From Anaerolineaceae bacterium (GTDB lineage: Bacteria > Chloroflexota > Anaerolineae > Anaerolineales > Villigracilaceae), in contig VFJR01000024.1 in NCBI GenBank assembly GCA_009885945.1, positions 1 through 50,633 of the forward strand: a stretch of 50,633 bases of DNA. The letters run 5' to 3'. Numbering within the stretch: position 1 is the first letter of the stretch; every line of letters begins with the position of its first letter. Under the pieces are notes generated by a model that worked only from the letters and a program-made list of their open reading frames with translations, did not search any database and was not told where the DNA came from. This document shows, one piece after another, positions 1-50,633 of the stretch. The position numbers and the translations under genes are program-made.

Positions 1-1
1 A

Positions 2-583
2 GAGCGGCGGGAAGCCACTTTTAATCCAGTAGCCCGCCCTACCCCGCGAGGCGAAGGCGAGGACTTAAATCAATTGCAAGAAATAGAGCCGCAAGATATA
101 CAAGATCAAAACATTACACAAAATACAGTCAACCGATCTGTAATGATTGGCTTAATCATTTTGATTACATTAAGTGCAGTATTATTGATCAGAGTAAAAC
201 GGCAATCTTCAAGTATAAGCTTTCCTTCTATTGTAAAGAACGCGCTGGAAAATAACGGCTGGAAATCACCAGCTTGGTTAAATAATTGGGTTAGGTGGAG
301 CGAATTGACATCAATTGAGTATTCATTCCAAAGCATTAATTATGGATTAAGACGCCTCGGACTTGCTCAACCTATAGACACAACACCCTCAGACCGCGCC
401 GCGAAGTTGATTAATGTATTACCCCGCGCACAAACTGCCATTGAGACTGTAACCCGCGAACATCAATCCGCGCTCTTTACCTCCCAGCCCGGAAACGAAA
501 AACTTGCACGTCGTTCTGCCATTCGAATCATATTCGAAACATTGCGGGCACGCATAAGAATCTTTATAATGGGATACAATTAG
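2..583 (+). CDS. C-terminal part of a transglutaminase-like membrane protein (partial)
   Basis: The reading frame is open to the left edge of the window, so the 194 codons seen are only the C-terminal part. After a polar stretch there is one clear membrane segment (MIGLIILITLSAVLLI, starting about 47 residues in). It is followed by a soluble tail with 'TPSDRAAKLINVLPRAQ', which resembles the DUF4129-type tail of bacterial transglutaminase-like (TgpA-type) membrane proteins. That family places the catalytic transglutaminase domain outside the membrane, upstream of this segment. The catalytic part is outside the window, so the family call is inferred from the tail alone. An internal TTG at 74 is in frame but probably not the start. 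Confidence 0.6.
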   Translation, partial: ERREATFNPVARPTPRGEGEDLNQLQEIEPQDIQDQNITQNTVNRSVMIGLIILITLSAVLLIRVKRQSSSISFPSIVKNALENNGWKSPAWLNNWVRWSELTSIEYSFQSINYGLRRLGLAQPIDTTPSDRAAKLINVLPRAQTAIETVTREHQSALFTSQPGNEKLARRSAIRIIFETLRARIRIFIMGYN

Positions 584-660
584 TTATAGTAAGATATAAC
601 TAATATTACTTTTACCATTAAGATTCTGCCTATGCGCTCAACATCAAGGAAAGATTGACA

Positions 661-2361
661 ATGGATACAGACAAAACCCGCAAAACTTCCCTTCGCGAAC
701 AATTACAAGCACTAAGCATTGAAACAGCCAAACTACGCACCGGCGATAAAAGCCTGGCAAAAGAAACAGCCGTCGCCTTAAAACGCATAGAAGATACCCT
801 GTTATCGTCCGGGGAAAAACTAAGCGCCATTGAAAAAGAAAACAGCAACATGATGGCGCTTTCGCTGATCGGGCAGGTCATCAACTCTTCATTGGAACTC
901 GATGAAGTGTTGCGCATCGTGATGGACAACATCGTACGTCTAACCAACGCAGAGCGCGGCTTCTTGATGTTACGTGATGCCAAAGGTGAAATGGTGCCGA
1001 GTGTAGCCCGCAACTGGGAAATGGAATCGATTAACTCTTCTGAAGCAAACGTAAGCCGCACAGTCGTTCAACGTGTGATTGACACAGGCGAACCTATCGT
1101 CACCACCAACGCTCAAGAAGACAAACGTTTTGTCGGGCAAGAAAGTATTGTCGCAATGAACCTGCGCTCCATTTTATGCGCGCCGCTTAAAGTAAAAGAT
1201 GATCTGATCGGTGTGATCTATGCAGACAATAGAATTCGCTCTGGCATTTTTACAGACGCAGAAAAAGACCTGCTCAACATTTTCGCCAACCAAGCCGCCG
1301 TTGCCATTGAAAACGCGCGCTTATTCTCCTCGCTCAAACAAACCCTCGCAGAAGTTACCCAGCTAAAAAATCTAATGGATAACGTCTTCGCCTCTATCGC
1401 CAGCGGCGTGATCACAGCCGATATCACCAATCAAGTGACTCTCGCCAACCACGCCGCAGAAAGCATCCTCGGCGCTGTCTCCAGCGAACTGGTCGGTCAT
1501 CAACTTAACGTGGCGCTTGCTTCTGTTTCCAATGAACTGGAGCAGCATCTGACACAGGTTCGCGATACCGATCAACAAATCGTCGGCTTAGAAATTAGTC
1601 ACCTTATGCCCAAACGCGGAAACGTAGACTGGCGCTTTAACCTCTCCCCTTTAAAAGATGAAAGCCAAAAGACCCAAGGTGTTGCGATCGTATTAGACGA
1701 CATGACCGAGCGCAAAAAACTGGAAGCGCAACGCAGGTTATTTGAGCGCATGGTCTCCCCGGCTGTGATCGAACAACTTAACCCTAACAGCTTACAACTA
1801 GGCGGCAAACGCGGAGATATCACAACTTTGTTCGCAGACATTCGCGGCTTCACTACTTTTAGTGAAGGTCTCGCTCCAGAAAAATTGGTTAGCATCCTCA
1901 ACCGTTACCTCGCCGCCATGGCAGAAGCGGTCTTAGGACAAGAAGGCACGATCGATAAATTTATGGGTGACGCGATCATGGCGTGGTTCAATGCGCCCGT
2001 GCCGCAAAAAGATCACACCTTACGCGCTGTAAAAACCGCACTGGTCATCAAAGAATCTGTGGAAGCCTTATATAAAGACTTGCCTAAAGAATTCCATTTG
2101 GCATTCGGCGCAGGCATACACTATGGGGACGCAGTCTTGGGCTTGATCGGCACCGAAAAAAGATTGGAATACACCGCCATCGGCGACACCGTCAACACAG
2201 CCAAACGCATTCAAGAGAATTCTGGCAAAAATCAAATCCTGATCAGCAAAGCCGCTTATGAACGCGTGAAGAAAGAAATCAAAGTTATCCCGCATACAGA
2301 ACTTGCTATGAAAGGCAAGACCCAAGCAATGGAAGTGTTTGAAGTAACGGGGTTGAAGTAA
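661..2361 (+). CDS. class III adenylate cyclase with GAF and PAS sensor domains
   Basis: This 566-residue protein makes cAMP from ATP under control of N-terminal sensors. A short coiled N-terminus (about 1-65) leads into a GAF domain (about 78-222), a PAS-like domain (about 232-350) and a class III cyclase catalytic domain (about 383-565). The metal-binding aspartates lie in FADIRGF (Asp393) and KFMGD (Asp437). Lys433 and Asp509 (IGDTVN) fit adenine rather than guanine recognition, and Asn512 and Arg516 fit the transition-state pair. I chose ATG 661 over TTG 655 because AAGGAAAG at about 646-653 is well spaced for 661. No transmembrane segment is seen, so it is probably cytoplasmic. The GAF ligand is unknown. 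Confidence 0.9.
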   Translation: MDTDKTRKTSLREQLQALSIETAKLRTGDKSLAKETAVALKRIEDTLLSSGEKLSAIEKENSNMMALSLIGQVINSSLELDEVLRIVMDNIVRLTNAERGFLMLRDAKGEMVPSVARNWEMESINSSEANVSRTVVQRVIDTGEPIVTTNAQEDKRFVGQESIVAMNLRSILCAPLKVKDDLIGVIYADNRIRSGIFTDAEKDLLNIFANQAAVAIENARLFSSLKQTLAEVTQLKNLMDNVFASIASGVITADITNQVTLANHAAESILGAVSSELVGHQLNVALASVSNELEQHLTQVRDTDQQIVGLEISHLMPKRGNVDWRFNLSPLKDESQKTQGVAIVLDDMTERKKLEAQRRLFERMVSPAVIEQLNPNSLQLGGKRGDITTLFADIRGFTTFSEGLAPEKLVSILNRYLAAMAEAVLGQEGTIDKFMGDAIMAWFNAPVPQKDHTLRAVKTALVIKESVEALYKDLPKEFHLAFGAGIHYGDAVLGLIGTEKRLEYTAIGDTVNTAKRIQENSGKNQILISKAAYERVKKEIKVIPHTELAMKGKTQAMEVFEVTGLK

Positions 2362-2424
2362 AAAATAGAAAGTGGAAAGTGGGAATAGAAAAATGGAGAA
2401 TAGAGAAAAGAGAATGGAAAGCAG
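2362..2424. repeat. degenerate 7-bp purine-rich tandem repeat
   Basis: Directly after the cyclase stop codon the sequence runs as loose 7-base units such as ATAGAAA, GTGGAAA, ATGGAGA and ATAGAGA. It contains no gene. A similar tract follows metK at 17530-17558. A weak hairpin (AGACC/GGTCT) with a T-run near 2424-2461 could end the cyclase transcript, but its stem is short. Confidence 0.6.
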
Positions 2425-2523
2425 AGACCTTTGAGACAGTGATGTTTTGAGGGTCTTTTTGTTTGTATGAGTTACTGATTATAAAAATATATGGGGCTAC
2501 ACCCTCAACAACTAACCCACTTT

Positions 2524-3606
2524 CTACCCTCCCCCCACTGCCTCCACAAACCTACTGACCATCTTTATCCCATTCTCCAGCGGTTCTACATCAATATACT
2601 CTTGCAAAGTATGCGCGCCGCCGCCAATGGTGATGCCCAGCACCAAAGCGGGATAGCCAAGGCTGAGAGGAATATTTGCATCTGTAGAACCAGAAGTCAG
2701 CGTAGAGTCAATCTCAAATTCACGCGCGCACTTTAATGCAAGTTGAATCAATTCATGATTCGCATCCAAAACACCCGCGGGACGCGAACCGATCATTTCC
2801 ATTTCCATTTTTACATCATGTTTTTCCGCACTGTGCACCAAGGCTTCAACATCGTGAATCAAATTTGTCAGCGCGGTGTGATCTTCAGAACGCAAGTCCA
2901 ACTCCAAAGTTGCGTCTGAAGCGAGCACGTTGATGCCCGTGCCGCCATGCAATTTACCAACATTCAAAGTAGTGCGCGGCGTGCGCGGCAATTTCAACGC
3001 TGCAAATCTTGTCACCAAACCCGCCAACTCATGCACAGCCGAAGGGTTGCCATAATCAGACCATGAATGTCCGCCCACTGTTTTTGCTGTAATGCGATAA
3101 CGACGCACGCCAATCGCTTGATGATAAATATGCCCCAACGCCATACCCTCCAGCACAAGATAGCATTTCACATCCGCGCCAAAACGATCCACCACTGCTT
3201 TCATGCCAACCAAATCGCCCAGCCCCTCTTCGCCCACATTTGCCACAAACCAAATATCGCGCGCCAATTTAATTTTATTTTTTCTTAATGAATCAATGAT
3301 GCCGAATAACGCCGCCACGCCCAATGAATTATCGCCAATGCCCGCCGCGAAGACTTTGCCCGCTTCTTGCTTAACCTGCAAGTTGGTTCCGTCCGAGAAG
3401 ACCGTATCCAAGTGAGCAGATACTACCAAAGGCGCGCCGCCATCTTTGCCTGCCATACGCGCATACACATTCCCCACAGAATCAATTTCCACATCTGAAA
3501 GATTCTCTTGAGTGAAAAGTCCGCGCACAAACTGCGCGCGCTTGCCCTCCGCAAACGTCGGCGCAGGAATTTGTTGAATTTGAATAGCAAGGGAAAGTAG
3601 GTTCAT
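2524..3606 (-). CDS. M20-family metallopeptidase
   Basis: This 360-residue zinc-dependent amidohydrolase belongs to the M20 clan (DapE/ArgE/peptidase T-like). Visible metal ligands are His65 and Asp67 in SAHLDTV, Asp92 in IGDNS, the Glu126-Glu127 pair in GEEG, and a C-terminal His in HTLQEY. The lid region (about 165-280) includes the usual GGHSWSDYG motif. The substrate (dipeptide, tripeptide or acyl-amino acid) cannot be read from sequence. No signal peptide is seen, so it is likely cytoplasmic. The ATG is preceded by only two bases and then a perfect 10-copy heptamer array, so there is no Shine-Dalgarno sequence of normal form. Confidence 0.88.
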   Translation of the reverse strand: MNLLSLAIQIQQIPAPTFAEGKRAQFVRGLFTQENLSDVEIDSVGNVYARMAGKDGGAPLVVSAHLDTVFSDGTNLQVKQEAGKVFAAGIGDNSLGVAALFGIIDSLRKNKIKLARDIWFVANVGEEGLGDLVGMKAVVDRFGADVKCYLVLEGMALGHIYHQAIGVRRYRITAKTVGGHSWSDYGNPSAVHELAGLVTRFAALKLPRTPRTTLNVGKLHGGTGINVLASDATLELDLRSEDHTALTNLIHDVEALVHSAEKHDVKMEMEMIGSRPAGVLDANHELIQLALKCAREFEIDSTLTSGSTDANIPLSLGYPALVLGITIGGGAHTLQEYIDVEPLENGIKMVSRFVEAVGGG

Positions 3607-3608
3607 AA

Positions 3609-3680
3609 GGTTTCAGGTTTCAGGTTTCAGGTTTCAGGTTTCAGGTTTCAGGTTTCAGGTTTCAGGTTTCAGGTTTCAGG
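3609..3680. repeat. perfect heptamer array, 10 copies of GGTTTCA
   Basis: Ten exact copies of GGTTTCA plus two bases, ending two bases before the start codon of the minus-strand M20 peptidase (read there as TGAAACC). It occupies the position where a ribosome binding site and core promoter would be expected. Confidence 0.97.
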
Positions 3681-3714
3681 CAGATAAAAAACTACAATTT
3701 ATTCTTACCTCATT

Positions 3715-3820
3715 CATAATTCATCTTTCTTCTTTCTTCTTTTTATTCATCCTTCATCATTCATAATTCATCTTTTTTCTTTCATCCTTCATAATTCATC
3801 TTTCATAATTCATCCTTTAT
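3715..3820. repeat. degenerate 7-bp repeat (CATAATT / CATCCTT / CATCTTT)
   Basis: The gap between the PfkB kinase and the M20 peptidase is filled with imperfect heptads (CATCCTT, CATAATT, CATCTTT, TTCTTCT) in register with period 7. Related tracts lie at 11925-11989 and 12893-12923. Confidence 0.8.
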
Positions 3821-4812
3821 ATCTCCCTCGCCATTCCCTGCAACGCATACAAACGCGCCTGCGCCAAACCCGGCAATACATCAGAAGAATAAAAAGGACC
3901 ACTGCCTTCTATCTTTAATGAAGCAGAGACACTACCGTAAAACGCGGCTTGCAAGGGATCATTTGTTTTCAAGAAGCCTGCTAAATAGCCGCCGCAAAAA
4001 GCATCGCCTGCGCCGGTGGGGTCAGCTACACGTGAGGGATAGGCTGGCAATTCCCATTTGCGTTTGCTGGCTTTATCATAAATATATTGCCCTTGCCCGC
4101 CGCGTTTGATGACAACGATTTCACAGCCAAAATTACAAACGGTTTGCGCCATCTCCCACAAGTCATTGGTCTCGCCCCAAAATAAAGCGCGCAGTTCTTC
4201 TTCTGATGGATGAAAGATGGTCACGCCTTGCAAGACCACGCGCAGTTCTTTCCATAAAGTGGAGTTCATGTAACTCGGAGCAGGATCAAGGCTGATGGTA
4301 GATAAAGAAGCGCTTTTGAGGACTGAGATCAACTGGCTTTGAGTCGTAAAATCCAACGGGCAAATGTGCAACGCTTTGGCTTTGCGATATGGCTTAGGCA
4401 CATCCACTGCGGCGGGAGAGAGAGGGTGAATCTGTTTGAAATCTTTAACAGGCTCTTCCATTTGATAACCGAGCAATGATTTTGGAAAATTCATTTCGCG
4501 CCGTGCAAAATGCTGCACAGGATTAATTTGACTACGCTCCATTGAGTCGCTGTAAGCGATAAATGCACGTTGGTCAACATCCACTGGCTGAGCTTTTATG
4601 CCGCGAATATCAAACCCAAGCGCTTCTATTTCTTGCAGCCATTCTTGTGGATAGTTATTTCCAATACGCGCCAATAAGCCCGCTTGTTTTTCCCACACTC
4701 TTAAACCGCCCGCGCAATACAATAAACTGCCGCCGCTTGCATCCGCCAAAGGCAACCCAGCAGGAGGCAAAATATATTCACGTGCCAATCGCCCTGCAAG
4801 GATAAAATTCAT
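3817..4812 (-). CDS. PfkB-family carbohydrate/nucleoside kinase
   Basis: This ATP-dependent sugar or nucleoside kinase of the ribokinase fold is recognised by the C-terminal signature DPTGAGDAFCGGYLAG, where the Asp of GAGD is the catalytic base. Upstream elements include VIKRGGQG and a region (DPAPSYMN, HPSEEELRALF) typical of the family. I place the start at ATG 4812 (331 residues, MNFILAGRLAREYILP), because the longer TTG start at 4848 would translate through a strong hairpin (4824-4841). The substrate is not clear. The gene lies just downstream of a histidine kinase on the same strand. Confidence 0.8.
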   Translation of the reverse strand: MNFILAGRLAREYILPPAGLPLADASGGSLLYCAGGLRVWEKQAGLLARIGNNYPQEWLQEIEALGFDIRGIKAQPVDVDQRAFIAYSDSMERSQINPVQHFARREMNFPKSLLGYQMEEPVKDFKQIHPLSPAAVDVPKPYRKAKALHICPLDFTTQSQLISVLKSASLSTISLDPAPSYMNSTLWKELRVVLQGVTIFHPSEEELRALFWGETNDLWEMAQTVCNFGCEIVVIKRGGQGQYIYDKASKRKWELPAYPSRVADPTGAGDAFCGGYLAGFLKTNDPLQAAFYGSVSASLKIEGSGPFYSSDVLPGLAQARLYALQGMAREI

Positions 4813-4841
4813 AAATAAAATATGGGACAGCAAGCTGTCCC
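4812..4841 (-). terminator. hairpin between histidine kinase and PfkB kinase
   Basis: On the minus strand GGGACAG CTTG CTGTCCC (4824-4841) is followed by ATATTTTATTT. It lies 10 bases past the histidine kinase stop and looks like a rho-independent terminator or attenuator before the kinase gene. Confidence 0.65.
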
Positions 4842-4850
4842 GCTCCAAAA

Positions 4851-6113
4851 TTACTCTTCAGGCAAAAAAGCGGATTGTGGTGAAACAGGTTGTTTTACTT
4901 GAGTTGGTAAAGTAAATGTAAATTTACTACCCTTACCTTCTATAGACGCAACCGAGATCGTGCCGCCATGAATTTCGATCATGGATTTGGCAACAGAAAG
5001 ACCCAGCCCCATACCGCCATGCTTGCGAGTGAGATGTCCTTCCACCTGATAAAAACGGTCAAAGACATAGGGTAGGTCTTTTTCGGGAATACCCAAGCCA
5101 TAATCTGCTATAGAAACTTCTACAAAGCCTGGAATACTTTTTGCATTGATATCAATTTCCCCGCCCGGGTTGCTAAACATAACTGCATTTTTAATAATAT
5201 TACTTAGCGCAACGTTGATCTTGGCTTGATCGGCTTCAATACGCAGGTCACTGGCTGGCAATTGCAATTTAAAGGATACATTTTTTTCATTTGCCAATCC
5301 TGCAAAAGAAGAAGCAACATCTTCAATAATAGACTGGATCGAAAACTCACCCTGACGAATTCGCGCCGCGCCTGCTTGAATATTGTCCACGTTGGAAAGG
5401 CTTTCGATGATCTCCTTTAGGCGGGACGCATTACGAATAATAGTGTCTAATTGCTCATGAAATTCTGAAGTGACGATCTCGCGCAAAAATGTTGAATGTC
5501 CAATAATTAATCCAAGCGGGGTACGCAGTTCGTGAGATGTAATGGCAATAAAATCTGACTTAAGGCGGTCTAATTCTGCACGGTCTGCGGAATCTGTTGA
5601 AGGGTTTTCTGCTGTGCGATTCTGCATTGCCAGCGCCGCCAAAGAAGCCAACATTTCTAAAATTGTGACATCGTCTTCGGTATAGTCAGCATTGTTATTT
5701 TTATTAAGCACTTCCAAGACCCCAACTGTTTGCCCATGCAATATAATAGGAACTGCCACAAGAGATTGTGTTTGGAAATTGCTCAAACGATCCGATTCAT
5801 CAAAGTGACTTTTGTTGTGACGCGTATCAGAAAGAATCAGCGGCTTGTTTTCGCGAATCACCTTGCCCGCCGCACTGCCTTCTAATGGAACCTTCTCCCC
5901 TTTCAAAGCGTCGCGATGAAACCAAGGCACCACCACAAAGCGCAAATCACGGGTTGCAGGGTTATATGCCAAAATAGAAGCTGTTTCAGTTTCCGTCAAG
6001 TCTACCGCATGAGAAAGAATACTCTGTAAATACGAATCAGAGTCGCCGCTATTATTAAGCTCCTTGATGGCTTTAAACAACTTTTGAAACCTGGTTAATT
6101 GTTCCTGTATCAT
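4851..6113 (-). CDS. GAF-domain sensor histidine kinase
   Basis: This 420-residue cytoplasmic sensor kinase has a GAF domain (about 20-170), a dimerisation/phosphoacceptor domain with the His in SHELRTPLG, and an ATPase domain with the N box (NIIKNAVMFSNPGG), G1 (DYGLGIP), F (FDRFYQ) and G2 (GGMGLGLS) motifs. There is no membrane segment and no adjacent response regulator, so its partner is elsewhere. I chose ATG 6113: TATAAT lies 9 bases upstream (6123-6128) and there is no Shine-Dalgarno sequence, which suggests a leaderless message. A TTG at 6134 is possible but unlikely. Confidence 0.9.
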   Translation of the reverse strand: MIQEQLTRFQKLFKAIKELNNSGDSDSYLQSILSHAVDLTETETASILAYNPATRDLRFVVVPWFHRDALKGEKVPLEGSAAGKVIRENKPLILSDTRHNKSHFDESDRLSNFQTQSLVAVPIILHGQTVGVLEVLNKNNNADYTEDDVTILEMLASLAALAMQNRTAENPSTDSADRAELDRLKSDFIAITSHELRTPLGLIIGHSTFLREIVTSEFHEQLDTIIRNASRLKEIIESLSNVDNIQAGAARIRQGEFSIQSIIEDVASSFAGLANEKNVSFKLQLPASDLRIEADQAKINVALSNIIKNAVMFSNPGGEIDINAKSIPGFVEVSIADYGLGIPEKDLPYVFDRFYQVEGHLTRKHGGMGLGLSVAKSMIEIHGGTISVASIEGKGSKFTFTLPTQVKQPVSPQSAFLPEE

Positions 6114-6245
6114 GATAGTAGAATTATACAACAATAGACTTTATCCTAAATAATGAAAACCTTTGATAAGTGCCAATAATCTAAAGTAAGAAAGACTCAT
6201 TCAAAGGCTTCGAATCTTTGAAAAACTCAACTTAGGAGATTTTGC

Positions 6246-7331
6246 ATGGCAAATAAAAAAGTACGTGTTGCGATCATCGGCGTTGGAAATTGCGCTTCCT
6301 CACTGGTGCAAGGTGTTCAATTCTATAAAAATGCCAAAGAGAATGATGTCATCCCAGGCATTATGCATGCCAGCGTGGGCGGCTATCATATTCGTGATAT
6401 TGAATTCACCATGGGCATTGATGTTAATGTGACCAAGGTAGGCAAAGACCTCAGCGAAGCTATTTTTGCTGAACCCAACAACACCTATAAATTTTGTGAT
6501 GTGCCAAAACTAAACGCACCCGTCGTGCGCGGTATGACTCATGATGGGCTAGGTAAATATCTCAGCCAGATCATTGAAAAAGCACCCGGCTCCACTGCTG
6601 ATATTGTCAAATTACTAAAAGAAACAAAAACAGATGTAGTGGTCAACTTCTTGCCTGTCGGCTCGGAGATGGCAACCAAATGGTATGTGGAACAAATTAT
6701 TGAAGCAGGCTGCGCGTTCGTCAACGGTATTCCAGTTTTCATCGCATCCTCTGAATACTGGGGCAAACGATTTGCAGATGCGGGCTTGCCGATTCTGGGC
6801 GACGATATCAAATCACAAGTCGGCGCAACGATTGTTCATCGAGTGCTGACCAGCTTATTTGTAGATCGCGGCGTAAAAATTGACCGCACCTATCAACTCA
6901 ACTTCGGCGGCAATACAGATTTCCTCAACATGCTGGAACGGGAACGCCTTGAAAGCAAAAAGATTTCCAAGACCAACGCGGTCACCAGTATGATTCCCTA
7001 CGAAATAGATCCAAAGAACGTACACGTAGGTCCCAGCGACCATGTGCCTTGGTTAACTGACCGCAAGTGGTGTTACATTCGCATGGAAGGCACAACCTTT
7101 GGCGATGTGCCGCTCAACTTGGAATTAAAACTTGAAGTGTGGGACAGCCCCAATTCTGCCGGTGTCATCATTGATGCGGTGCGCTGCGCAAAAATTGCAC
7201 TTGACCGCGAACTGGCAGGTCCTATCATTGGACCATCCTCCTACTTCTTCAAGACGCCGCCCAAACAATTCCGCGATGATGAATGCAGAGATAAAGTGGA
7301 AGCATTTATTTCAGGAAAAAGTGATGAGTAG
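6246..7331 (+). CDS. ino1: inositol-3-phosphate synthase
   Basis: This 361-residue enzyme converts glucose 6-phosphate to 1D-myo-inositol 3-phosphate with NAD. The N-terminal Rossmann motif ([15 protein letters not shown]), 'VNFLPVGSE', '[12 protein letters not shown]', '[12 protein letters not shown]' and the substrate-site '[12 protein letters not shown]' are all present. The length fits the short prokaryotic type. An AGGAG site about 7 bases before the ATG supports the start. In Chloroflexota the product may feed inositol phospholipids or compatible solutes; the window has no neighbour that decides this. A strong terminator follows at 7366-7400. Confidence 0.93.
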
Positions 7332-7365
7332 ATCAGTAATCAGTAATCAGTAATCAGTAATCAGT
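7332..7365. repeat. heptamer array, ATCAGTA about 4.9 copies
   Basis: Perfect 7-bp repeats (ATCAGTA) begin right after the ino1 stop and end at the base of its terminator hairpin. Confidence 0.95.
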
Positions 7366-7400
7366 GAGGCGTTTGCAAAATGCAGACGCCTCTTTTTTTT
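7366..7400 (+). terminator. rho-independent terminator of ino1
   Basis: GAGGCGT-T-TGCA / TGCA-G-ACGCCTC stem with an AAA loop, followed by eight T. Confidence 0.93.
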
Positions 7401-7416
7401 CGAGTAGAATTTAGAT

Positions 7417-8601
7417 ATGAAAATATCTTACGCATCACGCATTACGCATCATGTCTTAACCTTTGGCTTGCTTGCCAATTTACTAGCATCTTGCCAGCCT
7501 GCAGCGGCTACAACTACAGACCCAAATGTCTTTATGACACAAGCATTTGAAACAGCTCTTGCACAAATAAACCAACCAAGCGCTACACCTGTCATTACCG
7601 ATACACCTATCCCCACCGCAACCATTCCGCGCACTCCGCCTTCCTTACCCGCGCCTTATATCTCAAGTGCGCTAGCCGCATTGGATACTCCGCATACATA
7701 CGTTAAGGATACCTGCCAGTATCTTGCAGACAAGTGGAATCCAAACAACGCCGCGCCCGGTACCATTGTGATGGCAATTATGCTGCATGGCATTAACCGT
7801 GAAAAAGCGGATGTTAAAACAGACGGAATGTGGGCAAATGATTTTAAAAAGGCAATGCGCGACTTAAAAGACCTCGGCTTTGAAGCCATTAGCGCTGCAC
7901 AAATGGCTGACTTTATGGAACATAACGCCAAAATTCCACAACGTTCTGTCATTTTGATTCAAGATGATAGAAAAAGCGGAGATAATTTCAACGACCATTT
8001 TCGAGATAATTTTATCCAATGGGGTTGGCCCGTGGTAAATGCTTGGATCAGTTTTGAAGACAGCATAAGAAACGAGGTCTTGCCTGCCAACGTAGCGCTA
8101 GAACAAGAGGGCTGGGTAGATCATCAATCACATGGGTATATTCACAACACCCCCATGAGTGACTCGTCACCTGATGAATTTATTAAAGGCGAATTTGAAA
8201 AATCAATTCAGGATTTACGCCAAAATTTTAACAAAACGCCTGTTGCCATTATCTGGCCTGGCGGCGGATTTGGGCTGCGCCCCGTGCAATATGCCCGCCA
8301 ATATGGATACCGGCTTGGCTTTAGCATTAATCCGCGCGGACCAGTCATGTTCAACTGGGTGCCGCTTGCAGATCAAGCAGACCCGCAGCGCCCCGCCTAT
8401 TTACCTGAAGGCTATGTCAATGATCCGCTGATGGTTATTCCACGCTATTGGCCTTATCAAATAGAGCAAAACATTGACGTTGTGCGCGCTATTGGCAACG
8501 AAGCCGCGAAGTATGCCGAACAAAATAAATCTATTGAATTGGAATATTATGATATCGTTTGCGCGCCAACACTTGGATCCATACCTGCCCTTGTTCCTTA
8601 G
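7417..8601 (+). CDS. lipoprotein polysaccharide deacetylase (NodB-fold)
   Basis: This 394-residue exported lipoprotein has a lipobox LLASC (Cys26), a Pro/Thr-rich linker (about 55-80) and a NodB-type deacetylase domain. Candidate metal and catalytic residues are Asp183-Asp184 in IQDDRKSG, and His239 and His243 in SHGYIH; a later motif is WPGGGFG. It probably removes acetyl groups from a cell-surface or environmental glycan. TAGAAT at 7405-7410 sits 6 bases before the ATG with no Shine-Dalgarno sequence. The signal peptide coding sequence contains TTACGCA-type heptamer repeats (7428-7448), so part of the signal peptide (YASRITH) is repeat-derived. Confidence 0.82.
   Translation: MKISYASRITHHVLTFGLLANLLASCQPAAATTTDPNVFMTQAFETALAQINQPSATPVITDTPIPTATIPRTPPSLPAPYISSALAALDTPHTYVKDTCQYLADKWNPNNAAPGTIVMAIMLHGINREKADVKTDGMWANDFKKAMRDLKDLGFEAISAAQMADFMEHNAKIPQRSVILIQDDRKSGDNFNDHFRDNFIQWGWPVVNAWISFEDSIRNEVLPANVALEQEGWVDHQSHGYIHNTPMSDSSPDEFIKGEFEKSIQDLRQNFNKTPVAIIWPGGGFGLRPVQYARQYGYRLGFSINPRGPVMFNWVPLADQADPQRPAYLPEGYVNDPLMVIPRYWPYQIEQNIDVVRAIGNEAAKYAEQNKSIELEYYDIVCAPTLGSIPALVP
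7428..7448. repeat. TTACGCA-type heptamers inside a signal peptide
   Basis: Three consecutive heptads (TTACGCA, TCACGCA, TTACGCA) are translated as part of the lipoprotein signal. The same unit occurs at 9929-9956 and 27060-27095. Confidence 0.75.
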
Positions 8602-8638
8602 GGCTTTCATCCATTCGCTTTTTAGGAGATATTACAAC

Positions 8639-8983
8639 ATGTCTGATTGTATTTTTTGCAAGATCGCATCCAACGAAATGAAGGCAGAGCTTGTATATCA
8701 AGATGAAAGAGTGACTGCTTTTCGCGACATTCATCCTGCCGCGCCGACACATATCCTGATCGTGCCGAACAAGCATATCGAAGCAGTCAGCAGGCTGGAG
8801 GTCGAGGATGAAGCGTTGATGGGTCACATCTTCACAGTGGCACGCAAAATCGCGCAAGACGAAGAAATCGAAAAAGATGGCTATCGCCTTATCACAAACA
8901 CAGGCGTAAATGGCGGACAAACTGTTTTTCACCTGCATGTGCATTTGCTTGGTGGACAAATGATGAAGCACCCAATGGGTTAA
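8639..8983 (+). CDS. HIT-family nucleotide hydrolase (HinT-like)
   Basis: This 114-residue histidine-triad protein probably hydrolyses purine nucleoside phosphoramidates or related adenylates. It shows the N-terminal CIFCKIA motif and the catalytic triad HLHVHLLGG near the C-terminus. The length is normal for HinT-type proteins. The start at 8639 is set by AGGAGA about 8 bases upstream. The frame extends upstream into the deacetylase gene, but that extension is not part of the protein. A terminator follows at 8990-9025. Confidence 0.93.
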   Translation: MSDCIFCKIASNEMKAELVYQDERVTAFRDIHPAAPTHILIVPNKHIEAVSRLEVEDEALMGHIFTVARKIAQDEEIEKDGYRLITNTGVNGGQTVFHLHVHLLGGQMMKHPMG

Positions 8984-8989
8984 AAAATA

Positions 8990-9025
8990 AGTGGCTGTTA
9001 CTTTACCAGTGACAGCCACTTTAAT
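8990..9025 (+). terminator. terminator after the HIT gene
   Basis: A 13-bp stem (AGTGGCTGTTACT / AGTGACAGCCACT, one wobble pair) with loop TTACC and a following TTAATT. It may also serve the convergent minus-strand gene. Confidence 0.8.
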
Positions 9026-9042
9026 TAAAATCAATTAACCTT

Positions 9043-9876
9043 TTATTTCCTTAACATCCCGCCGCCGCTTAGTTTACTTTCGGGTCTGCCAGAACGCCAA
9101 GCATAATATCCCAAGCCCGCCCCACCCAGTAAAAATAATAACCCTATAAATCCAAGAAAAGGCGACTTGCCAGCATTTTCGTCACTGGTCGTTGTAACAG
9201 TTGTTTCTTTAGACTGGGCGCCAAAGTCCACAAATGCGCTTTGCCCTTCAAGCACATCGAGACGGTAACTTGTATCGATGGTTGGGTTATAGCCATCAGG
9301 GATTGCCGCACTCACTGTGTAATTTCCTTCGGGCACATCACTAAAACAAATTCCTTGATACGCATCAGGATCAGAATTAATAACAGTATTTTGTGTCTGG
9401 GAAAATTTTCCGTTATTTTCAGTAACACTGATTGCGCCGCCTTCAATCGCAAGCTCAGTATCCTCACGTAACGAATTGCCATTAATATCATTAAACAAAA
9501 GGATACACACTTCTGTAGTACCGACAAATGGCGTAGGAGTTAATGTAGGCGGCAAGGGAGTGGGAGATGCACCCGGCGTAGGCGTGCCTGCCGCAGGACC
9601 CACCAAACCGATCAATAATTCCTGTCCTATTGAAATTGTGCAATCTTTATCCAGCTTGGTATTAAATGCACGCAATTGTTCTTGAGTAATTGAATTTTTT
9701 GCGGCGACCACAAAACAATTATCGCCCGGCACTACAATATAAATAATGCGCCCATCCGGTCCAGCAGTAGGTGTGACAATTTGTTGCAGCGCAGTTGCAC
9801 GCTTGGCAGGCAGCGAAACACCTACAACAAACAAACTTATTAATATGACAAAAAATATTACTCTTTTTATATTCAT
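9043..9876 (-). CDS. secreted LysM plus SdrD-B/Cna-like surface protein
   Basis: This 277-residue protein starts with a signal or anchor segment (VIFFVILISLFVVGV). Next come a LysM-like glycan-binding domain (YIVVPGDNCFVVAAKN...IGQELLIG), a Pro/Thr linker (TPTPGASPTPLPPTLTPTP), an SdrD-B/Cna-like beta domain (FNDINGNSLREDTE...GNYTVSAAIPDGY), and a C-terminal membrane helix (FLGFIGLLFLLGGAGLGYYAW) with a basic tail. It is probably anchored in the membrane with the LysM facing the cell wall or exterior. I chose ATG 9876 over an upstream in-frame start because TATAAT (9884-9889) lies 7 bases before it. Confidence 0.75.
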   Translation of the reverse strand: MNIKRVIFFVILISLFVVGVSLPAKRATALQQIVTPTAGPDGRIIYIVVPGDNCFVVAAKNSITQEQLRAFNTKLDKDCTISIGQELLIGLVGPAAGTPTPGASPTPLPPTLTPTPFVGTTEVCILLFNDINGNSLREDTELAIEGGAISVTENNGKFSQTQNTVINSDPDAYQGICFSDVPEGNYTVSAAIPDGYNPTIDTSYRLDVLEGQSAFVDFGAQSKETTVTTTSDENAGKSPFLGFIGLLFLLGGAGLGYYAWRSGRPESKLSGGGMLRK

Positions 9877-9928
9877 CGGCGGGATTATATCAGGATTTGC
9901 ACAAGCGTAATTTTCGCACTGATTACCC

Positions 9929-9956
9929 TTACACATTACGTATTACGCATTACTTT
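9929..9956. repeat. TTACGCA-type heptamers over the end of the threonine dehydrogenase gene
   Basis: Heptads TTACACA, TTACGTA, TTACGCA, TTACTTT. The stop codon of the minus-strand dehydrogenase falls inside the tract. Confidence 0.75.
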
Positions 9957-10963
9957 CCATATCTCTTGCGTATCTCAGGCAAAAAATAATCATCAAAGAA
10001 AGCATCTACATCATAATCAGGCTTCCAACCCCAATCAGCGCGCGCTAACGCATCATTTACATCTGCGGGCCACGAATCCACAATCCCTTGGCGGCGCGGG
10101 TTTGGCTCAAAATTTATTTTTGCATTCTTAAAAGCGTTCACAGCCCGATCACGGAATTGCGCAGCAGTTAATGCAAAAGCGGCGACATTATATACATTGC
10201 TCGAAAGTGACTCGCGCGGCGCATCCATCAACATCATCAATGACTTGATCGCATCCGGCATTGCCATAAAAGATATTTTCGAATCTTCGCGCACAAAACA
10301 GGCATAGGCTTTATTCTGCGCCGCGGCGTGCAGCATCTCAGGACCATAATCACTGGTGCCGCCACTCGGTACGGTAAATGCGCTGATCAACCCCGGGAAT
10401 CGCAGTGAACGAAAATCCAACATAGTTGGCGGATTTACATCTAAATGTTTTTGCCCATAGAACTTACTGTAATACACACCCAGTTTTTCACAATACAATT
10501 TATTACAACCATACATGGTATGCGGTGAATTATATTCATCCTCTTTAACAGAATCAGCGCGGCGTTTTGTTTCAACATCTCCCATGCCATACACCGCAAT
10601 CGAACTTGGGAATAAAAATTTTATCGGCTTAGAATATTTCTCGGCGCGATATGCCGCCATCATCAGCAGCTGCATTGTGCCCTCTACATTAATGCGGTGC
10701 GCATCTTCAGTTGCCACCTCCGCTTTTGAAGAAAGTGACGCGGCTAAATGAAAGATCACGTCAAAATCATAATCATAAAAAGTTTTTATTTTATATACCA
10801 AATCCCCCTGCACATGTTCCACAGACATAGGTTTGATCACATCGGGCAAATTTGCAAAATCAGCAGTAACAATTTTATATCCGCCACGCTGCGCAAGTTT
10901 TTGCACCAATGCCTGCCCAATTTCGCCGCTCGCCCCCGTGACCAGCACGAGTTTATCAGTCAT
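9950..10963 (-). CDS. SDR-family L-threonine 3-dehydrogenase-like protein
   Basis: This 337-residue NAD-dependent protein of the extended SDR family has the Rossmann motif VTGASGEIG and a catalytic Ser (PSSIAVYG, about 120) with Tyr151 and Lys155 (YGCNK). The features 'LRFPGLIS', 'GGTSDYGPEM', 'MPDAIKSL' and 'DSWPADVNDALARADWGWKPDYD' are those of SDR-type threonine dehydrogenases rather than UDP-sugar epimerases. It would oxidise threonine to 2-amino-3-oxobutyrate. No 2-amino-3-ketobutyrate CoA ligase is adjacent. AGGAG precedes the ATG at a good distance. Confidence 0.8.
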   Translation of the reverse strand: MTDKLVLVTGASGEIGQALVQKLAQRGGYKIVTADFANLPDVIKPMSVEHVQGDLVYKIKTFYDYDFDVIFHLAASLSSKAEVATEDAHRINVEGTMQLLMMAAYRAEKYSKPIKFLFPSSIAVYGMGDVETKRRADSVKEDEYNSPHTMYGCNKLYCEKLGVYYSKFYGQKHLDVNPPTMLDFRSLRFPGLISAFTVPSGGTSDYGPEMLHAAAQNKAYACFVREDSKISFMAMPDAIKSLMMLMDAPRESLSSNVYNVAAFALTAAQFRDRAVNAFKNAKINFEPNPRRQGIVDSWPADVNDALARADWGWKPDYDVDAFFDDYFLPEIRKRYGK

Positions 10964-11025
10964 GCTTAACTCCTTTATGCTAGAATGTGAACAGCATTAT
11001 TTTACAACACTTGCGGGCAACAATC

Positions 11026-11811
11026 ATGGTTTTCAAAAAGCTTCTTCTCTTTCTTTTAATAGGATTCACACTCACAGCCTGCGCACAACGGGATTCTTCT
11101 TCACTTGCTTTTCTGACCAAGACAGTTACCCCGCTTCCCTCCTCAACCGTAATCTGGTTTCCCGTTTCGATCACGCCCTCCCCCCAAACCTTTTCCACCT
11201 ACACCGCCACCCCAGAGATGCGCCCCGGCCTCGGCAGTGCCTTCATCACTGATAATTTTACTAAGCCGCAGTTATGGAATTCTGCCACATCCGAAGATGC
11301 ATATGCATCGCTGGCGGATAATGCGCTAAATATTTCAGTGCAACCCAATATTTATTACATCAACCTCAGGCAAGGTCTTGCTATCAATAATTTCTACGCC
11401 GAGATCACTGCCCGCGCACATCTCTGCCGCAACGACGACGAATATGGATTCCTCGTCCGCGCCAACGCGGTAGCATATTATCGTTTTGCACTTTCTTGCA
11501 ACGGACAAGCGCACGCCGAAAGAATCAGCGTCAACGAAAAACACCCGCTCCAGGAATCTGTCTACAGCGCGGATGTTCCACGCGGCGCACCTGGCGAAGT
11601 AACCATCGGCGTCTGGGCGCTTGGCAACGAAATGCGCCTCTTCCTTAATGGACATTTTCAATTCAGCATTGTTGACCAAAACTATTCGTCAGGCACAATC
11701 GGCGTATTCGTCCACGCCGCCAGTAAAGATACGCCCGTTACAATTAGCTTTACAGATCTCATTATCCAAGAAATCACCCTCAGCCCGCCCACCAGAACAC
11801 CAAGACCATAA
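11026..11811 (+). CDS. lipoprotein with concanavalin A-like beta-sandwich domain
   Basis: From ATG 11026 the protein has 261 residues. Its signal peptide MVFKKLLLFLLIGFTLTAC ends in a lipobox (LTAC). A Ser/Thr/Pro-rich linker (about 30-70) leads to a C-terminal domain of about 170 residues (DNFTKPQLWN ... YGFLVRANA ... LFLNGHFQFSI ... GTIGVFVHA). Its strand pattern resembles LamG/laminarin-binding or 3-keto-disaccharide hydrolase folds. It is probably a surface glycan-binding protein; no catalytic residues are evident. A GTG at 10987 would add 13 residues, but the signal peptide fits the ATG. Divergent from the threonine dehydrogenase gene. Confidence 0.72.
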   Translation: MVFKKLLLFLLIGFTLTACAQRDSSSLAFLTKTVTPLPSSTVIWFPVSITPSPQTFSTYTATPEMRPGLGSAFITDNFTKPQLWNSATSEDAYASLADNALNISVQPNIYYINLRQGLAINNFYAEITARAHLCRNDDEYGFLVRANAVAYYRFALSCNGQAHAERISVNEKHPLQESVYSADVPRGAPGEVTIGVWALGNEMRLFLNGHFQFSIVDQNYSSGTIGVFVHAASKDTPVTISFTDLIIQEITLSPPTRTPRP

Positions 11812-11813
11812 TT

Positions 11814-11883
11814 ACGATTTACGATTTACGATTTACGATTTACGATTTACGATTTACGATTTACGATTTACGATTTACGATTT
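11814..11883. repeat. perfect heptamer array, 10 copies of ACGATTT
   Basis: Exactly ten uninterrupted copies (70 bp) starting two bases after the lipoprotein stop codon. This is the same copy number as the GGTTTCA array at 3609. Confidence 0.97.
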
Positions 11884-11924
11884 GAACAAACACTATCACT
11901 TCTTCTTACCTCTTTCATCTTTCT

Positions 11925-11989
11925 TCTTTTCATAATTCATCCTTTTCTTTTCATCCTTTTTTCATCCTTCATAATTCATCCTTATATCT
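11925..11989. repeat. degenerate CATCCTT/CATAATT repeat before the methyltransferase gene
   Basis: Imperfect heptads of the same type as 3715-3820. The tract ends just before the TATACT box (11990-11995) of the methyltransferase gene. Confidence 0.75.
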
Positions 11990-12001
11990 TATACTTACTA
12001 C

Positions 12002-12850
12002 ATGCCGCCAAACAAACTCAATGACCTCGATAACAAAACTTGGTTAAAGTTCCAAAAGTCATGGTTCATTCATAACCCGCCTCCGCGCAAAAAAGGAGCC
12101 TTAGTGCATCCCGCCAAATTTCCAGAAACAATGGCGCAGGAGTTTATCGAGTTCTTCACAAAAAAAGGGCAAACAGTGCTGGACCCAATGGCAGGCACAG
12201 GCTCAACCGTGATTGCCGCACTACGTTCTGGGCGCAATAGCTATGGCATTGAACTCAACCCCAAATATGCAAGTATTGCAAAACAACTTATCAATGAAGA
12301 ACGCGAGCTCTTAGGTGAACAAGTCAAAGGTCTAAAGTCCGAGGTATTTAATATGGATGCCGCAAACGCCTCAGACCTTCAACCTTCTACCTTCAACTCC
12401 CCTATCTTCGACTATGTCTTTACCTCCCCGCCCTACTGGGATATGCTCCACGCAAAAGGCGCCGAGAATCAAAAAAAACGCCGCGACACATCCACGCTGG
12501 ATGTCTTTTACTCAGACAACCCCAAAGATGTCGGCAACATTCACGATTACGAAAAATTCCTAGAATCGCTGATCAACATCTACACAGGCTTAAAGCCCCT
12601 GCTCAAAGAAAAAGCCTATCTAACCATCATCGTCAAGAATGTAAAAAAAGGCGGCAAAATTTACCCCCTCGCCTGGGATATCTCCCGCGAGCTTGGCAAA
12701 ACCTACACCCTCAAAGACGAAAAAATATGGATGCAAGACAACCAGCCTTTAGCTCCCTTCGGCATGGGCAGCGCCTGGGTCAGCAACACCTTTCATCATT
12801 ATTGCTTACAATTCAGGAATGACGAACAAATGATGAAGGCAAAAGGATGA
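12002..12850 (+). CDS. site-specific DNA methyltransferase (probable N4-cytosine or N6-adenine)
   Basis: This 282-residue amino-methyltransferase has an S-adenosylmethionine site in DPMAGTGSTVIAAL (about 61-74), preceded by HPAKFPETMAQEFI, and the catalytic motif TSPPYW at 141-146. The order (motif X, motif I, then motif IV) differs from the common beta-class order of SPPYW enzymes. Target recognition is probably in the 150-250 region. TATACT lies 6 bases before the ATG and there is no Shine-Dalgarno sequence. The last residues (MMKAKG) are encoded by sequence that runs into a CATCCTT-type repeat. The downstream gene is a likely cognate nuclease. Confidence 0.87.
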   Translation: MPPNKLNDLDNKTWLKFQKSWFIHNPPPRKKGALVHPAKFPETMAQEFIEFFTKKGQTVLDPMAGTGSTVIAALRSGRNSYGIELNPKYASIAKQLINEERELLGEQVKGLKSEVFNMDAANASDLQPSTFNSPIFDYVFTSPPYWDMLHAKGAENQKKRRDTSTLDVFYSDNPKDVGNIHDYEKFLESLINIYTGLKPLLKEKAYLTIIVKNVKKGGKIYPLAWDISRELGKTYTLKDEKIWMQDNQPLAPFGMGSAWVSNTFHHYCLQFRNDEQMMKAKG

Positions 12851-12923
12851 AGGATGAATTTAAAAATTAAACAACCTTCGTTTTTCCTTTTTTCATCCTT
12901 TCATCCTTCATAATTCATCCTTT
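12841..12923. repeat. inverted CATCCTT-type repeats between methyltransferase and nuclease genes
   Basis: AAAGGATGAAGGATGAA (starting near 12841) and TTCATCCTTTCATCCTT (about 12895-12911) face each other and could form a long hairpin in the spacer. CATAATTCATCC follows. Confidence 0.7.
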
Positions 12924-12931
12924 TCCTCCTC

Positions 12932-13921
12932 ATGCTCTCCGCTTCCCAGCTCATCCACCTGCCCTACACCCCAGACCTCACTGACGGGGGCATTGCATTT
13001 GCCCTTCGAACACTACTCTACAGCTATAATCGTGCTAGCGGGTCTCCCTACGAACGCCTGCGCCGCATTGTGTCTGCCATCGCCGTGGAACTTTCCTTTC
13101 GGCACTACCTCACCGAACAAAATATTTCCTTTGAGATCAAAGGCGCAGCCCCATTCAGCGACCCCGACCGTTATGATGTTTCATTAGGCGGGCATCGCTG
13201 TGATATCAAATCATTCCTAATCACTTACCGTGAACAGATCACTCAAATCCACAACGATCCCGCCATCCTGCTAAAAGCCCCCGCGCTGGTGCCCTTAGAT
13301 CAATACAGCGCAGAAGGTCACAGCAACGAAGACATTTATCTCTTTGCATTTATCACAGGCTTATTTGCATCTTCCCAAGAGGATATTAAAAAAATAATCA
13401 CCAGCCATCAAGCTCATTATCTAATTCATGTACTACCGGATGAATGGCGCAAACCAAAGAATTGGAAACCCTTAAATCCGATTATATTTAAATCCGAATC
13501 AGAACAGCCCATTTTGCTTGAAGTTCATGGGCAAAATGAAAATCGAGAATTCATCACCCATATTCTCAAACTGATGCCAAGCACGCGCATTCAACTCGAA
13601 GAATATTTTTTCGCCATCACATCTCTGCACGCCAAAACATTTCCTTCTGCACGGCTGGGCATGCACAGCCCTCATCAAAAAGAAACCTACATTATCCATT
13701 CCAACAACTGGCACAACATACACCTACACGGCATGGACATCTATCTAACAGGGTATCTCAAACGCGAAGAGTTTCGCCGCCATGCACAACTCATTCAACC
13801 CGGCGCACGCGTCTTTCAATATGATCAAACTCGCACCAAAAATCTGGCAGTGCCAATCTCCAACTTACATTCCATTCAACGATTATTAGAAAATGTAAAG
13901 AATTGGGAAAACAAATCGTAA
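12932..13921 (+). CDS. probable type II restriction endonuclease (PD-(D/E)XK-like)
   Basis: I do not recognise the family. This 329-residue protein has an arrangement that fits a PD-(D/E)XK nuclease core: a helix with Glu53 (AVELSFRHYL), then Asp82 (RYDVSLGG) and Asp91-Ile-Lys93 (CDIKSF). The rest has no known motif, no signal peptide and no membrane helix. It follows a DNA methyltransferase by 81 bases on the same strand, which makes a restriction enzyme the simplest reading. The recognition sequence is unknown. There is no clear Shine-Dalgarno sequence before the ATG; the upstream bases are CTCCTC. Confidence 0.55.
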   Translation: MLSASQLIHLPYTPDLTDGGIAFALRTLLYSYNRASGSPYERLRRIVSAIAVELSFRHYLTEQNISFEIKGAAPFSDPDRYDVSLGGHRCDIKSFLITYREQITQIHNDPAILLKAPALVPLDQYSAEGHSNEDIYLFAFITGLFASSQEDIKKIITSHQAHYLIHVLPDEWRKPKNWKPLNPIIFKSESEQPILLEVHGQNENREFITHILKLMPSTRIQLEEYFFAITSLHAKTFPSARLGMHSPHQKETYIIHSNNWHNIHLHGMDIYLTGYLKREEFRRHAQLIQPGARVFQYDQTRTKNLAVPISNLHSIQRLLENVKNWENKS

Positions 13922-13946
13922 AATCAATTATGGTAAACTCGCACGC

Positions 13947-15176
13947 ATGTCCAAGCGAGCTGCAACCATCTTACTCTCGCTAGCAGGAATGATCTTGCTG
14001 GCGATTTTACTTTTACAGGTGCCCTACTTTAAGAATCGTTTTGCATGGCGCTATGAAGTATGGAGTTCCTATTTTTACAGTCAGATAAATCCACTGGAAC
14101 AATTACCAACACCCGTGCCGGTCACACCGACTGTTCCCGCTTCTATCTCCCCGACAATTGCTCCACCAACCCAAACCTTGATTGCCACCTCAACATCCAC
14201 ACCCACGCTTGAACCATTACCCGCTCAAGTAACACTGCCCTCGCCTCAATGGGAACCGCAAACCATGAACAACTGCGGACCTGCCACTCTGGCAATGACC
14301 CTGCGCATGCTCGGCTGGGATATTAATCAAGGAAATATAGATAAAGTTGTAAAACCTAAACCCCAAGACAGAAATGTAAATCCCGATGAACTACGAGACT
14401 ATGTTCGCTCGCTCGGTTTGATGAGCGCAGAGTTTCGTGTTAACGGCAATCTAGATTTGTTAAAACGACTGCTTGCAAAAAATCATCCTGTCATCATAGA
14501 ATCTGCAACGCAATTAGAGCCCAGCGACGGTTTAGGACCCAACGACGATCGCTGGTCTGCACACTATTTGTTGATCACAGGCTATGACGAGGCACAACAA
14601 GTTTTCATTGCGCAAGACCCTTTACGAGGACCAGATAAAAAAATAAGCTATGAAAAAATAATGAATGATTGGAAACCATTTAATTATATGTATATGATCG
14701 TTTACCTTACTGAAAACGAACCTGACATTATTTCCATTTTAGGCGACGACTGGGATGCAGATAAAAACCGCGAAAAAGCGTTAAAGAATACTGAAGCCGT
14801 CACAATATCCACGCCAGATGATGCCTTCGCATGGTTTAACCTTGGCAGTAATCTTGTTTATTTTGAACGCTACGAAGAAGCCGCGCAAGCTTTCGACAAA
14901 GCTATTACGCTCGGCTTACCGCAGCGTATGACTCGCTATCAATTTAGTCCATTCTTTGCCTACTTCAATACAAACCGCATTGAATACCTTCTAGAAATTA
15001 CCGAAGCAACCTACAAGCCGATCAACGGCAATTACTCTGAAGAAGCGCTTTTATGGCATGGATACGGCTTATACCGCCTGGGTGACATTGAGGGCGCGCG
15101 CAATAATTGGAACAAAGCGCTGGATGTACACCCGGGTTATTATGATGCCCAAGTAGCGCTTGATCTAATTCAATGA
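13947..15176 (+). CDS. membrane-anchored C39-like cysteine peptidase with TPR tail
   Basis: This 409-residue protein has an N-terminal membrane anchor (about 7-25), a Thr/Pro linker (about 53-92) and a papain-like C39_2 domain with Cys110 (NNCGPATLA), His206 (WSAHYLLITGYD) and Asp224 (AQDP). The C-terminal half (about 265-409) contains TPR-like helices (AWFNLGSNLVYFERYEEAAQAFDKA; HGYGLYRLGDIEGARNNWNKAL). The peptidase probably faces outward. The substrate is unknown, and C39-like domains outside bacteriocin exporters are often uncharacterised. TAAACT (13934-13939) is 7 bases before the ATG. Confidence 0.82.
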   Translation: MSKRAATILLSLAGMILLAILLLQVPYFKNRFAWRYEVWSSYFYSQINPLEQLPTPVPVTPTVPASISPTIAPPTQTLIATSTSTPTLEPLPAQVTLPSPQWEPQTMNNCGPATLAMTLRMLGWDINQGNIDKVVKPKPQDRNVNPDELRDYVRSLGLMSAEFRVNGNLDLLKRLLAKNHPVIIESATQLEPSDGLGPNDDRWSAHYLLITGYDEAQQVFIAQDPLRGPDKKISYEKIMNDWKPFNYMYMIVYLTENEPDIISILGDDWDADKNREKALKNTEAVTISTPDDAFAWFNLGSNLVYFERYEEAAQAFDKAITLGLPQRMTRYQFSPFFAYFNTNRIEYLLEITEATYKPINGNYSEEALLWHGYGLYRLGDIEGARNNWNKALDVHPGYYDAQVALDLIQ

Positions 15177-15207
15177 CCTGCTCAATTACGGATAATTAAA
15201 CTTAACC

Positions 15208-15993
15208 ATGAAACAATTTTCACGTAGAGATTTTTTAAAATTAAGTGGGGTTTCTCTTTTAACCACCGCTTTAGCGAAGTTTGCGCCTCTGCAAAATGAA
15301 TATCCATCCGCGCCTATACTCTGGCATGGCAGTCGGAGGCATGAATATATGTCATTCACCTACGACGACTGCTACAAGATCAAAGAATTACATGATCTTG
15401 AGAATTTGCTGGATCAATATCCTGATTTCAAAATAACGCTCTTTCCTGTTGGCGCAGCATTATTATCCATTGAAGAAAAAGACAACGGCATTTGGAAGCG
15501 CTTTGTAGAAAAAGGACATGAAATTGGATACCATACATTCGATCATATTAATTTAGGTGTCATGTCACCGCTTGGCGTGCTGGAAGACTTTGATAAATGG
15601 TCTGGCGCATTAACTCAGGTACTGGGCAATCCATATCCCACACATTTCGTTAGACCTCCCTACGACATCATTAGCACTCCAATGAACATCCTTTGTGTGG
15701 AACGCGGCTTGGTCTCAACATTATTTTCTATTGGCGGCGGCGGACAAGTTGATATAGTTATGAATGCAATCCGCAAAGGTAAAAATGGGGATATTGTGCA
15801 AATGCATGTTCGCAACACACCCGAATCGCAGGATATTGATACGAGCGTACAGGCTTTTGCATACCTAAAGTCAATAGGTATTGGTGCGGCAACTCTCTCT
15901 CATTTATATAATGATCTTTTACTGGAGCAAAACCAAAGCGCAGGTTGTGATCTAGAAACAGGCGAATCGTTGACGAGAATATGCATTGAGTAG
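15208..15993 (+). CDS. Tat-exported polysaccharide deacetylase-like protein
   Basis: This 261-residue protein begins with a twin-arginine signal (SRRDFLKLSG) and a short hydrophobic segment. The NodB-type domain shows TYDD (51-54), HTFDH (His109, His113) and RPPYD (in FVRPPYDII). It probably deacetylates an extracytoplasmic glycan and would be folded before export. It directly follows the C39-like peptidase (31 bases), but TAAACT (15197-15202), 5 bases before the ATG, allows separate leaderless transcription. Confidence 0.82.
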   Translation: MKQFSRRDFLKLSGVSLLTTALAKFAPLQNEYPSAPILWHGSRRHEYMSFTYDDCYKIKELHDLENLLDQYPDFKITLFPVGAALLSIEEKDNGIWKRFVEKGHEIGYHTFDHINLGVMSPLGVLEDFDKWSGALTQVLGNPYPTHFVRPPYDIISTPMNILCVERGLVSTLFSIGGGGQVDIVMNAIRKGKNGDIVQMHVRNTPESQDIDTSVQAFAYLKSIGIGAATLSHLYNDLLLEQNQSAGCDLETGESLTRICIE

Positions 15994-16063
15994 GCAAATG
16001 CCAAAGCGAGAGAAACTTCCTTAATCTGAATCAACAATCTCGTTAGGCGCGAAGCGGTTTTTC

Positions 16064-16092
16064 TTTACGCATCTAATATCCTATGGTATTAT
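16064..16092 (+). promoter_or_regulatory. promoter of the metK riboswitch transcript
   Basis: TTTACG (16064-16069), a 17-bp spacer, and TATTAT (16087-16092), about 32 bases before the riboswitch starts. Confidence 0.55.
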
Positions 16093-16123
16093 CCCAAAAC
16101 AATTCAATAGCCCTAATACGGCA

Positions 16124-16235
16124 CTCTTATACAGAGAGGCGGAGGGAACGGCCCTGCGATGCCTCGACAACCAGTTAGCGATTTTTCGTTAACACGGTGC
16201 CAATTCCGACGGAGGATGTTTCTGGTAGATGAGAG
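16124..16235 (+). ncRNA. SAM-I (S-box) riboswitch
   Basis: The core matches the S-box consensus. CTCTTATACAGAGAG (P1/P2 start), GGCGGAGGGA, GGCCCTGCGATGCC, CGACAACC, the later GGTGCCAATTCC, and the closing strand GATGAGAG are all in order. It binds S-adenosylmethionine and shuts off metK when the product is abundant. The P1 strands CTCTTAT and ATGAGAG can pair. Confidence 0.95.
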
Positions 16236-16257
16236 GGTATACAAGATTTACATTTAG

Positions 16258-16294
16258 ATTGCCCTTTCAGTATAACGAATGGGCAATTTTATTT
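16258..16294 (+). terminator. riboswitch-controlled terminator upstream of metK
   Basis: ATTGCCC (16258-16264) pairs with GGGCAAT (16281-16287), followed by TTTATTTTCTT. This is the likely expression platform of the S-box. Confidence 0.85.
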
Positions 16295-16313
16295 TCTTAA
16301 AGGAGAAAAAATA

Positions 16314-17528
16314 ATGAGTAATACGTTTATGTCTTCACCTAGCCTGATGTTCACCTCAGAATCGGTGACAGAAGGACACCCGGACAAGATTTGTGACCAA
16401 ATCTCAGACGCGGTGTTGGATGCTTGTTTGGAACAAGACCCGCGCTCGCGTGTGGCTTGTGAAACGGCTGTAAAAACTGGCTTTGTCATGTTGCTGGGAG
16501 AAATCACCACTAACGCAGTTTTTAACTATGATGAATTGGTACGTAAAGTTATTAATGAAATTGGATATGACTCAAGCGACAAAGGTTTTGACGGCACAAC
16601 CTGCGGCGTATTGGTGGCAATTGCCAAACAATCTGGCGATATTGCCATGGGCGTCAACCAAGCGCTTGAGACTCGCGATGGGCACAAAATGTCTGACGCT
16701 GAAGTTGAATCAATTGGCGCAGGTGATCAGGGCATGATGTTTGGATACGCTTGTAACGAAACCCCCACCCTTTTGCCTTTGCCTATTTACTTGGCACACA
16801 AACTCAGCCGCCGCCAAAGTGAAGTGCGCAAAAATGGCACACTTTCTTGGTTACGTCCCGATGCAAAGAGTCAAGTCACTGTCGAGTATTCGATGGGCAA
16901 ACCCAAACGAATTGATACCGTTTTGATCTCCACTCAACATTCGCCTGAAGTATCACAGGAAGATATTCGCAAAGGTGTCATTGAGCACATCATCAATCCT
17001 GTTTTACCAAAAGAATTGGTAGACAAAGATCTCAAGATCTTCGTGAACCCCACTGGGCGCTTTGTAGTGGGCGGTCCTATGGGCGATGCCGGCCTGACCG
17101 GACGCAAGATCATCGTTGATACCTATGGCGGCATGGGTCGTCATGGCGGCGGCGCCTTCTCGGGCAAAGATCCAACAAAGGTAGATCGTTCTGCGGCGTA
17201 CGCGGCACGCTATGTGGCAAAGAATATTGTAGCCGCCGGCTTAGCTGACCGCGTAGAAGTTCAGGTTGCATACGCCATTGGTGTTGCACATCCGCTCTCA
17301 GTCAATGTAGAAACTTTTGGCACTGCAAAAATTGACGATGCAAAGATTGGAAAATTAATCAGCGAACATTTTGATTTGCGCCCCGGCGCGCTCATTCGCG
17401 ACTTGGATTTGCGACGCCCCATTTACCGTAAGACTGCCGCTTACGGTCACTTTGGACGCGATGATATTGAATTCCCATGGGAAAAAACTGATAAGGCTGA
17501 GGCTTTGAAGAAAGCGGCTGGGCTATAA
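16314..17528 (+). CDS. metK: S-adenosylmethionine synthetase
   Basis: This 404-residue enzyme makes S-adenosylmethionine from methionine and ATP. Signature motifs are present: [29 protein letters not shown] and [23 protein letters not shown]. Length is normal. AAAGGAG lies about 8 bases before the ATG. The gene is under an S-box riboswitch and terminator, a standard feedback arrangement. A hairpin terminator follows. Confidence 0.98.
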
Positions 17529-17529
17529 A

Positions 17530-17558
17530 AGTAGAGAAATAGAAAGTAGAAAGTGAAA
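17530..17558. repeat. short purine-rich heptamer tract after metK
   Basis: GTAGAGA, AATAGAA, AGTAGAA, AGTGAAA, in register with period 7. Compare 2362-2424. Confidence 0.6.
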
Positions 17559-17602
17559 AGCGCTTCTGAGAAATCGGGAGCGCTTTCTACTTATTTTTTT
17601 TC
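17556..17602 (+). terminator. terminator after metK
   Basis: AAAGCGCT (17557-17564) pairs with AGCGCTTT (17579-17586) around a 14-base loop; a T-rich run follows at about 17591-17600. Confidence 0.65.
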
Positions 17603-17662
17603 TCCGTGACTCTGTGTCTCAGTGGCAAAAAATTTAAATAAATCTAAAACAAATTTCCCGCT

Positions 17663-17668
17663 TATAAT
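17663..17668 (+). promoter_or_regulatory. -10 box (TATAAT) of the ECF sigma gene, leaderless geometry
   Basis: Seven bases separate TATAAT from ATG 17676, so transcription would start at or next to the A of the start codon. There is no Shine-Dalgarno sequence. Confidence 0.65.
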
Positions 17669-17675
17669 TCACAGC

Positions 17676-18281
17676 ATGGACGAACAAGCATTAATCCAAG
17701 ACGCACAACAAGGCAACCTCGACGCCTTCAATACACTGATCCTCACGTATCAAAACAGCGTCTTCAACACGGCTGTAAGAATCCTTGGTGATGATGAGCG
17801 CGCCGCAGACGCTTCGCAGGATGCATTCCTTTCTGCTTTCAAACACATCAATTCATTTCGCGGCGGTTCCTTCAAAGCCTGGCTGATGCGTACTGTTACA
17901 AATGCTTGTTATGATGAACTGCGCCGCCAAAAACGCCGCCCCACCACCCCGCTCGAACCTGATACTGACGATGGAGATGAAATCGAATCTCCGCGCTGGC
18001 TGGCAGACCCCAGCATGAGTCCATCACAACAAATGGAAGCCGATGAACTCGAACACGCCATTCAACATTGCCTCAATGCCCTGCCAACTGACTTCCGCAC
18101 AGTCGTCGTGCTGGCTGATGTTCAAGGAATGGACTACAGTGAAGTGGCACAAGCCGCCCGTGTGCCGCTTGGCACCATTAAAAGCAGGCTTGCGCGCGCG
18201 CGTTTAAAATTGCGCGAGTGTCTGCGCAGCTTTGAGGAACTTTTACCCGAATCATTTCGTCTAGATGGAGACGAAAAATGA
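17676..18281 (+). CDS. ECF-type RNA polymerase sigma factor
   Basis: This 201-residue sigma-70 family protein has region 2 (VFNTAVRILGDDERAADASQDAFLSAFKHINSFRGGSFKAWLMRTVTNACYDELRR, about 27-80) and region 4 (ALPTDFRTVVVLADVQGMDYSEVAQAARVPLGTIKSRLARARLKLRECL). An acidic linker separates them. It is co-transcribed with, and overlaps by four bases (ATGA), a membrane protein that is a probable anti-sigma factor. I chose ATG 17676 because the conserved start of region 2 follows and TATAAT lies 7 bases upstream. Confidence 0.92.
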   Translation: MDEQALIQDAQQGNLDAFNTLILTYQNSVFNTAVRILGDDERAADASQDAFLSAFKHINSFRGGSFKAWLMRTVTNACYDELRRQKRRPTTPLEPDTDDGDEIESPRWLADPSMSPSQQMEADELEHAIQHCLNALPTDFRTVVVLADVQGMDYSEVAQAARVPLGTIKSRLARARLKLRECLRSFEELLPESFRLDGDEK

Positions 18282-18985
18282 AAAACACCTTCCGTGATAT
18301 TGAACTGCTCTCTGCTTATCTTGATGATCAACTTGATTCGTCTGATTCTGCGCGACTTGAATCACGCATCCAATCTGACCCCGAACTTGGTGCCGTGTTA
18401 CAAGATTTATCCAACACCCGAGCCTTGCTCCGCAAACTGCCCAGCCGACGAGCCCCGCGCAATTTTATATTAACCCGCAAAATGGCAGGACTCAAATCTC
18501 CGTTGCCTCGTTCATATCCCACATTTCGATTTGCTTCTGTCTTTGCAACATTCCTTTTGATCTTTACTTATGCGACAAATTTTACCGTTCCTCTTGTAAT
18601 GTCACGCACTACTGTAGTTCCCGTATACGGCTCAGGCGGCGGTTGTGATTCCTGCGATACAAGCAGCGCAGCAGAATCCGCTTTAGCGCCAGAAGCCGCC
18701 GCAACAGAAGCGCCTTCTTTAATGCAAGCAGATTCTGCGCCCGCTACCGAAGCCCCCTCAATGGAATCATCTTCCAAGCTAGGCATTCAACCTACTGAGA
18801 TTTCCCCGCTCAACAACTCTCAACCTGCTGGTGGCGATGACGGCTTCGTACCACCCGTTGAAGAACCCGCTCCAGCGCCTATCCCTGATACTTGGCAACT
18901 TGGCTTGATTATTATTGCCATTTTATCTGGCACAATCGCATGGATTTCGCGTGTGGTGGCAGATAGAAAATTTAATAAACAATAG
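18278..18985 (+). CDS. probable membrane anti-sigma factor
   Basis: This 235-residue protein overlaps the sigma gene stop codon by ATGA. Its N-terminus (about 1-65: ELLSAYLDDQLDSSDSARLESRIQSDPELGAVL) resembles the helical sigma-binding domain of zinc-free anti-sigma factors; the usual HxxxCxxC is absent. It has a membrane segment at about 83-103, an Ala/Ser/Glu/Pro-rich extracytoplasmic region (about 115-205) with a CDSC pair, and a second hydrophobic segment near 210-228. It probably holds the ECF factor at the membrane. The signal sensed is unknown. Confidence 0.75.
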   Translation: MKNTFRDIELLSAYLDDQLDSSDSARLESRIQSDPELGAVLQDLSNTRALLRKLPSRRAPRNFILTRKMAGLKSPLPRSYPTFRFASVFATFLLIFTYATNFTVPLVMSRTTVVPVYGSGGGCDSCDTSSAAESALAPEAAATEAPSLMQADSAPATEAPSMESSSKLGIQPTEISPLNNSQPAGGDDGFVPPVEEPAPAPIPDTWQLGLIIIAILSGTIAWISRVVADRKFNKQ

Positions 18986-18996
18986 GTCGAAGATAA

Positions 18997-19129
18997 GTAA
19001 CTACTCAGCCTATCAATCATGTCGCTGCGAGGCGCTCTTGGTCTTGCCGAAGCAGTCTCATAATGACTGGGGATTGCTTCGGTGGGAAGAGCAAAAGCCC
19101 GCCTCGCAAAGACATGGCTGAGTAGCTAC
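18997..19129. repeat. long palindromic intergenic repeat, copy A
   Basis: The outer arms GTAACTACTCAGCC and GGCTGAGTAGCTAC close a long imperfect stem. Inner paired blocks are CATGTC-CTGCGAGGCG / CGCCTCGCAAAGACATG and CCGAAGCA / TGCTTCGG. A reverse-complement copy lies at 36963-37074. It resembles the widespread 'TTGCGAGG...CGAAGCAATC' intergenic palindromes. No coding content. Confidence 0.9.
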
Positions 19130-19182
19130 GAAGATAACATCTCGCCCTACATCATTTCATTCCAATTGGGGTTATCTATAGT

Positions 19183-19677
19183 ATGCCGATCAATCAAAAC
19201 ATTAAATTCTGCCCTCTTTGTGGAACTGCTGTACATTACGAATATGCGTTTGGGAAAGAACGTGCAGTTTGTCCATCTTGTAGATGGATGCACTTCACAG
19301 ACCCAAAAGTAGCCGCCGCAGTTTTGGTGGAACAAGATGGCAAAGTATTACTTGTGCGCCGCGCCAACGAACCCTTTCGCGGATTGTGGACCTTGCCAGC
19401 AGGCTTCGTCAATGGCGGAGAGGATCCGGCTAAGGCGGCGGCGCGCGAATGTTTGGAAGAAACAGGCTTGAGCGTGCGCGTGACGCGTGTTTTGAATGTA
19501 ATCGCCGGTCAGGAACATCAGCGCGGCGCAGATTTTGTGATCGCTTATTTGGCAGAATATGTTTCAGGAGAATTAATCGCCGCGGATGACGCAGATCAAG
19601 CAGGGTGGTTTGCGCGCAATAATTTACCTCAACTTGCATTCCGAGCAACTATAGAAATTCTAAAACAGAATAAATAA
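19183..19677 (+). CDS. Nudix hydrolase with N-terminal zinc ribbon
   Basis: This 164-residue pyrophosphohydrolase has a four-Cys zinc ribbon (CPLCG...CPSC, residues about 10-33) followed by a Nudix domain. The Nudix box G-x5-E-x7-RECLEETGL is complete (GFVNGGEDPAKAAARECLEE). The zinc ribbon plus Nudix arrangement resembles NudC-type NADH pyrophosphatases, but the protein is shorter and lacks the full NudC C-terminus, so the substrate is uncertain. No Shine-Dalgarno sequence is visible; TTATCT lies 5 bases before the ATG. Confidence 0.85.
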   Translation: MPINQNIKFCPLCGTAVHYEYAFGKERAVCPSCRWMHFTDPKVAAAVLVEQDGKVLLVRRANEPFRGLWTLPAGFVNGGEDPAKAAARECLEETGLSVRVTRVLNVIAGQEHQRGADFVIAYLAEYVSGELIAADDADQAGWFARNNLPQLAFRATIEILKQNK

Positions 19678-19840
19678 TTCCTTACATATAGGAATAAGAG
19701 CATAGACAAGCAAGTGAAAGTCAACGGTCTACCAAGATAAATTAATACATCAACCATAGGCAAATTTGGATGTATTTATGCGTTGGGTAAACAAAGGTTA
19801 TAATAATTTAAAAATAATATTTCTAAAGGAAAAAAATAGT

Positions 19841-20260
19841 ATGCTCTCTCTCATTTACGTAAGCAGTTCTGTAAAACTCTTGAACGATCAGGAATTACTG
19901 GCAATTTTGAAGAAAAGCAACGAGAATAATTCAGCCAAAGAAGTTACGGGGCTTTTACTGTATAAAGGCGGCAACTTCATACAGGTACTTGAAGGCGATG
20001 ATGAAGTTGTGAACGCCTTATATGAAAAGATTAAAACTGATCCCCGCCACAAAGATGTGACTGTTATTTCCAGAGAACAAACACAGACGCGTCAATTTCC
20101 TTCTTGGGGAATGGATTTTCAGAATTTGGATAGTTCAGCCATCAAGAACGAGCCGGGGTATAGTCAATTTTTACAAGATGAATTTACAGCGAGTATTTAT
20201 CGCGAGAATCCCACGCGAGCATCCATTATGCTCAAGACCTTCCGCGATAGTATGCGCTAA
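19841..20260 (+). CDS. standalone BLUF blue-light sensor protein
   Basis: This 139-residue flavin photoreceptor consists of a single BLUF domain and a short helical tail, with no attached output domain. The key residues are present with the spacing of AppA: Tyr6 (LIYVSS), Asn30, Gln48 (NFIQVLEG), Trp89 and Met91 (FPSWGMDF). It binds FAD and should signal through a separate partner, not identifiable here. ATG 19841 is supported by AAAGGA about 11 bases upstream. An earlier in-frame ATG at 19766 adds non-conserved residues. The gap 19678-19840 is AT-rich; TATAAT at 19799-19804 is a possible -10. Confidence 0.9.
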   Translation: MLSLIYVSSSVKLLNDQELLAILKKSNENNSAKEVTGLLLYKGGNFIQVLEGDDEVVNALYEKIKTDPRHKDVTVISREQTQTRQFPSWGMDFQNLDSSAIKNEPGYSQFLQDEFTASIYRENPTRASIMLKTFRDSMR

Positions 20261-20263
20261 ATC

Positions 20264-20297
20264 AAAAAGTCCCTTCTGTGCAGAAGGGACTTTTTAT
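20264..20297. terminator. bidirectional terminator between BLUF and EF-G-like genes
   Basis: Fifteen-base perfect arms (20264-20278 and 20281-20295) with a 2-base loop, A-run on one side and T-run on the other. It serves both convergent genes. Confidence 0.93.
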
Positions 20298-20320
20298 ATT
20301 TCAAACCACAGAGTCTACTC

Positions 20321-22402
20321 TTACTCGTCTTTCTTTGCTTCCATTTCCTTCTTGTGCGCTTCAATGATCGGCGCCGCCACATGAGGTGGAACTGCATCAT
20401 AATGATCTAATTGCATAGTGAAGTAGCCGCGCCCGCCTGTAATAGAACGAAGCTGAGTTGTATAACGTGTCATCTCCGCCATAGGAACATTTGCCACGAT
20501 GACAGTATTTCCGCGTTCTGCGTCTGTGCCTTGCACACGTCCGCGGCGGGTGTTAAGATCGCCCATCACATCGCCCATGTTTGCGTCAGGAACAGTCACA
20601 CGCACATTCATAATCGGCTCAAATAAAACGGGACCTGCTTCATGCACTGCAATTTTGAATGCCTCGCGCCCGGCAATTTCAAAAGCCACGGGTTTCGAAT
20701 CTACTTCATGTTCTTTGCCGTCAAAGACAATCACTTTTACATTGCTCATAGGGTAGCCCGCAAAAGCGCCATGTTCCATCATCGCTTTGATGCCTTTTTC
20801 AATAGGAGGCAAATAAGACTTGGAAAGGTTCATGCCCACAAGTTCATCTTCAAATGCAAAATCGCCATCATGATAAGGTTCAATACGTAACTGCACTTCG
20901 CCAAATTGACCTGAACCGCCCGATTGTTTCTTATGACGATACTGCCCGCTGGCTTTGCGTGTAATGCCCTCACGATAAGGAATACGCGGTTCATGCGTTG
21001 CCAAACCAACTTGAAATTTTGCCTGAGCGCGATGCAAGGCTACATCAATGTGCTGATCACCCATGCCTTGCAACACAGTTTCATGAGTGATCTTATCGTT
21101 CTCCCATATAAGGGTCATATCTTCTTCGCATAAACGCGTCAATGTTGGTGATATCTTTGCTGCATCTGCTTGAGTCTTGGGCGTGATCGCCACACGATAT
21201 AACGCCGCAGGGAAACTAGGCGCAGCAATCGTTAGCGAATGATTTTTGTCGCAGAATGTATCTTTTGTGGACGTTGAAGTTAACTTTGAAACAGCGGCGA
21301 TATCTCCAGCGTGAATTACCTTTGCAGGAATCGCTTCTTTGCCACGCTGAAAATGTAAACCAGACATACGTTCATCCGCACCTTTGTTTTGATTCCAAAC
21401 ATGCGCATCGCCTTGAAGGGAGCCAGAATACAAACGGAAATATGTGACCTTGCCCACAAATGGGTCTGCGGTGGTCTTCCAAACATAAGCGGCTAGAGGT
21501 TCGTTATCAGATGGCTCAAGAGTCTCTTCGCCATTTTTTCCTTGAGCCATGCGCTTGGGTGCATTTAATGGAGAAGGCATCAAATCAATAATGTCATTGA
21601 GCAGGGCAATCGCACCCACTTCATGCCCACCCGCGGCGCAGAAGATCGGCACAAAACTTCCAGCGTAGACAACGTCCTCTAAACCGCGCACCATCTCCGC
21701 GTCGGTCAGTGAGCCGTTTTCGAGATATTTTTCCATCAGCTCATCTTCCCCCTCTGCGGCGGCTTCTACCATTGCAAAGTGAGCTTTTTCAGCGGCTTCT
21801 TTTAAATCAGCGGGAATATCAGCAATAGTTTTGCCATTGCCCATATAAGCCTTCATGCCGATAATATCAACGACCCCTTTAAAATCATGTTTAGCGCCAA
21901 TCGGAAGATGAACTTTAATAGCGCGCTTGCCGTGCGCATGCACAAATTCATCTAGCGCAGTATAAATCGTTTCAAAATCCGCATTATCGCGATCCATTTT
22001 ATTGATCACAAAGAAGCGCGGCAGATTAAACTCATCGGCATAGCGCCAGGCGATTTCAGTGCCTACTTCAATTCCAGCGACAGCATCTACTAAAATAATC
22101 GCGCCGTCAGCTACACTCAAAGCGGAAATTGTTTCTCCGATAAAGTCCGTGTAACCGGGCGCGTCTATTATATTTATTTTATGATCACGATGTTCAATGG
22201 GGATGACACTTGCATACAGCGATATTTTTCGACGATGTTCCTCATCATCATAGTCTGAGACCGTCGTTCCATCTTCAATCTTACCAAGTCGTGTAGTTGC
22301 CCCCGTTGCATGCAAGAAAGATTCCGCTAACATTGTTTTGCCCGCGCCGCCATGAGAGACCAGCGCAACGTTCCGTAAAAACTCGGTGGTATACTCTTTC
22401 AT
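20321..22402 (-). CDS. EF-G-like translational GTPase (FusA2-type)
   Basis: This 693-residue protein has the full EF-G domain layout. The GTP-binding motifs are HGGAGKT (17-23), DAPGYTDF (from Asp80) and NKMD (134-137). The P-loop region reads SHGGAGKTML rather than the AHIDAGKTT of canonical EF-G, which places it with the second EF-G type found in Actinobacteria and Chloroflexota. Its role in translocation or ribosome recycling is not established for this clade. Start ATG 22402 has GGAAGG upstream. A consensus promoter lies at 22449-22477. Confidence 0.88.
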   Translation of the reverse strand: MKEYTTEFLRNVALVSHGGAGKTMLAESFLHATGATTRLGKIEDGTTVSDYDDEEHRRKISLYASVIPIEHRDHKINIIDAPGYTDFIGETISALSVADGAIILVDAVAGIEVGTEIAWRYADEFNLPRFFVINKMDRDNADFETIYTALDEFVHAHGKRAIKVHLPIGAKHDFKGVVDIIGMKAYMGNGKTIADIPADLKEAAEKAHFAMVEAAAEGEDELMEKYLENGSLTDAEMVRGLEDVVYAGSFVPIFCAAGGHEVGAIALLNDIIDLMPSPLNAPKRMAQGKNGEETLEPSDNEPLAAYVWKTTADPFVGKVTYFRLYSGSLQGDAHVWNQNKGADERMSGLHFQRGKEAIPAKVIHAGDIAAVSKLTSTSTKDTFCDKNHSLTIAAPSFPAALYRVAITPKTQADAAKISPTLTRLCEEDMTLIWENDKITHETVLQGMGDQHIDVALHRAQAKFQVGLATHEPRIPYREGITRKASGQYRHKKQSGGSGQFGEVQLRIEPYHDGDFAFEDELVGMNLSKSYLPPIEKGIKAMMEHGAFAGYPMSNVKVIVFDGKEHEVDSKPVAFEIAGREAFKIAVHEAGPVLFEPIMNVRVTVPDANMGDVMGDLNTRRGRVQGTDAERGNTVIVANVPMAEMTRYTTQLRSITGGRGYFTMQLDHYDAVPPHVAAPIIEAHKKEMEAKKDE

Positions 22403-22448
22403 GATAAAACCCTTCCTTGTTATGTGGGATGGGAGTGCAAGTTCAATG

Positions 22449-22477
22449 ATTGTAAACAAACTTAAATAAATTGTCAA
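22449..22477 (-). promoter_or_regulatory. sigma-70-type promoter of the EF-G-like gene
   Basis: On the minus strand: TTGACA, a 17-bp spacer, TACAAT. A dyad TGATTGT / ACAATCA (22447-22453 and 22483-22489) brackets it and could be an operator shared with the divergent thioredoxin-like gene. Confidence 0.8.
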
Positions 22478-22506
22478 AGTAAACAATCATCTATTTGGAG
22501 TGACAA

Positions 22507-22989
22507 ATGAGTCTATTTTTTGGAGCGTATTCCTTTTTTTGGGTTGCGCTCGCGCTCGCAGTAGTAGCGGGAATTATTTTATTAACACGTAATCCAAAAT
22601 GGAATGATTATGTTGCCTTTGCTGTCATTGTCATCGGCTTAATCACAGCTTGGGTCATTCTTCATCCGCGCCAAACCATACTGACAGGCGACGCAAAAGA
22701 AGTGCAAGCCATGATCGGCGCTGGTCTGCCGGTATTGCTTGAATTTCAATCCCCTTATTGACTGGGTTGTACCGCGATTAAGCCCGTCGTTGACGAGCTC
22801 GAAGAAGAACTTGGCAGTAAAATCCATTTTATTCGACTTAACATTCAAGAACAAATTGGCAAAGACCTTGCACCAGTGTATGGCTTTCAAGCCACACCTA
22901 CTTTTATTTTTTTTGATGCAAACGGAAACGAACTATGGCGCCAAGTGGGCGGATTAGATGCCCAAAAGGTACGCGAATCAATTCGCTGA
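22507..22989 (+). CDS. membrane thioredoxin-like protein with in-frame TGA: candidate selenoprotein (UxxC)
   Basis: Read through TGA 22759-22761, the frame gives a 160-residue protein. It has two membrane helices (about 5-27 and 35-53) followed by a thioredoxin-fold domain. The TGA is codon 85, in SPY-U-LGC, exactly where the first Cys of C-x-x-C belongs; Cys88 is present. Downstream features are intact: KPVVDELEEELG, the cis-Pro loop ATPTFIFFD, NELWRQVGG, and a normal TGA stop. GGAG precedes the ATG. Selenocysteine insertion is the best reading. Alternatives are a Cys-to-stop mutation in a dying gene or a sequencing error. If translation stops at TGA, only the membrane part (84 residues) is made. 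Confidence 0.8.
22781..22799 (+). promoter_or_regulatory. SECIS-like hairpin downstream of the in-frame TGA
   Basis: AGCCCGTC (22781-22788), loop GTT, GACGAGCT (22792-22799), with one mismatch, starts 19 bases after TGA. Bacterial SECIS stem-loops sit in this position and usually carry G and U in the loop. It lies inside the coding sequence. Confidence 0.45.
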
Positions 22990-23041
22990 AGCCCGCCTCT
23001 TTCCACGCTGATGATTGATTCCGTTTCATGAATAGCACACG

Positions 23042-23974
23042 ATGAAAATCCTTTTCCTCTTCCTCGATGGAATTGGCTTAAGCCAACCTAACCCAGAAAT
23101 TAATCCATTTGCAAAGGCAAAGATGCCTTTCTTGAATTCTTTGCTCGGCGGCAAATCTCTTACAGTAGATGCTGTGCCTTACATTGGCGAATCTGCTTCT
23201 TTGCTGGCAATTGATGCAAACCTTGGCGTGAGCGGTTTACCTCAATCTGCAACAGGGCAAGGCGTTCTAATTACTGGGATCAATATCCCGCAAAAGCTAG
23301 GCTATCACTACGGACCGAAACCCAACCCAGAAGTGGCTGAATATTTAAATGACACTGTTTTTTCAAGAGTTACCCAAGCCGTCAAAAAAGCCGCATTGCT
23401 AAATGCCTATCCCCCGCGCTATTTTGAAGGAATCGAATCAGGCAAGCGGAATTACTCCTCTATTCCAATGGGTGTGACAAATGCGGGCTTGCCCTTATTT
23501 ACACACGAAGATTACTTTGCCGGCAGGGCTCTTTCAGCAGATTTCACAGGCGCGGGTTGGAAGGAATTTTTGGGCTTTCCGGAAGCGCCGCTTTTTACGC
23601 CAAAAGTTGCGGGCAATAAACTTGGAGAACTTGCCAAGCAATATGATTTCTCCTTTTTTGAATATTGGGCAAGCGATTACGCAGGGCACAAACAGGATAT
23701 GGAATCAGCTGTTAATCAATTGGAAACATTCGATGGGGTTTTACAGGGTTTATTGGAAACTTGGTCAAACGAAGACGGCTTAATTTTGCTGACATCAGAT
23801 CATGGCAACATGGAAGATCTCTCCACGCGCAAGCATACTGCGGCGCAGGTGCCTTGTTTACTGATCGGCTCCTCGGAGGCAAGGTCAGCTTTCAGCGCGG
23901 ATTTGAACGATCTAACGGGTATTGCTCCGCGTATTATGCAGATGCTGTTCGATGGAGATCATATTAATAAATAA
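23042..23974 (+). CDS. alkaline-phosphatase-fold metalloenzyme (phosphomutase/phosphodiesterase-like)
   Basis: This 310-residue protein belongs to the metalloenzyme superfamily that includes cofactor-independent phosphoglycerate mutase and phosphopentomutase. The N-terminal metal site is FLFLDGIGL (Asp9), a candidate nucleophile lies in GLPQSATGQ, and the C-terminal metal motifs are TSDHGNMED and KHT. It is shorter than phosphoglycerate mutase (about 510 residues), so the exact reaction is unknown. No signal peptide. No strong Shine-Dalgarno sequence precedes the ATG. Confidence 0.75.
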   Translation: MKILFLFLDGIGLSQPNPEINPFAKAKMPFLNSLLGGKSLTVDAVPYIGESASLLAIDANLGVSGLPQSATGQGVLITGINIPQKLGYHYGPKPNPEVAEYLNDTVFSRVTQAVKKAALLNAYPPRYFEGIESGKRNYSSIPMGVTNAGLPLFTHEDYFAGRALSADFTGAGWKEFLGFPEAPLFTPKVAGNKLGELAKQYDFSFFEYWASDYAGHKQDMESAVNQLETFDGVLQGLLETWSNEDGLILLTSDHGNMEDLSTRKHTAAQVPCLLIGSSEARSAFSADLNDLTGIAPRIMQMLFDGDHINK

Positions 23975-23994
23975 GTTTCATGATTAAATTGCGC

Positions 23995-24023
23995 TTGTAT
24001 TGGCTCTTAAAGCGTGATATATT
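23995..24023 (+). promoter_or_regulatory. greA: probable greA promoter
   Basis: TTGTAT (23995-24000), 17-bp spacer, TATATT (24018-24023). The predicted start near 24030 lies upstream of the hairpin at 24059-24084. Confidence 0.55.
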
Positions 24024-24058
24024 AAGCGGGCTTTAAAATACCAATGGAATGAAAATCA

Positions 24059-24095
24059 TTGCATCCCTTACTTTCGGGATGCAAAATATTTTTTT
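24059..24095 (+). terminator. terminator-like hairpin in the greA leader
   Basis: TTGCATCCC / GGGATGCAA stem with an 8-base loop, then AAATATTTTTTT. It lies between the predicted greA promoter and the greA ATG. It could be an attenuator, or the terminator of the upstream gene. Confidence 0.7.
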
Positions 24096-24109
24096 ACAGG
24101 GTGAACCCT

Positions 24110-24580
24110 ATGACAACTAATTTTCTAACCAAAGACGGCTTTAAAAAACTTCAAGTAGAACTTGAACACTTACGTTCTGCTAAGCGTCAAGAAGTTGCCG
24201 AACGCCTGCATGAAGCCATGGAAGGCGGGGAACTGATTGAAAATGCCGAATATGAAGCCGCTAAAAATGAGCAGGCTTTTGTAGAAGGGCGCATTCAGGA
24301 ATTGGATGCCCTGCTTGCCTCTGCCCATGTGATTGAAGATGAACATAAGGGCAAGCGTCACGATATAATTTCGATTGGTTCCAAGGTGACGATTAAAGAA
24401 GGCAACTACGAAGCCGAGACCTTTATCATTGTTGGCGCAGTAGAAGCCAACCCGCGCTCGGGCAAGATCTCCAACGAATCCCCCATCGGCAAAGCCATCC
24501 TTAACCATAAGGCTGGCGAAACCGTTAAAGTTGAAGTACCTGCTGGCACTTATAATGTAAAGATTCTCAAAGTAAGCTAA
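24110..24580 (+). CDS. greA: transcription elongation factor GreA
   Basis: This 156-residue factor rescues backtracked RNA polymerase by stimulating transcript cleavage. The N-terminal coiled coil (KDGFKKLQVELEHLRSAKRQEVAERLHEAMEGGELIENAEYEAAKNEQAFVEGRI) contains the acidic ENAEYEAAK tip, and the C-terminal FKBP-like domain ends with SPIGKAILNHKAGETVKVEVPAG. Length is normal from ATG 24110. An earlier in-frame ATG at 24059 lies inside the leader hairpin and is rejected. A small AGGG/CCCT stem abuts the ATG. Confidence 0.96.
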   Translation: MTTNFLTKDGFKKLQVELEHLRSAKRQEVAERLHEAMEGGELIENAEYEAAKNEQAFVEGRIQELDALLASAHVIEDEHKGKRHDIISIGSKVTIKEGNYEAETFIIVGAVEANPRSGKISNESPIGKAILNHKAGETVKVEVPAGTYNVKILKVS

Positions 24581-24596
24581 AATTTTACGCGACCTA

Positions 24597-24632
24597 CAGC
24601 CCCACGCTTGTAGTCGCGGGGCTGTTTTTATT
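24597..24632 (+). terminator. terminator after greA
   Basis: CAGCCCC (24597-24603) pairs with GGGGCTG (24618-24624), followed by TTTTTATTT. Confidence 0.88.
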
Positions 24633-24688
24633 TACAGCAACATTCTGGTGTAGCTCTTCGCTAAAAAAGAAAGAAGAAAGAATATCTT

Positions 24689-26206
24689 ATGACAGAATAC
24701 ACATCTCTTGAAAAGATCCGTTTAGAAAAACTGGAAGAACTGCGCGCCGAGGGCATTGATGCGTATCCTGCCCGCGCAACCCGCACGCATACCAGCGCGC
24801 AAGTCATCGCTGAGTTTGAAATTGCAGAAAAAGAAAACCGTGAATTAAAAGCGACTGTGGTTGGGCGAATTCGTGCCACCCGAGCAATGGGCAAACTTTC
24901 TTTCACGCACATTGAAGATGTTGACGGAAAAATTCAACTCTTTTTGCGCATGAACGAATTAACGCAAGCGCGTGTAGATTTCTTCAATAAGATGTTTGAT
25001 CTCGGTGATTTTATCCAAGCGGAAGGCGTGATGATGCGCACCAAAACGGGCGAAGCCACGCTTCATGTCCACGACTTCAAGCTGATTGCCAAATCGATCA
25101 GCCCGCTCCCCGCCGCAAAGGATGAGACTCTTGAAGATGGTACTGTTGTGAGACATGCCGGGTTAGAAGACCCAGAACTACGCGCGCGTCAACGATATGC
25201 CGACTTGGCAGTCAACCCACAAGTGCGCGAAACCTTCCGCAAACGCGCCGCAATCATCAAAGCCTTGCGCGAATTTTTAGATTCAAAAGATTTTCTCGAA
25301 GTGGAAACGCCGATTTTACAGCCTTTATACGGAGGCGCAGCGGCGCGCCCATTTGAGACTCATCACAACGAACTGAATCAGGATATGTACCTGCGCATTT
25401 CATTTGAGCTTTATCTCAAACGATTGCTGGTTGGCAACTTGGAGCGAGTCTACGAAATTGGACGCGACTTTCGCAACGAAGGCGTTTCTTTTAAACATAA
25501 CCCCGAATTTACCCAACTTGAATTCTATTGCGCCTACGCGGATTACTTTCAAGTAATGGAACTGACCGAACAAATGCTGGCATTCGTGGCAGAAAAAGTA
25601 ACGGGCTCCACCACTGTCAAGTTTGGAGAACACGAGTTGGACTTCAAACCGCCGTGGAAACGCGTGGAAATGCGCCAAGGCATCTTGGATACCAGCGCCA
25701 TTGACATTGCTCAACATAAAACCGCCGATGAATTATTCAGGGCAATCAAAGCAAAATACCCTAATAAAACGCCAGACCCCAAAGCGCCGCGCGGCAAGTT
25801 GATCGATTTTTTGGTCGGCGAATTTTTAGAACCAACTTTGATTCAGCCAACATTTCTATATAACTATCCACGCGATATTTCACCGCTGGCAAAATCCATG
25901 CCCAGCGACCCGCTGACTGTGGAACGCTTTGAGGGCTATCTAGCTGGCTTTGAATTATGCAATGCCTTCACTGAATTAAATGATCCGCTGGATCAGGAAC
26001 AACGCTTCCTTGAAATGGGGCGTGACTACGCCGATGACGAAGAAGAAAAACATCCAATGGATGAAGATTACTTGCGCGCCATGCGCTATGGAATGCCCCC
26101 CAACGGCGGCTTTGGCATGGGTGTTGACCGCCTGGTGATGGTGCTGACCGATAAGCACAGCATCCGCGAAGTATTATTGTTCCCGCCTTCTAGGAAAGAG
26201 GAATGA
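24689..26206 (+). CDS. lysS: lysyl-tRNA synthetase, class II
   Basis: This 505-residue enzyme charges tRNA-Lys. It has an N-terminal OB-fold anticodon-binding domain (about 55-165) and the class II catalytic core with motif 1 (FLEVETPILQP), motif 2 (FRNEGVSFKHNPEFTQLE) and motif 3 (GFGMGVDRLVMVL). Additional marks are GGAAARPF and YNYPRDISPLAK. A purine-rich GAAGAAAGAA precedes the ATG. A strong terminator follows. Gene order greA-lysS is common in several phyla. Confidence 0.97.
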   Translation: MTEYTSLEKIRLEKLEELRAEGIDAYPARATRTHTSAQVIAEFEIAEKENRELKATVVGRIRATRAMGKLSFTHIEDVDGKIQLFLRMNELTQARVDFFNKMFDLGDFIQAEGVMMRTKTGEATLHVHDFKLIAKSISPLPAAKDETLEDGTVVRHAGLEDPELRARQRYADLAVNPQVRETFRKRAAIIKALREFLDSKDFLEVETPILQPLYGGAAARPFETHHNELNQDMYLRISFELYLKRLLVGNLERVYEIGRDFRNEGVSFKHNPEFTQLEFYCAYADYFQVMELTEQMLAFVAEKVTGSTTVKFGEHELDFKPPWKRVEMRQGILDTSAIDIAQHKTADELFRAIKAKYPNKTPDPKAPRGKLIDFLVGEFLEPTLIQPTFLYNYPRDISPLAKSMPSDPLTVERFEGYLAGFELCNAFTELNDPLDQEQRFLEMGRDYADDEEEKHPMDEDYLRAMRYGMPPNGGFGMGVDRLVMVLTDKHSIREVLLFPPSRKEE

Positions 26207-26230
26207 AAAAAAATAAGTAGGTAAACAAGT

Positions 26231-26262
26231 ACACACGAAGGAAAACCTTCGTGTGTTTTTAA
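26231..26262 (+). terminator. terminator after lysS
   Basis: Perfect 11-bp stem ACACACGAAGG / CCTTCGTGTGT, loop AAAA, then TTTTAATTT. Confidence 0.93.
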
Positions 26263-26276
26263 TTTAACTCTCCAGC

Positions 26277-26282
26277 TATAAT
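26277..26282 (+). promoter_or_regulatory. -10 box (TATAAT) with leaderless geometry
   Basis: Six bases (CCCCGT) separate TATAAT from ATG 26289. It lies just after the lysS terminator, so this gene needs its own promoter. Confidence 0.65.
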
Positions 26283-26288
26283 CCCCGT

Positions 26289-27074
26289 ATGGAAAAACAG
26301 CCCTTCTGGACTCGCGACTCATCGGTATTACTCAGCGGATTTTTATTAACCATTTTATTAATTGCCTATATCTGGTGGCCCCTTGCAGAAGAAGTTCTCG
26401 TGTACATAGATTGGAACGGCAAGTGGTGGCTCTACATGGACTGGCTTTTACTAGGCGTGTTTCTATTCATGTCCATCACCATCGTGGCGCGCGCAAATCT
26501 TAAAACAGACTTACTAATCATCTTCGTAGGTATGTGCGGAGGGCTAGTGATCGAATCATGGGGCACACAAACCAACCTATGGCATTACTACACCGCCGAA
26601 CGCCCGCCCTTGTGGATCATCCCCGCCTGGCCCATCGCCAGCTTATCCATTGACCGCATTACCAGATTTCTAAATTCTTTTACTACAAAGGTCACAAAGT
26701 ATTACGAAGAAAAATCCTTTGTGACCTTTGTGTTTAAGATTTTATACTGGATCACCTTCGCCTCTTTCCTCACCCTTATGCTGGTCTTCGTTTCCCCAAC
26801 ATTCGACAAATCCTATACATGGGTCGCCGCCCTGTTATGCATCTTCCTGATCCTCACGCCAACAGATCATCGTTATGCATTGTTAACCTTCATCGCAGGC
26901 ACAGGGCTCGGATATTTCCTTGAGCTATGGGGCACAACTCGCGAATGTTGGACATATTACACAAATGAAACTCCGCCTTTGTTTGCAGTCCTAGCACATG
27001 GCATGGCGGCAGTGGCATTTTGGCGGGCGGGATTAGCGATCAATTTGATGCTTAAAAAATTACGCATTACGTAA
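26289..27074 (+). CDS. membrane protein with internal duplication
   Basis: I do not recognise this family. The 261-residue protein has about six to eight hydrophobic segments. Two halves carry the same motif: IESWGTQTNLWHYYTAERPPL (starting near residue 87) and LELWGTTRECWTYYTNETPPL (starting near 218), indicating an internal duplication. The conserved Trp, Tyr-Tyr and Pro-Pro suggest a ligand or cofactor site repeated in each half. The loop between halves (FTTKVTKYYEEKSFVTFVFK) is encoded by a perfect inverted repeat, so it looks inserted. TATAAT is 6 bases before the ATG. Confidence 0.6.
   Translation: MEKQPFWTRDSSVLLSGFLLTILLIAYIWWPLAEEVLVYIDWNGKWWLYMDWLLLGVFLFMSITIVARANLKTDLLIIFVGMCGGLVIESWGTQTNLWHYYTAERPPLWIIPAWPIASLSIDRITRFLNSFTTKVTKYYEEKSFVTFVFKILYWITFASFLTLMLVFVSPTFDKSYTWVAALLCIFLILTPTDHRYALLTFIAGTGLGYFLELWGTTRECWTYYTNETPPLFAVLAHGMAAVAFWRAGLAINLMLKKLRIT
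26685..26731. repeat. perfect inverted repeat inside the membrane protein gene
   Basis: ACAAAGGTCACAAAG (26685-26699) and CTTTGTGACCTTTGT (26717-26731), 15/15 complementary with a 17-base loop. It resembles 'CTTTGTG' type intergenic repeats but is translated in frame. Confidence 0.92.
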
Positions 27075-27095
27075 TGTGTATTACGTAATGCGTAA
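27060..27095. repeat. perfect palindrome of TTACGCA/TTACGTA heptads between convergent genes
   Basis: Arms TTACGCATTACGTAAT and ATTACGTAATGCGTAA (16 bp) with loop GTGT. The stop codon of the membrane protein gene lies within the first arm. It may act as a bidirectional terminator, though only short T-runs follow. Confidence 0.92.
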
Positions 27096-27117
27096 AGAGT
27101 AGTTTTACAAAAAAAAA

Positions 27118-27564
27118 TTAATCTAAAAGCGAAGCGGGGATATTGCCGCCGTTTTCAGCGATCTTCTTTAAGACTGTTTTGTGAAGCCAAACATTCATCT
27201 TGGCAGAATCACCCATCAAATCATCTGGGCAGCCAAGTTCTTTGGCAAGTTCATTGCGCGCTTCGCGGCTGCTATCAATATCCAACAGTTTGAGCAAATC
27301 TACAATGGAGACTTTCCAGTCAAGACCGGAGCCGTCTGCGAGACCGTTCAATTTTTTGACTACATCTACTTCAGACATAGAAGCGGCGGCTGACGCAACA
27401 GGCTTTGAAGCAGCAGCATCCTTACCTTGTTCATGCGCCATACCTGGCATTGGCTTAGAAGCCGTTGCTGGTTTTCCAGCAGGAGCAGTTGTCATTGGCT
27501 TAACTGTTGGCTCTGCTTCTTTTTTAATACCTAGCTTATCGAGAATTTTACTAAAGAAACCCAT
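27118..27564 (-). CDS. DUF3597-family protein
   Basis: This 148-residue protein has a charged N-terminus (MGFFSKILDKLGIKKEAE), an Ala/Pro/Lys-rich linker (about 20-60) and a C-terminal helical domain (VDVVKKLNGLADGSGLDWKVSIVDLLKLLDIDSSREARNELAKELG...NVWLHKTVLKKIAENGGNIP) typical of DUF3597. The function is unknown. AAAGGA precedes the ATG. The gap 27565-27800 upstream holds no gene; TATAAT near 27743 may belong to the plus-strand ABC operon. Confidence 0.85.
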   Translation of the reverse strand: MGFFSKILDKLGIKKEAEPTVKPMTTAPAGKPATASKPMPGMAHEQGKDAAASKPVASAAASMSEVDVVKKLNGLADGSGLDWKVSIVDLLKLLDIDSSREARNELAKELGCPDDLMGDSAKMNVWLHKTVLKKIAENGGNIPASLLD

Positions 27565-27800
27565 GATGAAATCCTTTTTTAATAAAGATACGGTATCAAA
27601 GTTGATTTTTTATAATCAGCCTTGACCTTGACATTATGCAAAGCGCATATTCCTACTTTGCATACATCCGCGCTTTTATGAAGCGGGTTACATAAATTAT
27701 TATACCTTTAAAAAAACCGCATAGCAATTCAAAATAAGAGTACTATAATAAACAGAAAAAAACAATCTTATTTGCCTTAATGAATTGAAAGGAATACAAC

Positions 27801-29030
27801 GTGATTTTATTTCTACGCTTGGCATGGCGTAACGTTTGGAGACAACGCCGCAGAACTTTTTTAATCGCCATTGGCATGGGCGTGACAATGACTCTACTTG
27901 TATTCTATGATGGACTCATTGGCGGATTTGAGCAGGCTATTTATGGTAACGCCATTCAACTGCTCGGAGGCAACATTCAAATCCACGCACCCGGCTACGG
28001 TGAAAAGTCCAGCAAGAAGCCGTTATTACCAATAACTAACCCAGATATCATCGTTCAAACTGCAGAAGCTCAGTCTGAGGTAATTGCTGCATCAAAACGC
28101 ATCGTCACAGGCGGGTTAGTAACCAACCGCGACGGCGCGTTTGCGGTCTCTATCATTGGCGTTGAAACAGAAAAAGAAGGCTTGATCACCCTTGTAGCGA
28201 GTAATATCTCAAACGGACGTTATCTAAAAGCGGACGATGGTGACTCGATCGTGATTGGCCAAGGACTCGCTATAGCCATGGATATAAAAGTTGGCGACCG
28301 CATCACGATGGTTGGCGGTTCAATCCATGAGCAAACCCGTCAACGCACCATGACCATCGTCGGCATTTATGATGTAGGCGTACCTTCAGTCGAGAAAAAC
28401 ACAATTTATATGTCACTAAGCGAAGCACAACAATTATTTGGTCTGGATGGTCAAGTTACTGAAGTAGTTGTGTCCTTAAAGCAGATCGGTCAAGAAACAA
28501 GCGTAATGAATGCTATCAATCAGTCTGCGCCTGGTTATGAAGTAACAAGTTGGGAAACCAGTATCCCAGACCTAAAAAAAACCATGGATATGAAAACAGG
28601 TGTGATGGGCGTGCTTGGCGTGTTCATGTTAGGGATTGCAGCCATCGGCATCCTCAATTTGTTAATGATGGCAGTTTTCGAACGCACACGCGAGATTGGC
28701 GTGATCGGCGCATTGGGACTGAAGCCTCGTGAGATCACACTTTTGTTTTTACTAGAAGGGATTCTGATTGGCGTGATGGGCGCTGCCATCGGCGCAACAT
28801 TGGGTACAACTCTCAATGGAATTTTCAGTGTGGTAGGCATGAACTATAGTAAGTTCGCCAATTTGACTGAGTACACCGCCTTAATTAACGGCAGCATATA
28901 CACTCAAATTGTGCCGCTTAAAGTACTTCAACATGCCGTCACAGTTGCTGTCATTTCTGCACTAGCTGCCTTATATCCCGCGATAGAAGCCTCAAGGCGT
29001 GAACCGGCTGAGGCGCTGCATTACGTTTAG
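27801..29030 (+). CDS. ABC transporter permease (FtsX/MacB type), first of two
   Basis: This 409-residue permease has an N-terminal membrane helix, a large extracytoplasmic MacB-type periplasmic core domain (about 45-260), and three C-terminal helices with the FtsX signature (LMMAVFERTREIGVIGALGLKPREITLLFLLEG). It starts with GTG, preceded by GAAAGGA. It is the first gene of a five-gene operon (permease, permease, ATPase, two lipoprotein adaptors) that probably exports or extracts a lipid, peptide or drug. Confidence 0.9.
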   Translation: MILFLRLAWRNVWRQRRRTFLIAIGMGVTMTLLVFYDGLIGGFEQAIYGNAIQLLGGNIQIHAPGYGEKSSKKPLLPITNPDIIVQTAEAQSEVIAASKRIVTGGLVTNRDGAFAVSIIGVETEKEGLITLVASNISNGRYLKADDGDSIVIGQGLAIAMDIKVGDRITMVGGSIHEQTRQRTMTIVGIYDVGVPSVEKNTIYMSLSEAQQLFGLDGQVTEVVVSLKQIGQETSVMNAINQSAPGYEVTSWETSIPDLKKTMDMKTGVMGVLGVFMLGIAAIGILNLLMMAVFERTREIGVIGALGLKPREITLLFLLEGILIGVMGAAIGATLGTTLNGIFSVVGMNYSKFANLTEYTALINGSIYTQIVPLKVLQHAVTVAVISALAALYPAIEASRREPAEALHYV

Positions 29031-29038
29031 TAAAAAAG

Positions 29039-29100
29039 CCTGACGGGTTTCCACAGAACCTTTCCAAAAAGACTCGTGCAGGTATATAAAACCTGTCAGG
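29039..29100 (+). promoter_or_regulatory. intercistronic hairpin between the two permease genes
   Basis: CCTGACGGGTTT (29039-29050) and AAACCTGTCAGG (29089-29100) are inverted, with one mismatch. It could stabilise the first message or tune translation of the second permease, whose GGAGG site lies directly downstream. Confidence 0.55.
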
Positions 29101-29116
29101 TTTGGAGGAAAATCTT

Positions 29117-30337
29117 ATGATGAATTATTTCAAAATGGCATATCGTAATTTAGGGCGGAATTTTCGCCGCACACTGCTTTCGGGAATGGCGCTTGCTATG
29201 GGGACCGCCCTGTTAATGTTCATTGCAGCTTTCTTCCAAGGTGAAATGCGCAGTTCCATGGAAACCACCCTGCGCCTTAACACCGGGCACCTGCAGGTTA
29301 AGGATGCAGAGTACGACCCTGATAAATTCAGCGTCGCCTGGGAATATTTGATCGAGAACCCGCAGCAAGTTTCAGCGCAAATAGAAGCGATGGATCAAGT
29401 TCAAGCGGCAACTCCGCGCTTATTCGCAAGCGGAATCGTATCAGTGTTAGAAGAATCAGTTGGCGTTCAAATTATGGGTATCATCCCTGATTCTTCAGCA
29501 AACGACCCCTATCGAGACGGCTTGATATCAGGTGAATTTCTAACCGCAGATGATCGTGAAGGAATTGTGATTGGCGCTCCGCTGGCAGAAAGTTTGGGAT
29601 TAAAAGTAGGAGATCAACTCGAACTGCTGGTAAATACATCTGAAGGCAATGTGGATAAACAAAAATTCACAATACGCGGCATCTTTTCAACGGGCACAAC
29701 CTCATACGATAAGAGTGTTGTGTTACTGCCGCTCGCCAAGGCACAGGCTTTTTCAGGCGCGGCTGATCATGCTAGTATGATCTTCATTCTTTTAAAAGAC
29801 CGCGAACAAGCAGATGCTGTTGCAGGTGCAATCCAAGGAAATGGACTTCAAATTAAAACGTGGAAAGAATTAAACGAACTACTTGTACTGATCAACGACT
29901 TCTCAAACGCATATCTTACGGTACTCAACTTGATCATCCTTGGCGTAACTGCCACTGTGATCGTCAATACATTACTCATGTCTGTCTTTGAACGCACACG
30001 TGAGATCGGCATTCTTACTGCAATAGGCATGAAAGGACGCCAAATTATTGCCCTATTTCTTGCAGAGGCAACATTACTTGCTCTGGGCGGAATAACATTC
30101 GGTTCGTTAATCGGCTGGGCAATCTCTGCCTACTACAGCAAAGTCGGCGTGTATTTTGGAGACCTAGGCATGAGCAACGATATGCTTCTCAACGACCGCA
30201 TCTATACTGAACTGACGCTTGACTCTGCCGTCAACTTGATCGTCACTGCATTCATTATCACCATACTCGCTTCACTCTACCCAGCCCGAATGGCTTCCCG
30301 CATGGAGCCAGTGGAAGCCTTGCACGGCGCACAATAA
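29117..30337 (+). CDS. ABC transporter permease (FtsX/MacB type), second of two
   Basis: This 406-residue permease has the same layout as its upstream neighbour: an N-terminal helix, an extracytoplasmic core domain and a C-terminal FtsX module (LLMSVFERTREIGILTAIGMKGRQIIALFLAEA). The two permeases probably form a heterodimer. GGAGG at 29104-29108 sets the start at ATG 29117 (or the adjacent ATG 29120). Twelve bases separate its stop from the ATPase gene. Confidence 0.9.
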   Translation: MMNYFKMAYRNLGRNFRRTLLSGMALAMGTALLMFIAAFFQGEMRSSMETTLRLNTGHLQVKDAEYDPDKFSVAWEYLIENPQQVSAQIEAMDQVQAATPRLFASGIVSVLEESVGVQIMGIIPDSSANDPYRDGLISGEFLTADDREGIVIGAPLAESLGLKVGDQLELLVNTSEGNVDKQKFTIRGIFSTGTTSYDKSVVLLPLAKAQAFSGAADHASMIFILLKDREQADAVAGAIQGNGLQIKTWKELNELLVLINDFSNAYLTVLNLIILGVTATVIVNTLLMSVFERTREIGILTAIGMKGRQIIALFLAEATLLALGGITFGSLIGWAISAYYSKVGVYFGDLGMSNDMLLNDRIYTELTLDSAVNLIVTAFIITILASLYPARMASRMEPVEALHGAQ

Positions 30338-30349
30338 AGGAGAAATATC

Positions 30350-31036
30350 ATGGAAGTCGCAAAACTAACAGACGTCACCCGCAAATATAAAATCGGCGAA
30401 GTAGAAACACGCGCCTTAAACGGAGTAAGCATAATCATTAACGATGGCGAATTCACATCACTGATAGGTCCTTCAGGTTCTGGTAAGACAACTCTCTTAC
30501 AACTCATCGGGTGTTTGGACCAGCCATCATCCGGCAAAATAGTGATTAATGGCAAAGACACCACCAATTTAAATCGAAATCAACGCGCAGATTTGCGCAA
30601 GGAAACAATTGGTTTTGTATTTCAATTTTTTGCACTCATCCCAACACTGACTGCTTATGAAAATGTTGAAATGCCTCTTTTACTCAACGGCAAGAATCCA
30701 GCGGAGCGTAAGCAACGTACACTAGAATTGCTTGATGCAGTCGATATGGGCAAACGCGCAAACCATCGACCCGATCAACTTTCAGGCGGACAACAACAAC
30801 GCGTCGCTATCGCCCGTGCGCTTGCCACCAACCCTAAGCTAATCCTCGCTGATGAGCCGACCGCAAACCTCGACACCGAAAATGGTGAGCAAGTGATGGA
30901 GATCATGAAGAGGCTCAACAAAGATACAGGCGCTACTTTTGTCTTTGCTACACATGATCCCCGCGTAATAAAATACGCAAGCAGGGTTGTCACCTTGCAA
31001 GATGGTCTAATCGTTAAAGATAGTAATTCAAAATAA
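30350..31036 (+). CDS. ABC transporter ATP-binding protein (LolD/MacB type)
   Basis: This 228-residue ATPase has Walker A GPSGSGKT (about 42-49), a Q-loop ([22 protein letters not shown]), signature LSGGQQQR, Walker B LILADEPT, and the His-switch (FATHDP). Sequence and length match the LolD/MacB/YtrE group that energises FtsX-type permeases. AAGGAG precedes the ATG. It is cytoplasmic and should pair with the two upstream permeases. Confidence 0.95.
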
Positions 31037-31056
31037 ACACTCGGAGAAGTTAACAA

Positions 31057-31845
31057 ATGAAGAAGTTCCAATATGTATTGCTCGGTATATTCGCCCTCGC
31101 TTTCACAGCTTGCGGCGCTCAAGCCACACCAAGCGCAATCCCCACTGTATCAATCGACACAGCCTTACAACCTGAAGCATCATCAAGCCAAGTCACAGCC
31201 TCGGGCATTGTAGTTCCGCAAACAAAAGTAGAACTGGCATTCCCGCTTGCGGGCACAATTAAAACTGTTGAGGTGGCAGAAGGCGATTCAGTAAAAGCGA
31301 ATCAACCTCTCGTTACATTGGATGCGGGTATTCTTTCAGCGCGTGTTCGTCAAGCAGAGGCAAACGTACTTACATCAGAAGCACAAGCCGCATATCTAGT
31401 TCGCGTTGGCACATCGCAGGAAAATCTCGATTCAGCGCGTGCAGATGTAGAACGCTCAAAAGCATCGTTGGACATTGCAAAAGTTCAACTTGCGCAAGCC
31501 ACACTAAATGCTCCTTTTGACGGCACGATCGCATCAATCAATGCTTCACCTGCCCAATATGTTTCACCCGCACAGGTGGTACTCACAATTGGTGATCTTT
31601 CACAATTCATTATTGAAACAACTGACTTAAGTGAAAAAGACGTGGTCAGTGTCCAAATTGGTCAAACAGCAAATGTGTTTATAGAAGCTCTTAATCAAAA
31701 CTATACAGGCAAGATAATTGATATTGCGCGCATTTCTGAAACTGTTGGCGGCGACATTGTTTACACTGTTAAGATCAAACTCAATGAAAAACCAGCAGGT
31801 CTACGCTGGGGCATGAGCACGGAAGTTTCAATTGAAACAAAATAG
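31057..31845 (+). CDS. lipoprotein membrane-fusion adaptor (HlyD/RND-type), first of two
   Basis: This 262-residue lipoprotein (lipobox FTAC) has a biotinyl-lipoyl-like domain (GTIKTVEVAEGDSVKANQPLVTLD), a short coiled hairpin (about 95-150), the second lipoyl half (LNAPFDGTIASINASPAQYV) and a beta-barrel domain (VQIGQTANVFIEALN). It works outside the membrane next to the MacB-like permeases. A typical MacA/HlyD adaptor has a membrane helix and a longer hairpin; here the anchor is lipid. GGAGAAG precedes the ATG. Confidence 0.88.
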   Translation: MKKFQYVLLGIFALAFTACGAQATPSAIPTVSIDTALQPEASSSQVTASGIVVPQTKVELAFPLAGTIKTVEVAEGDSVKANQPLVTLDAGILSARVRQAEANVLTSEAQAAYLVRVGTSQENLDSARADVERSKASLDIAKVQLAQATLNAPFDGTIASINASPAQYVSPAQVVLTIGDLSQFIIETTDLSEKDVVSVQIGQTANVFIEALNQNYTGKIIDIARISETVGGDIVYTVKIKLNEKPAGLRWGMSTEVSIETK

Positions 31846-31855
31846 CGAGCTGCCA

Positions 31856-32689
31856 ATGAAGAAATTTTTCTGGATACCTTTTCTCACGCTGATCATTTTT
31901 CTTTCAGCTTGCGGCAATTCTGCAACCCCTGCCCCGCTTCCCTCATTGACATCTGAGCCTGCCTCAACCACAAATGATTTTTCTTCCTCCGAGAGCGTAA
32001 TCGCCTCCGCAAAAATAATGCCATCCATTCATTCAAACATGGCTTTTATTATCTCTGCGCCTGTAAAAGGAATATTAGTGAAAGAAGGCGATCAAGTAAA
32101 AGCTGGTGATGAATTGATCGTTTTACATACCCCAGACCTAGAGCTAGCGATCGCTGAAGCAGAGTTTGCGGTGCAGTCTGCGCAGTCAAAACTTGAGCGC
32201 GCCAACGATCCATATAAAAGAGTATTTTCGGATGGCAGGGTTACTTATGTAAGCGGCTATTTAGAACAAAAACTACAAGCCAAAGCACGCCTACAAGCCG
32301 CACTGGCTTCATTAGACGAAGCTAAAGCTGCCTTCGCACAAGGGCTATTACTTGCGCCGTTCAACGGCACTATTGTTGATATAAGTATTGAACAAAACGA
32401 ATTATCATCACCAGGTAAAATAGTTTTGATTATTGCGGATACATTTAAAATGCAGATCGAAACAACAGATTTAAGCGAACGTGATATTCCACGCATCAGC
32501 ATAGGTCAGGCTGTTAATGTTTATATTGAAGCGCTAGACATGAATGTTACAGGCAAAGTCATTCGCATCTCCCCAACATCAGACATTGTAGGCGGCGATA
32601 CAGTGTATCCCGTCACGATTGAATTAGACGAACAACCCACCGGCATGCTATGGGGCATGAGCGCAGAAGTTGAAATCACAACCAAATAA
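31856..32689 (+). CDS. lipoprotein membrane-fusion adaptor (HlyD/RND-type), second of two
   Basis: This 277-residue paralogue of the preceding adaptor has lipobox LSAC and the same split lipoyl domain (GILVKEGDQVKAGDELIVLH; LLAPFNGTIVDISIEQ), coiled hairpin and beta-barrel (ISIGQAVNVYIEALDMN). I chose ATG 31856, 10 bases after the stop of the first adaptor, because the signal peptide (MKKFFWIPFLTLIIFLSAC) begins there. The tandem pair probably arose by duplication and may form a mixed ring on the transporter. Confidence 0.87.
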   Translation: MKKFFWIPFLTLIIFLSACGNSATPAPLPSLTSEPASTTNDFSSSESVIASAKIMPSIHSNMAFIISAPVKGILVKEGDQVKAGDELIVLHTPDLELAIAEAEFAVQSAQSKLERANDPYKRVFSDGRVTYVSGYLEQKLQAKARLQAALASLDEAKAAFAQGLLLAPFNGTIVDISIEQNELSSPGKIVLIIADTFKMQIETTDLSERDIPRISIGQAVNVYIEALDMNVTGKVIRISPTSDIVGGDTVYPVTIELDEQPTGMLWGMSAEVEITTK

Positions 32690-32712
32690 ATTTATTATCA
32701 CAACCAAGATAT

Positions 32713-32750
32713 AAAAAGTGCGCTGATTTATGTCAGCGCACTTTTTATAT
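32713..32750 (+). terminator. terminator of the ABC operon
   Basis: Perfect 14-bp stem AAAAAGTGCGCTGA / TCAGCGCACTTTTT, loop TTTATG. Confidence 0.93.
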
Positions 32751-33113
32751 CCCTTAAAAAATTGGCAGACATCATCTCTGCGATCAAACGCATATCATTC
32801 GAGATTATAGATAACAATATGAAAAATATATTCTTTATCAAAAACCTCCAACCTTAAAAAGGTTAAAGACCTTAAAAACCTTAATGGCAAGCCGCATAAA
32901 ATAATACTTTATGCATTCAATCAGTTGAATATTTTAAGAAAAAAGAAAGGTTAAAAACCTTTACATATATCAATATATGTATACAATGTATGTATATAAA
33001 CATAATAAATCGGCAATACCTAAGTTGATTTATTATTAAATATAAAATATAAATCAAAGAAACATAAATCAATCAACGACAATTGTTGATTGAACAAAGT
33101 GAAAGGAAATAAA
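32751..33113 (+). promoter_or_regulatory. AT-rich leader with several dyads upstream of the ATP-grasp gene
   Basis: No gene is seen in these 363 bases, which are far richer in A/T than their surroundings. Dyads include AACCTTAAAAAGGTT (32850-32864), AAAGGTTAAAAACCTTT (32946-32962), ACATATATCAATATATGT (from about 32963), and CAATCAAC / GTTGATTG (33070-33077 and 33085-33092), which ends about 10 bases before the Shine-Dalgarno site. These could be operators or alternative RNA stems controlling the ligase gene. Confidence 0.55.
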
Positions 33114-34097
33114 ATGTATATCTGCGTACTCACTAGTGTGCCCGACGAAAACGATCCTCCTTACGATCCATCTCCACATATGACTGGATTCAACTGGAAG
33201 CATTATCTTGTTGACCCAAACAACGTTGAGAGTCAATTATTACAATTGATGGATGAAGGTGTAGATGTTTTTGTAAATCTCTGTGATGGAACACCAGATG
33301 ATCCACTATCTGGAATCGAACTTGTTTCTACCATGGAGAGAATCGGCGCCGCATTTACAGGCGCAGACTCTACCTTCTTTGACCCAACCCGCGAAGAAAT
33401 GAAAGCCGCCGCAAGACGCGCGGGAGTACCTGCACCAAAGTCTGGTTTTGTTCATAAGATGGAAGATGTTGAAAAAGCAACACGCCGCTTACGCTACCCA
33501 GTGTTAGTAAAACCATTACATGGTTTTGCCAGCATGGGCATCAAGCGTGAATCACGTGTTGAAAATATTGAACAACTCAAAATACAAGTTGAACAAACCA
33601 TTAAAGAATTTGGCGGCGCATTACTAGAAGAATTCATTGAAGGACGCGAATTCACCTGTCTCGTGGCAGAAAACCCAGAGAACCCCAATCAGCCGATCAG
33701 CATCAAACCCGTTGAGTTTGTCTTCCCAGAAGGCGAAACGTTTAAACATTATGATATGAAATGGGTAGATTACGAACAAATGTCCGTCAAACCTGTGGAT
33801 GACCCGCGCATTGAAAAAACTCTGCGTGAGCAAACCATGAAAATGTTTCAGGCATTACACGGCAATGGCTATGCGCGCTGTGATTATCGAATGGACTCGA
33901 CCGGTACAATTTACATGCTTGAGATTAACCCCAACTGCGGCATCTTCTATCACCCATCCGAGCCGGGCAGTGCAGATTATTCATTAATGAATGACCCGAA
34001 ATACAATCACCATAAATTCATGAACCTAATCATCCGCTCTGGCATCAAGCAGCGTGATGCCAGAATGGTGAAACAACTCGAATTCAGTTTTGCTTAA
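33114..34097 (+). CDS. ATP-grasp ligase (D-Ala-D-Ala ligase-like)
   Basis: This 327-residue protein has the ATP-grasp fold: an N-terminal pre-grasp domain (about 1-95), ATP-binding strands (YPVLVKPLHGFASMGI) and (ALLEEFIEGREFTCLV), and the C-terminal metal site (CDYRMD...YMLEINPNCGI). It resembles D-alanine-D-alanine ligase and related peptide ligases, but the N-terminus and substrate loop differ, so cell-wall synthesis is not proven. AAAGGA precedes ATG 33114; an upstream in-frame TTG at 33090 falls inside a dyad. It is preceded by an unusual AT-rich leader. Confidence 0.78.
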   Translation: MYICVLTSVPDENDPPYDPSPHMTGFNWKHYLVDPNNVESQLLQLMDEGVDVFVNLCDGTPDDPLSGIELVSTMERIGAAFTGADSTFFDPTREEMKAAARRAGVPAPKSGFVHKMEDVEKATRRLRYPVLVKPLHGFASMGIKRESRVENIEQLKIQVEQTIKEFGGALLEEFIEGREFTCLVAENPENPNQPISIKPVEFVFPEGETFKHYDMKWVDYEQMSVKPVDDPRIEKTLREQTMKMFQALHGNGYARCDYRMDSTGTIYMLEINPNCGIFYHPSEPGSADYSLMNDPKYNHHKFMNLIIRSGIKQRDARMVKQLEFSFA

Positions 34098-34107
34098 GCA
34101 ATCGCAC

Positions 34108-34147
34108 AAAAAAAGAGCCACAGCCTAAAGCTTGTGGCTCTTTTTTT
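34108..34147 (+). terminator. terminator after the ATP-grasp gene
   Basis: A-run, GAGCCACA / TGTGGCTC stem, T-run of seven (34141-34147). Confidence 0.93.
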
Positions 34148-34173
34148 GTATCTCGATTAAAATCAATTAACTT

Positions 34174-34659
34174 ATGAAACACTTATGGTCTCCTTGGCGT
34201 ATGACATATATTGAAAGCGACAAAAAAACAGCGAGCTGTGTATTTTGTGAGGCACAGGCAAAGATAGACAACCCCGAAAACCTAATTGCCTATCGCGGCA
34301 AATTCTCCTTCGTAATACTCAATCGCTACCCATACACCAGCGGGCATGTGATGGTCATTCCTTTTGAGCACAAGGCAAACCTGGAGGAACTATCAACAGA
34401 AACCCGCTCTGAAATGATGGAATTATCATCGCAATGCACGACCATTTTGCGTAATACATATAAAACATCATCTTTTAATGTAGGCATTAATATCGGGGAA
34501 GCCGCTGGGGCTGGTGTATTAGGCCATGTGCATATTCATGTCCTGCCGCGCTGGGCTGGAGACACCAACTTCATAACCACGCTTGGCGAGACGCGTGTAC
34601 ACCCAGAATCGCTGGAATCTAGCTACGAACGCATCAAAAAAGGCTTTTTAGGGAAATAG
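34174..34659 (+). CDS. HIT-family Ap4A phosphorylase/hydrolase-like protein
   Basis: This 161-residue HIT protein has the N-terminal WSPWRMTYI and a CVFCEA motif, and the catalytic HVHIHVLPRW near residue 118. This combination is typical of the diadenosine tetraphosphate phosphorylase-like group (compare mycobacterial Rv2613c). It probably cleaves dinucleoside polyphosphates. It differs from the HinT-type gene at 8639. No Shine-Dalgarno sequence; TAAAAT lies 10 bases before the ATG. Confidence 0.88.
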   Translation: MKHLWSPWRMTYIESDKKTASCVFCEAQAKIDNPENLIAYRGKFSFVILNRYPYTSGHVMVIPFEHKANLEELSTETRSEMMELSSQCTTILRNTYKTSSFNVGINIGEAAGAGVLGHVHIHVLPRWAGDTNFITTLGETRVHPESLESSYERIKKGFLGK

Positions 34660-34745
34660 ACCTTACAATTTTACAAGCTATCCAAACGGGGGAATGACGA
34701 TATGATTAATCTAATGTATCTTTAAAGAAAACTTGGAGGTTTTTT

Positions 34746-36902
34746 ATGTCTCATCAACGAAACACAAGAATACTATTTTTCTTATTTATTATTATTTTAA
34801 CGATCCTTGCCTGTGGCACATCCAACAATGTACCGGCAGAAAATGCAACAGCACTATCAGCAACATTAAATGAGATTAGCGGCACTGTGAGCGTCAAGCA
34901 ATTGAGCGACGAAAATTTCTCAACTGCGCAAAATGGCTTTACTTTAAACCTCGGCAGCGAAGTTCAAACTGGCGACGATGGCCGCGCTCGGCTTGATTTC
35001 TCAGACGGGACCATTGTGCGTGCAGGTCCGTCTTCGCATTACAAACTTAAATCCATTGAAGCATCCAATAACGGTACCAATTCTCAATTGGAGCTTTTTG
35101 CTGGTCAGCTATGGGTTATCTTACAAACCGGCTCCATTGACATCCAAACTCAATTAGGTGTCGCGTCTGTACGGGGATCTTATCTCTCAGTGGAATTGAT
35201 AGAAGGAAATAAAATCCGCATCACCTGCCTTGAAGGAGATTGTGCGTTAGGAAATGGCGCTGATACTATCAAGCTTGTCGCGGGTCAAGCCGCCGAGATC
35301 ACAAACTCGGGCGAGGCACCACAACTAGAAAAAATGTCAGAAGATGATTTTAACGAATGGCTATCGATTAACCCAGAAGCCACGATCATTATCCCTGCGG
35401 TAACAGCCACCCAAAAAGCAATTGCTACGCCTGAAGAAACTCCGCAGCCCATTAGCACACCATCTTCATACGGTCCTTCACAAAGTGACTTCCCACTTGG
35501 AATTAATCCATTAACTGGAAAGCCCGTTGCTGACAATTCACTCTTAGATCTCCCAGCAATGATGGTTTCTATTTCCAACTTCCCACCCGTTGCCCGCCCG
35601 CAAGCAGGTTTATCTTTTGCATCTTTTGTTTATGAATTTACTATTACAGAAGGACAGAATAGATTTCTTGCCGTATTTCATGGCAATTTTCCATTAATTA
35701 AAATCCCACCAGTTGGTGGATGTGATGTGCGCAAGAACTTGTTCACTAAAACAGCAACACTGCTGGGAAATTATGTTTGGATAGATTTAAACAAAGACGG
35801 ACGCCAAGATGCTGGCGAATCTGGTTTGCCAGGTGTATGCGTGAATCTTTATGATTTAAATGGCGCACTGCTTCAACAAACCACCACAGACACAAATGGC
35901 TATTACGGATTCAATGTTGAGCCAGGCACTTACACGATCGAAGCAGTTGTACCCAATGGCTGGGGCTTCTCGCCGCAAAATGTTGGGGATGAAAATAATG
36001 ATAGTGACGCAGATCAAGCCTCAGGAAGAATCGAAGCGGTTGAAGTTTCCTCCGACGTTCTCTTTTGGGACTTCGGCTTGATTCCGCTTACTGGATCAGC
36101 CCTCGCGCCTGATCCATCTATAAAGACACCCAACAATGAAATAGGACCAATTCGTTCAGGGCGCATTTTTTACGCAGCGCTGGGGCGCATGTATCAAAGC
36201 TCGTGTCTTGTATTCGCTTTTGCTTCACAAGAAGTGCTAGTGCAAATTCCTTCCTGTTCAAACGTTACTCATGAAGATGCCGGCGGTGGATCCATGATGA
36301 CCATTGATCGAATGCAGGCAGTCGCTGAAGATAATGCAAAAAAAACATCTAACTTTGATTACGCAAATAATTTATTTGCAGATACTCCCCCAGCAAACGG
36401 TGTGCCAGCAAATCAAATTAATATTTTCTGGGCTTTTCTCAATCAAGCAGGTTGGACATATGATCCAAGCGTTGGCGCATATATGCGCTTCACTGATAAC
36501 GCAGACAAAGAGACTGCGGGTATATTACACCCTGATACAGATCGTTTGACCGGGCAGCAATTGCGCTTTGAAAATTTTATTGTTGTACTAGCAGATCACG
36601 AGGTTGTCAAACCCACCATCATTGATATCAAAGTTGGAGGAGGAGAAAAAGGAGATGCGTTATTGTTCCGCGATGGTCAAGTTTTTAAAATTCGCTGGAC
36701 GACCTATTCGGACTCTTACGAAAAAACAAGCGGCAAGCGCCACCCAATGGCATTTATTGATGCGGATGGGAACCCCGTCCCATTAAAACCAGGGCAGACT
36801 TGGGTAATGTTTATTACCCCATTCTCACAAATCGAAGAGAAATCTCCTGGGCAATGGTTCATTCGATACTTCCGCCCTGAAGGCGAATCTACTGGCGGAT
36901 AA
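34746..36902 (+). CDS. lipoprotein with FecR domain and DUF3048 split by an SdrD-B-like insert
   Basis: This 718-residue exported lipoprotein has lipobox LACG (Cys23). In order it has a FecR-like beta domain (about 40-185: VQTGDDGRARLDFSDGTI...GVASVRGSYL), a linker (about 215-250), the N-terminal part of DUF3048 (about 253-315: INPLTGKPVADNSLLDLPAMMVSISNFP), an SdrD-B-like beta domain (about 338-445: NYVWIDLNKDGRQDAGESGLPGV), and the C-terminal part of DUF3048 (about 465-705: GGSMMTIDRMQ...FWAFLNQAGW). YerB-type DUF3048 proteins are usually continuous, so the beta domain looks inserted. TTGGAGG precedes the ATG. Likely a surface protein; function unknown. Confidence 0.82.
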   Translation: MSHQRNTRILFFLFIIILTILACGTSNNVPAENATALSATLNEISGTVSVKQLSDENFSTAQNGFTLNLGSEVQTGDDGRARLDFSDGTIVRAGPSSHYKLKSIEASNNGTNSQLELFAGQLWVILQTGSIDIQTQLGVASVRGSYLSVELIEGNKIRITCLEGDCALGNGADTIKLVAGQAAEITNSGEAPQLEKMSEDDFNEWLSINPEATIIIPAVTATQKAIATPEETPQPISTPSSYGPSQSDFPLGINPLTGKPVADNSLLDLPAMMVSISNFPPVARPQAGLSFASFVYEFTITEGQNRFLAVFHGNFPLIKIPPVGGCDVRKNLFTKTATLLGNYVWIDLNKDGRQDAGESGLPGVCVNLYDLNGALLQQTTTDTNGYYGFNVEPGTYTIEAVVPNGWGFSPQNVGDENNDSDADQASGRIEAVEVSSDVLFWDFGLIPLTGSALAPDPSIKTPNNEIGPIRSGRIFYAALGRMYQSSCLVFAFASQEVLVQIPSCSNVTHEDAGGGSMMTIDRMQAVAEDNAKKTSNFDYANNLFADTPPANGVPANQINIFWAFLNQAGWTYDPSVGAYMRFTDNADKETAGILHPDTDRLTGQQLRFENFIVVLADHEVVKPTIIDIKVGGGEKGDALLFRDGQVFKIRWTTYSDSYEKTSGKRHPMAFIDADGNPVPLKPGQTWVMFITPFSQIEEKSPGQWFIRYFRPEGESTGG

Positions 36903-36915
36903 AACTGTAAACACA

Positions 36916-36948
36916 TGACCGCCAGCAATAATATGTTGCTGGCGGTCA
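36916..36948. terminator. hairpin between convergent genes at 36.9 kb
   Basis: Perfect 13-bp stem TGACCGCCAGCAA / TTGCTGGCGGTCA with a 7-base loop. T-runs are weak on both strands, so termination is inferred from position. Confidence 0.65.
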
Positions 36949-36962
36949 AACAGAAAAAATAA

Positions 36963-37074
36963 GTAACTGCACAGCCATGTCTTTGCGAGGCAGGCTTTTG
37001 TTCTTCCTGCCGAAGCAATCCCCAATCATTAGGAGACTGCTTCGGCAAGAGCAAGAGCGGCTCGCAGCGACATA
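36963..37074. repeat. long palindromic intergenic repeat, copy B
   Basis: This is closely similar to the reverse complement of copy A (18997-19129), sharing blocks such as CAGCCATGTCTTTGCGAGGC, CCGAAGCAATCCCC and GAGACTGCTTCGGCAAGA. The right outer arm is missing or diverged. Confidence 0.9.
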
Positions 37075-37100
37075 ACCACGAGTATGATGGGTGGGATAAA

Positions 37101-39065
37101 TTAGTGCGACAACGAATATTTTGCAACAGTATTCTTGTTTACTTTAGCCATGTATAAAGCTTTATCAGCAGCATTGATTAACTCTGATGGAACCTTACCA
37201 TGCGCCGGGAAAGACGCTACCCCAAGGGATAAACTCACTTTCGCAGTCCTGCCTTCAAAATCAAAATTTATATTTGAAAATTCAACACGCCATTCATCGG
37301 CGCGGGCATAACCTGCATCTAATGGGGCATTCATTAATAAAACTACAACTTCATCACCGCCATATCTACATGCAAGATCAGTAGAACGTATACTTTTTAA
37401 TAACAGATCGCCCAAAGACTGTAAGACCATATCTCCGGCAAAATGTCCATAGGTATCATTGATAGATTTAAAGTTATCAACATCCATCATCACCACACTA
37501 ATTTGAATCCCCTCACGACTAGCGCGCGCCAACTCTCTCTCTAATGACTGTTCCATATAACGGCGGTTAAAAAGGCGGGTCAGATCATCACGGATTGCTT
37601 CCTCTCGTAATTGCGCGTGAAGCCTTTCAATTTCAGATAATTGCAATTTAAGATTTTCATTTGCCAGCCACAAACGACCTTCGTTTTGCTTTCTTTCAGA
37701 TGCATCTTGTTTGATCGCCACATAATGCGTAATTTCCCCAAATTGATTAATCACAGGAGCAATATATTGATCTTCCCAATAAAGATCTCCATTCTTCTTT
37801 TTGTTAATCAACTCTCCCTGCCAAGGTTTTCCACCTCTCAAAGTTTGCAGCATATTCTCGTAAAATTCAGCAGGCATCTTGCCAGATTGCAAAAGGCGAG
37901 GGGACTCATGGAGCACTTCATCTTTTGTATAGCCTGTTAATTTCTCAAAACGTTCATTTACATACTCTATTTTCTCATTTACGTTAATGATCATAATAGC
38001 AGATGGACTTTGCGCAACGGCTAGAAAAAAAGTTCTCAACTGGTCTTCTGCCATTTTTTGATGAGTGATATCGTGCCATATCAACAAACGACCTAGCAAA
38101 TCAGCATTTTCATCCAACAAGGGTGTCACTGTAAGATCAAGAACATGTCCTGCCAATCTTTCTAACTCAATCCGTATGGTAAATATTTCAAGCAGATTAT
38201 GCTTATCAATCTGCAAGTCCCATTCGGGGTATAAATCCTTTAAAAATTCTCCTACATATCTTTGGCGATGTGGCAGCATATATAGAAAGGCTTTGCGGTT
38301 TATGTCCACCACTCTGTCAAAATGATCCAACACAACCACGCCATCATCCAATTTTTCCATCACCATCGCACGCCCCATCGGCGCAAGATCCATAATGCGG
38401 TGACTAAACATGCCATAAGCAAAAATAATGCCGCTTAAAGTGAAAGCAACTGGGGTAATATCCAACATTGGAAATGGGGAGACCCCAAATATCCTAAGAC
38501 CAAAAGCGAGAATGGGAAAAAGAATTCCAATGATGATTAAAACAACTTGTTTGCGCCTCGCATGTGAACTATTCTTATACGATCGCACAAGAAAGTAAAT
38601 TGACACCGCGGTATAAAACAATCCATGCAACATCACTAGCGAATACCCTAAACCACCCATCATAAAATCATCTGGATTAAAAACATCTACGTCGCCCCAA
38701 AATAACCCAAAAAGAGAATCTGTCCATAACATGAAAAAAATCAGGGCGGGCAAAATACAAATTGCTGTATAAACTTTGCGAGTTAATAAATGACTATTGC
38801 CTGTAACTTTTAGGGACATAACAAAAAATGCAGGGGAAGATAGTACAACCCCCAACAATGCCAAACTTAACCAAAATAATCTTACTTCGCCAGAAAGCGC
38901 AATCCAGAATAAAGCATACGCCCATGCCCATAAAACCATAGACAACATCGTTACCGCTAACGGTCCAGCGCCAGCGGCAGGGCGCCTGCGCCACGCAAGC
39001 CCAGCGACCATCAGCGATATTGATCCTGAAACAATCAAGACCAACGCGTATGTTGGGTTTATCAC
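37101..39065 (-). CDS. membrane diguanylate cyclase with PAS domains (GGDEV)
   Basis: This 654-residue signalling protein has an N-terminal membrane domain of about seven helices (about 5-225), a PAS-like region (about 230-345), a second PAS domain with a PAC motif (about 350-470: YVNERFEKLTGYTKDEV), a short coiled coil and a GGDEF domain. The signature reads YGGDEV, and an inhibitory I-site RSTD lies five residues before it. It should make cyclic-di-GMP. It starts with GTG, overlapping the aminotransferase stop by four bases (GTGA), so the two are translationally coupled. Confidence 0.9.
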   Translation of the reverse strand: MINPTYALVLIVSGSISLMVAGLAWRRRPAAGAGPLAVTMLSMVLWAWAYALFWIALSGEVRLFWLSLALLGVVLSSPAFFVMSLKVTGNSHLLTRKVYTAICILPALIFFMLWTDSLFGLFWGDVDVFNPDDFMMGGLGYSLVMLHGLFYTAVSIYFLVRSYKNSSHARRKQVVLIIIGILFPILAFGLRIFGVSPFPMLDITPVAFTLSGIIFAYGMFSHRIMDLAPMGRAMVMEKLDDGVVVLDHFDRVVDINRKAFLYMLPHRQRYVGEFLKDLYPEWDLQIDKHNLLEIFTIRIELERLAGHVLDLTVTPLLDENADLLGRLLIWHDITHQKMAEDQLRTFFLAVAQSPSAIMIINVNEKIEYVNERFEKLTGYTKDEVLHESPRLLQSGKMPAEFYENMLQTLRGGKPWQGELINKKKNGDLYWEDQYIAPVINQFGEITHYVAIKQDASERKQNEGRLWLANENLKLQLSEIERLHAQLREEAIRDDLTRLFNRRYMEQSLERELARASREGIQISVVMMDVDNFKSINDTYGHFAGDMVLQSLGDLLLKSIRSTDLACRYGGDEVVVLLMNAPLDAGYARADEWRVEFSNINFDFEGRTAKVSLSLGVASFPAHGKVPSELINAADKALYMAKVNKNTVAKYSLSH

Positions 39066-40414
39066 TTTAGCACGCTTTTATCTACATCATTCAAAGCCTG
39101 ATCAATTACCTTAAATCCTTCCGCAAGCTGCTCTTCTGTAATGATCAATGGCGGGATAATTAACACAGTATGCCAATGTGTATATAAAAATAATCCATGG
39201 TCCACGCAATATTTCTTAAACGCGCTCATCTCGGGCGACGAGCCGTTCCATGGTGTCATCGGCTCTTTTGTTTTTCGATCCTTCACCAATTCAATGATGC
39301 CGAATAAACCAATGGAACGCACATCCCCAACAGATGGATGAGCCTCCCCCAGATCCGTCAACATGCGCTTCATCACCCCGCCCAAACCTGCCGCATGCTC
39401 AACAAGTTTATCTTCTCTGATAACGTTAATGTTGGCAATCGCCGCCGCCAAAGAAACAGGGTGTGATGTGTATGTCAAACCTGCTTCATAAGGAGTTTCA
39501 TTAAATGCCGCGGCAATTTCAGGCTTCATCGCCACCGCGCCCAATGGCGCATAAGCAGAGGTAAGCCCCTTTGCCATAGTGATCATATCTGGCACAACAC
39601 CCCAATGTTCAATTGCAAACCATTTGCCCGTACGCCCAAAGCCGCTCATTACTTCATCGGCAATCATCAAAATTCCATATTGATCACACAAAGCGCGAAC
39701 GCCTTGCATATATCCCTCTGGCGGAATAATAATCCCATTTGTTCCCGTCACAGATTCCATCAAAATAGCGGCAATAGACTCAGCCCCTTCGTATTGAATG
39801 ATCTCTTCCAGATGATTGAGATAATCCCGCGTAAACTCAGCTTCAGAAATATCAGGATTGGACCGATGAAAAGTAGATCGGTAACGATACGGGTCCAGGA
39901 AATGAACGACACCGGGCATCAACATAGGCTCCCATACTACTCGCCGAGGGTCACCCGTAGCCGCCATGGCACCCGCTGTCGCCCCGTGATAAGAACGATA
40001 ACGGGTTAATATCTTGTGCCTGCCTGTATAACCCCGCGCCAATTTGATGGCATTCTCATTTGCATCTGCTCCACCGAGGGTAAACAGCACTTTGCTCAAA
40101 GCTTTTTGAGGCGTACTATCTGCCACCATCTTGCTTGCCAGAGCACGCACATCGGTCGTCATGCCTGGCGCGGCATATGGCAAAGCACGCGTTTGCGCCA
40201 CCATCGCATTAATGACGCGTTCATCACCATGCCCAATATTGACGCACATAGTCATTGAATTAAAATCAAGATAGCGCTTGTCATCCATATCCCAAAAATA
40301 CACCCCTTTGGCAGATTTAATTGGAATCGGGTTTACTTTTGCCTGCGCAGACCATGTGAAAAACACGTGATCTTTTGAGATAGATAAAATTTCTTCTTTT
40401 GTTAAATTAAACAT
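39062..40414 (-). CDS. class III pyridoxal-phosphate aminotransferase
   Basis: This 450-residue enzyme belongs to the omega-aminotransferase group (acetylornithine, GABA, beta-alanine and taurine transaminases). Features include the cofactor-binding GGADANENAIKLAR, SYHGATAGAM, the Asp of MIADEVMSGFGRTG, and the Schiff-base Lys in TMAKGLTSAYAPLG. The amino donor is not readable from sequence. GTGAGG precedes the ATG, and TATAAT lies near 40442-40447. It forms a coupled pair with a diguanylate cyclase, an unusual partner. Confidence 0.9.
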   Translation of the reverse strand: MFNLTKEEILSISKDHVFFTWSAQAKVNPIPIKSAKGVYFWDMDDKRYLDFNSMTMCVNIGHGDERVINAMVAQTRALPYAAPGMTTDVRALASKMVADSTPQKALSKVLFTLGGADANENAIKLARGYTGRHKILTRYRSYHGATAGAMAATGDPRRVVWEPMLMPGVVHFLDPYRYRSTFHRSNPDISEAEFTRDYLNHLEEIIQYEGAESIAAILMESVTGTNGIIIPPEGYMQGVRALCDQYGILMIADEVMSGFGRTGKWFAIEHWGVVPDMITMAKGLTSAYAPLGAVAMKPEIAAAFNETPYEAGLTYTSHPVSLAAAIANINVIREDKLVEHAAGLGGVMKRMLTDLGEAHPSVGDVRSIGLFGIIELVKDRKTKEPMTPWNGSSPEMSAFKKYCVDHGLFLYTHWHTVLIIPPLIITEEQLAEGFKVIDQALNDVDKSVLK

Positions 40415-40536
40415 AATGCCTCACTATCAATAATATATTTTGATTATAGCGGAAAACATCATGGATAAATATTTCAATACAAGCGTGCGATTGTAACTAG
40501 AGTCACAGGCTAATGACTCACTAGCCTAGAATTTAA

Positions 40537-41019
40537 TCAACGCCGAAAAAACATTTGATATATTGACAAAATAAATATAAAACTGAGCATAAAATACCAC
40601 AGGGATTCAATATCTTCGTACCACTCACCCAAAAAAGTCACAAACAGTAAGGCAGCAAAAGTAATGCCTATTAACCGTAGAAAATGGCGTCTTTCCAACC
40701 CAAGCATATCATCCCCCTTGGGCAAAAAGAGCATTTGAAAACGAAAGTTAGATATATCCCAAAAGATCAGTGAGGCAAGCGCACCTGCCGCCATCCAGTG
40801 TAAGGATGCTCCATTAGCAACACCTATGACTGACAAAAAAATGCATAAGAATAGCGCAGGCGTTGGGAACCACTTCCAACGATTTCTGGCAGCAAACAAC
40901 CATAGCACACCAAAACCTATAATCCACTTTGGAGCGGTATTCCAGTTGATCTCAGCAAAACCCCTCGCCAGAGATAAAAAACCAAGCGCTACACTAATGT
41001 ATAAAGTTGGCAATGTCAT
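40537..41019 (-). CDS. small integral membrane protein of unknown function
   Basis: I do not recognise this 160-residue protein. It has about five hydrophobic segments, a conserved-looking cytoplasmic loop (LPKGDDMLGLERRHFLRL, about 100-117) and an acidic GEWYEDIES stretch before the last helix. TAAAAT (41026-41031, minus strand) is 6 bases before the ATG, with no Shine-Dalgarno sequence. The upstream region is a 486-base divergent spacer. Confidence 0.6.
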   Translation of the reverse strand: MTLPTLYISVALGFLSLARGFAEINWNTAPKWIIGFGVLWLFAARNRWKWFPTPALFLCIFLSVIGVANGASLHWMAAGALASLIFWDISNFRFQMLFLPKGDDMLGLERRHFLRLIGITFAALLFVTFLGEWYEDIESLWYFMLSFIFILSIYQMFFRR

Positions 41020-41061
41020 ATAAGAATTTTACCATTCCATAAATCAAGATATACTAAACTT

Positions 41062-41243
41062 TATCCGCAGGCTACATGGATACTTCGACAGGCTCAGCAC
41101 GGGTTTTCGCAGATTTTTTCTCTTGGAAATTTCAAATCTGTCTAATCCGCGAAATACTCTGCGAAGTAATCGGACGAATGTTTTTAGAAAAACATGCTGC
41201 TCAAGCCCCCGGCGTCGGGGACGGCGGCTTGAGCAATTTTTTG
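41062..41243 (+). ncRNA. candidate structured non-coding RNA with its own promoter and terminator
   Basis: TTTTAC (41027-41032) and TATACT (41050-41055), 17 bases apart, form a plausible promoter. A small ATGTTTTT/AAAAACAT stem lies near 41178-41195. The unit ends in a strong GC-rich hairpin TGCTCAAGCC / GGCTTGAGCA followed by a T-run (to 41242). It lies in a divergent spacer, so the terminator belongs to neither flanking gene. A 56-codon frame (41076-41246) runs through the terminator and is probably not real. Length is near 180 nt; no known family was recognised. Confidence 0.4.
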
Positions 41244-41418
41244 TGAAGTTATTTTCGACCGTCTATCAAACACGGTATCTGATGATTATTTCCAATAATA
41301 GACATCTTGCATAAGTCTGTTTTATAAAGGCTCAGGCAAGTTTTTTGCCACGGATCGCACAACTTTTATAATTAATCAGTGGATATCTCTGAAACCTGTT
41401 CTGAGCTTGTCGAAGTAT
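41080..41418. repeat. spacer segment bounded by 27-bp inverted repeats
   Basis: ATACTTCGACAGGCTCAGCACGGGTTT-type left arm (41080-41106) and its inverted partner (41392-41418) agree at 24 of 27 positions. This 'CTTCGACAGGCTCAG' motif is a widespread intergenic repeat. The interior holds the candidate RNA and, from 41245, sequence with no recognisable gene. Confidence 0.75.
41196..41243 (+). terminator. strong terminator in a divergent spacer
   Basis: TGCTCAAGCC pairs with GGCTTGAGCA around a GC-rich inner stem, followed by ATTTTTTG. Confidence 0.85.
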
Positions 41419-41505
41419 CTCTGGCTAAAAAATATTTTTGCAAGAATTCTAAATTCTATTCTATCAAAGGTATCGTGTTTACTTTCAGAATAAAGAGGAG
41501 CCCTT

Positions 41506-42783
41506 ATGAAAAAATCCAATATCGGTAATCTGTTTATTATTTTATTGGTCATTCTCAACGTGATCGTATGGTTCGCTTTTCCGCCGTTGAACGATGGGCG
41601 TGAACATTTTGCGCGTACATACGTAGGCGAAATTCTTGGCTCGACCATTATTATTCTTATGGCGTGCTCACTCTTCCTATCCACCCGTGCTCAATGGGCT
41701 GAGCCATTTTTTGGCGGGTTAGACAAAATGTACATGACGCATCGGCGCACATCCACCAGCGCGTTTTTAATTATGTTTGCACATCTACTGACTGTGCCCA
41801 TTTCAATTAATGATTTTCGGCTGGGAAATTATCTTGCCATCATTGCATTTACTGGCATTGTAACGATTGTGCTGGTTACCCTCGCGCCGCGCATTCCATT
41901 TTTAAATAAACTAACAGGCAATACCTATGAAGGCTGGAAAAAACTTCATCGTTACATTGGCATTTTCTTTATCATCGGCTTCATTCATTCGCTAACTGTA
42001 AATTCGTTAAGTGCATTAATTGCCATTTCTTGGGTACAAATATTTTTCGTGATCGGTACTGCATCTTATTTATACACAGAATTTTTCGGTACTTATTTCA
42101 AAAAGCAGGTGCCCTATATTGTTGAATCAGTAACACATCCAAACAACTCCACCTCTCAAATAACTTTGCGCGCAAAAAATCATCACATCCAACATACCGC
42201 GGGACAATTCTTATTTGTGCGCTTTCCAGATGACAAGCGATTAAACGAATCGCACCCTTTCACGATCTCCAGCGCGCCTCACTCTGACCATTTAGTGGTT
42301 ACCGTCAAAGCCAGTGGAGACTTCACCCGAGATTTATTCGCCCACCTGCAGCCCGGCATGAACGCCATCGTTGAAGGCGCGCATGGAATGTTTAATTACA
42401 AAGCTGGCGGTCAAAAACAAATTTGGATCGCGGGTGGAATTGGGTTAACTCCCTTCCTGTCTTTCGTTCGCGATATGAGAGGCGATCTCAATCATGATAT
42501 AGATTTTTATTACACTGTGCGCACCAAAGAAGAAGCTTTATTTACCGAAGAAATTCAAGAAGCCGCAAAAAAGAATTCGCGCCTCAAAGCTTATGTACGC
42601 AACTCTGCCGCTGACGGCTCTTTAACCATTGAACATATTGTCGAAAACGCTGGCGGGAATGTCTCAGCGCATCACATCTACATGTGCGGACCCGTGCCTA
42701 TGGTGCAAGCCTTTGAATCAAAATTCCTCGCGCTGGGTGTTCCGCAGGAACATATCCATTACGAGGAATTCAATTTTAGATAA
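41506..42783 (+). CDS. ferric-reductase-like membrane flavocytochrome oxidoreductase
   Basis: This 425-residue protein has a membrane half (about 1-205) with six helices and candidate haem-ligand histidines (MTHRRT, FAHLLTV, KLHRYIG, FIHSLTV). A cytoplasmic ferredoxin-reductase-like half follows, with the FAD motif HPFTISSAPH, the NAD(P) motif WIAGGIGLTPFLSF, and a C-terminal MCGPVPMVQAFE. It probably carries electrons from NAD(P)H across the membrane to an external acceptor such as ferric iron or oxygen. AGAGGAG lies about 6 bases before the ATG. Confidence 0.88.
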   Translation: MKKSNIGNLFIILLVILNVIVWFAFPPLNDGREHFARTYVGEILGSTIIILMACSLFLSTRAQWAEPFFGGLDKMYMTHRRTSTSAFLIMFAHLLTVPISINDFRLGNYLAIIAFTGIVTIVLVTLAPRIPFLNKLTGNTYEGWKKLHRYIGIFFIIGFIHSLTVNSLSALIAISWVQIFFVIGTASYLYTEFFGTYFKKQVPYIVESVTHPNNSTSQITLRAKNHHIQHTAGQFLFVRFPDDKRLNESHPFTISSAPHSDHLVVTVKASGDFTRDLFAHLQPGMNAIVEGAHGMFNYKAGGQKQIWIAGGIGLTPFLSFVRDMRGDLNHDIDFYYTVRTKEEALFTEEIQEAAKKNSRLKAYVRNSAADGSLTIEHIVENAGGNVSAHHIYMCGPVPMVQAFESKFLALGVPQEHIHYEEFNFR

Positions 42784-42799
42784 ATAGGACTTATGCAAA

Positions 42800-42862
42800 A
42801 CGTCCCGAGGGTTTCCTGAAAAACCTTGTTGAGCCGTTCAAACCTTCGGGACGTCTTTTCTA
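42800..42862. terminator. bidirectional terminator after the ferric-reductase-like gene
   Basis: ACGTCCCGAGGGTTT (42800-42814) pairs with AAACCTTCGGGACGT (42840-42854), then CTTTTCT. The convergent small gene ends in its right edge. Confidence 0.75.
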
Positions 42863-43072
42863 ATTACTCTTTTTTGCATCAGCAATGGCAAACAGAATAT
42901 TTTTAGTTGCTTGGGCAACTTCTGCCACGGCTTTCTCAAAGGCTGACTCATTGGCTTTGGAAGGTTTTCTATAACCGCTGATCTTTCTCACATACTGCAA
43001 AGCGGCTTCGTTGATTTCTAATTCAGTGGCAGGGCGGTCTGGCAGGCGCAGGGGTTTAATACTTCGGCACAT
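42860..43072 (-). CDS. DUF2277-family small protein
   Basis: This 70-residue protein has the family pattern MCRSIKPLR...EINEAALQYVRKISGYRKPSKANESAFEKAVAEVAQATKNIL. The single conserved Cys at position 2 is present. Function is unknown. It is followed upstream, on the same strand, by the Het-C-like gene (15 bases), so the two may form an operon. GGAGAG precedes the ATG. Confidence 0.88.
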   Translation of the reverse strand: MCRSIKPLRLPDRPATELEINEAALQYVRKISGYRKPSKANESAFEKAVAEVAQATKNILFAIADAKKSN

Positions 43073-43087
43073 GATCTCTCCTTTATT

Positions 43088-43711
43088 TTACAAATCAACA
43101 AACAGTTGATACATATCAGCACTCAACAAACCTTTGAGAATTTTTAATTCATGCTGGGTGCGTTTGATCGCGGCGGCATAGGCGTAAAAGAATTTTGGTC
43201 CTTGTTCTTCTGTATCCAAATTCATCCACGCGTGCGAATCATATGGCAATAACTTGAGGGAAAGTTTTTGTAACGGGCGGATAAAGTACAAAATTTCCAG
43301 CGGAAAATAGACCTTGCCCGAGCGCAGGCTTGGGCTGTTAATCAGGCTTTTTTGTAACGCATCCACTTCGGGCGCAGGAGGAGGCGCGCCGTTGAATTGA
43401 TCCAGCCAAAGGGTAATGTAATTCGAATGAGCATAAAAATCCTGGGCTGTGTGGGTTAATCTGCCAAACGCAGACCAAGCCGGGGCGGCGTGATTCATCA
43501 TCAATGTAGAAAGAACAATCGCGCGCTGTTCATTCATATAACGGATCGATTTTTGAAAGGCATTATTGTCGAAATGATATTCATCGTGCCCAATCTGACC
43601 TCTCAGCCGATCCTGTTGAATATTGGCAGTTGTAATAGCATCAAACGCACGCTGGCTTACCTGCGTTTGTAAAGTTTCCTGCAACATTTTTATATGGTGA
43701 ATTGTGATCAT
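43088..43711 (-). CDS. Het-C / zinc phospholipase C-like protein
   Basis: This 207-residue protein carries a His/Asp-rich core, IGHDEYHFDNNAF and WSAFGRLTHTAQDFYAHSNYITLW, of the kind seen in bacterial Het-C-like and zinc-dependent phospholipase C/S1-P1 nuclease folds. The 'HTAQDFYAHSNYI' block is the diagnostic part. No signal peptide is seen. Activity is not known. The ATG abuts a perfect 45-bp palindrome carrying a TATAAT box, leaving a leader of only about 6-7 bases with no Shine-Dalgarno sequence. Confidence 0.6.
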   Translation of the reverse strand: MITIHHIKMLQETLQTQVSQRAFDAITTANIQQDRLRGQIGHDEYHFDNNAFQKSIRYMNEQRAIVLSTLMMNHAAPAWSAFGRLTHTAQDFYAHSNYITLWLDQFNGAPPPAPEVDALQKSLINSPSLRSGKVYFPLEILYFIRPLQKLSLKLLPYDSHAWMNLDTEEQGPKFFYAYAAAIKRTQHELKILKGLLSADMYQLFVDL

Positions 43712-43756
43712 AAGAGTTGCTGAGATTATAAGCGAGTTATAATCTCAGCAACTCTT
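43712..43756. promoter_or_regulatory. perfect 45-bp palindrome with two divergent -10 boxes
   Basis: Arms of 20 bp (43712-43731 and 43737-43756; right arm TTATAATCTCAGCAACTCTT) flank the loop GCGAG. A TATAAT box lies in each arm: minus strand at 43725-43730, plus strand at 43738-43743. It is the only promoter-like sequence in the spacer of two divergent genes. Confidence 0.85.
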
Positions 43757-43773
43757 GGTTTAAAAAGGAAAAT

Positions 43774-44499
43774 ATGACTGGCGCTATTCTCAATGTAATT
43801 GCTGTGCTTATTGGCGGGATGATCGGTTTGCTGTTTGGTGCGCGTATTCCCGAGCGATTAAAGGAAACTGTCGTGGCGGGCATGGGTTTATTTACACTCG
43901 CTATGGGATTGCAAATGTTCTTAAAAACAGAAAATCCATTAATTGTATTAGGAGCATTGTTGATCGGAACTTTGCTGGGAGAATGGATACGAATTGAAGA
44001 TGGATTGCACGCCTTTGGGAAATTTCTCGAATCTCGCTTCGGGTCTAAGGCGGAAGTTGATTCTTCAAACCGATTCATTCGCGGCTTTTTGACCGCTTCG
44101 CTTTTATATTGCATTGGACCCATGACCATTATCGGTTCGATCAATGACGGCTTAAGCGGTGACTATCGTTTGATCGCTGTAAAATCTATTTTGGATGGTT
44201 TCGCCTCGATTGCATTTGCATCCAGTTTGGGTATTGGCGTTTTGTTTTCTGTGATTCCTGTTTTTGTTGTGCAAGGCGGAATCAGCTTGGTTGCCATGCA
44301 GGCAGGTCGCTTTATGGAGATCACAGCTACCGCCGCTGATCCGCGCATTTTGGAATTGACAGCTACGGGCGGTGTTATTTTGATCGGGCTTTCTTTCGCG
44401 CGTTTACTAGAGATAAAACCAATCCGCGTTGGCAATATGCTGCCTGCACTTTTTGTTGCCCCTATAGTAGTGTGGCTTGTGGGATTGTTTTCTAAATAA
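43774..44499 (+). CDS. DUF554-family membrane protein
   Basis: This 241-residue integral membrane protein has about seven helices and the DUF554 (YdfK-like) pattern: GAILNVIAVLIGGMIGLLFG at the N-terminus, LGEWIRIEDGL, and LYCIGPMTIIGSINDGLSGD in the middle. It is a predicted transporter of unknown substrate. AAAAAGGA precedes the ATG. The next gene (TauE-like) starts 9 bases after its stop, so the two are probably co-transcribed. Confidence 0.9.
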   Translation: MTGAILNVIAVLIGGMIGLLFGARIPERLKETVVAGMGLFTLAMGLQMFLKTENPLIVLGALLIGTLLGEWIRIEDGLHAFGKFLESRFGSKAEVDSSNRFIRGFLTASLLYCIGPMTIIGSINDGLSGDYRLIAVKSILDGFASIAFASSLGIGVLFSVIPVFVVQGGISLVAMQAGRFMEITATAADPRILELTATGGVILIGLSFARLLEIKPIRVGNMLPALFVAPIVVWLVGLFSK

Positions 44500-44507
44500 T
44501 ATTTTCA

Positions 44508-45272
44508 ATGCAAACGGTTACCGAATATTTCCTAATTTTTTGTGCCGCAATTGCCGCAGGCGCAATCAACGCACTGGCAGGCGGCGGCACATTGATTACT
44601 TTCCCTGCATTGATCGCACTAGGTATTCCCGCAGTATCTGCGAACATGACGAACACAGTGGCGCTTTTGCCAGGTTATTTGGGCGGAACTTTTGCACAAT
44701 TAAAAGATCTAAAAGGACAAGAAAATCGCTTGTGGCTCACTATCCCTGCCGGGCTAGTTGGCGGAATCTTGGGCGGTGTTTTACTGCTCACTACTGGCGA
44801 AAAAGTATTTCGCCAGCTAATTCCGTTTTTGATCTTATTAGCCGCATGTCTGCTCGCGATTCAAGAACCTTTGCGCAAATGGATTCTTAAACGCATAGAG
44901 CAAAATAAAAAAATCATATCAAACACTTGGGTAATTCTTCCAGTTGGCGTCGCCGCCATTTACGGAGGATACTTCGGCGCAGGCTTAAGCGTGATTGTTT
45001 TGGCAGTGCTAGCTCTCATCATTGAAGATTCTTTAACAAGATTAAACGCATTAAAACAAATCGTTGGGTTTAGCGTAAATTTTGCCGCTGCGATCTATTT
45101 TGTATTTTCTGGTCAGGTTGTGTGGGCTATTGCAGGCTTAATGGCAGTCGGCGCATTAATTGGCGGAGGATTAGGCGGCAAACTTGCGGGGCAGATAAAA
45201 CCATCCATACTGCGCTGGGCAGTAGTCAGCATGAGTTTGGTAGTTTCAATTGTTTATTTTGCAAAAGGATAA
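44508..45272 (+). CDS. TauE/SafE-family sulfite/organosulfonate exporter-like protein
   Basis: This 254-residue membrane protein has eight or so helices. Two related halves show GAINALAGGGTLITFPAL and IYGGYFGAGLSVIVLAVL, the duplicated motif of the TauE/SafE (DUF81) family. The family moves anions such as sulfite or sulfonates, but substrates vary. It is likely in one transcript with the DUF554 gene. Confidence 0.9.
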   Translation: MQTVTEYFLIFCAAIAAGAINALAGGGTLITFPALIALGIPAVSANMTNTVALLPGYLGGTFAQLKDLKGQENRLWLTIPAGLVGGILGGVLLLTTGEKVFRQLIPFLILLAACLLAIQEPLRKWILKRIEQNKKIISNTWVILPVGVAAIYGGYFGAGLSVIVLAVLALIIEDSLTRLNALKQIVGFSVNFAAAIYFVFSGQVVWAIAGLMAVGALIGGGLGGKLAGQIKPSILRWAVVSMSLVVSIVYFAKG

Positions 45273-45316
45273 ACTGTAAAAAATCTTTAAACACAAATAA
45301 AGAAAATGCTTTGTTT

Positions 45317-45985
45317 TTATCCCTCCAACAGCAAATCACCCAACATGGGCGTGGATTCTAAAATTAGATCTGCGCCCATTTTCTTTAACTCTGGTTCTTC
45401 ACCAAAGCCGCATAACACGCCGACAGTCTGCGCGCCGGCTGATTTCCCTGCGCGCATATCAACGGTGGTATCACCAACCATCAGGCAGTTTTCAGGGGAT
45501 ACGTTCATTTTTTGCGCGGCAAATAATATGGGATCAGGATAAGGCTTGGTATGTTCGGCGGAGAGACCGGTAACAATCACGTCGAAATATTTCACTAGGT
45601 CAAAATGCTCAAGAAAAGCCATCGTGCCATGTTCATCACGCGCGCTGACAACCGCCATTGGATAATGACCCTTCAGGCGTGTTAACATTTCAACGATGCC
45701 GTGCACAAGCAAAAACTTCTTAAACGGTCTTTTACTGCGGCGATTCATCCATTGAATTACTGCAACCATTTCATCATCTATGCCCAGCGTATCTGCTAAG
45801 CCAAGCAGGGCGTTGCCGGGCGCCTCGATCCACATGATAAAGCGGCGTGCGGCGCGCTCACGGTCACGGAATAACCAGCTCGGCAGACGGCTGGAAACGC
45901 TTTGAGCGTATAGGTCATCCGTATCGCTTAGGGTACCGTCCACGTCAAAACAAATGGCTTTTATTTGGGGAATATTAAGAGTCAT
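45317..45985 (-). CDS. HAD-family phosphatase (phosphoglycolate phosphatase-like)
   Basis: This 222-residue hydrolase has motif I DVDGTLSDTDD (nucleophile Asp near 16), a helical cap (about 25-95), motif II VSAR, motif III Lys (HTKPYPDP), and motif IV VGDTTVDMRAGKSAG. The cap and VGDTTVDM are closest to phosphoglycolate phosphatases and pyrophosphatases of the Gph/PpaX type. TACAAT (45992-45997, minus strand) lies 6 bases before the ATG, suggesting leaderless transcription. Confidence 0.87.
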   Translation of the reverse strand: MTLNIPQIKAICFDVDGTLSDTDDLYAQSVSSRLPSWLFRDRERAARRFIMWIEAPGNALLGLADTLGIDDEMVAVIQWMNRRSKRPFKKFLLVHGIVEMLTRLKGHYPMAVVSARDEHGTMAFLEHFDLVKYFDVIVTGLSAEHTKPYPDPILFAAQKMNVSPENCLMVGDTTVDMRAGKSAGAQTVGVLCGFGEEPELKKMGADLILESTPMLGDLLLEG

Positions 45986-45991
45986 ATCGTT

Positions 45992-46031
45992 ATTGTACCG
46001 TAATGGAATTAATATAACGGTATGCTATACT
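45992..46031. promoter_or_regulatory. back-to-back leaderless -10 boxes
   Basis: Minus-strand TACAAT (45992-45997) sits 6 bases before the HAD start, and plus-strand TATACT (46026-46031) sits 6 bases before the kinase start. The whole divergent spacer is only 52 bases. Confidence 0.6.
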
Positions 46032-46037
46032 TTGAAT

Positions 46038-48164
46038 ATGTCCACAGATCGCACACGTAATTTATTAGAATTACTGATCAAAGTAAACCGTGAAGTTGCC
46101 TCCGCATTGGACTTGCGCACAGTTTTACAAAGATTGCTATTCGCGGCAATGCAAAATGTTGGCGGTGAACGGGGGAGTATTGTGGTCTTGAACGATCTCG
46201 GCAAGCCTGTGGACGCCACCATCGTTTATGGCAGTACCTTTCACGAACAAAGTACACAACAATTACGAGAAACCGTAGAGCGTGGTTTGGCTGGCTGGGT
46301 CGTCAGCAATAGGCAACCTGTGCTTGTACCCGATACCAGCAAAGATGAGCGTTGGCTGCGCCGCGCAGATGATGCTAATGAACAAAGCGGAGCAAAGTCT
46401 GCTATTTGCGTACCCTTACTTGCGCGAGACAAATTGGTGGGAGTATTAACCTTAGTCCATTCAGTGCCTAACGCTTTTAATGATGAACACCTTGAGTTAA
46501 TGACTGCCATTGCAGATCAGGCTAGTATTGCTGTGTTGAATGCGCGCTTATACACAGAAAGTCAGCGCACTGCGCGAGTCATGTCGGCTCTGGCTGAAAG
46601 CGCCGCGGCGATTAATAAGTCACTAGAGATGCAAGATGTCTTGCGTCATATCCTAAACCAAGCGATGCAAGCGCTTCAGGTCGAAACTGTGGGGCTGGCT
46701 CTGGTTGACCCAAACGGAGACTTAGTCTTCCGCGCTTCGGCTGGGCAAAACTCTGGCAACATTATGGATAAACGCATTCCAGCGGGGGTGGGCTTGGCGG
46801 GCAAGGTAATTCTTGAGGGGCGCGGAATAGTAGTACAAAACGTCAAACAAGATTCCGCTTTCAGCGCAGAGGACAGGTTCGGGGGAATTCAGATGCGGGC
46901 AGTTGTTATCGCGCCTATTCAATCCCATCAAAAGGTCATTGGTATTATCGAGGCAATCAACCCTACATCCGGCACATTTGACGCAGATGCTACATTGGTA
47001 TTGGCTGGGCTGGGCAGTTTGGCTGGCACAACCATAGAAAACGCGCGCATGCTTGAAAAAATGCAAGATGCGCATCATCATTATCGCGAGCTATTTGAAG
47101 ATAGTATTGACCCGATCTTTATTACAGACTGGGCAGGGAAAATCATTGAAGCAAACCGCCAAGCTGTGGCTTTTTGCGGTTTTACTATAGAGCAACTGCA
47201 TAGCATGAGCATGGACCAAATGCACGAGGTCAGTTGGAGCAAAGTGGGCACCGATTTTGAGGTCTTACGCGCAGGCAAAGATGTAAGTTATGAATCTGTT
47301 TTGCTTAAACAAGATGGCGGAAAATCACCAGTAGAAATTCATTTGCGGCGGGTTGAGTTTGAGGAATCTGATTCTTTGCAATGGATTTTACGCAATATTA
47401 CAGAGCGCAAAGAATTGGATGATTTGCGCGACGATATGATTCACATGATCTATCACGATCTGCGCTCGCCTTTGGCAAATATTGTTTCGAGCATTGATAT
47501 GTTGAATGTAATGGTAGAGCAGGATGCGTCTGTACTGGCAATGCTCCAAATTGCAGCACATTCTACCGGGCGTATCCAACGCTTGATCAGTTCTCTGCTT
47601 GATATCAGCCGCCTCGAATCAGCGCAGAGAATCATTGTTCAAAAACCGATTCTCGCTTCAGATTTAATCGCAGAAGCAATGCGCGATGTATCCCCCTCCA
47701 TTACTGGCAGGCATCAAACTTTAGTAACCAACATGATCGGCAAACCGCCCTTATTGTGGGTGGATCTGGATATGACTCACCGCGTCATTATTAATCTATT
47801 AGAGAACGCCAGCAAGTTCACTTTGTCTGACGGAAAAATAGAATTAGGCGGCGAGGTGGAAGGTGAATGGTTTAAAATGTGGGTACGTGATAACGGTCCT
47901 GGCATTTTGCCCTCAGACCGCGAACGTATCTTTGAAAAATTTACGCGAGTGCACGGCAAAGAACGAGCCAGCGGGTTAGGTATTGGCTTATCTTTTTGCA
48001 GGCTGGCAATTCAGGCGCATGGCGGGAAAATTTGGGTGGAAAGCGAACCCGGCAAAGGTTCGACATTTTGGTTTACACTACCCATCTCAGACAAAGCTCA
48101 AACGGGTAAGTTATTACGGCAAACAGGCAGACTGGAATTAAAAGAATTCGGGAATATCCCTTAG
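46038..48164 (+). CDS. GAF-GAF-PAS sensor histidine kinase
   Basis: This 708-residue cytoplasmic kinase has two GAF domains (about 20-170 and 190-335), a PAS domain (about 345-460: YRELFEDSIDPIFITD...), a phosphoacceptor His in IYHDLRSPLANI, and an ATPase domain (NLLENASKF, DNGPGIL, GLGIGLSFCRLAIQAHGG). No membrane helix is present, and no receiver protein is adjacent. I chose ATG 46038 because TATACT lies 6 bases upstream; an in-frame start at 45954 overlaps the divergent HAD gene. The next gene follows by 7 bases. Confidence 0.9.
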   Translation: MSTDRTRNLLELLIKVNREVASALDLRTVLQRLLFAAMQNVGGERGSIVVLNDLGKPVDATIVYGSTFHEQSTQQLRETVERGLAGWVVSNRQPVLVPDTSKDERWLRRADDANEQSGAKSAICVPLLARDKLVGVLTLVHSVPNAFNDEHLELMTAIADQASIAVLNARLYTESQRTARVMSALAESAAAINKSLEMQDVLRHILNQAMQALQVETVGLALVDPNGDLVFRASAGQNSGNIMDKRIPAGVGLAGKVILEGRGIVVQNVKQDSAFSAEDRFGGIQMRAVVIAPIQSHQKVIGIIEAINPTSGTFDADATLVLAGLGSLAGTTIENARMLEKMQDAHHHYRELFEDSIDPIFITDWAGKIIEANRQAVAFCGFTIEQLHSMSMDQMHEVSWSKVGTDFEVLRAGKDVSYESVLLKQDGGKSPVEIHLRRVEFEESDSLQWILRNITERKELDDLRDDMIHMIYHDLRSPLANIVSSIDMLNVMVEQDASVLAMLQIAAHSTGRIQRLISSLLDISRLESAQRIIVQKPILASDLIAEAMRDVSPSITGRHQTLVTNMIGKPPLLWVDLDMTHRVIINLLENASKFTLSDGKIELGGEVEGEWFKMWVRDNGPGILPSDRERIFEKFTRVHGKERASGLGIGLSFCRLAIQAHGGKIWVESEPGKGSTFWFTLPISDKAQTGKLLRQTGRLELKEFGNIP

Positions 48165-48171
48165 GAGAATT

Positions 48172-49023
48172 ATGCAAGAAATCGTTAAGAATGTTTATAT
48201 TGAAGACCAATTCCCCGGCGTTACTGTAGGAATCATTGCACGCAGCCGCGGCTTGATCCAAATTGACGCTCCTCCTTCCATTGAAGATGGACGCTCATGG
48301 CGCGCCTCATTAATGGGGTTGAACAGCGGTCCCGATCGTGTATTGATCAATCTTGACCCGCATCCAGACCGCACCCTCGGCGTACGCGCTATGGATTGCA
48401 CAATCATCGCACACGAAAAAACCGCACAAGTATTTCGCTCACGCCCCACTACTTTTAAGGCTCAAGGAAATGAAACAGGTTCAGACTGGGAATCAATCCC
48501 GGGCATGGGCAGTGTGCGTTGGGCTCCTCCAGAAATTTCATTTGGAAATCAAATGACACTCAATTGGGGCGAGGGTCCTGTTATTTTAGAAAACCATGCC
48601 GGTCCTTCCAGCGGCGCAGTTTGGATTATTCTGCCAGATGAAAAAATCGTATTCGTTGGGGATGCTGTGCTAAAACACCAACCTCCTTTTATCGCCAGCG
48701 GCAACCTGACCCTTTGGCTTGAATCGCTTCAACATTTACTCAGCCCGTCATTTAAAGGATACACAGTGGTTAGCGGCCGCGGCGGTATTGTAACCAGTCA
48801 AATGATCAAAGCGCAGCTCGAGCTGATTCAATTTATTAACGATAAGCTGGACAAGATGACAGGAAAAAAGATCGCTCCTGCCGCAATCGAGAAACTGGTC
48901 GAAAAGATCCTGATCGGATTCAAAGCCCCAGCCGCCCGCCAAAAGCAATTTGCTCAGCGCTTGCGCTATGGCATTCAACATTATTATTCACGCCACTATC
49001 ATTCCGGACATCATGAGGAATAA
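48172..49023 (+). CDS. metallo-beta-lactamase-fold protein with altered metal motif
   Basis: This 283-residue protein has the MBL fold order: a beta-rich N-terminus, the place of HxHxDH, then ENHAGPSSGAV and a metal-bridging Asp in VFVGDAVL. The first motif reads DPHPDRTLG instead of HxHxDH, so one His and the last His are replaced. The C-terminus is His-rich (HYYSRHYHSGHHEE). It may bind one metal or be inactive. AGGAG lies 6 bases before the ATG, and it sits in tight order after the kinase and before asparaginase. Confidence 0.78.
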   Translation: MQEIVKNVYIEDQFPGVTVGIIARSRGLIQIDAPPSIEDGRSWRASLMGLNSGPDRVLINLDPHPDRTLGVRAMDCTIIAHEKTAQVFRSRPTTFKAQGNETGSDWESIPGMGSVRWAPPEISFGNQMTLNWGEGPVILENHAGPSSGAVWIILPDEKIVFVGDAVLKHQPPFIASGNLTLWLESLQHLLSPSFKGYTVVSGRGGIVTSQMIKAQLELIQFINDKLDKMTGKKIAPAAIEKLVEKILIGFKAPAARQKQFAQRLRYGIQHYYSRHYHSGHHEE

Positions 49024-50091
49024 ATGGCAGGACAAGATCAACCTTTACTTGAAATAAAACGTAATCTGGTTGTGGAATCATCACACCTTGGCTCGATTGC
49101 CATTGTTGATTCGAATGGAAAATTATTAGCATATTATGGCGACCCTTACAAGGTCGCCTTTTTGCGCTCTTCGGCAAAACCATTTCAGGCTTTACCTTTT
49201 GTAGAAAACGGCGGCGTAGAACATTACCACTACACCCCGCGTGAATTAGCTCTTTCCTGTTCGTCGCATGAGACCGCGCAAATTCATCTTGATGCAGTGA
49301 GCGCTTTACAAAAAAAAACTGGCGTTGAAGAAAAATATTTACAATGCGGTCCTCATCTGCCTGGCGATTCATTTAAGTTAAGAGAAGTGATTCAAAAGGA
49401 TATTACACCCACATCCAACTTTAATAACTGTTCGGGCAAACACACTACCATGCTTGCCTACTCAAAAATGCGCGGCTTCTCTTTAGAAAATTATCTCGAC
49501 ATCAAGCATCCCCATCAGCAAGAAATTCTTACGGCAATTTCAGAGATGTGCACTATTGAACGAGAAAAAATAGAACTGGGTGTAGATGGCTGTTCTGCGC
49601 CAAACTTTGCCATGCCGTTATATAACGCCGCATTGGGCATTGCGCGTTTATGCGATCCGCGAGAATTAAATACAACGCGCGCAAATGCCTGCAAACAAAT
49701 CACATCCGCAATGATGGCTCATTCAGAAATGGTTAGTGGAGTCGGTGAATTTGATGCCGAATTAATGAAAATTGGCAATGGCAAGATTTTTACCAAACGC
49801 GGCGCAGAAGGTTTTCAAATTATCGGTATTTTACCCAACGAGAATAAGCCCGGTATTGGCATTGCCTTCAAAGTAGCAGATGGAGATCCCGCCCACATGA
49901 ACGATGACCTAGCCTCTAAACCGCGCGTACGCCCTGCCATTTCCCTTGAAATATTACATCAGCTTGGCGCATTAGATAACGCTCAACTGCAATCACTCTC
50001 CACTTTTGGACCTAAAAAGATTTCGAAAAATTACGCGGGCATTACCACCGGAGAATCACAGCCTGTGTTTAAACTTCAAACACAAAAATAA
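49024..50091 (+). CDS. L-asparaginase, Rhizobium etli type (class 3)
   Basis: This 355-residue enzyme hydrolyses asparagine to aspartate and ammonia. It matches the R. etli ReAIV family rather than the E. coli AnsA/AnsB types. A Ser/Lys pair lies in RSSAKPFQ, and the candidate metal/Cys sites are NCSGKHTTML and GVDGCSAPNFAMPL. The start ATG follows directly on the stop codon of the MBL gene (TAA-ATG), with GAGGAA before it, so translation is likely coupled. Confidence 0.9.
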   Translation: MAGQDQPLLEIKRNLVVESSHLGSIAIVDSNGKLLAYYGDPYKVAFLRSSAKPFQALPFVENGGVEHYHYTPRELALSCSSHETAQIHLDAVSALQKKTGVEEKYLQCGPHLPGDSFKLREVIQKDITPTSNFNNCSGKHTTMLAYSKMRGFSLENYLDIKHPHQQEILTAISEMCTIEREKIELGVDGCSAPNFAMPLYNAALGIARLCDPRELNTTRANACKQITSAMMAHSEMVSGVGEFDAELMKIGNGKIFTKRGAEGFQIIGILPNENKPGIGIAFKVADGDPAHMNDDLASKPRVRPAISLEILHQLGALDNAQLQSLSTFGPKKISKNYAGITTGESQPVFKLQTQK

Positions 50092-50258
50092 TTCTCCCGC
50101 ACAGCACCCGTTACGATTCGCATGGATTTATATATCTGCGCGAATTTTATTTTGTACCACTTAACCTTCCGCCTATGAAGTTATAATTAAAACACTAAAA
50201 TTAATTTAGCAAACAGCCTGAAAATCTCTGTTCATCTCCGTTTATCTCTGGTTAAAAA

Positions 50259-50633
50259 ATGAAACGCACCATATATCCTCTCCTCGCTATCCTTGCCATC
50301 CTCATCACGCGCCATTTCGGTGAATCATGGGACGAACTCAAATTTTATAAATATGCAGACACCGCCCTCTCTGCTTACACCTCTTGGCACACACAAGGCA
50401 TCCTTGAACTCTTTGGCAACACCTACGACAATTACGGTCCCGCCTATGTCATGCTCGTATCCCTCGCCGCGAAACCTTTACAAATCATTTTTACAGAATC
50501 AGATGCGCGCCATTATGTTTACTTCCTCACCTACCTGGCAGGCATTTGGGCATTTCATCAACTTGCAAAACGCTGGCTCACCGAAAACGCCGCGCTCTTT
50601 TCTGTTTTGCTCTTCGCCACTCAACCCCTCTTC
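50259..50633 (+). CDS. GT39-like membrane glycosyltransferase (partial, 3' end outside window)
   Basis: The 125 codons seen begin at ATG 50259 and stay open to the right edge. The N-terminal helix (YPLLAILAILI) is followed by HFGESWDELKFYKYADTAL, with an acidic DE pair typical of the first external loop of ArnT/PMT-type glycosyltransferases, and then AYVMLVSLAAKPLQ. Such proteins transfer sugars from lipid carriers outside the membrane. TATAAT lies at 50182-50187, about 70 bases upstream. The spacer 50092-50258 holds no gene; 50224-50252 resembles the common 'ATCTCTG...TATCTCTGG' intergenic repeat. Confidence 0.6.
   Translation, partial: MKRTIYPLLAILAILITRHFGESWDELKFYKYADTALSAYTSWHTQGILELFGNTYDNYGPAYVMLVSLAAKPLQIIFTESDARHYVYFLTYLAGIWAFHQLAKRWLTENAALFSVLLFATQPLF

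Follow-up and report, generated by a model that had tools for sequence, protein, structure and literature searches.

Selenoproteins in which selenocysteine (Sec, U) takes the first position of a thioredoxin-type UxxC motif are already known as a wider kind. A 2026 review (PMC13188914) counts 119 families and, in its accessible part, lists a Trx selenoprotein (PF00085, UxxC) and a thiol:disulfide interchange protein (PF13098, UxxC); a first-pass annotation of the DNA described here had taken the existence of UxxC thioredoxin-like selenoproteins for established, and this listing agrees with it. As judged from its description in Table 1 of that review, the Trx selenoprotein shares with the protein reported here the thioredoxin domain, the order of Sec first and Cys second, and the in-frame UGA; our protein differs from it by two predicted N-terminal membrane helices. 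The interchange protein shares the UxxC motif, and our protein passes the PF13098 cut-off. Among the entries of Table 1 in the accessible text, none is described as a membrane-anchored thioredoxin, which is consistent with the first-pass remark that the membrane type was an unrecognised one, since two predicted helices precede the fold.

Gains of Sec are discussed for 17 families in the accessible part of PMC1794560, 15 of which are thiol-based redox homologues with UxxC, CxxU or TxxU motifs; the same source lists three selenoproteins for Chloroflexi. Sec-type formate dehydrogenases and Sec translation factors are reported in Anaerolineales (PMC4959059), in whose available text the word "thioredoxin" does not occur, just as "chloroflex" is absent from the available texts of PMC13188914, PMC9312934 and PMC12013277. 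Bacterial SECIS elements, which lie just downstream of the UGA, commonly have a small apical loop with a guanosine (PMC1088965, available part).

Here we describe a gene of an Anaerolineaceae bacterium that very probably encodes a membrane-anchored UxxC thioredoxin, together with its relatives.

Results

A thioredoxin frame continues beyond an in-frame UGA

The window, a stretch of 50,633 nucleotides (contig VFJR01000024.1), sits in a draft genome of 3.43 Mb in 209 contigs that is 95.7% complete. The frame of interest starts with an ATG and runs through 84 sense codons to a TGA at codon 85, after which 75 sense codons lead to a terminal TGA at 22987-22989 (Table 1); this layout had been given by the first-pass annotation with exact coordinates. 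Twenty-three open reading frames of at least 80 amino acids in the window end in TGA, and the selenoprotein-gene frame alone stays open for 75 or more codons beyond it.

Table 1 Features of the window at and around the UGA-interrupted gene
Feature	Position	Strand	Basis or remark
Very probable selenoprotein gene: predicted two-helix membrane anchor and thioredoxin domain, 160 residues, Sec at codon 85 (U-L-G-C)	22507..22989	+	
GGAG, probable ribosome-binding site, 6 nt before ATG	22497..22500	+	inferred from sequence
Two predicted membrane helices, H10-27 and H32-52 (residues 9-52), positively charged loop between	22531..22662	+	model, hydropathy, charge
In-frame UGA, putative Sec codon, first redox position of the thioredoxin motif	22759..22761	+	
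Cys88, second (resolving) redox residue	22768..22770	+	invariant in 29/29
SECIS-type hairpin, stem 22781-22788 with 22792-22799, loop GUU 22789-22791	22781..22799	+	covariation
Divergent neighbour, elongation factor G paralogue	20321..22486	-	adjoins the gene in at least 23/29 relatives' loci
Downstream neighbour, metalloenzyme-superfamily protein (PF01676)	23042..23974	+	downstream in at least 19/29 relatives' loci
BLUF blue-light sensor domain protein (PF04940), near the gene	19766-20260	+	

With Cys written for Sec, the joined protein scores 42.8 bits with Pfam Thioredoxin PF00085 (cut-off 23.5) and 36.9 bits with Thioredoxin_2 PF13098 (cut-off 27). These scores and the invariance of C88 and P131 in 29 of 29 loci uphold the earlier view of a coherent thioredoxin domain. 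In thioredoxins, the first residue of the C-x-x-C motif is the attacking residue. The heading of the first-pass annotation rightly placed the TGA at the first redox Cys; its further description of that position as the resolving one is wrong, the first residue being the one that attacks.

The best sequence match of the protein in the PDB is a thioredoxin (E 4.4e-18). The window protein reaches 51.6 bits with the NCBIfam equivalog model of thioredoxin, TIGR01068, which is below the cut-off of 96.8; by that model it is therefore not an ordinary thioredoxin. Twelve NCBIfam families match among the 29 members, i.e. the window gene and its relatives. DsbD (NF001419) is matched weakly in 10 of the 29 (best 1.7e-5). 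The only selenoprotein-named model among the matches, that of the rhodanese/DsbD-fusion-like TsoB (NF045694), is found in 8 of the 29 (best 2.5e-5); TsoB differs in being a named fusion protein with the motif UxxxxU and two Sec (PMC13188914, Table 1, accessible part).

An AlphaFold2 model shows two N-terminal helices (10-27 and 32-52) followed by a thioredoxin fold, with a mean pLDDT of 82.4. For the input, the window protein carried Cys at position 85 and was one residue longer because of the terminal TGA; 23 sequences were used. Nearly all of the solved structures listed by Foldseek as matches are thioredoxins, the best at E 9.1e-9.

Codon 85 is either TGA or a cysteine codon

We searched the window's genome and 60 relatives (61 genomes) with the protein and read the best 30 loci. 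Codon 85 is TGA in 21 of them, the window counted, and TGC or TGT in 8; in the last one the domain is lost. That locus, L050 in G019, retains the membrane helices and the C-terminal end, while the thioredoxin core between them is gone; with its core deleted, it was excluded from the redox-codon counts. In the 29 domain-keeping loci the codon is never anything other than TGA or Cys, an outcome of the comparison proposed on the first pass that favours a selenoprotein. Four positions are invariant in the alignment of these loci: C/U85, C88, T130 and P131, the last being the proline of the cis-Pro loop. Beyond the TGA, codon position 2 varies least and position 3 most in all 28 loci compared with the window (20 UGA, 8 Cys), a pattern characteristic of translated sequence under protein-coding selection.

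The UGA or the Cys form of the family is present in 28 of the 60 relatives searched. In a sample of the phylum, a profile search matched 41 of 400 genomes at E 1e-25 or better, with one in-frame TGA in 33 of the 41. Reading of these matches gave 17 new TGA loci, all with the TGA at the redox codon, and 4 new Cys loci; the 11 unread matches comprise those with TGA in G271, G374, G267, G090, G351, G074, G169, G357 and G131, and two without TGA, in G444 and G348. A separate search of named relatives used a Cys-only pattern and is biased by it; its 22 loci, all of the Cys form, were kept out of the TGA/Cys ratio. They are labelled Anaerolineales, Anaerolineae, Anaerolinea or Chloroflexi, and one Verrucomicrobia. 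The Cys homologue L103 lies on a contig labelled Verrucomicrobia UBA693, by lateral transfer or as a mis-binned contig.

In a tree built by a quick method from 68 rows (38 Sec, 30 Cys), parsimony asks for at least 14 changes between Sec and Cys. Four pairs of rows look like the same gene taken twice (L032/L095, L037/L097, L039/L100 and L040/L099). Repeated exchange of Sec and Cys at codon 85 within the family seems likely; we do not call it proven, because the well-supported branches force only 2 changes.

A covarying hairpin follows the UGA

The hairpin noticed on the first pass at 22781-22799, with its GUU loop, is present and covaries in both sets of UGA loci that we compared. It begins 19 nt after the TGA, and seven of its eight pairs form in the window sequence. 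Its place just downstream of the UGA and its small apical loop with a G fit the description of bacterial SECIS elements (PMC1088965, available part).

The alignment of the UGA loci is gapless over the 48 nt that begin with the UGA, and the stem corresponds to columns 23-30 paired with 34-41. In the 21 UGA loci, 91.1% of the stem cells hold standard pairs (shuffle mean 84.2), both sides have changed in 12 cells (shuffle mean 3.8) and the covariation score is 0.270 (shuffles 0.138); for each of these measures, 0 of 500 shuffles were as high. Shifting the stem partner lowers pairing to 43% or less. The 17 other UGA loci, which were not used to define the stem, gave similar results, with a pairing of 86.0% (shuffles 77.8), 12 both-side-changed cells (3.3) and a covariation score of 0.320 (0.165), again with 0/500 each. 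Two measures do not exceed the shuffles: how many pairs show a double change, a count reached by 233/500 shuffles for the 21 loci and by 64/500 for the 17, and, in the second set, the further pair types (350/500).

In the 8 Cys loci the stem columns pair in 46.9% of cells, equal to shuffles (46.3). Stem column 30 is C in 37 of 38 UGA loci versus 3 of 8 Cys loci; being the third position of a valine codon, it is left free by the code. All 38 UGA loci have G-U as the first two loop bases, but so do 7 of the 8 Cys loci; since these bases belong to a Val codon, they weigh little as evidence.

A covariance model made from the 21 loci found all 17 other UGA loci exactly at the UGA, with 24.1-63.3 bits. 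Four of 26 Cys loci fall within this UGA score range (L040, L089, L129 and L104). The best of them, L040 (1678-1725, 43.7 bits), combines the Cys form with a strong stem, and is likely to represent a recent change from Sec to Cys that left the hairpin behind.

When the stretch 22759-22805 is folded by itself, its stability does not exceed that of its shuffles (z 0.55), 140 of 200 being as stable or more so, and its predicted minimum is another fold; the hairpin becomes the predicted minimum only on a shorter stretch of 38 nt. The support for the hairpin is comparative, not energetic.

Selenocysteine machinery in the window's genome and its relatives

The genes for Sec insertion, whose search had been suggested on the first pass, were recovered in part. 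In the window's genome, selA on contig C55 scores 548.4 bits (cut-off 267.9) and selB on contig C164 scores 331.7 bits (cut-off 242.25). Contig C122 ends within selD, and the truncated match stays below the cut-off for that reason. The start of selD can be assembled from two frames together (G000:C122:16668-16915), with one frameshift near the contig end; its in-frame TGA, in SKCAGUASK, falls where Sec is frequent in SelD proteins, and Sec in the N-terminal loop is given as a feature of SelD in the accessible part of PMC13188914.

A complete selC was not found in this assembly by Rfam or ARAGORN, and ARAGORN finds no tRNA in the window. The eight best Rfam tRNA-Sec candidate loci were rejected, ARAGORN giving ordinary Ser, Leu, Arg, Gly and Met tRNAs for them, and Rfam has no match on the selA, selB and selD-match loci. 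It took the neighbour gene to bring the 3' half of selC to light. The tRNA-Sec gene of relatives G007 and G006 adjoins one for an M50-type protease (named from its sequence); in the window's genome such a gene lies at C148:295-1461, and positions 1-57 at the start of the same contig match positions 38-91 of the RF01852 model with 27.7 bits, the 5' end missing. Most likely selC was split by the assembly, since its 3' half opens C148 beside the M50-type gene that adjoins selC in relatives. With half of selC present and selD cut and frameshifted, an intact Sec gene set was not seen in this genome. A tRNA-Sec gene split between contigs is easily missed in presence/absence surveys of Sec use.

Among the 21 UGA genomes, selA is over the cut-off in 19 (not in G011 and G038), selB likewise in 19 (not in G038 and G054), and a tRNA-Sec match of at least 59 bits occurs in 17. 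The four below 59 bits are G000, the window's own, G043 (53.0), G038 (48.8) and G050 (43.9); this model also gives ordinary Ser-type tRNAs between 40 and 50 bits. G038, of the UGA form, has selA fragments and perhaps selB fragments, and its 48.8-bit match may be a tRNA-Ser. Seven of the 8 Cys genomes have both selA and selB over the cut-off. In G046, of the Cys form, selA, selB and a tRNA-Sec match are all absent over the cut-off.

A second UGA-encoded thioredoxin family

The hairpin model has six matches over the window's genome: the selenoprotein gene (59.2 bits), C64:14810 (22.6 bits, E 8.2e-4) and four others at E 0.12 to 0.57. We read the first two and that in C119, which contains no TGA-interrupted frame of note; C48:13754, C92 and C38 (E 0.2 to 0.57) were left unread. 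At the C64 locus (L154) a TGA interrupts a thioredoxin-like frame whose length, taken from the preceding stop, is 182 codons; it has a start of lipoprotein type and the motif FRYTUSTC.

Loci of this lipoprotein-type UxxC family also occur in 12 other genomes (L140-L151), with a lipoprotein-type start in 11 of the 12 (not in L149). The hairpin model places its match exactly at the UGA in 12 of 12, at E <0.01 in 11. The second family (L154, L140-L151) thus shares with the first a UxxC thioredoxin-like domain and a model-detected hairpin at the UGA; it differs in its mostly lipoprotein-type start, in contrast to two membrane helices, and in the surroundings of the motif. L152 has a further thioredoxin-like frame with an in-frame TGA (DWUAAC), preceded by an extended N-terminal region in which one stretch is hydrophobic.

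Gene neighbourhood

Neighbours were counted in 29 relatives' loci with flanks of at most 1.5 kb, so that all counts are lower bounds. Besides the neighbours given in Table 1, a class I methyltransferase gene lies downstream in at least 23 of the 29 loci, usually directly adjoining or no more than about 110 nt away. For two example methyltransferases PF13649 is the best match, and their scores exceed the TPMT and TehB cut-offs as well. In L025 the ATG of this gene (1992-2555) shares bases with the selenoprotein gene's stop in the sequence ATGA, an overlap that would tie translation of the methyltransferase to ribosomes that have passed the UGA. At the locus in the window's genome the methyltransferase gene is absent, and the best matches elsewhere in that genome are 24-25% identical. 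A transfer of S- or Se-methyl groups linking the methyltransferase with the selenoprotein is a guess.

L049 has a second thioredoxin-like gene (Cys) between the UGA form and the methyltransferase gene, possibly a tandem duplication. The BLUF domain protein of the window has no match in the relatives' loci searched, whose flanks are short.

Discussion

We consider it very probable that the window gene encodes a selenoprotein, as the exchange of TGA and Cys at codon 85, the covarying hairpin, the Sec genes and the selection beyond the TGA all point to Sec insertion. SelB and Sec-tRNA would decode the UGA as Sec, directed by the hairpin downstream, and the product would be a protein of 160 residues in place of a membrane anchor of 84. 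Its two N-terminal helices would tether it to the cytoplasmic membrane and carry one thioredoxin domain, in which Sec85 would attack and Cys88 resolve; such a Sec-Cys pair would make for fast thiol/disulfide exchange.

At both helices the aligned members show hydrophobic peaks and almost no charge, so that the helices are conserved by prediction. The loop between them has a mean of 2.8 K/R and a net charge of +1.8 (28 members), the N-tail a mean of 0.1 K/R (23 members), and the stretch after helix 2 about 2 K/R with a net charge of +0.4 (29 members). According to the positive-inside rule, positively charged loops stay inside. Because the loop is positive and the N-tail neutral, the loop would lie inside, and both ends with the thioredoxin domain outside; judging from these charges, we regard this N-out, C-out topology as probable. 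The outward-facing domain would then most likely reduce disulfides of envelope proteins, and it is towards this reductase role that we lean.

A selenoprotein whose domain faces the cytoplasm instead, where thioredoxin reductase would serve it and its targets would be cytoplasmic ones near the membrane, is unlikely, although it would agree with the positive residues that also follow helix 2 and with the position of the gene beside others, that of the EF-G paralogue among them, whose products are cytoplasmic. The inter-helix loop is nevertheless the most positive segment and the N-tail is neutral, which puts both ends outside, and the N-terminus of the second UGA-encoded thioredoxin in this genome is of the exported, lipoprotein type.

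It is highly improbable that the UGA is read as another amino acid (Cys, Trp or a near-cognate one) through reassignment or leaky termination. Nothing specific speaks for it, and the Cys homologues show that a thiol works at this position; TGA is, however, an ordinary stop that ends five of the 37 window ORFs of at least 200 amino acids as well as the selenoprotein gene itself, there are Sec genes as well as a SECIS-type hairpin, and among the 29 genomes it is G046, the one described above as having no selA, selB or tRNA-Sec match over the cut-off, that has the Cys form. We give hardly any credence to a true stop or an assembly error, which would leave a recent pseudogene or a membrane peptide of 84 residues: the standard code does end the frame at this TGA and the genome is a draft in many contigs, but 20 other genomes have TGA at the same codon, the frame past it is under protein-coding selection, a covarying hairpin follows, and in L025 the next gene begins on the distal stop.

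The reading as an outward-facing membrane selenoprotein can be carried one step further. Tentatively, helix-anchored and lipoprotein-anchored Sec thioredoxins might together form a selenol electron relay at the outer face of Anaerolineales cells, the helix-anchored one coupled to the TPMT/TehB-like methyltransferase; we put this forward as a doubtful though possible arrangement.

We found no published description of the two-helix UxxC family in the literature searched, which was mostly non-subscription and largely consisted of titles and the starts of abstracts. As far as this search extends, the two-helix membrane-anchored UxxC thioredoxin subfamily and its conserved neighbourhood are new. 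By the standard code, its UGA genes read as short membrane peptides, and the thioredoxin domain would thus tend to vanish from annotation. Since Sec and Cys seem to have been swapped repeatedly, with hairpin and residue changing together, the family should lend itself to studying the reasons for which selenium is retained or lost. Its occurrence further suggests that these bacteria use selenium in the redox chemistry of their envelope.
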